A stretch of DNA of 33,286 nt, from positions 1 to 33,286 of the forward strand of contig JAUILT010000031.1 of the NCBI GenBank assembly GCA_030432925.1. The letters run 5' to 3'. Positions 1-33,286 of the stretch are shown piece by piece. Below the pieces are notes generated by a model that searched no databases, had not been told where the DNA came from, and saw nothing but the letters and a program-made list of their open reading frames with translations. Made by a program: the position numbers and the translations under genes. Numbering within the stretch: the stretch's first letter is position 1; every line of letters starts with the position of its first letter. This DNA is from Bdellovibrionia bacterium. GTDB taxonomy: Bacteria > Bdellovibrionota > Bdellovibrionia > Bdellovibrionales > UBA1609.

Positions 1-61
1 TTGGAGAATGTATTGAATATGAAAAAAAATAGGAACCGTGGAGATATGCTAGTTTAAGTTG

Positions 62-81
62 AATAATTAATATTAATTATT
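62..81. repeat. Perfect 20-bp AT palindrome
   Basis: The 20 bases from 62 to 81 equal their own reverse complement (all A/T, centre at TA, positions 71/72). The palindrome sits inside a roughly 115-bp very AT-rich block just before the homology of the truncated MBL gene begins. It could form a cruciform, or be an operator or an end scar. Chance is a serious alternative in such AT-rich DNA. Confidence 0.5.
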
Positions 82-111
82 TATCTTAATAACAATTATT
101 TAATTTTAAAA

Positions 112-606
112 ATTGGAGATGAATTTAAGGCGCGGAGCCTGAAGTTCAAAACTCTGGCGACACCTGGGCACACGCCTGCCTGCAGTAGCTTTTTAACTGA
201 TGGGGGAGCTGTATTTACAGGGGATGCTTTGTTTATGCCGGATTTTGGAACTGGAAGAACAGACTTCCCCTTGGGAAGCGCCAGTGATCTTTATGAGTCG
301 ATCACGTCTCAGCTTTACACTTTACCCGATGAAACAAAAGTTTTTGTAGGGCATGACTATCAGCCTGGTGGACGTGCGCCGACTTGGGAGTCCACAATCG
401 GTGAGGAGAAAAGGCAGAATATTCATTTAAATGTGGAAACTAATAAAGACACATTTGTGAACTTTAGAGAGTCTCGTGACAAAGAGCTGGCCGCTCCGAG
501 GCTATTACTTCCAAGCGTGCAGATAAATATTAATGCTGGAAGATTGGCTCCTCCCGAGAATAATGGGCAAAGTTATTTGAAAATACCTGTTCGAGGATGG
601 GAGTAA
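112..606 (+). pseudogene. 5'-truncated ETHE1/persulfide-dioxygenase-like MBL-fold hydrolase
   Basis: The reading frame is open from 67, just after a stop at 64-66. Recognisable MBL homology starts near 112 and runs to the TAA at 604-606. It contains the T-P-G-H-T motif, the T-G-D-A-L-F metal-ligand region, a G-T-G-R-T-D-F segment and a late G-H-D-Y motif. These are typical of the second half of the ETHE1/Blh persulfide dioxygenase or rhodanese-linked MBL family. The first half, with the H-x-H-x-D-H zinc/iron site, is missing, and none of the three frames of bases 1-66 encodes it. No ATG, GTG or TTG lies in frame between 67 and 222, so the earliest ATG (229) falls after the T-P-G-H-T motif. 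Intact relatives oxidise glutathione persulfide to sulfite, which fits the adjoining TauE/SafE and YeeE genes. I read it as a decayed or rearranged gene; an artefact at a contig end is possible. Confidence 0.65.
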
Positions 607-610
607 CCAG

Positions 611-1399
611 ATGGAGTTCATAGGCTACGCGGGAGCAGTGTTGATGGGTCTTACCCTTGGCATGATTGGTGGGGGAGGCTCCATCCTCTCCGTGCCTATT
701 TTTGTTTATCTATTTTCGATATCTCCCACAATCGCTACAGCCTACTCTCTTTTTGTCGTGGGTTTAGTAGCCTTGATAGGTGGTATACAGAACTACTTTC
801 AAGGGCAAGTGGATCTAAAGACGGGAATCACCTTTGCGATTCCCTCTTTTATAGGGGTATTTTCAGTGAGAAAATTCATCATGCCTGTGCTCCCAGACAC
901 TTTTGTACAGGTTGGACCGTTTGAGTTGACTCGAGATATGACAATCATGATTGTCTTTGCTGTGGTGATGTTAGCAGCATCTTGGTCGATGATTCGAGGT
1001 AGAAAACAGTCCCAACCGATTCAGTTATCTGCACTCCAAAGAGCCTTGCTGATTGCAGCAGAGGGGTTAGTTGTTGGTGGAATTACCGGTTTTGTTGGGG
1101 CCGGTGGAGGCTTTCTGATTGTGCCAGCTTTAGTAATACTTGTTGGTCTTGACATGAAGTTGGCAGTAGGCACATCTTTGGTGATCATTGCTGCTAAATC
1201 TTTAATTGGCTTTCTGGGAGATATTGGGCAGACACCTATCGACTGGAATTTTCTGTTTACTTTCTCTGGGCTGGCTGTCATGGGGCTATTTGTAGGTACT
1301 TATGCGAGTCAGTTTGTACCCAGTCAAAAATTGAAGAAGGCTTTTGGCTGGTTTGTGCTCGTTATGGGGGTTATTATCCTTGGTAGTCAGGCGGCGTAA
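611..1399 (+). CDS. TauE/SafE-family (TSUP) anion exporter, probably sulfite/sulfur
   Basis: This 262-residue membrane protein has the two-repeat architecture of the TSUP (TauE/SafE) family. Each half carries a glycine-rich motif: I-G-G-G-G-S near residues 19-24, and a second [10 protein letters not shown] motif near residues 163-172. About eight hydrophobic segments are visible. Family members export sulfite, sulfoacetate or related C-S anions across the inner membrane. The gene starts 4 bp after the stop of the persulfide-dioxygenase-like remnant and was probably co-transcribed with it, so removal of sulfite made by persulfide oxidation is the likely role. Its 3' end overlaps the convergent Crp/Fnr gene by 26 bp. 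The substrate is inferred from neighbours, not from sequence. Confidence 0.85.
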
Positions 1400-2030
1400 A
1401 ATGACCTTCGGACACATCTATAAGCCCATCATAGTTAGTGATTTTATAGTTTTTCCCCTCAGATACGACAAGCCCCATACCTTGTAGCTTCTGAAGAGTT
1501 CTCACAATGGTGGGTGGTGTGCTGTCGAGTAGGTCAGCTAATTCTTTTCGAGTCCAATGGTGGTCTGTACTTACTTTTTCAAGGTAAATAAGGGCTTCTG
1601 CTGTTCGAGAAAGGACGTCTTTTTCTGAAAAAGATATTCGAGCTTCTTCTGAAACTCTGAGTTCACGAGCTAGAGTTTGAATCACATTCATGTGCAGTTC
1701 GGGTTGGACTTCTAAAAGTCTGTGAATACAGGTTTCGGCGACAAAGTCCATAGAGCAGGAATCCAGGCAAATGCTGGAGGCATGATAAAGTTCTTTGGCA
1801 AAAAAAGACCGGTGTCCAAAGTATTGACCAGGTTTAAACAGGCGGAGCAGGTGCTCTTTGCCGGAGGTGCCAACAGCGATTAACCCGACCAGTCCACTTT
1901 TTAAAAAATAGATTCCTTTGGGCCAATCTCCTTGGTGATAAATCGACTCAGATCTCTTCTTTTCAAGAGTGATCTTGTTTTGCTCTATACACTTGAGACC
2001 GGCCGAATTAATTTGAGAAAAAGGATTCAT
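1374..2030 (-). CDS. Crp/Fnr-family transcriptional regulator
   Basis: This 218-residue protein has an N-terminal cyclic-nucleotide-binding-like beta-barrel (about residues 25-115), a linking helix (about 115-140) and a C-terminal winged HTH (about 143-205). In the recognition helix, the position of CRP Arg180-Glu181 holds Pro-Pro (residues 172-173), while the later Arg is kept (177). DNA specificity is therefore probably not the classic CRP or FNR type. Cysteines at 14, 88, 92 and 101 do not form the N-terminal FNR iron-sulfur cluster pattern. The gene is divergent from the YeeE pair (85 bp between starts) and convergent with the TSUP gene, so it most likely controls this sulfur locus. The effector is unknown; redox or reactive-sulfur sensing through the cysteines is only a guess. 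Confidence 0.85.
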   Translation of the reverse strand: MNPFSQINSAGLKCIEQNKITLEKKRSESIYHQGDWPKGIYFLKSGLVGLIAVGTSGKEHLLRLFKPGQYFGHRSFFAKELYHASSICLDSCSMDFVAETCIHRLLEVQPELHMNVIQTLARELRVSEEARISFSEKDVLSRTAEALIYLEKVSTDHHWTRKELADLLDSTPPTIVRTLQKLQGMGLVVSEGKNYKITNYDGLIDVSEGHFTPPDYQG

Positions 2031-2053
2031 GATTCGTTATTTAAGCATTGAAG

Positions 2054-2067
2054 TTGCTCTGGAACAA
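2054..2067. promoter_or_regulatory. FNR/CRP-like 5-4-5 inverted repeat upstream of the YeeE pair
   Basis: TTGCT-N4-AACAA has the FNR/CRP half-site spacing (4 of 5 symmetric positions match) and lies in the divergent regulator/YeeE intergenic region. A TATAAA-like -10 (2088-2093) follows, putting the box centre about 40 bp upstream of a plausible transcript start, which is the class II activator position. The regulator's altered recognition helix weakens the assignment. Confidence 0.35.
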
Positions 2068-2115
2068 TGTCACTTTTTTCAGTCTGATATAAAATGAAAA
2101 AAAAGGAGGGTTTCC

Positions 2116-2544
2116 ATGCCAATTGAGTGGTTATTTGCCTTGATGGGTGGGGTTCTGATTGGAGTCTCTGTGACGGCTATGCTCTGGTTGAATGGCCGAG
2201 TTACTGGAATCAGTGGCATTTTTAATGGGTTATTGAGTTATAAAAAAGGAGATATGAGCTGGCGAGTGGCCTTTGTGATTGGCCTTGTGGCGGGTGGGTT
2301 TGTTGTTGAGGTTATTCATCCGGGCTCTGTGGGTAATATTCTTGATTATGGTTGGGTGACGGCGGCCGTGGCTGGCTTGCTTGTAGGGTTTGGAACGGTC
2401 CTTGGAAGTGGCTGCACGAGCGGTCATGGTGTCTGTGGAATGTCTCGCCTGTCGCCCCGATCAACAGTGGCTACTTTGACATTTATGGGCTTTGGAGTGG
2501 TGACCGTTTATATTTTTAGACATTTGATAGGAGGCAACGGATGA
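2116..2544 (+). CDS. YeeE/YedE-family sulfur transporter, first half protein (PmpA-like)
   Basis: This 142-residue protein has about four membrane segments. It carries the family signature G-S-G-C-T-S-G-H-G-V-C-G around residues 97-108, with conserved cysteines at 100 and 107. In YeeE such cysteines line the path along which thiosulfate is relayed. The small half proteins of this family (PmpA/PmpB type) commonly occur as gene pairs next to ETHE1/Blh and BigR or other regulators. A strong ribosome-binding site (AAAGGAGGG, about 2101-2109) precedes the ATG. The stop overlaps the next start by 4 bp (ATGA at 2541-2544), so the two halves are translationally coupled and probably form one transporter. 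The substrate is inferred to be thiosulfate or another reduced sulfur species. Confidence 0.85.
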   Translation: MPIEWLFALMGGVLIGVSVTAMLWLNGRVTGISGIFNGLLSYKKGDMSWRVAFVIGLVAGGFVVEVIHPGSVGNILDYGWVTAAVAGLLVGFGTVLGSGCTSGHGVCGMSRLSPRSTVATLTFMGFGVVTVYIFRHLIGGNG

Positions 2545-2969
2545 GCAAAAAAAATATATTGGTTTCGTTTTTTGTAGGCCTAGTTTTTGCTGTGGGACTG
2601 GGTTTAAGTGGGATGACTCAACCTCAAAAAGTGATAGGTTTTCTAGATGTTCTTGGAAACTGGGATCCCTCACTGGCTTTTGTTATGATAGGCGCGATTG
2701 GTTTTCATGCTATTTTTTACAGAATTATTGTGAGGCAGGAGGCTCCATTATTTACGGCCCGATTTATGGTGCCGGATAGGCGAGATATCACATGGAGACT
2801 GGTTGCTGGCTCTGCCCTGTTTGGAATAGGCTGGGGGGTTGCCGGCTATTGTCCGGGGCCTGGAATCACATCTATGACCTCCTTGGATATCAGGCCTATA
2901 GTATTTGTAGCAGCAATGATTGTTGGCATGCTCCTTTTTCGCATTATGGACAAGAAACTGCCGGACTGA
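2541..2969 (+). CDS. YeeE/YedE-family sulfur transporter, second half protein (PmpB-like)
   Basis: This 142-residue protein has about four membrane segments. It starts with a polar M-S-K-K-N head and carries the second-half signature G-Y-C-P-G-P-G around residues 102-108 (Cys104). The family's second half also has the early G-L-x-L-S-G-M-T-x-P segment, seen near residues 19-27. It overlaps the first half protein by ATGA and most likely forms a heteromeric channel with it. Only 7 bp separate its stop from the convergent AI-2E-type gene, leaving no room for an intergenic terminator. Confidence 0.85.
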   Translation: MSKKNILVSFFVGLVFAVGLGLSGMTQPQKVIGFLDVLGNWDPSLAFVMIGAIGFHAIFYRIIVRQEAPLFTARFMVPDRRDITWRLVAGSALFGIGWGVAGYCPGPGITSMTSLDIRPIVFVAAMIVGMLLFRIMDKKLPD

Positions 2970-2976
2970 TGGAACA

Positions 2977-4038
2977 TTAAATAGAGCGGTAATCTGTCAG
3001 ATGTTTATAAACTGAAGTGAAGGTCACCTTTAGAATACTGGCCACCGGTATGGAGATCAGCATACCCACGACTCCAAGCACTTGAGCGCCTGCGATAATA
3101 GATACCACGACTGTGATAGGATGAAGATCAACAATCTTTGCCACAACCAGTGGAATAATAAATGCGGCATCAATCAGTTGAACAGTAAAGTAAACTCCAG
3201 AAACCAAAAATAGTCCGAAAGTGGTATCACCGTTGATAATAGAAATGGCCAAGGCAGGAATAGCTCCGATAATAGGCCCAACATAGGGAATCAGGTTGGT
3301 TAGCGCCGCAAATAAAGCCAGAATTGTAGCGTAGGGAAAATCAATGATGACCAATCCCGCCCAAGTCAGAACCCCAACAAATACAGCCTCTAAAAGTCGA
3401 GCCCGAACAAAGTGTCCCATTTGATCATTGATCTGGTGGTAAAGGCTCAGGGTTGTTTCAAATATACTATTGGGTACAAGGTTTAACAAATTTCTTGAGA
3501 AGACCTTTCCATCTTTGATCATAAAAAAAGCAATAAAAGGGGCTAGTAGTAAAGTGGTCACAGATTTAGTGATAAATCCGGGAAGGTCCTCAAATAGAGC
3601 CGTTGTCCATGGAGAAAGAGCTGCCTCCACTTGCTCTGAAAAATCAATGGCAAAATAGGATCCAGCCATATCACCAAAACGTTGTTCAGACTCTGCAATC
3701 AGTTGCGTTAGGCCCTCGGCATACTTTGGAAACTCTGCCTTTAACAGCCCCAACTGGTTGGCAATGAGAGGCAAGAAAGAAGAAACCACCACTCCCAACA
3801 GGGCGCTGACACCAATAAAAGTGAATGATACTGCAAGAAGTCTATTGATGCCTAGCCGCTCCAACGAGTTGACAAACGGCCCTAGCAGATAAGAAATCAC
3901 AAAAGCCAGAAGTGATGCCACCAAAAGGTTTTCCACTTTGACAATCAAAAATAATACAGAGGCAATCACGCCGAGAAAACTCATCAGGCGGATAAAATTG
4001 TAAAGCTTGAGCTGTCGGTTGCGAGTGAATTGAGTCAT
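2977..4038 (-). CDS. AI-2E transporter family permease (PerM/YdiK type)
   Basis: This 353-residue polytopic protein has the AI-2E/UPF0118 pattern: an N-terminal pair of membrane segments (about 12-55), a third hydrophobic segment (about 65-90), a central amphipathic soluble region (about 95-160), and C-terminal segments containing the N-L-I-P-Y-V-G-P motif. The family includes TqsA (autoinducer-2 export) and Na+/H+ antiporters, so the substrate cannot be assigned from sequence. Its ATG directly follows the TAA of the upstream cyclic-nucleotide-binding gene (TAAATG), so the two are translationally coupled. Control of a permease by a cyclic-nucleotide-sensing partner is an inference from this arrangement. 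Confidence 0.85.
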   Translation of the reverse strand: MTQFTRNRQLKLYNFIRLMSFLGVIASVLFLIVKVENLLVASLLAFVISYLLGPFVNSLERLGINRLLAVSFTFIGVSALLGVVVSSFLPLIANQLGLLKAEFPKYAEGLTQLIAESEQRFGDMAGSYFAIDFSEQVEAALSPWTTALFEDLPGFITKSVTTLLLAPFIAFFMIKDGKVFSRNLLNLVPNSIFETTLSLYHQINDQMGHFVRARLLEAVFVGVLTWAGLVIIDFPYATILALFAALTNLIPYVGPIIGAIPALAISIINGDTTFGLFLVSGVYFTVQLIDAAFIIPLVVAKIVDLHPITVVVSIIAGAQVLGVVGMLISIPVASILKVTFTSVYKHLTDYRSI

Positions 4039-4569
4039 TTATCTCTCGGCAATGAGTTTCATTTGTTTTTTAAGCTCAGTCACTTTTTCAGATGTTCCTT
4101 TAAGGCGGCGCCCAAGTACTTGAGAAAGGCGAAAGCAGATTTTTGCTCCTGTAGAGGGGTTTCTCTCGATGATCTCTTCAAGGTCTGGCCTAAAAAAACC
4201 AATCATCATACTGTCGCCGACGGAAAGAGCCGTGGCACTTCGTCGAGAGTTTTCTTCTACAAGAGAAAGTTCGCCTAAAAAGTCTCCTCCAGAAAGGCGG
4301 GTTACATGAGTGGGTTCATCCGAATCAATAAGTGCATCCTCCACCATGATATCCACTGTGCCCCGGCCAATGATATACATACCCACACCAATTTCTCCCT
4401 GTTTAAAAACAGCTTCGCCATTTTTATAGTGTCGGACGTGAATGAGTTCTTTAACAAAAGAAAGCTCTTTTCGTGAGAGGTCTTGAAAAATATAGCAAGA
4501 CTTTAAAATACTTTGAAGTTCTTCGATAGCGTCACTTTTTCTAAATAGATTTTCCCACATTTGGTTCAC
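4039..4569 (-). CDS. Cyclic nucleotide-binding domain protein (stand-alone cNMP domain)
   Basis: This 176-residue protein consists of a single cNMP-binding domain (about residues 27-150). It has the phosphate-binding-cassette motif G-D-F-L-G-E-L-S-L near residues 95-103, followed by S-R-R-S-A-T, with the conserved Glu and Arg present. There is no HTH and no catalytic domain, so it is a sensor or regulatory subunit. The GTG start at 4569 is chosen because GGAG lies 7 nt upstream; an ATG at 4560 is the alternative. It follows the BatE-like gene by 1 bp and abuts the AI-2E permease. It probably acts at the membrane with one of these partners. Real cAMP or cGMP binding is plausible from the conserved residues. 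Confidence 0.8.
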   Translation of the reverse strand: MNQMWENLFRKSDAIEELQSILKSCYIFQDLSRKELSFVKELIHVRHYKNGEAVFKQGEIGVGMYIIGRGTVDIMVEDALIDSDEPTHVTRLSGGDFLGELSLVEENSRRSATALSVGDSMMIGFFRPDLEEIIERNPSTGAKICFRLSQVLGRRLKGTSEKVTELKKQMKLIAER

Positions 4570-4570
4570 T

Positions 4571-5428
4571 TCATAGCTCCCTGCCTGATGTGTGAAAAAG
4601 ACTCTGACTTTTTACCCACCCAGTGAGACCTCCAGGGTATTTGACTTGAGACCAATCAGAGGCCCTTCTTTTTAATAACACTTCAGAGCCCTCATAAACT
4701 TCAAACAAAGTGGAGCTTTCACTTGTGGGTGCAGACTTAACCTTGACGGTTTCAGTAACTACTGTTGCTCGAGGTGTAAAGTAGTCATACACCTTGAGAA
4801 TGGCTGTCACTTGAAAAGCCAGAAACCCAACAAAAAGACCAATGCCCACCCATGGGATGGGGGGGAGTGGAAATTCCTCTTCCACGGCCAATCGTCTTTG
4901 CCCCAGATAGCGAATGAGGATCCACCCACAACAGGCCATAAAGACCAGGGTTAAAAAGAAAACTTGGTTGATGGACATTCGAGATAAGATGTGGCGACGA
5001 AAACGTTCCCAGTGACCTCTTGGAGATGAAATATTGCCTATAGAAGATGTGGCCATTAGAAACTCGATGGCTCTTGAGGCTGGCTCTAAATCAGGGTCCA
5101 AAAACAACGCCTTGCGCCAGGCGGCCAGTGCCATGCCATTGTTCTTTAGTTGGTACTCACTGAGCCCCCAGTTATATAAAATTAAGGGGTTTTGGGGTTC
5201 ACTGGACCATGCTTGTTGAAACTGATCTCTTGCCTGGGAAAAGTCTTTTTCTTGATAGTGTCTTAGCCCGAGTTGATAAGATTCGGCAGCACTCAAGTTT
5301 TTCAGTTCGGCTTGGGGTTGTGCTGCAGGAATTGTGGTTCCACGGGAGTGGTTCCACCCATCTTGCGCCATGGCGAAAGACATTGAGTTTATGATAAGTA
5401 AAAGGGCGAGAGCTCTGAGAAAAAACAT
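4571..5428 (-). CDS. BatE-like protein: signal peptide, TPR, two membrane segments, SH3
   Basis: This 285-residue protein has a signal peptide (about 1-21, ending A-M-A-Q), TPR repeats (about 45-125), a membrane segment (about 152-175), a second one (about 190-213) and a C-terminal bacterial SH3 domain (about 218-282) ending in the G-L-T-G-W-V motif. This order is that of BatE of the Bat (Bacteroides aerotolerance) operon, where MoxR and von Willebrand A proteins normally accompany it. None of those is in this window. It heads a three-gene minus-strand set with the cNMP-domain protein and the AI-2E permease. The product would sit in the inner membrane with both its TPR and SH3 regions likely periplasmic. 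Confidence 0.75.
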   Translation of the reverse strand: MFFLRALALLLIINSMSFAMAQDGWNHSRGTTIPAAQPQAELKNLSAAESYQLGLRHYQEKDFSQARDQFQQAWSSEPQNPLILYNWGLSEYQLKNNGMALAAWRKALFLDPDLEPASRAIEFLMATSSIGNISSPRGHWERFRRHILSRMSINQVFFLTLVFMACCGWILIRYLGQRRLAVEEEFPLPPIPWVGIGLFVGFLAFQVTAILKVYDYFTPRATVVTETVKVKSAPTSESSTLFEVYEGSEVLLKRRASDWSQVKYPGGLTGWVKSQSLFHTSGREL

Positions 5429-5538
5429 CCTGACCAGTTTAAAGAGTGAGTCTTGAAGTGTCTATAGTGAGATGGCGAAAAAGTTATTTTTGCGCCCCCA
5501 TCAGAATTCAAACCAGATCGGTATAAGTCAGCCTTGTC

Positions 5539-5569
5539 TTGTTTAGGGGCAAGGGGTAGGATTTATAGA
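5539..5569 (+). promoter_or_regulatory. Possible sigma70-like promoter of the AST-like operon
   Basis: TTGTTT (5539-5544) and TATAGA (5564-5569) are separated by 19 bp (18 bp if TTATAG at 5563 is used). They lie 55-85 bp before the aminotransferase start, in a 195-bp divergent spacer. The match is weak. No ArgR-type box was recognised. Confidence 0.3.
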
Positions 5570-5589
5570 TCTTAGCTCGGAGAAGATCT
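5567..5589 (+). other. AGATCT inverted repeat in the operon leader
   Basis: Two AGATCT copies (5567-5572 and 5584-5589) can pair across an 11-base loop in the untranslated leader of the aminotransferase gene, the first overlapping the putative -10. It could be an operator or a small leader hairpin. With only 6 bp, chance remains possible. Confidence 0.3.
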
Positions 5590-5623
5590 TGAGCCTTGAA
5601 ACATCTGCACAGAGAGGACACAA

Positions 5624-7018
5624 ATGACAGGCAGTCTTGTTGGTGAACAGCTTTTTTCTAGTCCAGAGGTAGAAAGTCATCTCAATACACTTGTTTCTGA
5701 TATTCAGAAGTTCAGTGAAAAAATTGAAACTGTAAGGCCTCCCTCTCCTGATTTACAGGAAAAAGCGCAAAAAACTGTGGATCAAATAGGTCAAAACCGA
5801 GGGCGTCCACTGTTTTACCCTTACGTTGGTACAGGTATTGGACGCGGGTGTTATGTCGAGGTGAATGACGGCAGTGTTAAAATGGACTTGATCAATGGGA
5901 TTGGGATTAACATCATGGGACACTCTCACCCTAGGGTTCTTAAAGCCTCCATAAAGGGTGCAATGAACGATGTAGTCATGCAGGGAAACCTCGAGCCCAA
6001 CATGGAGTACTCTGACTTGGCAGGAGAGCTGATCCAACTCGCTCAAAAAAACTCTCGTTTGAGGCACTGCTGGATAACAACCTCAGGGTCTATGGCTAAT
6101 GAAAATGCTTTAAAAATGGCTCGTCAAAAAAATACGCCTGCGAACATGATACTTGCATTGGAAGGGGCTTTTGCCGGTCGTACAACAATGATGGCAGAAA
6201 TTACAGATAACCCTGGCAATAAAATAGGGCTTCCGGACTATAACGAAGTATTGCGAGTCCCTTATTGCAATAAGTTTGCAGATATGTGCCGAACCCGTTG
6301 TGGAAAAGAGAAGGCGTTGTCTCGGCTGAAGGAGCATGTGGCTAATCATGAAGGTAAGATCGCAGCCTTTGTATTTGAACCCATGATTGGTGAAGGGGGG
6401 TACCGTGTTGCTTGTAGGGACTACTTTATTCCAATGTTAGAGTTCTGTCGTGAAAAAGAGATCGCCGTATGGGCTGATGAAATTCAGACGTTTGCTCGAA
6501 CGGGAAACTTTTTTGCCTATGAAACTTTAGGCTTTGGTGAGTATGTGGACCTTTGCACAGTTGCAAAGACGATTCAAAACGGAGCGACACTTTATACAGA
6601 AGAATATAATCCTCAACCAGGCCTTATTGCTGGAACTTTTGCCGGTTCGTCATCGTCGTTGGCGGCAGGCTATGAGATTCTTAAAATCCTGCAAGAGGGT
6701 TATATGGGTCCCCAGGGAAAAATTCAGCAGATCCACGATAAATTTGTGAGCATGTTAAACTCACTGAATGAAACTTCTTGCAAAGGTCTTTTGCAGGATG
6801 CTGGTGGGCTGGGCTTAATGGTGGCGGTCACTCCTTTGGATGGGTCGAAAGATAAAATGATACAACTACTTAAAGTACTTTATAAAAATGGACTTATGAC
6901 GTTTGGTTGTGGAAAGGGCCCTTTCCGTCTTAGGTTTTTGCTTCCGGCTATTATGACGGAACAAGATATTGAGCGGGCAGGTGAAATTATTGAAAAGTCT
7001 ATTTTGGAGCTTGCTTGA
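5624..7018 (+). CDS. Class III PLP aminotransferase, AstC/ArgD-like (succinylornithine transaminase candidate)
   Basis: This 464-residue fold-type I class III aminotransferase has Asp285 in the A-D-E-I-Q motif, which would hold the PLP pyridine nitrogen. Lys315 in T-V-A-K-T-I is the expected Schiff-base lysine, and G-S-M-A-N-E-N-A-L binds the cofactor phosphate. It is longer than AstC or ArgD (about 400 residues), with an extra N-terminal stretch of roughly 50 residues. A Cys cluster (C215-x6-C222-x3-C226) is not a usual feature. As first gene of an operon with AstA and AstD, it most likely converts N2-succinylornithine plus 2-oxoglutarate to succinylglutamate semialdehyde plus glutamate. Acetylornithine, ornithine or lysine aminotransferase activity is possible. 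A good ribosome site (AGAGAGG) lies 7 nt before the ATG. Confidence 0.8.
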   Translation: MTGSLVGEQLFSSPEVESHLNTLVSDIQKFSEKIETVRPPSPDLQEKAQKTVDQIGQNRGRPLFYPYVGTGIGRGCYVEVNDGSVKMDLINGIGINIMGHSHPRVLKASIKGAMNDVVMQGNLEPNMEYSDLAGELIQLAQKNSRLRHCWITTSGSMANENALKMARQKNTPANMILALEGAFAGRTTMMAEITDNPGNKIGLPDYNEVLRVPYCNKFADMCRTRCGKEKALSRLKEHVANHEGKIAAFVFEPMIGEGGYRVACRDYFIPMLEFCREKEIAVWADEIQTFARTGNFFAYETLGFGEYVDLCTVAKTIQNGATLYTEEYNPQPGLIAGTFAGSSSSLAAGYEILKILQEGYMGPQGKIQQIHDKFVSMLNSLNETSCKGLLQDAGGLGLMVAVTPLDGSKDKMIQLLKVLYKNGLMTFGCGKGPFRLRFLLPAIMTEQDIERAGEIIEKSILELA

Positions 7019-8355
7019 GTTTAGTAGAAGCTTGTAGGAACTTCATTGCAATAGAAAGCACACCTGGGCACGGCAACTTTGAAGCCGCAGAGTTTGTTGC
7101 TCGCCTTTCTGGAGAAATGGGCTTTCATGTTGAAAACCAAAAAGAAACGCTGAATGGTCTTGAACAGAGCAATGTTATTATTCGAAACTTTCAAGGGATT
7201 CCATCTGAGGAACTATTGCTTCAAACGCATTTGGATACTGTTGATCCAGGCAACTTTGGTCAGTGGACAAAGACGCAGTCCAACCCCTTTAATGCATCTA
7301 TATACAATAATGAAATGTATGGGCTTGGAGTGGCAGATACCAAACTTGATTTTATTTGTAAACTTTTTGCGGCCAGAGATTTTTCTAGAAAGAAGTTAAA
7401 GAGGCCTTTTGTTCTGGTTGGCACCTATGGTGCTCAAAATGCCATGGCGGGAGCTATAAAACTTGTTCGCAGAAAACAAATTCATGCAAAAATAGCTCTT
7501 GTCGGCGAGCCAACAGACCTGCAGTTAATTCATGCCGGCCAAGGAATGGTTGTTGTGGAAATATCGATACCGTTTTCAAAAGAAGAAATGAACTATAGAG
7601 CACAGCACGACTTAATGGAGAGTTCGACGACTCAAAGTAGAATTTTTCATGGCAAAGCAGCTCACTCCAGCCGTCCTGAAATGGGTGAAAATGCCATTGT
7701 AAAAATGCTTGATTACCTGGTTCAGCTGCCAGAGGGCATTGCTATTATGGGGCTAGATGGGGGTATTAATTTTAACTCTGTTCCAGACTTTGCGGTTTTA
7801 GAGATTGATATGGTTGCGGGATTCAAGGATCCCATTGTTCCAAAAATAGCTTATATTTTGAAAAAAGCCAAAGAGGTCGAATCGGAGTTTAAAAGCTTCG
7901 TGGATGCTGAAGACGGCGAAGCGCCAACGATGAACATTGGTACTATTCGAACATATGACGACCAGGTTCGGGTGGTTGGCTCATGTAGAATGCCCTACCC
8001 TGTGCCGGAAGAGCTTTATCAAAAATGGATGTCTGACTTGGGAAAAGCGTGTGAGGAGAAAGGGGCGGTTTTTCGAATTCGTGATTATAAAAAAGCATTT
8101 CATGTGCCAAAAAATTCAGATTTTCTTAAAGGTTGTGGAAAAATTCTTGAAAGTCTTGGAAGAGGGGCACAACCAAGCGCGATTTCTGTCGCAACAGAGG
8201 CCAGTGTTTTTTCTCGTTTGGGTTTGGAGTGTCTAGTTTTTGGTCCAGGACAGAGTATTGGAAACTCCCATGCACCTAACGAAAGAGTAAGGGTATCTGA
8301 TTTAGAGACGGCGACAGAGTTTTATAGACAAGTCATTGAGAGGTTTTGCCAGTGA
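7015..8355 (+). CDS. M20-family metallohydrolase (ArgE/DapE-like) lacking the catalytic Glu-Glu pair
   Basis: This 446-residue M20 peptidase-fold protein starts at a TTG that overlaps the aminotransferase stop (TTGA), with GGAG 5 nt upstream. Expected metal ligands are visible at His72 (T-H-L-D-T-V-D), Asp108 (G-V-A-D-T-K), Glu165 (G-E-P-T-D) and His419 (S-H-A-P-N-E). The dimerisation-domain His217 (G-K-A-A-H-S-S) is also kept. The Glu-Glu pair that supplies the general base and a second-metal ligand (E134/E135 of DapE) should fall near residues 140-141, where the protein has Gly-Ala-Gln-Asn. An insertion of about 25 residues (roughly 185-208) separates two strands before G-K-A-A-H. Its position suggests the succinylglutamate desuccinylase step (replacing AstE), since DapE-type M20 enzymes cleave N-succinyl groups. 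The altered site could mean another reaction or a non-catalytic binding role. Confidence 0.8.
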   Translation: MSLVEACRNFIAIESTPGHGNFEAAEFVARLSGEMGFHVENQKETLNGLEQSNVIIRNFQGIPSEELLLQTHLDTVDPGNFGQWTKTQSNPFNASIYNNEMYGLGVADTKLDFICKLFAARDFSRKKLKRPFVLVGTYGAQNAMAGAIKLVRRKQIHAKIALVGEPTDLQLIHAGQGMVVVEISIPFSKEEMNYRAQHDLMESSTTQSRIFHGKAAHSSRPEMGENAIVKMLDYLVQLPEGIAIMGLDGGINFNSVPDFAVLEIDMVAGFKDPIVPKIAYILKKAKEVESEFKSFVDAEDGEAPTMNIGTIRTYDDQVRVVGSCRMPYPVPEELYQKWMSDLGKACEEKGAVFRIRDYKKAFHVPKNSDFLKGCGKILESLGRGAQPSAISVATEASVFSRLGLECLVFGPGQSIGNSHAPNERVRVSDLETATEFYRQVIERFCQ

Positions 8356-9368
8356 GTTTTAGAATTCGAAGTGCCAGAAGAGAAGATCAAAAACAGCTTT
8401 ATGAGTTGGCGCGACAATTCACTTTGCTTAACCTTCCTGCAGACAAAAATACAATTGCTCAAAAAATTGATAAAAGTATTGCATCATTTTCTGGAAGCGT
8501 CTTGGCAGCAGAGAGCGAATATCTTTTTGTACTGGAAGACGCTAGCGATGGTTTTATTGCGGGTTCTTCGCAAATTGTTGGAAAAAAGGGAACCGAAAAA
8601 AAACCGGCCTTTTCTTTTCGCGTATTAAAAAACGAAAGGTTCTCTAAGGACCTGGGAATTGGGTTTATTCATCAGGTATTGCGTTTGAAAGTAGAGTCAA
8701 ATGGCTGTGCAGAGGTCGGCGGGCTAGTTCTTGATCGTGGTCACCGCAGGCTTCCAGAGAAGCTCGGAAAGCTATTGAGTTTGAGTCGCTTTTTATTTGT
8801 GGCCATGGAGAGATCTCGTTTTCAGGTCAATATTCATGCAGAAATGGCCCCTCCCTTGACAGAAGAGGGGCGCTCTGAGTTTTGGGAGGCTTTGGGAAGA
8901 AGGTTTACGGGAATGCCTTATGCCGAAGCAGATGCTTTGAGTCAGAAGAACAAGAGGTTTATCCAAGACTTGTTTCCTGAGGAAGATATCTACCTTGCAT
9001 TACTGGACTCCAAAGCCCGTCTTGTAATGGGTCGTGTTGCCGAAGAGACGCAGGCTGCAGAATATATGCTTAAAAAAATGGGTTTTCAGTCAACAGACGA
9101 AGTAGACCCATTCGACGGCGGTCCCCATTTGAAAGCCATCATTGATGAAATTCCCCTGGTAAAGAGCAAGCGTGACCTGACCTTAAAAAAAGCAGCTCAT
9201 CAGACATTTGAGAGGATGGGCCTTATTGGGTACAAAGACGCGGGTGAGTTTATAGGGTGCCAGTCGGCTTATGCTGCAGAGGGTGACTTACTGCACTTAC
9301 CCGAGTCGGCATGGAAAACTATGGATTTGAGTGAAGGCCAAAAGCTGAGTGTGACAGATTATATTTGA
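8352..9368 (+). CDS. astA: Arginine/ornithine N-succinyltransferase
   Basis: This 338-residue AstA-family acyltransferase would transfer succinyl from succinyl-CoA to the alpha-amino group of arginine (or ornithine, as in AruF/AruG), the first step of the AST catabolic route. Recognisable family blocks are the N-terminal G-N-A-T-like R-I-R-S-A-R-R-E-D start, K-I-D-K-S-I-A-S-F, a long conserved region with F-W-E-A-L-G-R-R-F and Y-A-E-A-D-A-L, and P-F-D-G-G-P near residue 255. The GTG at 8352 overlaps the M20 stop (GTGA) and has GAGAGG about 8 nt upstream. A TTG at 8346 is the poorer alternative. The length agrees with E. coli AstA (344). Confidence 0.88.
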   Translation: MSFRIRSARREDQKQLYELARQFTLLNLPADKNTIAQKIDKSIASFSGSVLAAESEYLFVLEDASDGFIAGSSQIVGKKGTEKKPAFSFRVLKNERFSKDLGIGFIHQVLRLKVESNGCAEVGGLVLDRGHRRLPEKLGKLLSLSRFLFVAMERSRFQVNIHAEMAPPLTEEGRSEFWEALGRRFTGMPYAEADALSQKNKRFIQDLFPEEDIYLALLDSKARLVMGRVAEETQAAEYMLKKMGFQSTDEVDPFDGGPHLKAIIDEIPLVKSKRDLTLKKAAHQTFERMGLIGYKDAGEFIGCQSAYAAEGDLLHLPESAWKTMDLSEGQKLSVTDYI

Positions 9369-9379
9369 AAGGAAGGTTC

Positions 9380-10897
9380 ATGAGTTCAAAAGGCACGATT
9401 GAGTTTCGAGGGGATTTTATTGATGGAGAGTTTCGATCTCATACCACAAAGGATGGTGAATGGTTGGTAAAAAGTCCCGGTGACCTTAAGGATATTGTTT
9501 TTGAAGCAAGTGTTTCCAATGAAAATATCAACAGAGCTTGTTTGGCCGCCAGAGCTGCTTTTCCTATGTGGGCAAAAAAAACACTGGAAGAGCGTGTTGA
9601 GCATGTGCAACGTTTAAAAGAAATTTATCAAGCTAGGGTAGAACAAATTGCAGAAACCATTTCCAGAGAAACAGGAAAGCCCTTGTGGGAAGCAAAAACA
9701 GAAGCAACAGCCATGGTTGGAAAAATTTCTATTACCATCGAGCACTCTTTAAAGCTTGTGGAAAATCAAAAAATTTCTGAGATTCAGCCGAATACAGATG
9801 GTTGGATTCGTTTTAAGCCAAGAGGTGTGATGGCTATTCTTGGTCCATTTAATTTTCCCGGACATTTGCCCAACGGTCACATCATTCCGGCGATTGTTAC
9901 CGGAAACACAGTTGTCTTCAAACCCAGTGATAAAACTCCTGTGATTGCACAGGTAATGGCAGAAATGTTTGAAGAGGCGGGCATCCCCGCTGGAGTGTTT
10001 AATGTGATTCATGGCAAAGGGGATACTGGGAAACGGTTAGTGGAGTCGGAATATATTGACGGTATTTTATTTACCGGTAGTTATGAGGTGGGTCTTAAAA
10101 TTAAACAGGCAACATTACATCATCATTGGAAAATTCTTGCTTTAGAAATGGGCGGAAAAAACTGCACTGTTGTGTGGAATGATGCCAACCTAGAAAAAGC
10201 TGTCTATGATACAATTACAGGCTCTTTTCTCACTACAGGGCAGCGATGCTCAGGAACAAGTAAGGTTATTTTACACCCAGAGATTAAGGACAAGTTCATA
10301 GAGAATTTTTATGAAACGGCTAAGAAATTAACAATAGGGCACTGGGAGTCCAACCCATTTATGGGGCCATTGATTGACTCGGACTCTGTAGAAAAATACA
10401 TTCGCTTTCAAGAAATTGCTAAAAGAGAAGGGGCTGAGAGTTTGATGAGAGGCAAGACTCTTAATTTAGATACCGATGGTTACTATGTTACTCCGAGTAT
10501 CAACCTTGTGGAGAAGTTCAATGCTAAATCCGTGTATCAGCAAAACGAAATTTTTGGACCTAATGTAGCTATTATGACAACAGATGATTTTAACCACGTC
10601 TTGCAGATTCAGAATGCTTCAGGGTTTGGACTTTCCATGGCGATCTTTTCAGAAAATGAAGCGCTCTATAATAAAGCACTGTTGGAGGCTCGAGTGGGAC
10701 TTTTGAATTGGAACAGAACAACAAACGGAGCTTCGTCTCGGTTGCCATTTGGCGGAATGGGGAAATCTGGGAATGACCGCCCATCGGCACATTTTGCAGT
10801 TAATTACTGTACAGTTCCTGTTGCTAGTCTTGAAGATCGCAATCCATTCGATGAGAGCAAAGTGTTACCTGGCATAGACTATAGCTTTAAAGACTGA
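9380..10897 (+). CDS. astD: N-succinylglutamate 5-semialdehyde dehydrogenase
   Basis: This 505-residue aldehyde dehydrogenase superfamily protein is closest in pattern to AstD, which oxidises succinylglutamate semialdehyde to succinylglutamate with NAD+. Glu256 in L-E-M-G-G-K-N and the nucleophile Cys290 in G-Q-R-C-S are both present, as are the cofactor-binding F-N-F-P-G-H-L-P-N-G-H segment (about 152-162) and E-I-F-G-P-N. The ATG at 9380 is chosen because AAGGA lies 6 nt upstream; a TTG at 9365 overlapping the astA stop is possible. The length is close to E. coli AstD (492). The stop overlaps the mltG ATG by one base. Other ALDH substrates cannot be excluded, but the astA neighbour makes this call strong. 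Confidence 0.88.
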   Translation: MSSKGTIEFRGDFIDGEFRSHTTKDGEWLVKSPGDLKDIVFEASVSNENINRACLAARAAFPMWAKKTLEERVEHVQRLKEIYQARVEQIAETISRETGKPLWEAKTEATAMVGKISITIEHSLKLVENQKISEIQPNTDGWIRFKPRGVMAILGPFNFPGHLPNGHIIPAIVTGNTVVFKPSDKTPVIAQVMAEMFEEAGIPAGVFNVIHGKGDTGKRLVESEYIDGILFTGSYEVGLKIKQATLHHHWKILALEMGGKNCTVVWNDANLEKAVYDTITGSFLTTGQRCSGTSKVILHPEIKDKFIENFYETAKKLTIGHWESNPFMGPLIDSDSVEKYIRFQEIAKREGAESLMRGKTLNLDTDGYYVTPSINLVEKFNAKSVYQQNEIFGPNVAIMTTDDFNHVLQIQNASGFGLSMAIFSENEALYNKALLEARVGLLNWNRTTNGASSRLPFGGMGKSGNDRPSAHFAVNYCTVPVASLEDRNPFDESKVLPGIDYSFKD

Positions 10898-11970
10898 TGA
10901 AAAAAATTATAAAGATTTTCATGTTGATGGGAGTATTGAGCCTAGGGTTTCTAGGGAGCAAAGCTATTTTTTTTCTGAGTTTTCCAGTGGGACCACCTAT
11001 TAAAAACTCTACGTTTGAAGTTCCTCCAGGCGCCAGCTTCACTCGTGTGGCCAATGAATTGCAAAATGAAGGTTATATTTCTGATGCTTTGTATTTTAAA
11101 ATTTATGCGAAGCTTATAGGAAAAGCCACGGAAATTCGTATGGGGGAGTACGCTCTTTCCTCAGAAATGACTCCACCTCAGGTTTTGAGCATCATTACCT
11201 CAGGGATAAGTGTTCAAAAAACTTTCACTATTCCTGAGGGGGAGAATATTTTTGAAATTGCAGACATCCTTGCGAACCACGAAATTGGAACTCGAGAAGA
11301 GTTTTTGAAACTATTTCGTGATAGTCATAGGGTTCAAAAAATCTTAGGAGAGAACTTTTCTAGTTTTGAAGGTTATTTGTTCCCTGAAACTTATAATTAT
11401 ACCAAATATACAACCCCCGAAGATGTTTTAGAAATGATGGTCAATAGTTTTAAGAGAGTCTGGGCAGAGATGGGGGAGGGGCGCAGCAGCTTGAGCCGCC
11501 ACCAGGTTGTGACCTTAGCCAGTGTAGTGGAAAAAGAAACCGGAGCACCTGAAGAAAGGCCAGTTATTGCCTCCGTTTTTCATAATCGTTTGAACAAACG
11601 GATGCGCCTTCAAAGTGATCCAACGATTCTTTACGGACTTCTCGTGGAAACTGGAAAGATGAAAAAAAATATCCGAAAAAAAGATATTCTTAAAAAAAAC
11701 CCTTATAACACCTACACTGTAAAAGCTTTGCCTGCGGGGCCCATTGCTAACCCCGGAAGGGAAGCCATAGCGGCAGTCTTAAAGCCAAAAACTACGGACT
11801 TTCTTTACTTTGTCAGTAGAAATGACGGAACACACGTTTTTTCAAAAACTTACCAGGAACACAACAAGGCGGTTCGTGTGTATCAATTAAACCGCCGTGC
11901 TCGTAAAGGCAAAAGCTGGAGAGATTTAGAGAAACGAAAGGGTGACGGCTCCCAACGCAAAGATCTTTGA
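10897..11970 (+). CDS. mltG: Endolytic peptidoglycan transglycosylase MltG (YceG-like)
   Basis: This 357-residue YceG/MltG-family protein has one N-terminal membrane segment (about 7-28), a LysM-like region (about 40-130) and the catalytic YceG domain. The E-G-Y-L-F-P-E-T-Y block, the V-V-E-K-E-T-G motif at 210-216 (catalytic Glu212) and R-L-Q-S-D-P-T are all present. The closing P-Y-N-T-Y-x-x-x-x-L-P-x-G-P-I-x-N-P-G motif is also intact. The enzyme cuts nascent glycan strands at the inner membrane and limits their length. Its ATG overlaps the astD stop (TGATG) without its own clear ribosome site, so it is coupled to the amino-acid operon. This is an unusual partner, since mltG more often sits with tmk, pabC or ruvX (yqgF). 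Confidence 0.93.
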   Translation: MKKIIKIFMLMGVLSLGFLGSKAIFFLSFPVGPPIKNSTFEVPPGASFTRVANELQNEGYISDALYFKIYAKLIGKATEIRMGEYALSSEMTPPQVLSIITSGISVQKTFTIPEGENIFEIADILANHEIGTREEFLKLFRDSHRVQKILGENFSSFEGYLFPETYNYTKYTTPEDVLEMMVNSFKRVWAEMGEGRSSLSRHQVVTLASVVEKETGAPEERPVIASVFHNRLNKRMRLQSDPTILYGLLVETGKMKKNIRKKDILKKNPYNTYTVKALPAGPIANPGREAIAAVLKPKTTDFLYFVSRNDGTHVFSKTYQEHNKAVRVYQLNRRARKGKSWRDLEKRKGDGSQRKDL

Positions 11971-11975
11971 AGAAG

Positions 11976-12782
11976 TTACCCTTCATCACCATCGTTATTT
12001 GTTTCAGGTGGAGGAATTCTCTTTAGGGTCACCTTCAGAAACTGAAAGGTGGTTCCATCACCATCTAAATCTTGCCGAGAGTAGATTTGATAAAGGTTTT
12101 CCTGGGGGAGTTTGTACAAGGAGAGAGTGCTTAGGTTTTCTCCAAATACGTCTTTAGGAGCAGAGTACTTGGTGCTGTCATCGGGTTTGCTCCAGGCGGG
12201 TTTTTCAGTGCCATTGTCCGTTGTTTCCAACCAAAGAGCCCCAATTTTTATTTTTTCTCCATCAAAGCGGTAACCCCAGGATGTGGTTTCAAATTCAATT
12301 TTACCACTTTCAGCGACAGTCATTGCTGTAATTCCTGACATGGAGGCTTCATAACTTTCATCTCCTAGGCGATATCCAGCAGCGCAGTAGCGGGAGCTGT
12401 GGTAGAGGGTTTCGCTTTCTTGCCCAGTTTCATTTTTACGGCGATTCATTTCAGCTGTGTCCACATTTTCTCGGATTTGAGTCATGATCCATCTGTGGCG
12501 ATTATTTTTTTCTACTTTTCGAAGATACATGTAGTCAGCCAGGTTCAGCTCATAGGTGCCAGGAGGCAGGTGAGTGGCCGTCAAAACCTCTTCTGCAGCC
12601 CCTTTATTTTCGGACTTGCTGAACTGAGAAACAACCTCACCAGCAGCCTGTTCAAACCCTTCAAAACTGTAAAGATGACAGTGTCTTCCTCCACCACTCA
12701 GATTTCTGCCACTTCCGGAGCAGCCAACAATGATGGCAATGACGGTCAAAAAGCAAAAAGTGATCAGGTGTCTCAGATACAT
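11976..12782 (-). CDS. Uncharacterised lipoprotein
   Basis: I do not recognise the family. The start at 12782 gives a 268-residue protein with a lipoprotein signal: a short basic N-terminus, a hydrophobic core and the lipobox I-V-G-C at residues 18-21. It is supported by GGGAG about 7 nt upstream; a longer frame begins at 12824. After the Cys comes a Ser/Gly-rich linker, then a soluble domain containing several Cys (R-H-C-H-L and S-R-Y-C-A-A-G-Y) and a D-G-D-G-like stretch close to the C-terminus. It is probably exported and membrane-anchored. Its 3' end is 5 bp from the convergent mltG stop. It may be the last gene of the long minus-strand run. Confidence 0.65.
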   Translation of the reverse strand: MYLRHLITFCFLTVIAIIVGCSGSGRNLSGGGRHCHLYSFEGFEQAAGEVVSQFSKSENKGAAEEVLTATHLPPGTYELNLADYMYLRKVEKNNRHRWIMTQIRENVDTAEMNRRKNETGQESETLYHSSRYCAAGYRLGDESYEASMSGITAMTVAESGKIEFETTSWGYRFDGEKIKIGALWLETTDNGTEKPAWSKPDDSTKYSAPKDVFGENLSTLSLYKLPQENLYQIYSRQDLDGDGTTFQFLKVTLKRIPPPETNNDGDEG

Positions 12783-12890
12783 AAAAAACTCCCATTCATC
12801 ATATAAGGGCTTGAGGTATACCACCTGCTATTGTGATGCGTCAATCGTCCTGCGAACAGTCTCGAAATCAGGGCCACAAACAGGGGCCTT

Positions 12891-13367
12891 TTAGGGCTGT
12901 AAGGGTTCGAATTTCCTAGTGATTTCATTGAATTTATAAATATTTAGGTGGGCGACAAGATGGCTGTCGAATGTGGGGGCTACAAGCTCCATTTTTCCAT
13001 CTTCGTCCACATCCATAATGGCTAGTTGGGAGGCTTCACCATAAAAGTCAAAAAAACCATCGTGCTCACCTGAAATAGATATCCGGTCAACCAAAGAGCG
13101 AGAGCCAGAATCGCCGGAGCTCAAAACCTCTATTAAAATCCCTTCAGGAGTTTTATATTTAACGACTTTTACAAAAGATCCATCGTGAAGAAGGTCGCCA
13201 TTGGCAATAGACAGAACCTGCCTTGCGGGTTTCAGGATATGGGTTCTTAGCGAAGCCCTTTTGGACGGGATACAAAGAATGATTACGGCTGCAATAGCAA
13301 AGGTTCCAAGGATCACAGTGGAGGCCTTTAAATACAAGTGGAGCTTTGTACTTTCGATGTGTTTCAT
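12891..13367 (-). CDS. Membrane-anchored protein with an FG-GAP/VCBS-like segment
   Basis: This protein of about 158 residues has one N-terminal membrane segment (about residues 13-36) and a periplasmic domain. The later part holds a D-V-D-E-D-G-K-M-E-L-V segment, the calcium-binding-loop look of FG-GAP/VCBS beta-propeller repeats, although only one repeat is visible, so a complete propeller cannot form. I chose the ATG at 13367, just after the pgeF stop. A TTG at 13403 inside the pgeF 3' end, preceded by GGAG, is the alternative and would give 170 residues. The function is unknown. It probably belongs to the pgeF transcript. Confidence 0.6.
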   Translation of the reverse strand: MKHIESTKLHLYLKASTVILGTFAIAAVIILCIPSKRASLRTHILKPARQVLSIANGDLLHDGSFVKVVKYKTPEGILIEVLSSGDSGSRSLVDRISISGEHDGFFDFYGEASQLAIMDVDEDGKMELVAPTFDSHLVAHLNIYKFNEITRKFEPLQP

Positions 13368-13377
13368 ATCTAAAATA

Positions 13378-14067
13378 TTAGCACTTTCGCTTGAGAAAAC
13401 CAAAACTCCACTGCCGACCTTTGGTCTTGTTTCTGCGATAAGAGTGGAATCTGGTATCTGTAAAGGTGTCTATTTTTGTTGACTCTATGATTAAGCTTGG
13501 AAGCTGTTGAAGTACCTGTTGTCGAGCAATGGCCTCTAGGTCCACATATTGTTTTTTAGGGTTTTGGTGAAAAAAAGTAATATTAGCTTTCGGACTTCCT
13601 CCGGATAAATAAAAACTTTCTTTTAGGCGAGAGGCAACATCTAAGTCGACCTCAAAACTTTTTTTCATAATGTGTGGCCCGATAAATGCCAGTGATTCTG
13701 AAAAATCCATACCTTTGTCGATAAGTTGCTTCAGTGAGTGACCAATAATATTTTGTTCAACTCCGCGCCATCCAGCATGAATAGCTACAACAAGGTGTTT
13801 GCCAATAATGACGACTGGCAGGCAGTCGGCAGTCTGAATGAGTGGGGCTTGGCCCCACTCTATAACAAAATGAGCATCAGCTTTTTCCTGGAGCTCTCCA
13901 GCAGGAACGATTTTGTCGGAGTGAATCTGGTGTATTTTAAAAAAGTGCAGTTCAGAAAACTCCTTTTTCAAATCGCTTTCATTGAGAGCCTCAAGCCCAA
14001 AGACCACAGATCCATACTTTGTAGTATACTCGATATAATGATTTTTCTCAGATCTTGTAAATTCCAA
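13378..14067 (-). CDS. pgeF: Peptidoglycan editing factor PgeF / YfiH-family protein
   Basis: This 229-residue YfiH/YlmD (DUF152, multi-copper polyphenol oxidoreductase-like) protein has family metal ligands at His49 (H-Q-I-H-S), Cys82 (T-A-D-C-L-P-V) and His97 (A-I-H-A-G-W-R). These are followed by I-G-P-H-I and a C-terminal D-T-R-F-H-S-Y-R-R motif. Members remove mis-incorporated amino acids (for example L-Ser) from the UDP-MurNAc-peptide precursor; some have purine nucleoside phosphorylase or adenosine deaminase activity. The gene starts with TTG 2 bp after the rluD stop, the usual rluD-pgeF arrangement. The length is slightly below the common 240-250. Confidence 0.9.
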   Translation of the reverse strand: MEFTRSEKNHYIEYTTKYGSVVFGLEALNESDLKKEFSELHFFKIHQIHSDKIVPAGELQEKADAHFVIEWGQAPLIQTADCLPVVIIGKHLVVAIHAGWRGVEQNIIGHSLKQLIDKGMDFSESLAFIGPHIMKKSFEVDLDVASRLKESFYLSGGSPKANITFFHQNPKKQYVDLEAIARQQVLQQLPSLIIESTKIDTFTDTRFHSYRRNKTKGRQWSFGFLKRKC

Positions 14068-14069
14068 AG

Positions 14070-15056
14070 TTATGGCCTTAATTTTAAAAACTGGAGTAGA
14101 TCATTCATATCGCTAGGCCAGTCTGTTTGAAAGTGAAGTTTTTTTTTCGTCCTTGGATGGACAAATCCCAACTGCTCAGCATGCAGGGCAATGCGAGGAA
14201 GATTTTTTATTAATGCTCTTAGCTCTGGAGACTTTAGATTTTTAAGTCGGCCACTGGAGTTGTAGATAGGGTCTCCAATAATTCCATGTTGGCTTTCAAA
14301 CATGTGAATGCGGATTTGATGAGTGCGACCGGTCTCGAGGCGACAAGTCACTAGGCTTAGGCCACAGGGCAGCCTGTTTTCCACCTGAACATGAGTCACG
14401 GCCTTTTTTCCTTTGGGGGGAGGGTGTGCACCACTTTTTTCGGAGCAAAAGCGCTTTCTGTCGACGGGATGACGTATTAAATAGCTGCTAATGGTTTCTT
14501 TATCTTCTGTCGGGTGTCCGTAAATAATGGCTTTGTAAATACGATGAACCGATTTTTCTCGGAACTGTTTTGCGAGAAACTCTTGAGTAACATCATTTTT
14601 TGCAATCACCAACAATCCACTCGTATCTTTATCGAGTCGGTGGACAATGCCAGGCCGTTTTTCTCCAAACCCCATGGAAAGGTTTTTAATCTGGTGAATG
14701 AGAGCATTGACGAGAGTGTCTTGATCGTGTCCGGCCGCAGGATGAACAACCAGTCCAGAGGGTTTGTTAACTACACAGAGGTCAGTATCATCATGGATAA
14801 TATCTAATTTCATATCCAGAGGGATCAGCTGCCCAGAATCAGAAACCTGTGGAACTTCTATTTCAATGGTTTCGCCAGCAGACACTTTTTGTGAGGCTTT
14901 TTGTAAGACGATGCCATTGATTTTGACCAGTCCTGAGTCAATCAGCTGCGTGGCTTTATTTCGAGAGGGAAGTAAGCCCGATTCAAACAAGTATCGATCG
15001 AGGCGGAGCTTTGCCAGACTCTCTTTAACAACTATTTTGAACTTTTTATTTTCCAC
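14070..15056 (-). CDS. rluD: 23S rRNA pseudouridine synthase, RluD family
   Basis: This 328-residue RluA-family pseudouridine synthase has an N-terminal S4 RNA-binding domain (about 13-75) and the catalytic domain containing H-R-L-D-K-D-T-S-G (139-147; catalytic Asp142). Further family motifs include the G-R-T-H-Q-I-R-I-H block and the conserved V-V-N-K-P-S-G-L-V-V-H segment near 95-105. RluD modifies 23S rRNA helix 69 (E. coli positions 1911, 1915 and 1917). RluC and other RluA types are possible, but the S4 domain and coupling with pgeF favour RluD. The GTG start overlaps the upstream J-domain/HTH gene by 11 bp. Confidence 0.9.
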   Translation of the reverse strand: MENKKFKIVVKESLAKLRLDRYLFESGLLPSRNKATQLIDSGLVKINGIVLQKASQKVSAGETIEIEVPQVSDSGQLIPLDMKLDIIHDDTDLCVVNKPSGLVVHPAAGHDQDTLVNALIHQIKNLSMGFGEKRPGIVHRLDKDTSGLLVIAKNDVTQEFLAKQFREKSVHRIYKAIIYGHPTEDKETISSYLIRHPVDRKRFCSEKSGAHPPPKGKKAVTHVQVENRLPCGLSLVTCRLETGRTHQIRIHMFESQHGIIGDPIYNSSGRLKNLKSPELRALIKNLPRIALHAEQLGFVHPRTKKKLHFQTDWPSDMNDLLQFLKLRP

Positions 15057-15741
15057 TGTTGGCTTTGAATTTTGTCATATAAAGAGAAGCTGTTTTTTGT
15101 TCATCCAATCCAAGTGTCCGAGCGACTTGTACAACAAAACCACGTACAAAAACGGCAGCAGGGAGAGCTTCGTAATCATCCCCTTCCAGGGCGCTCAGAT
15201 AGCTTTTACTGATTCTGGTTTCATTGCTTATTTGCTCAAGGTTTATTTGTTTATAAAGTCGAACTTTCTGTAAAAAGGGTCCGTCAAATTCGTTGGACTC
15301 AGCGATTTCTTGTTCAAGGTCTTTATCTACCTCGTAAACACTGAACTTTGTCTTGGCAAAACCCTCAGGAACACTGTCTCTTTTATTAAGTACGCGAACT
15401 CCTGGGCTGTTCTTAGTGTCTGTACGAGAGCTGCTATGATCCTCATTATCTGTTGTAACTTCTAGGTCAGGAAGCTCTTGTTTTGAACTGTGGCGTACTG
15501 CAAGGCTTGCATCATATTTTTTTCTTCGAGCTTGGTTGCTCAGGGTTTCAAAGGCCTCTTCTATAAGGTCCAGAAGCTCCCTGGCCTCATCTTCAGAAAA
15601 CATTGTAAAAAGAGCTGGTGAATCAGGGGAGTAGGTGGATTTGGCTTTTTGGTAAGCAAGGTGAATTTCATTTTGAGCCGCCCCTGGCTCTATTTCTAAA
15701 ATTTCATAATATGTTTGTTCGTTAAACCTAGCAGATCCCAT
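15046..15741 (-). CDS. Fusion of a degenerate J-domain with a RodZ-like HTH
   Basis: This 231-residue protein has two recognisable parts. Residues 10-77 follow a DnaJ J-domain pattern (Y-Y-E-I-L-E-I start, E-A-F-E-T-L-S-N, R-R-K-K-Y-D). The helix II-III loop reads Y-S-P-D at 37-40 instead of the HPD motif, so DnaK stimulation is unlikely. Residues 78-150 are low-complexity, acidic and probably disordered. Residues 155-222 match the HTH_25/RodZ-type helix-turn-helix (L-Y-K-Q-I-N-L-E-Q-I-S-N, S-K-S-Y-L-S-A-L-E, P-A-A-V-F-V-R-G-F). There is no membrane segment, unlike RodZ. It lies 6 bp after the FlhG-like ATPase and overlaps rluD. A scaffold or regulatory role is inferred; the precise function is unknown. 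Confidence 0.75.
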   Translation of the reverse strand: MGSARFNEQTYYEILEIEPGAAQNEIHLAYQKAKSTYSPDSPALFTMFSEDEARELLDLIEEAFETLSNQARRKKYDASLAVRHSSKQELPDLEVTTDNEDHSSSRTDTKNSPGVRVLNKRDSVPEGFAKTKFSVYEVDKDLEQEIAESNEFDGPFLQKVRLYKQINLEQISNETRISKSYLSALEGDDYEALPAAVFVRGFVVQVARTLGLDEQKTASLYMTKFKANSGK

Positions 15742-15747
15742 AAGACG

Positions 15748-16719
15748 TTATACCACAGCTTTACGGTGGTGCGGTTTTGTCAAAGTTCTGGAAATGCTCA
15801 TGAGCTGAGTATATAACCGACTTGTTGGGCAATCGACCAGAAGGTGTTTTCTTCTGCGCAATGACTGCCATACCGCATTATCATACTCCACTTGCCCGAG
15901 AAGTTCACAGGAAATTCCAAAGTACTTCCTGCAGACGCTTTCAAGAGACGGGGCCAGCTCCAGGTCCTTTTGTGAGCGCCCTTGGTTGAGAATAATATTG
16001 ATTTTGAACTGACTCATCAGCTTTTCTAGCTCGCTCCCTTTCTCAGGGTTATGTTTACACAGATAGTGGATCAGGTCACCTGGAGTGCGAACTCCATATT
16101 CATCTTTTTTTCCCATAATCATAGAAATTTCACTCTCTAGATTGAGTTGAAACTCAAAACGCTTGATGCGCCGATAAAAAGCAGATTTGATAAAACGGTA
16201 GGTATTTTCTACGCTAACAGGCTCAGGAGTAAAAACAACAATGTGTTGAGTGGCCATTAAAAAGAAGTCCAAAGTAGATGTCTGTGTTCCAGCGCTGAGG
16301 TCGAGAATAACATAGTCTGCTTCAAGGTTATAGATTGATGACATCAATCGACTGCGGCCAGACTCAGAGAGACAAGGTGTTTCCAGGGCATCGCTGGCAC
16401 AACTAATGAGTTCCAGATTTTTAAAGTTTGTGTCCATTTTTGACTGCATAAGCTTCATATGAGGGGTGCTTAGAAATTGATTAATACCATTTTCAGGAGT
16501 GTTTAATCCCAAGTACGTATGAAGATTCGCCGCTCCAATATCTAAATCAATGAGAATAGTTTTGTAGCCCATCTGCGAAAGAAATAAAGCTAAAGAAGAG
16601 CTAACAAATGATTTACCAACACCGCCTTTGCCACCACCGACAGCAATAATATGAGACTTGGGCTTTTTTTGTCCACGCAAGTGAAGGTACTTTGATTTTT
16701 CTACCTTTTGCTGTTTCAA
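15748..16719 (-). CDS. MinD/ParA superfamily ATPase, FlhG/FleN-like
   Basis: This 323-residue deviant Walker-A ATPase has G-G-G-K-G-G-V-G-K-S at 28-37, the switch I region D-L-D-I-G-A-A-N-L and a V-I-L-D-L-S-A-G-T switch II segment. It has the pattern of the MinD/FlhG group rather than plasmid ParA. FlhG proteins set flagellar number and position with FlhF, but no flhF or flagellar gene lies in this window, so a different polarity or regulatory role is open. No C-terminal amphipathic membrane-targeting helix is obvious. The start is TTG with GGAAAAGG close upstream. It is placed between tsaB and the J-domain/HTH gene, with which it may work. Confidence 0.8.
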   Translation of the reverse strand: MKQQKVEKSKYLHLRGQKKPKSHIIAVGGGKGGVGKSFVSSSLALFLSQMGYKTILIDLDIGAANLHTYLGLNTPENGINQFLSTPHMKLMQSKMDTNFKNLELISCASDALETPCLSESGRSRLMSSIYNLEADYVILDLSAGTQTSTLDFFLMATQHIVVFTPEPVSVENTYRFIKSAFYRRIKRFEFQLNLESEISMIMGKKDEYGVRTPGDLIHYLCKHNPEKGSELEKLMSQFKINIILNQGRSQKDLELAPSLESVCRKYFGISCELLGQVEYDNAVWQSLRRRKHLLVDCPTSRLYTQLMSISRTLTKPHHRKAVV

Positions 16720-16734
16720 CCTTTTCCGCCGTGT

Positions 16735-17463
16735 TTAAAACCTGAGCTTTTGGGGCTTTAGCTCCCCACTCTTCAGTTTCTCTTCGGCTTCAGATGCTCG
16801 AATATAAAGAGGTTTTGCAGTTTTCCAGTCCTTGGGCGAGGGGGGGGTGGAAAGCCCTACTGTGGACTGAATTGCGGACTGTGCTGTGGGTACTGCTGTC
16901 GAAGCCATTGTGAGTAGGTGGTGAATGGGCTTGAGCTCTTCCCAATACAAATGGAAACCTCGACCAATGACCAGAGAAGGAGTTGTAATTATATAACAAA
17001 GTTGGTTTGCAGTAACAGCTTGAGGAGCTAAGGTCTCTGTCGGGGCAGAGCCGCTACCCTCGTTGGTGTAGCGGGCAATGTATATAAGATCTCTAAATGC
17101 CTCACAGCTGGAGAAAATATGTTCTCCTGGTTTGCAGGAAACTTGAGAGGCAAGGTTTTCTAAAGTATTGACTGTCCAAATAGGTAAGTCGTTGGCATAG
17201 GCCAATGATTTGGCAAAATTCATGGCCACTCGGATACCGGTAAAACTTCCTGGTCCACAACCACAGACAAGGCCTGAAAGTATTGACGGGTGAATTCCGA
17301 CTTTTTCAAATAGTTTTTGCGAGAACAATGTAATCACTTCGCTGTGAGAGTGAGTTTGAGTCCAGGAAAATTCGTGGAATGAATGAGCTTCGGCTTTATT
17401 GAAAAGAGCGAGAGACCCCTCTTTTGTACTGGTTTCAACTCCCAGGTACCACTCTGCAGACAT
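16735..17463 (-). CDS. tsaB: tRNA t6A37 threonylcarbamoyltransferase complex subunit TsaB
   Basis: This 242-residue protein of the ASKHA fold has the TsaB N-terminus (L-G-V-E-T-S-T) and the G-P-G-S-F-T-G-I-R block at about 70-78 (I-R-V-A-M-N-F-A-K-S-L). It forms the TsaB-TsaD-TsaE complex, which transfers threonylcarbamoyl to A37 of ANN-decoding tRNAs. TsaB is the inactive structural partner of TsaD. Its ATG overlaps the rseP stop by one base (TAATG), so it is coupled to it. The length is at the normal upper range (about 230). Confidence 0.9.
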   Translation of the reverse strand: MSAEWYLGVETSTKEGSLALFNKAEAHSFHEFSWTQTHSHSEVITLFSQKLFEKVGIHPSILSGLVCGCGPGSFTGIRVAMNFAKSLAYANDLPIWTVNTLENLASQVSCKPGEHIFSSCEAFRDLIYIARYTNEGSGSAPTETLAPQAVTANQLCYIITTPSLVIGRGFHLYWEELKPIHHLLTMASTAVPTAQSAIQSTVGLSTPPSPKDWKTAKPLYIRASEAEEKLKSGELKPQKLRF

Positions 17464-19151
17464 TACCAGGCCGAGAATAGGTTGCTGATGTCATTAAATA
17501 AGGCAAAGGCCATCAATGAGATCAATATGACTAAGCCAAACTGTTGGGCAATCTCCATTTTCCGCATAGAAAGCGGTGCTCCTCGAAGAGCCTCAATACT
17601 AAAGAAAACAAGATGTCCCCCATCCAGAATGGGAACAGGCAATAAGTTAATTAAAAACAGGTTGATGGAAATGATAGCCATCATTCGCAAAAACTGAGAA
17701 AGTCCTGCTTCAAAAGAATGGCTGGCATAGCGACCAATGGTGATCAAGCTGCCAATATTTTTTGGTGAAACATCTCCCTGGATCATGCGAACAATACCCA
17801 AAACAATAATTTTAGACCACTCATAGGATTTATAGGCACCGATCTTAAAAGCCTCAACCGGATGACTTGTGCGCTCAAGAACTGCTGGGGGCATGGCCAT
17901 ACTCAAGCCAGGGTAGATTCCTACTGTAAAGCGGCTTTCTTCTTGTCCACGAGCATTCATTAGTTCTGTCATTTGTGGAGTCACTTTTGTAATAAAAGGT
18001 TCTCCGCTTCTTAAAACTTCAACTTCAAGGGAATCTCCCTCTTTATTAAACCCCTTAATGGTGTTCAGCACCTGATCCCAGTTATCAACCCTTAAGTCGC
18101 CAATGCGTTGGATTTTATCGCCCCGCTTTAGGCCTGCTTGCATGGCAGGGCCATCGGGTTTAAGGCGTAATAGGTAAAGTTCTGCAGACTCAATGCCCAG
18201 GACTTCAGTGACCTTTCCGCCGGGCTCCATATCAAACCGAAGATCCAGTGTGACAGTTCGAGGCTTTGGCTCTTCACCAATATGATACTGAAACACAGTC
18301 AGTTCTGCAGACTTCTGGTTGCTCTCCCAAGCCTTGTAGAGTAGGGACTCCAGATTTCTGTAGCCAATGACATCTTGGCCATCGACTTTCTCCACAAAGT
18401 CCAGGGTTTTCAGGCCACTGGTGGCGGCCTCTGAACTGGGGCTCGCCACTCCAATTAGTGAAGACAGTGATTCCAAAGAAAGCCCTTCAATGTGTCCGAC
18501 CTTTTCATTGGGGTTGAGAATGTCGTCAGTTTTTCCTAAGGTGGGAGTGGCAGCGATTTCTCGAACCTCACCCGTATGTTCAGTTTTGACAATGAACTTA
18601 AGTTGGCTTCCCGCCGAGGACCGAATCTTTTCATCGACTTCTTTCCAGGTAAGTACTTTTTCATTGTTAATAGACTCGATCTTATCTCCGGAGCGGAAGC
18701 CGACCTGCCAAGCAATTTGGCTTTCTTTAACGTCGCCCACAAAAGCGCCAGGAACATCCTGGCCAATCATGGCAATCATAAAAAATAAAAGCCCAGCAAA
18801 GAACAAATTCATGAGCGGTCCGGCCAGTACAATGGCAATTCTTTGAAAGACTGGTTTGTCTAGAAATGAATATGGCTTCTCAGCGTCTTCAACAGTTTGT
18901 GTAGGGTCATCACCAAACATTTTTACATAGCCCCCAAGGGGGATCATGGAGATACAATAGGTTGTGTCGCCACGTTTGGTTTCTAAAATCTTTTTGCCAA
19001 AGCCTAAAGAAAACACTTCCACACGTACGCCAAAAAATTTGGCAACCATAAAGTGACCTAGTTCGTGAACAAAGATCAAAAGGCCTAAAAGAATAAACAG
19101 GGGGCCGACTCCAGAGAGTCCTTGCTGAAGCCAAGATAAAATTACATCCAT
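17463..19151 (-). CDS. rseP: Site-2 intramembrane zinc metalloprotease RseP
   Basis: This 562-residue RseP/SpoIVFB-type intramembrane protease has the zinc motif H-E-L-G-H at 29-33 in the first membrane segment and the second metal motif L-P-V-P-I-L-D-G-G-H in the C-terminal membrane region. Two PDZ domains lie between (about 145-220 and 315-390), separated by a spacer of about 95 residues. It is some 110 residues longer than E. coli RseP (450). RseP cleaves anti-sigma factors such as RseA in the envelope stress cascade and clears remnant signal peptides. It is encoded 38 bp after cdsA and overlaps tsaB. The ATG start is normal. Confidence 0.92.
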   Translation of the reverse strand: MDVILSWLQQGLSGVGPLFILLGLLIFVHELGHFMVAKFFGVRVEVFSLGFGKKILETKRGDTTYCISMIPLGGYVKMFGDDPTQTVEDAEKPYSFLDKPVFQRIAIVLAGPLMNLFFAGLLFFMIAMIGQDVPGAFVGDVKESQIAWQVGFRSGDKIESINNEKVLTWKEVDEKIRSSAGSQLKFIVKTEHTGEVREIAATPTLGKTDDILNPNEKVGHIEGLSLESLSSLIGVASPSSEAATSGLKTLDFVEKVDGQDVIGYRNLESLLYKAWESNQKSAELTVFQYHIGEEPKPRTVTLDLRFDMEPGGKVTEVLGIESAELYLLRLKPDGPAMQAGLKRGDKIQRIGDLRVDNWDQVLNTIKGFNKEGDSLEVEVLRSGEPFITKVTPQMTELMNARGQEESRFTVGIYPGLSMAMPPAVLERTSHPVEAFKIGAYKSYEWSKIIVLGIVRMIQGDVSPKNIGSLITIGRYASHSFEAGLSQFLRMMAIISINLFLINLLPVPILDGGHLVFFSIEALRGAPLSMRKMEIAQQFGLVILISLMAFALFNDISNLFSAW

Positions 19152-19189
19152 ACGCTCATTCTATACCTAAAAAGATTGAGTTTGCCAGG

Positions 19190-20032
19190 TCAAAGGTTGA
19201 AAAAATATAAACAAATGATGGAGAAAGCATAAACAAGTGGAGCTGCGATATAAATCCCATCCAATCGGTCCAGTACGCCACCGTGTCCAGGCATAATACG
19301 TCCTGTATCCTTAACATCTGCTACGCGTTTCACCAGAGAAATAAACAAATCACCACTCTGTGCCACCAGTCCACAGATCAGCCCAAAGGGCAGTGTTATA
19401 TAAAGCGGAATACCTGGTATAAAGTAGTAAAAATAGATAGCTCCAAGCAGTGTGGAGCCCAACGCACCGGAGATACAGCCTTCTACAGTTTTTTTGGGAG
19501 AAATTTGGGCATAGATTTTTCGGCGCCCCCAAAGTCGACCACCAAAGTAAGCCAGAGTATCCCCGGAAAAAACAATAACTAGCAGGGCGTAAAACCAGAG
19601 AAGCCCCTTAGAAAGGAGTAGAGTTTTCAGTATAAGCGCAGGAAAAACAGCACAATAAATAATGCCAATAAGCCCCAGCCCATAGCTTTGTAGAATCTGT
19701 TCGTTAGAGAAATCTTTTTTGGTTGTCCACAGGCCCAAGGTCAGAAACAAAGACAAACTTATGACCAGGCCGAGAATTTCAAAAACATAGTTTCCATTAA
19801 GTAGTGCAAAAAAGCTGAGAGCTGAAGCACCCATGAAAACAGCTTGAAAAACCAATGGGCTGCCAACCTTGAGAAATGCCGCCCGTCTATATTCATTGAT
19901 TGCTGCAATAATGATAAGTCCACACAGCCACGCCATGCCTTTACTTCCGCTGTACCAGCTGACAAGGCTGAGAATAGTAGCTCCAATAAGGGCAGAGATG
20001 ATTCGAATGAAAAGATTTTCCAAATGAGACAC
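19190..20032 (-). CDS. cdsA: Phosphatidate cytidylyltransferase
   Basis: This 280-residue polytopic membrane protein has about eight hydrophobic segments and the CDP-DAG synthase signature near its end: K-R-V-A-D-V-K-D-T-G-R-I-M-P-G-H-G-G-V-L-D-R-L-D. It makes CDP-diacylglycerol from phosphatidate and CTP, the entry to phospholipid synthesis. The start is GTG and overlaps the uppS stop by one base (TAGTG), so the pair is translationally coupled. The location, between uppS and rseP, is the classic arrangement. Confidence 0.95.
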   Translation of the reverse strand: MSHLENLFIRIISALIGATILSLVSWYSGSKGMAWLCGLIIIAAINEYRRAAFLKVGSPLVFQAVFMGASALSFFALLNGNYVFEILGLVISLSLFLTLGLWTTKKDFSNEQILQSYGLGLIGIIYCAVFPALILKTLLLSKGLLWFYALLVIVFSGDTLAYFGGRLWGRRKIYAQISPKKTVEGCISGALGSTLLGAIYFYYFIPGIPLYITLPFGLICGLVAQSGDLFISLVKRVADVKDTGRIMPGHGGVLDRLDGIYIAAPLVYAFSIICLYFFNL

Positions 20033-20784
20033 TACCGAACCATTTCCTGGGTGGGAAGTGGCATTGGCACCAATTGTTCGCTCGTTTTACCAAAGCGACG
20101 TTCCGTTTTTTGAAAGCTTTTAAGAGCCTGATGGAGATTCTCAGTGGTGAAGTCTGGCCAGTAGACAGGTGTGACGTAAAACTCTGAATAGGCAGCTTGC
20201 CAGAGAAAAAAGTTAGAAAGTCGTGACTCTCCGCTTGTTCGAATTATAAGGTCGGGGTCTTGTAAGTAAGATGATTGAAGAGCGTCGGAGAGAGACTCTT
20301 CAGTAATATCATCTGGGCTTAGTTTTGCGTTTTTGACCTTCTCTGCCAAGTTCTTTACGGCATTGACAATCTCTTGTCGGCCCCCGTAGTTCAATGCAAA
20401 TGTTAGCTTCATTCCGGTGTTGTCTTTAGTCAGCATTCTGGTTTCTTGCACTTGCTCCAGAACACTGACTGGGAGTCGAGAGATGTCGCCAATGCAGTCA
20501 AAGCGAATGTTGTTTTTAATTAGGTTGCGAGTCTCTCTTTTCAGCCGCTTCTTTAGTAAGAGCATGAGAAAACGAATCTCATCTTGGGGACGCTTCCAGT
20601 TTTCGGTAGAAAATGTGAAAAGTGTGAGGCTGTCCAACCCTAAGCGAGCACCCTCCTCAATAATTTTTTTGGCTTTGCTAGCACCCCGGATATGGCCAAA
20701 AAAACGGCTGTGTCCACGGGCTTTGGCCCAGCGTCCATTTCCGTCCATAATGATTGCCACGTGTTTGGGTAGTTTCAAAATCAA
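20032..20784 (-). CDS. uppS: Undecaprenyl diphosphate synthase (cis-prenyltransferase)
   Basis: This 250-residue cis-prenyltransferase has H-V-A-I-I-M-D-G-N-G-R-W-A at 8-20, with the catalytic Asp14. It also has the F-S-T-E-N-W-K-R-P motif and a late I-R-T-S-G-E-S-R-L-S-N-F block. It condenses isopentenyl diphosphate onto farnesyl diphosphate to give C55 undecaprenyl diphosphate, the lipid carrier for peptidoglycan and other cell-wall sugars. The start is TTG with GGAGG about 4 nt upstream; a second TTG 6 nt downstream is the other option. It is encoded 19 bp after frr. Confidence 0.95.
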   Translation of the reverse strand: MILKLPKHVAIIMDGNGRWAKARGHSRFFGHIRGASKAKKIIEEGARLGLDSLTLFTFSTENWKRPQDEIRFLMLLLKKRLKRETRNLIKNNIRFDCIGDISRLPVSVLEQVQETRMLTKDNTGMKLTFALNYGGRQEIVNAVKNLAEKVKNAKLSPDDITEESLSDALQSSYLQDPDLIIRTSGESRLSNFFLWQAAYSEFYVTPVYWPDFTTENLHQALKSFQKTERRFGKTSEQLVPMPLPTQEMVR

Positions 20785-20803
20785 AAAGCCTCCGGTTACG
20801 GAA

Positions 20804-21361
20804 TTAAACAGTCATCAGATCTTTTTCTTTGTCGTCACCAGCTTCGTCAACTTTAGCGATATACTTGTCAGTGAGTTTTTGAATGTCGCCTTCGCCGCGC
20901 TTCAAGTCATCTTCGCTGATCTCCTTGGCTTTTTCCGCTTTCTTTAGTTCGTCATTGGCTTCTCGTCGAGCCATTCTTACTGCGACTCGAGCCTCTTCAG
21001 CAATTTTCTTTACAGACTTTACCAAGTCCTTGCGGCGCTCTTCGGTCAGTTCAGGGACCTTCAGGCGAATCACCTTGCCGTCATTCTGGGGAGACATTCC
21101 AAGGTCCGCTTTGACGATGGCACTTTCAACATCTTTGAGAACAGAGGCCTCCCAAGGAGCAATCAGAAAAGATTTTGCATCGGGGGTAGAAACCGCAGCC
21201 ACTTGGTTCAAAGGGGTCGGTGTTCCATAGTAATTGACTTTCACAGCGTCTAGCATGGAGACCTGGGCACGCCCGGTTCGAACCTTTTTTAACTCACTGG
21301 ACAACGACTCCAGAGCTTTTTGCATCTTTGATTCTGTTTCTTTTTGCAAACCATCCAACAT
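20804..21361 (-). CDS. frr: Ribosome recycling factor
   Basis: This 185-residue protein is a standard RRF with K-V-R-T-G-R-A near 26-32, Y-Y-G-T-P-T-P-L-N-Q-V-A at 44-55 and R-L-K-V-P-E-L-T-E-E-R-R-K-D-L near 103-117. It releases ribosomes from mRNA after termination, together with EF-G. A ribosome site (GGAGAGG) precedes the ATG. It sits 16 bp after pyrH in the rpsB-tsf-pyrH-frr series. The length is as expected. Confidence 0.97.
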   Translation of the reverse strand: MLDGLQKETESKMQKALESLSSELKKVRTGRAQVSMLDAVKVNYYGTPTPLNQVAAVSTPDAKSFLIAPWEASVLKDVESAIVKADLGMSPQNDGKVIRLKVPELTEERRKDLVKSVKKIAEEARVAVRMARREANDELKKAEKAKEISEDDLKRGEGDIQKLTDKYIAKVDEAGDDKEKDLMTV

Positions 21362-21377
21362 GAGTGACCTCTCCTGG

Positions 21378-22097
<720 letters not shown>

Positions 22098-22748
22098 TTA
22101 CCCTTTCACAGCAGCGGCAACTTCTTCAGCAAAGTTGTCGACTTTCTTTTCGATCCCCTCTCCCAGTTCAAAGCGGATAAACCTCCGGATCACCATGTTC
22201 TCGCCAATTTTGGCAACTAGATCTGTGAGAGCCTCACCGACAGTTTTATCTGGGTTCTTTACAAACTTCTGATCCATCAGACAGTTTTCAGCGGCCCATT
22301 TTTTGATTTGCCCATCCAGAATCTTGTCCAGAAACTCTGGCTTTTTGCCTTCTTCAATGGCCTTGGCCTTGAGGACGGCTTTTTCTTTCTCTACATCCTC
22401 AGCAGGAATCTCATCCATTTTTAAGTAGGTGGGGTTGATAGCTGCCACGTGCATGGCAACATCTCTCACAAACCCCTGAAATTCTTCATTTCGAGCCACA
22501 AAGTCTGTTTCGGAGTTGACCTCAACCAGCACTCCAATGCGACCACCAGCATGAATATAAGACCCCACAAGGCCCTCAGCAGCAATGCGATCCGCTTTTT
22601 TGGCCGCTTTACTGAGGCCTTTGGTTCTTAACCAGTCCACAGCTTTCTCAAAGTCACCATCAGTTTCAGTGAGAGCTTTCTTGCAATCCATCATTCCTGC
22701 ACTGGTTTTTTCTCTCAATTCTTTAACAAGAGCAGCAGTAATAGCCAT
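22098..22748 (-). CDS. tsf: Elongation factor Ts (short form)
   Basis: This 216-residue EF-Ts has the N-terminal UBA-like module (V-K-E-L-R-E-K-T-S-A-G-M-M-D-C-K-K-A-L) and the signature E-V-N-S-E-T-D-F-V-A-R-N-E-E-F. It is shorter than E. coli EF-Ts (283 residues), as in many non-enteric bacteria; a single core subdomain remains. It exchanges GDP for GTP on EF-Tu. It is encoded 32 bp after rpsB with an AGGAAAGG ribosome site upstream of the ATG. Confidence 0.97.
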   Translation of the reverse strand: MAITAALVKELREKTSAGMMDCKKALTETDGDFEKAVDWLRTKGLSKAAKKADRIAAEGLVGSYIHAGGRIGVLVEVNSETDFVARNEEFQGFVRDVAMHVAAINPTYLKMDEIPAEDVEKEKAVLKAKAIEEGKKPEFLDKILDGQIKKWAAENCLMDQKFVKNPDKTVGEALTDLVAKIGENMVIRRFIRFELGEGIEKKVDNFAEEVAAAVKG

Positions 22749-22780
22749 TTTTATTCGCCTTTCCTAAGGTTTGAATCCAT

Positions 22781-23719
22781 TTAGTTTTTTTCTTCAGCAG
22801 TCTTGGTTTCTTCTGTCGTAGCAGTAGCAGCACCTGACTCACCGTCGTCAGTGACTTCTGCTTCAACTTCGGCCTGAATCTCTGTTTCTTCGGCAAGGCC
22901 AGCAGCCACGAGTTTACGACCTTTGGAAACCTTCACAACAGAGGGGCCATCTCCGGGGTTTGCCGGTTTAGCAGCCGCTTCTTCCTTAGCAACTTCGACC
23001 TCTTTTTCTTTTTCTTCAGCCAGAGCTCGCCTTTTCACCTCCCACTCCTTTTGACCCTCAAGAAACGCATCAGCCACCATATTGGCAAAAAGCTTAATGG
23101 AGCGAATAGCATCGTCGTTTCCGGGAATGGGGAAATCAATTTTTTCAGGGTCCGTATTTGTGTCAGCAATCCCCACAACTGGAATTCCCAGTCGGCGGGC
23201 CTCCGCCACAGCAATGTGCTCCTTGTTAAGGTCCACAACAAACATCAGCCCGGGAGGCTCTTTCATGTCACGAATACCATCCAAATACTCTTTGAGCTTC
23301 AGATATTCTTTTTCAATTTTAGAACGTTCTTTTTTAGAAAAGAAATCCAGCTCACCTTTTTCTCTCATCTGGTCGATTTTTTTCAGACGGTCAATAGATG
23401 ACTTCACTGTCTGGAAGTTGGTGAGAGTTCCGCCCAACCACCGTTTTGTTACGTAGAACTGATCGGCTTTTTCTGCAGCCTGAGTGATGGGCTCAACAGC
23501 TTGTTTTTTTGTTCCCACAAAAATCATTGTGGCCCCATTACCAGCTGTTTTTTTCACAAATTCGGCAGCAGCTTTGGCATGAACAACAGACTTTTGCAGA
23601 TCTATAATGTGGATGCCCCCCCTGTCAGTGTAGACATAGGGTTTCATTTTCGGGTTCCAGCGCTGGGTTTGATGTCCAAAATGAACGCCGGCATCAAGCA
23701 TTTGCTTCATGGTAATCAT
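22781..23719 (-). CDS. rpsB: 30S ribosomal protein S2 with long C-terminal extension
   Basis: This 312-residue S2 has the normal N-terminus (M-L-D-A-G-V-H-F-G-H-Q-T-R-type, here T-Q-R-W-N-P-K-M) and the core motifs V-D-L-N-K-E-H-I-A-V-A-E-A and G-I-A-D-T-N-T-D-P. The core ends about residue 230. The final 80 residues form an acidic and alanine-rich tail not found in E. coli S2 (241), probably disordered. S2 binds the 30S platform and recruits S1 function. The ATG at 23719 has GGAGG about 8 nt upstream. It heads the rpsB-tsf-pyrH-frr-uppS-cdsA-rseP transcript. Confidence 0.97.
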   Translation of the reverse strand: MITMKQMLDAGVHFGHQTQRWNPKMKPYVYTDRGGIHIIDLQKSVVHAKAAAEFVKKTAGNGATMIFVGTKKQAVEPITQAAEKADQFYVTKRWLGGTLTNFQTVKSSIDRLKKIDQMREKGELDFFSKKERSKIEKEYLKLKEYLDGIRDMKEPPGLMFVVDLNKEHIAVAEARRLGIPVVGIADTNTDPEKIDFPIPGNDDAIRSIKLFANMVADAFLEGQKEWEVKRRALAEEKEKEVEVAKEEAAAKPANPGDGPSVVKVSKGRKLVAAGLAEETEIQAEVEAEVTDDGESGAATATTEETKTAEEKN

Positions 23720-23755
23720 AGAATTTCCTCCTGGTTAGACCTCCCTTAAGGCAGT

Positions 23756-23774
23756 GGCCGGATTTTGCCGGACC
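23756..23774 (-). other. Bulged hairpin in the rpsB leader
   Basis: On the minus strand, GG-T-CCGG then a CAAAAT loop then CCGGCC forms a 6-bp GC-rich stem with one bulge, 37-55 nt before the rpsB ATG. It could be an S2 autogenous leader element; such leaders are known in several groups. No U-run follows, so it is not a terminator. Confidence 0.4.
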
Positions 23775-23775
23775 A

Positions 23776-23803
23776 GGAATAAGCCTCAAGGTGTGTTTTT
23801 CAA
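23776..23803 (-). promoter_or_regulatory. Possible rpsB promoter
   Basis: On the minus strand, TTGAAA (23798-23803) and TATTCC (23776-23781) are spaced 16 bp, in the 112-bp gap between the FAD oxidoreductase and rpsB. The -35 is good and the -10 weak. This would put the hairpin at 23756-23774 right at the 5' end of the transcript. Confidence 0.35.
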
Positions 23804-23831
23804 AATTGTTTTAGGGATTTAACACGACTCA

Positions 23832-25001
23832 TCAAGCCGGGCAAGTGGAGCTTGGGATATTTGCATATATTTCTGGCTGACAGGCCTTCCATGCTTTCAG
23901 TGCTTTGTCGGCGGCCTGAACAGAGGCGCCCACGGACCTTTGTTCAAGCAATAGAGGGGAGGCCAGCCAGAGATTGCTTATTTGGCTCAACTGACAGGGG
24001 TTTTTTAACTCCAGGTCATAAGACCCTTGGCTTTGTGGCGTGACCACAATTTTTTCAATGTCAATATTCTCAATAGCCTCAGGGTAGGCGCGTTTGATTT
24101 GTTTTTTCATGTTGCGAATCAGAGCGCCAATGTGCTCCATGTCTTCCGTGTGTTCGTCATTGATCAAACTGAACCAAAAACTCTCTTGCAGAGTTTTTGA
24201 GTCCTTTTGAATGGCGGGATAAAAAGTGCCTATACAGGGTTCAAAATCTGTTTTTGATCCCATTAGCAAATGCACGTTTTCATTTTCTGTTTGTAGGCCA
24301 GAGTGCAGAAAGTGCAAGCAAACGCTGGTCCAACCCTGGGCTTTGGAAACCTTGGCCTTTTCCCGGCCCTTTAGAGCGATATCAGGAATCAGAGTGTGTA
24401 AAGGAGATACTGGGGCTGCATGGAAAAAGTTTGTTGCATAGAAGGTTTTTGTCCCGTTCACAGTCACGGAGTCCAAATTTCCATCATCAAAATTATAGCG
24501 GGTCACTTCGTGGAGAGCTTGAATCTCAAAAGCGGGTTCGTGCAGTAGCCACTCCACCCAGTCCTCAGGCGGTATCAGAATTTCACGCACTTTGCTTTGA
24601 GTGTACCATTGGGCCTCATTGATAGAGTGAAACTTCAAATCTGAAAAACCAATAAAGTCCTTCAACTCCCCAGAGTTATAGGTTTTGGGAGGTAACTCTT
24701 TAGAGGGGCCAAGGATCTTTTGATCCATCATGAATTCCAGCATTTCCAATGGCTCTGTGTACTCCTTAAAGTCAGGAATATACAGAAGACTTGTATGAAA
24801 TTGAAACCCCTTGGTGGATGTGCTCCTTAAGTGACCACCTGGAATTTCTCTTTTTTCCAGAACCAGGGTTTTTTGCCCTAGGTCACTGAGCTGTTTTGCC
24901 AGAATCAGCCCGGAGAGGCCGGAGCCAATGATAATACTGTCATAGGTGTTTTTTGAGTTCTTTGTTGTTGCCATGGCCGAGTATTTCATCCTGTCAGTCA
25001 T
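23832..25001 (-). CDS. FAD/NAD(P)-dependent oxidoreductase, amine-oxidase/desaturase-like
   Basis: This protein of about 389 residues has an N-terminal Rossmann FAD-binding motif G-S-G-L-S-G-L (about 27-33), followed by L-V-L-E-K-R-E-I-P-G-G-H, the typical second FAD contact of amine-oxidase/protoporphyrinogen-oxidase/phytoene-desaturase-type flavoproteins. No clear substrate-site signature was recognised and the C-terminus keeps only general similarity. The start is not settled: GTG at 25016 and ATGs at 25001, 24989 and 24974 are in frame, none with a good ribosome site. The gene is followed by rpsB on the same strand and preceded by the CFI-box gene. Oxidation of an unknown small molecule is the only safe statement. 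Confidence 0.75.
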   Translation of the reverse strand: MTDRMKYSAMATTKNSKNTYDSIIIGSGLSGLILAKQLSDLGQKTLVLEKREIPGGHLRSTSTKGFQFHTSLLYIPDFKEYTEPLEMLEFMMDQKILGPSKELPPKTYNSGELKDFIGFSDLKFHSINEAQWYTQSKVREILIPPEDWVEWLLHEPAFEIQALHEVTRYNFDDGNLDSVTVNGTKTFYATNFFHAAPVSPLHTLIPDIALKGREKAKVSKAQGWTSVCLHFLHSGLQTENENVHLLMGSKTDFEPCIGTFYPAIQKDSKTLQESFWFSLINDEHTEDMEHIGALIRNMKKQIKRAYPEAIENIDIEKIVVTPQSQGSYDLELKNPCQLSQISNLWLASPLLLEQRSVGASVQAADKALKAWKACQPEIYANIPSSTCPA

Positions 25002-25074
25002 TTCGATAAAACACACACTAGCTCAAAAATTGAGTGCTGACGAGGGTTTTCAAGGAGCAGCTTTCAGAGCAGCT

Positions 25075-25920
25075 CTAATAAGCCAACCACTTTGCGAGTT
25101 TTTTGAGCAAAAAGCGGGCGATGGTTTTGAGAACAGAGGATCTGTCTATCCATTGGGCCACGCGGGGGGAGAGTCTGTAATAAAAATAAACACATTTTCT
25201 GCCCCAAAATCGAGTTTTTAACTGCTTATCCCGAAACTGCCTTAATACTGTGACTTCGGGGGCCCCTGGATATTCAAAGGCCGCTGTGGCAATAAAGCAC
25301 CGCGGGCGATTGGTTCGAGTCTGCCGGAGAAAGTGTTTGACGATAGCTGGGTTTTTGGCGGATCGCTGAAAAGACTCAGCCCTTTTTACAATGTCTGGAT
25401 AAATGGAGCTAAATACAATAAATTTGGCCAGCTTATCGGCAGATTCAGCCATACGGTTTCCGTATTTAGGAGACATATCATAAATGCGCATGAGGTCCCA
25501 GTAGACAGAGGCGATCACGGTGATCTCTTTAGACTTTTTTGAATTGTTAAAAATTTCTGGACTGAGCTCACCCTTTTTTTTGCTATAAATGACTTCGAGA
25601 ATACGCAGGTATTTTTCGTAAGAAACAGCCGCTTCAGAATAAGCCTTTTGTTGCATGAGCTGCCGGGCCTGTTTGATCAGATTCACTCGGTTTTTCCAAA
25701 GCATCACTTTATTTTTCTCACGGGTTTCGGCTTCTATACGGAGTTTAACTCCCTGAGAGACTTTGCTGGTGTAGTTGTCATAACAGTTGGCGCACACAGA
25801 TGGGGGCAGATCAGCAATACCTGCTGATGCCAAGGCAACTTTCATTCCCGTTTCAATGGGAAGAAGCTCTTCTACGCTGGCCCCACACTTTGGGCAGGAT
25901 TTGAGTTGAAGGTTGTCCAT
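25075..25920 (-). CDS. Zinc-ribbon, helical and CFI-box-CTERM protein of unknown function
   Basis: This 281-residue protein has a C-P-K-C-G knuckle (Cys9, Cys12) and a C-A-N-C knuckle (Cys43, Cys46), forming a probable zinc ribbon. A helical TPR-like middle follows (about 65-185). The C-terminal 75 residues start with the C-F-I-A-T-A-A-F motif at 208-215. That motif, with the following L-R-Q-F-R-D and Y-Y-R-L-S-P-R-V-A, is the CFI-box-CTERM domain found at the C-terminus of many proteins of unknown role. The end has two basic/hydrophobic stretches. There is no signal peptide. The ATG at 25920 is used (GGA 6 nt upstream); a TTG just before it is possible. Coupling with neighbours is not tight (75-78 bp). 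Confidence 0.7.
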   Translation of the reverse strand: MDNLQLKSCPKCGASVEELLPIETGMKVALASAGIADLPPSVCANCYDNYTSKVSQGVKLRIEAETREKNKVMLWKNRVNLIKQARQLMQQKAYSEAAVSYEKYLRILEVIYSKKKGELSPEIFNNSKKSKEITVIASVYWDLMRIYDMSPKYGNRMAESADKLAKFIVFSSIYPDIVKRAESFQRSAKNPAIVKHFLRQTRTNRPRCFIATAAFEYPGAPEVTVLRQFRDKQLKTRFWGRKCVYFYYRLSPRVAQWIDRSSVLKTIARFLLKKLAKWLAY

Positions 25921-25998
25921 CAAGTTCCAGTTTTGAAATACACGTATCCGACTAAGATTCTATCTCGAAAATCAGGTGGTTGCCAGTATCGTTGAAGT

Positions 25999-28035
25999 CT
26001 AAAGCATGTTTATGGGATCCACGTCCAGCTGGACTTTCGATCCGGAAGGAATCCACTTTTGGTCTCCCATGAGTTGATAACAAAAACTTTGCATGCATTG
26101 AGCATCTGTTGTTTTTAATAAAAGCTGGTGCCGGTAAGTGTTTCGGATCTTCATAAGAGGAGCTGGGCAGGGGCCAAGCAATTGAACACTTTGATATTTG
26201 CTTTGGGAGTTTCGGAGCTGTTCACAGCGATTGTAAACGAGAGATGAGAGACCTTCGGCCTTGGAGTTTTGTGGTGAAGACACTCTTATTAGAGTCACTC
26301 GGCCAAAGGGTGGGTAGGCAAGATCTTTACGTTCTTTTAACTCTTCTTCAGCAAAAGACTCATAATCACTCACTTTTGCATATTTAATGCTGGAGTGGCC
26401 TGGGTTATAGGTTTGTATGATCACTTTTCCACCATCTTGTACATGTCTTCCGGCGCGACCGCTCACTTGGGTTAAGAGCTGAAAAGAGCGCTCTGTAGCC
26501 CGAAAGTCAGGAAGGTTGAAGCCAATATCTGCCAGAACGAGCCCAACGACAGTCAGCTTTGGAAAGTCGAGCCCTTTGGCGATCATCTGAGTGCCTACAA
26601 GGATATCGATATTGCCCTTATCCATATTCCTGATCAGGGCCTCTAAATCTTTTCTTCCGGAAATTTCATCCCTGTCGGCTCGGGCGAGCCGGGCTTGAGG
26701 AAACATTTTTTGCAGATCTGTTTCGAGAAGCTCCGTTCCCAGTCCAATAGTTTCAATCTCTTCGGATTCACAAGAGGCACATTTATGGGGAAGCTGCTGG
26801 GAGAAGTCACAGTAATGACAGACGAGGTGACTTTTTCCGTGCAGAGTTAGGGAGATGGCACAGTTGGGACACTCAAATTGAGTTCCACAAGATGTGCACA
26901 GGGCCATTTGTGCCGTCCCTCGGCGATTAAGAAAAAGTGCTGATTGCATGCCTTTTTCAAGGTTAAGGGTCAGCTCCTCTTGAAGCCGAGGGGACATCCA
27001 AAAGGGACGTTCTGCCGGATCATGATCTAAGCCTTTTTTTGCTTCTCTCAATTGTTTCAGATCAACAACCTCCACAGTGGGCATTTTTCGCTCGGCGACC
27101 CGGTATTTCATTTGTAGCAGAGAGTATTTGCCGGTTTGGGCATTTTGCCAGCTTTCGAGGCTTGGAGTTGCTGACCCTAAAATAATCGGGCAACCATGGA
27201 GCTTGGCCAGTACAACAGCGGCATCTCGTCCATGATACTTTAATTTTTCATCTTGCTTGAAGCTGGGCTCATGTTCTTCATCCACAATGACGGCGCCCAA
27301 ATTTTTCATGGGACAAAACATTGCTGATCGGGCTCCCACGAGTATGGGCTTTTCACCAGCGACAACGCTCCACCACTGATTGGTTTTTTCTCTTTCGGTG
27401 AGATGGGAGTGTATGACGGCAATTTTTTCTGGAAACCGAGCGGCAAACCGTTGAATCAGTTGAGGGGTGAGTGAGATTTCAGGAACCAAAACGAGCGCTG
27501 TTTGGCCCTCAGAAAGAACTCGCTCTAAAATTTGCAGGTAGACCTCGGTTTTTCCTGAGCCTGTTACTCCATGTAGTAAAAATGGTTGAAACCCGGAGGA
27601 GTCTATAATTGGTTGAAGGCAGCTTTTTTGTTCATCAGTCAATTTGGGAGGAGAGCTGGGTTCAACACTTGGAATCACAGGAGGGTTTTGGGACTTCCTT
27701 TTGCCTCCTCTTTTCAAGGGAGGAAATGAGGAGTGAATCACTCTTCCAATCGGATGCATATAGTATTGAGCCAGCCACTCGACCCACTTTATGTAAGTGT
27801 CATGAAGGGGGGGGTACTCAGAGAGAATATGGTCAATGGACCTCATAGAAAACTCGTTGGAGGGGCTTGTTTCGCCAAGGACAACTCCATGGACTTTTCT
27901 TTTTCCTAGGGGAACCTGTACCGCAGTTCCTCTGGTAATGTTTATTTCGTTTTCAAATTTTGATGGGTCTAGGCTGTAAGTCAAAGGTGTACTTAAGGGG
28001 GCATTAACGGCCACCTGAAAAAAAGTCGTCTTCAC
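25999..28035 (-). CDS. priA: Primosomal helicase PriA
   Basis: This 678-residue PriA has an N-terminal 3'-DNA-binding region (about 1-100), then a superfamily 2 helicase core with Walker A G-V-T-G-S-G-K-T and Walker B D-E-E-H. The paired zinc-binding cysteine clusters (C-x2-C-x5-C-x2-C and C-x2-C/C-x2-C, residues about 380-430) are complete. Later helicase motifs include G-T-Q-M-I-A-K-G-L-D-F-P and Q-V-S-G-R-A-G-R. It restarts stalled replication forks by recognising D-loops and loading DnaB. The GTG start overlaps the stop of the upstream gene by GTGA. The length is near the E. coli value (732). Confidence 0.95.
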   Translation of the reverse strand: MKTTFFQVAVNAPLSTPLTYSLDPSKFENEINITRGTAVQVPLGKRKVHGVVLGETSPSNEFSMRSIDHILSEYPPLHDTYIKWVEWLAQYYMHPIGRVIHSSFPPLKRGGKRKSQNPPVIPSVEPSSPPKLTDEQKSCLQPIIDSSGFQPFLLHGVTGSGKTEVYLQILERVLSEGQTALVLVPEISLTPQLIQRFAARFPEKIAVIHSHLTEREKTNQWWSVVAGEKPILVGARSAMFCPMKNLGAVIVDEEHEPSFKQDEKLKYHGRDAAVVLAKLHGCPIILGSATPSLESWQNAQTGKYSLLQMKYRVAERKMPTVEVVDLKQLREAKKGLDHDPAERPFWMSPRLQEELTLNLEKGMQSALFLNRRGTAQMALCTSCGTQFECPNCAISLTLHGKSHLVCHYCDFSQQLPHKCASCESEEIETIGLGTELLETDLQKMFPQARLARADRDEISGRKDLEALIRNMDKGNIDILVGTQMIAKGLDFPKLTVVGLVLADIGFNLPDFRATERSFQLLTQVSGRAGRHVQDGGKVIIQTYNPGHSSIKYAKVSDYESFAEEELKERKDLAYPPFGRVTLIRVSSPQNSKAEGLSSLVYNRCEQLRNSQSKYQSVQLLGPCPAPLMKIRNTYRHQLLLKTTDAQCMQSFCYQLMGDQKWIPSGSKVQLDVDPINML

Positions 28036-28874
28036 CGAAACCTCTTGTAAAAATCCTGAATCAACTCCTGGTCAGGAAGGCGTAACTCAGGTTCGTTAGG
28101 TTCTTTTTTAAACCTTTTGGGGTCAACGAGCATTGATGAGGCGTTTCGTGGTAGTGGAGTTACAGATCCTATTTGGCTCTGAACGGTGTGATTCTCCCAA
28201 GTGTATTGTCGATTTTTAGGAAGCCAAAGTCGGCGAGGGTATCGGTTATAATTGGAGGCCATCACAGTTGCCGATGAGTGGGTTCGGACCTTTCTGACAT
28301 TAAACCGATCTTGCTCAATCCAGATGCCGGCATTTTCCTCGGCTTGGTCGGGAGGAGTTGGGACGCCAACAGCATAAGTGACAAAGCCGCCGGTTCGAGA
28401 GAGGCGGACAAAGCCCTGAGTGGGAAACTTTTTGGCGTCCTCCCCCTCAAACAGGGGGCGGCTCTGAAGCGATTCAGAGGGAGCGATTTTCATGGCGACG
28501 AGTTGGGGCTTTATTTTTTTGGAATAACGAAAGTGAAAAACAGGTTCAATAAAATCTTCTGAAAGCTTCGCTACTTTAACGCCACCATTTTTATAGTATT
28601 TTCGATTGTTTTTATAGACAATGGTTCCTGATACTAGATTTTTCAAGGCCCCCTTTCCTGTCAGTGTGACTGACATCTCCTCACCTCCAGAAACCACCCA
28701 GGTTTCTTTTATAGTTAGGGGCTCCGGGGTTGCGGGAAAGAGGACTTCCTGAGTGATTTTGTAATACCCACGGCCATGATTTTCAGCCAATCGGGACATA
28801 ATCAATGCGTAGTCGGGAATGTAGGCAAGGGCCAAAGAACTGGTTGTCAGAAAAAAAATGATTAAAGCTTTCAT
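28032..28874 (-). CDS. Secreted protein of unknown function
   Basis: This 280-residue protein has a cleavable signal peptide (about 1-18, ending A-L-A). The mature part is rich in beta-strands, with a K-I-T-Q-E-V start and T-L-T-G-K-G-A-L-K-N-L, a look reminiscent of LolA/outer-membrane-lipoprotein-carrier-like folds, but no family motif was recognised. It is therefore probably periplasmic. A strong ribosome site (GAGGAA 7 nt upstream) supports the ATG. It lies 12 bp after galU and overlaps priA by 4 bp, so it is co-transcribed with both. Function unknown. Confidence 0.65.
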   Translation of the reverse strand: MKALIIFFLTTSSLALAYIPDYALIMSRLAENHGRGYYKITQEVLFPATPEPLTIKETWVVSGGEEMSVTLTGKGALKNLVSGTIVYKNNRKYYKNGGVKVAKLSEDFIEPVFHFRYSKKIKPQLVAMKIAPSESLQSRPLFEGEDAKKFPTQGFVRLSRTGGFVTYAVGVPTPPDQAEENAGIWIEQDRFNVRKVRTHSSATVMASNYNRYPRRLWLPKNRQYTWENHTVQSQIGSVTPLPRNASSMLVDPKRFKKEPNEPELRLPDQELIQDFYKRFR

Positions 28875-28886
28875 AATGGAATTCCT

Positions 28887-29783
28887 CTAAAAAGTCTCAC
28901 ACAGTTTTTTCAAGTAGCCAGTTAAGGGCTGCTTCAGCTCAGGGTGCTTCAAAGCGAGTTCAATGTTGGCTTGTAAAAAGCCCAGTTTGTCACCGGCATC
29001 ATATCTTGTTGCTTGAACGGTCATGGCATGCAGCCCTTCTTTTTTTGCAACGGCCGTCATTCCGTCTGTCAGTTGGACCTCTCCATTTTTTCCGGGTCGG
29101 GTCGTTTTTAGTTCCTGCATGATACTGGCAGTAAAAACGTAGCGCCCGGGAAGAACGAACTGGCTAGGAGCTGATTCTGGAGAGGGTTTTTCCACGACAT
29201 TCTTAATGGACCACTTATTGACTCCAATGCTTTCGCAGTCAATAACTCCGTACTTGGAAACATCCTCTTTGGGCACCTCCATGGTAGCAACGGTGGAAAT
29301 ATGGGTATCTTCAAAGGCTCTACAGAGCTCCTCTATGGCTGAGGGCTGATTGTCCTTGGAAATCATGATTTCATCGCCAAGAAGAACGGCAAAGGGCTCG
29401 GAGCCCGTAATGGGGGCTGCTGTGGCAATGGCATGACCGAGACCATGGGCGAACTTTTGACGAATGCTAATAATGTTCACTAGATTTTTGATGGAGCAGA
29501 TGTGCTCCAGGAGATCTATTTTCCCCTGAGCTTCCAGAACAGATTCGACCTCATGGGATGTATCAAAGAAGTCTTCAATGGCGGTTTTATTTCTACCGGC
29601 AACAAGAATGACGTCTTCAATACCGGCTCGGGCACACTCTTCAACGATGTAGAGTATAGAGGGCTTATCCACAATAGGAAGCATCTCCTTGGGAATCGTT
29701 TTGGTGGCGGGGAGAAACCTTGTTCCCAGTCCTGCAGCGGGAATGACAGCTTTTTTAACTTTGTTGTTCATGCCCCTGACCAT
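28887..29783 (-). CDS. galU: UTP-glucose-1-phosphate uridylyltransferase
   Basis: This GalU-family nucleotidyltransferase has A-A-G-L-G-T-R-F-L-P-A-T-K-T-I-P-K-E-M-L near its N-terminus. Further motifs are G-H-A-I-A-T-A, the F-A-V-L-L-G-D-E segment and V-E-K-P. It makes UDP-glucose from UTP and glucose-1-phosphate for envelope glycans. The N-terminus is uncertain: TTG 29807, ATG 29783 and ATG 29771 are in frame. The last gives the canonical short N-terminus K-V-K-K-A-V-I-P-A-A-G, while GGTGA about 8 nt before 29783 favours that start. It is divergent from the MBL-fold gene. Confidence 0.93.
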   Translation of the reverse strand: MVRGMNNKVKKAVIPAAGLGTRFLPATKTIPKEMLPIVDKPSILYIVEECARAGIEDVILVAGRNKTAIEDFFDTSHEVESVLEAQGKIDLLEHICSIKNLVNIISIRQKFAHGLGHAIATAAPITGSEPFAVLLGDEIMISKDNQPSAIEELCRAFEDTHISTVATMEVPKEDVSKYGVIDCESIGVNKWSIKNVVEKPSPESAPSQFVLPGRYVFTASIMQELKTTRPGKNGEVQLTDGMTAVAKKEGLHAMTVQATRYDAGDKLGFLQANIELALKHPELKQPLTGYLKKLCETF

Positions 29784-29871
29784 AGCGAATTCACCGCTGA
29801 GTGCCAATCCCGAAAGGTGGAGCGTGACTCGTTAGGTCGCAAACAGGAGTTTTTATAGCTGACGCGATTTC

Positions 29872-29884
29872 GGTACAGCGTACC
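29872..29884. other. GGTAC-AGC-GTACC inverted repeat in the galU/MBL divergent spacer
   Basis: A perfect 5-bp inverted repeat around a 3-base centre, followed by TTTT on the plus strand. It lies in the 197-bp spacer between two divergent genes. It could be an operator. The stem is too short for a convincing terminator. Confidence 0.3.
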
Positions 29885-29980
29885 TTTTGGGAAACAGGAC
29901 TCGACTCATGAAGGGGTCGGGATAGTCAGATCACTTTATTGAGATTACAATTGAGAGGTCGAAAAAATGAAAGAGGTTCT

Positions 29981-30946
29981 ATGCAGGTAAAGCTGTGGGG
30001 GGTCAGGGGTTCACTGCCTCGCCCAGAAACACCAGAGAAGTTGCAGCAAAGAATTGTTTCGCTACTGAAAGACTTTGAAGCGGCCTCCACATCTTCAGCC
30101 ACGGAGTTTATGGCCAGCCTGAAGCCGCACCAGCTTGGAGGATATGGTGGCAATACAAGCTGTATGCAGGTTCTTGATGGAGATAAAGATCTTATTATTG
30201 ACTGTGGAAGTGGGATTAAGGATCTAGGCATGCAGATGATGGCGGGTCTTGCAGGTCAAGGGAAGGCAAAGATCTCCATACTGCTGACACATTTTCATTG
30301 GGATCATGTTATTGGGTTGCCATTTTTTGTACCTATTTTTATTCCTGGTAACGAAATCACTTTTTACGGGGTTCAAGAGAATTTAGAAACCTGCATTAAA
30401 GAGATGTTTAAGAAGCCGTTCTTTCCGGTGGATTTTTCGTGGCTGCCTTCTACTATCAAATTTGAAAAACTGCAGCCCAGAAAAACGGTGCAGATAGACA
30501 GTTTTGATGTCACGCCCTATCAGCTGGATCACCCAGACCCCTGTTGGGGGTATCGTGTTGATAAAGATGGTAAGTCATATGCCCACTGCGTGGATACAGA
30601 GGCCACTCGAATCAGCAAAGATGAATTGGGAGAGGACATTAAGCTCTATCAGGATGTTAACCTCATGGTTTTTGATGGGCAGTACACACTTGTTGAAGTG
30701 ATCGAAAAAGTGAATTGGGGTCATGCTGTAGCCGGTCTAGGGCTAGACTTAGCTATGCAGGAGAGGGTGGACCATGTTGTTTTTGTTCACCATGATCCCT
30801 ATGCGACTCATCAAAAAATCCAGGACGCCATTGAGCAGACTCGTCAATACCAGGAAGTTCGAGTCAGAGAATGTGAAAGTGTGGGCCAGAAGATTCACCC
30901 AGTCACTTGGGAGTTTGGCTATGAAGGTATGGTTATAGAGGTGTAG
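29981..30946 (+). CDS. MBL-fold metallohydrolase, RNase Z/PhnP-like group
   Basis: This 321-residue metallo-beta-lactamase-fold protein begins at the ATG at 29981 with the common M-x-V-K-L-W-G-V-R-G-S N-terminus and an AAGAGG ribosome site 4 nt upstream. The metal site T-H-F-H-W-D-H is at 103-109, with later D-H, H-C-V-D-T-E and F-V-H-H-D-P motifs giving the remaining ligands. The G-G-N-T-S-C segment and the closing region fit the RNase Z/PhnP/cAMP-phosphodiesterase group. The substrate (cyclic nucleotide, phosphodiester or other) cannot be assigned. An insertion of about 35 residues (17-50) follows the N-terminal motif. Its 3' end overlaps the convergent response-regulator gene by 14 bp. Confidence 0.85.
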   Translation: MQVKLWGVRGSLPRPETPEKLQQRIVSLLKDFEAASTSSATEFMASLKPHQLGGYGGNTSCMQVLDGDKDLIIDCGSGIKDLGMQMMAGLAGQGKAKISILLTHFHWDHVIGLPFFVPIFIPGNEITFYGVQENLETCIKEMFKKPFFPVDFSWLPSTIKFEKLQPRKTVQIDSFDVTPYQLDHPDPCWGYRVDKDGKSYAHCVDTEATRISKDELGEDIKLYQDVNLMVFDGQYTLVEVIEKVNWGHAVAGLGLDLAMQERVDHVVFVHHDPYATHQKIQDAIEQTRQYQEVRVRECESVGQKIHPVTWEFGYEGMVIEV

Positions 30947-31658
30947 GAATATACGCCTGAGGTTTATTTTTTTCAATCCATTCTAACAGTGCGTCTGAAG
31001 ACTCTCCGGCCAGGGATACAATTTCTATTCCAGTAAAGCGGCGGTTGTCTTTTGTCTTCGACCAACGGACAAACCCTGTTCCATGTAGGGCCCAGGGGGC
31101 GGCCTTAAGGTCAAACGAGACAAGGGTTCCGTCTTCGGGAATGTCATGGGCACAAGGGGCATAAAATCCTCCACGACCAAAAGCGAGTTCTCCAGACTGA
31201 GTGGAGATTTCAAGGCCATCCATTATAAAGTTCAGGTGATCTTTTGGTGTTTCTGCATTTTGTGCCCGCCAGCGGTCACTGGTTTTCAGGAGAGATTTTC
31301 TGACAATGTTCAAAAGTATTTTGGTATCAAAAGGTTTGTTAATAAACCCTTCTGCCCCCAAGCTAAAAAGTTCAGCTTCAGTGTAGTCGGTGAATGCTGA
31401 GATCAAAAAGACTCTAGGAAATACAGGGTCTCTGTCCTTGCATTTTTTTAACAGGTCATAGCCAGAGCCATTGGGCATGCGAATATCAGTGATAACAATT
31501 TGAATATCTTTGTCGGCCAATAACTTATCCCAAGCTGCAGAACCATTGTGAGCAGAGGAAACATTGAAGCCAAAGACGCGAAACTTCGTGGCGAGAAGGT
31601 CTCTCAGGTCTGGCTCGTCTTCAGCAATGAGTACTTTTATGTCCCTAGGGTTAATCAA
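30933..31658 (-). CDS. Response regulator with C-terminal PilZ-like domain
   Basis: This 241-residue two-domain protein has a receiver domain (about 7-120) with acidic pair E13-D14, phospho-acceptor Asp58 (V-I-T-D-I-R-M-P), Ser87 in the T/S position and Lys108 (N-K-P-F), all conserved. The C-terminal domain (about 135-225) has PilZ-like beta features: G-R-G-G-F, a V-S-F strand and G-F-V-R-W-S followed by G-I-E-I. The canonical RxxxR c-di-GMP motif is not evident, so binding is doubtful. The start is TTG at 31658 with AAGGT 7 nt upstream. No sensor kinase is adjacent. Bdellovibrio-type organisms use PilZ proteins in motility and predation, which is context only. Confidence 0.85.
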   Translation of the reverse strand: MINPRDIKVLIAEDEPDLRDLLATKFRVFGFNVSSAHNGSAAWDKLLADKDIQIVITDIRMPNGSGYDLLKKCKDRDPVFPRVFLISAFTDYTEAELFSLGAEGFINKPFDTKILLNIVRKSLLKTSDRWRAQNAETPKDHLNFIMDGLEISTQSGELAFGRGGFYAPCAHDIPEDGTLVSFDLKAAPWALHGTGFVRWSKTKDNRRFTGIEIVSLAGESSDALLEWIEKNKPQAYIPTPL

Positions 31659-31799
31659 AGCTGTGACCTTTGTGTTATAAAAATCCTTAAGTTCCTTGTG
31701 TTTATCGGAACCTCAACACAAATAATGGAGAAAATTCGACTCAATTTTTTTAAGACATCACCCGATAACGTATAAAAACGAGATGGCTATAAATGCGAC

Positions 31800-31883
31800 A
31801 TGCCTACAGGAGTTAAGCACCGCAACAAAGTGCTGAAAATACTTATGATTTTAATACTTTTGGCATTTTATTTTAATGTGTAG
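31800..31883 (+). CDS. Possible 27-residue single-span membrane peptide
   Basis: An ATG at 31800 opens a 27-codon frame ending in TAG at 31881-31883. The N-terminal third is basic (K, H, R, K, K among residues 6-13) and the rest is hydrophobic (I-L-M-I-L-I-L-L-A-F), with F-Y-F-N-V at the end, the profile of a small inner-membrane protein. No convincing ribosome site lies at normal distance; the nearest purine-rich stretch (GAGATGG) is about 10-17 nt upstream. It is probably either a real small protein or chance; I cannot decide. Confidence 0.25.
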   Translation: MPTGVKHRNKVLKILMILILLAFYFNV

Positions 31884-31928
31884 ACAGGTGTGGGCTCGCC
31901 AGGCTCAGCACACAGGTTTTAGGGCGGT

Positions 31929-31944
31929 ACAAAGAATGCTTTGT
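31929..31944 (+). other. ACAAAG-AATG-CTTTGT hairpin
   Basis: A perfect 6-bp stem with a 4-base loop, about 54 bp before the lipoprotein start. It may be a leader hairpin or an operator; there is no following U-run. Confidence 0.3.
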
Positions 31945-31997
31945 TATGTGGGTAGGCAAGAGGGTTTTTGTAAGATTTGTTTGGAAGGTGTCTTAAT

Positions 31998-33212
31998 TTG
32001 AAACGGTTTCTTTTTAAGTACAAACGAGAGGTTTTCTCTCTAGGGGTTATTCTCTCGCTAGTGTTGATCTTTCAAAACTGTGCAGAGCCGTTGAAGCTCT
32101 CTGAAACAGATGCTTTGACCTTTGCAGACAATCTTCCTTTTGCTTACGATATAAAAATGGACACGTTTGCCTATATGTCCTGCAATACTGAAATTTCCAA
32201 TTATGAACCTCGCGCCATTTTTACATTTCGTGTGGGAGCCTACGAAGACGGTTCAGGCTTGCGCTTAAATGATGAGTTTGTTGAGTCCACAAAAAACTAC
32301 ACTGAGCAGGCTAGGGCAGAATCGTTATTTCGAAGTCCAACGAATTCAGGGGCCATTCTCCAGTTAGCGATTAGAAACTCATCTGTAGATTATCAACAAA
32401 TTTTGCTGAACTCCTCAGGAGCTGTTCAACTGGGTAAAGATATTGAAAACTACCTTAACGGAGCAACATTGGATTCTCCTGGAGTTGCCACTCCATTACT
32501 GGGGTTAGAAGAAGACAAAAGAATTAGGTACTTCTCTGGAACACCTGGGTTGGATGGCCGTTTTCTAGAGCAGAGCCTTCGCTTTAACACAGTCTTGAAA
32601 AGTGTGACGGATAAAATGGTTGGGTCCACAAGTTCACGAGTAACTCTGGCATACACACAAGATAATAACCCCCTCAATTACTATGTTCGAGGGCCAGATA
32701 AAAGTAATTTAGCCAGAAGTATTTATGGTGTTGAATTTCGGCCGACGTTTGCACCGCCCACCAGAATTTCAGATAAAACCACTATTGCAACAGCTCAAGA
32801 TCGCAACCGAATTCTACAAAGCCTTGGAGTGGTAAATGTCGAAGATAAAAACACTCAGGCAGAAACTATGTGGAGCTGCCCTCCTGAGTACCGATACGTG
32901 ATTGTGCGCCCTGAGGATGCTGCGGCGAGCGCGACTCTTTGTCCTTTAGATGATTGGACTTACGATAACCCTCCTGCGGGACGAGAGCGTGAGTGGGAGA
33001 TTTTACGACGAGTGGTTCGTATAGAGGATTACTACGTTAACATGAAAAAAAGATGTATTGTTCCCAAAGATTCAGCCAATCACTGTTATCCCAGTGAGTC
33101 TACAGGAGTCAAGATTCGATACAACGGGATCACCTGTAACGATGACCCTGAGAATGATGTCTTTCAATGTCCTAACTTTGTATCTGTCTGTGTCGCTCCA
33201 TCAGGCGCGTAA
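31998..33212 (+). CDS. Uncharacterised lipoprotein with F-Q-N-C lipobox
   Basis: The start at TTG 31998 gives 404 residues, with GGAAGG 9 nt upstream; a TTG at 31977 is also in frame. The signal peptide is long and basic at the front, then hydrophobic, and ends in I-F-Q-N-C with the lipidated Cys at 28. I do not recognise the mature domain. It has several scattered cysteines towards the C-terminus (W-S-C-P, T-L-C-P, K-R-C-I, N-H-C-Y, I-T-C-N, F-Q-C-P, V-S-V-C), probably disulfide-forming and in the last 130 residues only. The F-Q-N-C lipobox is common in Bdellovibrionota lipoproteins in my memory of the group, not verified here. It is probably outer-membrane or surface exposed. Confidence 0.7.
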   Translation: MKRFLFKYKREVFSLGVILSLVLIFQNCAEPLKLSETDALTFADNLPFAYDIKMDTFAYMSCNTEISNYEPRAIFTFRVGAYEDGSGLRLNDEFVESTKNYTEQARAESLFRSPTNSGAILQLAIRNSSVDYQQILLNSSGAVQLGKDIENYLNGATLDSPGVATPLLGLEEDKRIRYFSGTPGLDGRFLEQSLRFNTVLKSVTDKMVGSTSSRVTLAYTQDNNPLNYYVRGPDKSNLARSIYGVEFRPTFAPPTRISDKTTIATAQDRNRILQSLGVVNVEDKNTQAETMWSCPPEYRYVIVRPEDAAASATLCPLDDWTYDNPPAGREREWEILRRVVRIEDYYVNMKKRCIVPKDSANHCYPSESTGVKIRYNGITCNDDPENDVFQCPNFVSVCVAPSGA

Positions 33213-33286
33213 AAATTCAAGCCGGATCGGTAGAGCTGCCAGGCGCTTATTCATAATCTTCGTTTAATGATTTTAAAAATGAAATC
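33213..33286. other. Unassigned 3' end of the window
   Basis: Seventy-four bases after the lipoprotein stop. No gene, promoter or clear terminator was recognised. Confidence 0.4.

Follow-up and report, generated by a model that had tools for sequence, protein, structure and literature searches.

The M20 gene of the window, which is the whole analysed stretch of 33,286 nucleotides from a Bdellovibrionia bacterium, probably encodes a lineage-conserved pseudoenzyme that would descend from an N-acyl-amino-acid deacylase of the M20 (ArgE/DapE) type and that may serve an AST-like operon by binding metal or ligand or as a structural partner. The gene (7015..8355) lies on the forward strand, as do all features described below, and its open reading frame begins with a TTG start codon and codes for 446 residues without any internal stop. 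By Pfam, the protein is a Peptidase_M20 (PF01546, E 8.7e-21; PF07687, E 6.6e-10; both over the cut-off), and its nearest solved structure, by sequence as well as by fold, is E. coli ArgE. The AlphaFold model (pLDDT 90, pTM 0.85) has the M20 fold with its catalytic and lid/dimerisation domains and matches E. coli ArgE (8uw6) with a Z score of 37.4 over 359 residues. The score with the ArgE acetylornithine deacetylase profile TIGR01892 is 144 bits and thus stays below the cut-off of 297.7 bits.

In a direct alignment, the ArgE residues H80, D112, E144, E145, E169, H195, R264 and H355 correspond to H72, D108, A140, Q141, E165, H217, R325 and H419 of the window protein. The metal ligands His72 (7228..7230), Glu165 (7507..7509) and His419 (8269..8271; the ligand H355 in ArgE, PMC4320195) are in place, as are the bridging ligand Asp108 (7336..7338) and His217 (7663..7665), whose ArgE counterpart H195 is a substrate-contacting residue of the lid domain (PMC11270798). 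Codons 140 and 141 (7432..7437), re-read from the bases as GCT CAA, specify Ala-Gln where ArgE has the general base Glu followed by a metal-ligand Glu. The exchange of Glu-Glu for Ala-Gln with retention of the five other residues, which the sequence-only reading had described, is therefore borne out by the bases and by the alignment. In ArgE, the candidate for the general acid/base is E144 (PMC4320195), which also contacts the substrate together with H195, R264 and N251 (PMC11270798). The window protein thus lacks the general-base Glu of M20 enzymes (ArgE E144, DapE E134), and of the M20 ligand set His, Asp, Glu, Glu, His it has H72, D108, E165 and H419, with Gln at position 141. Compared with E. 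coli ArgE (PDB 7rsf/8uw6), it keeps all ligands but one Glu as well as the counterparts of H195 and R264, but it lacks E144 and E145, has an expanded lid with insertions, and is encoded in an AST-like operon. Judged by its sequence, the protein is homologous to M20, yet it stands outside the canonical M20 enzymes.

The alanine at position 140 is shared by a group of 12 rows of the alignment, the window included. These Ala140 proteins cluster together in an M20 tree from which the catalytic columns were left out (SH-aLRT 81); the tree of aminotransferase plus AstD, whose backbone is poorly resolved, splits them three ways. Within the group, Ala140 is encoded by all four Ala codons, and the tree requires seven or more synonymous changes at codon 140 but none of the amino acid, an outcome with a chance of about 5e-4 if the codon were unconstrained. 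H72, D108, E165, H419 and R325 are conserved in 12/12 and H217 and N254 in 10/12 members, and residue 141 is variable (Q in eight, E in two, H and F in one each). Measured against that of the aminotransferase, the divergence of M20 is lowest in the Ala140 group (1.27), followed by full-site relatives (1.49) and eroded ones (2.23). For the same-genus pair, raw pN/pS, used in place of dN/dS because synonymous sites are saturated, is 0.27 for M20 and 0.24, 0.30 and 0.25 for the aminotransferase, AstA and AstD. On these data, the M20 gene of the Ala140 group is held under purifying selection, and the lack of the base is preserved as well. Residues of the family mechanism are lost while selection continues, and these are the two features by which, as far as alignments tell, the proteins would count as pseudoenzymes.

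The window lies in a genome assembly of 3.04 Mb (G000; 96% complete), whose closest named relatives are uncultured Bdellovibrionales assemblies. Of 59 relatives, 43 have an M20 orthologue, and further orthologues occur far beyond these. A species-proxy tree of aminotransferase plus AstD has the full H-D-E-E-E-H site in 45 rows, including 11/11 outgroup rows and Bdellovibrio bacteriovorus; in 22 rows Glu-Glu is intact but a different ligand is changed or unread, Glu-Glu is missing from 33 (one, L132, being unread there), and 10 have no M20 gene. The B. bacteriovorus orthologue (L137) and its relatives share the operon slot and the insertion with the window protein, to which L137 is 51% identical, but L137 has the complete HDEEEH site and is presumably active. 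No M20 protein with a full site was found in the window's GTDB family, as judged from a 28-row clade (SH-aLRT 99) and further members added as a check. On the M20 tree there are 12 changes at position 140, 15 at 141, 14 at 108, 11 at 165 and 15 at 419, and loss therefore recurs. Within the family but outside the Ala140 group, ligands are retained at 29-57%, versus 75% for equally conserved structural columns (p 2e-4). Even for L042, which has lost nearly all catalytic residues, the ArgE fold is still predicted (pLDDT 87, Z 30.2). The ten operons that lack the M20 gene and keep the rest (L174-L183, in G037, G041, G047, G052, G025, G015, G019, G032, G016 and G031) have the aminotransferase gene adjoining astA in most cases, and almost no partner residues were found altered in their aminotransferase, AstA or AstD.

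Two side observations concern the same set of sequences. Asp108, a near-invariant M20 ligand, is replaced by Glu while Glu-Glu is kept in L046, L098-L100, L108, L110-L112, L117-L119, L123 and L124, which include much of a Pseudobdellovibrio-like clade, and this may be a partial tuning or an early loss. The record L087, labelled Streptomyces griseus, is plainly a mislabelled Bdellovibrionales assembly by its operon and M20 protein.

The M20 gene is embedded in a set of overlapping genes. A class III aminotransferase gene (5624..7018), with an AstC/ArgD-like role and the PLP lysine kept, overlaps the M20 start by four bases, and the 3' end of M20 overlaps the gene of an AstA-family N-succinyltransferase (8346..9368; PF04958, E 1.3e-93; TIGR03243 below cut-off). 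With similar overlaps follow the gene of an AstD-like succinylglutamate-semialdehyde dehydrogenase (9365..10897), identified by profile matches and with its catalytic Cys and Glu kept, and a YceG/MltG gene (10897..11970), which by Pfam and neighbourhood comparison is a conserved downstream neighbour of probably unrelated function. The gene order of the operon is kept across the order. The YceG/MltG gene likewise holds its place beside the operon for no evident reason, and upstream (2977-5428 of the window, and in relatives) divergent TPR/SH3, cyclic-nucleotide-binding-like and PerM-like genes hold their order beside it across the order. Further upstream (229-2969), an MBL-fold hydrolase-like ORF, a TSUP-like permease, a Crp-type regulator and two YeeE/YedE-like membrane proteins resemble, by eye, a sulfur uptake/persulfide module.

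As in the AST pathway (AstCADBE), aminotransferase, AstA and AstD are arranged in order around the M20 gene, but neither AstB (PF04996) nor AstE, as recognised by its C-terminal domain PF04952, was found in the 96% complete window genome, and the aminotransferase is outside the AstC family (TIGR03246, 96 bits versus a cut-off of 610). The one strong AstE_AspA catalytic domain protein of this genome is located in a rimB-rimK cluster. As AstB and a PF04952 AstE are absent there, we infer that the desuccinylase of an AST route of the ornithine type is most naturally sought among the intact M20 orthologues. A takeover by AstE or AstB where M20 is altered was considered and rejected. AstB occurs only in genomes without the full M20 site (12/44 versus 0/6, not significant), as do AstE_AspA-like catalytic domains (22/44 versus 0/6, Fisher p 0.03), but no replacement gene correlated significantly with the M20 state once phylogeny was counted (3 independent pairs), and the solitary astB has no evident adjoining hydrolase. 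This solitary astB is found off the operon in 13 relatives (L194-L205), 11 with an altered M20 and 2 without M20, and no desuccinylase is evident beside it. A search for literature on this operon in Bdellovibrio returned nothing relevant.

The operon and its translational coupling agree with the suggestion of the sequence-only reading that the protein has become a binding or regulatory subunit of the AST enzymes, but some operons have lost M20 and kept their other genes. As the ten operons without M20 keep their other genes, M20 is not essential to them, and as M20 is kept in four operons without AstA (L036, L039, L065 and L068), AstA is no obligatory partner.

What alternatives exist for a pseudoenzyme? 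That codons 140-141 reflect an error of sequencing or assembly is hardly conceivable and was refuted by the other genomes, as the same-genus genome G002 has Ala-Gln at the same columns and Ala140 is found in ten genomes besides these two. It had been proposed at the outset that normal Glu-Glu in orthologues would point to such an error or to local decay; distant orthologues do have Glu-Glu, but near relatives share the constrained Ala140, and the proposal does not hold for the window. A gene that has drifted towards deletion after its catalysis became unneeded, and that is functionless in the lineage of the window, is an unlikely explanation here, although it fits many sister lineages, in which ligands are lost in graded fashion and evolution is faster, and is in line with the ten operons that lack the gene. 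In the Ala140 group, the constraint equals that of the neighbouring genes, there are no internal stops, the ligands are intact, and codon 140 is constrained, so that the rate data and this codon both disfavour decay. A further alternative casts the protein as a prozyme-like subunit, with a second M20 paralogue of the same cell as the active enzyme that it would switch on. It draws on known precedents: dead paralogues such as prozyme are known to activate active ones (PMC5201418), and M20 subunits can be non-equivalent, as in the E. coli p-aminobenzoyl-glutamate hydrolase AbgA/AbgB, where AbgB lacks a zinc histidine (PMC5082436). Like the window protein, AbgA and AbgB are M20-type proteins with altered metal ligands kept in an operon, but in AbgA/AbgB two homologous subunits constitute one active heterotetramer, whereas the 96% complete window genome has no second close M20 protein, the one further match being weak, below the cut-off and in a frame of 974 aa, and none was found in G013 and G029 of the Ala140 group either. 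We therefore regard this arrangement as very improbable.

The main rival is a possible but distinctly less favoured reading, according to which the protein has remained an enzyme but works by a different chemistry, be it with one metal, a distant base, a substrate-assisted or a non-hydrolytic reaction, and Ala140 shapes the new site. The invariance of the four metal ligands, R325 and Ala140 (all 12/12) and a rate of evolution like that of active relatives would suit such an enzyme, and the structural matches of the fold family include 5-nitroanthranilate aminohydrolase, an M20-fold enzyme with a reaction other than deacylation. A different base, which the sequence-only reading had considered, did not emerge: a screen for alignment columns in which D or E became conserved only with the Ala140 group yielded no convincing compensating residue and returned only positions 26, 118, 199 and 332, and no other candidate base has become fixed together with Ala140. 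Among acidic sites, only Asp199 has 12/12 in the Ala140 group versus 8/33, but D is equally common in a Glu-Glu-bearing family (8/10), and by this comparison Asp199 is lineage-specific. The E134A variant of DapE is inactive. That E134 is the base of DapE, for which reason E134 variants have been studied (as cited in PMC4320195), also argues against changed chemistry. One metal or an altered chemistry is possible, and a binding or structural role of the window protein is favoured.

A clue to such a role may reside in the lid. The lid (dimerisation) domain is expanded and spans about residues 178-360 (7546..8094), with limits taken from the model and the alignment. It contains an insertion at residues 185-208 (7567..7638), marked by P186, E191 and Q207 and with a helix at 189-198 in the model. 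The insertion of about 25 residues that had been noticed beside the altered Glu pair is thus real, but it is common to the class Bdellovibrionia including intact enzymes, and it is therefore older than the loss of the Glu pair and not tied to it. Among columns that are specific for Bdellovibrionia versus outgroups, eroded copies retain those in the lid far better than those elsewhere (p 5e-5), a contrast that is partly due to the decay of active-site-lining positions in the comparison set. The class-specific lid residues surviving in eroded copies include the three named above as well as F211, P239, E263, G309 and W338. This retention hints at a second role that may be older than the loss of catalysis.

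For the preferred reading of a pseudoenzyme, the following course of events can be envisaged. The ancestral M20 protein would have cleaved N-succinylglutamate in place of AstE, in an AST-like route with aminotransferase, AstA and AstD. According to the sequences, the general base then gave way to Ala a single time in the window's lineage, and selection fixed this state; the metal ligands and most substrate contacts were kept. As the base is gone and these ligands and contacts are kept, the window protein most likely still binds metal and/or an acyl-amino-acid ligand without hydrolysing it by the M20 mechanism. It would probably now serve the translationally coupled enzymes in a binding, regulatory or structural capacity, possibly via the class-specific surface of the lid. 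For such a role, AbgA/AbgB and activators of the prozyme kind are the closest precedents. In sister lineages, even binding may have become unneeded, with the ligands then eroding or the gene being deleted. More tentatively, the Ala140 proteins could be M20-derived, metal-bound ligand sensors that gate or channel the aminotransferase-AstA-AstD route, and the removal of the base would be the selected step from a deacylase to a receptor. The case resembles metallopeptidase pseudoenzymes (reviewed in PMC11266112) in its kept fold, lost catalysis and probable protein- or ligand-binding role, all of which are predicted from sequence for the window protein. A term search found M20, ArgE and DapE unmentioned in the text of this 2024 review.

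The altered M20 proteins raise the question of how succinyl groups are removed in bacteria of this order, and they call for caution with an annotation of these genes as acetylornithine deacetylases. Pseudoenzymes are common, but most are met singly, as end points. In the present case, a single operon slot in more than 100 genomes presents a full series, from the intact enzyme via a replaced base with kept ligands and selection on the new residue and an eroded site with kept fold to clean deletion, and this series makes the order of events, in which the second role would have come first and catalysis would have been lost later, testable.
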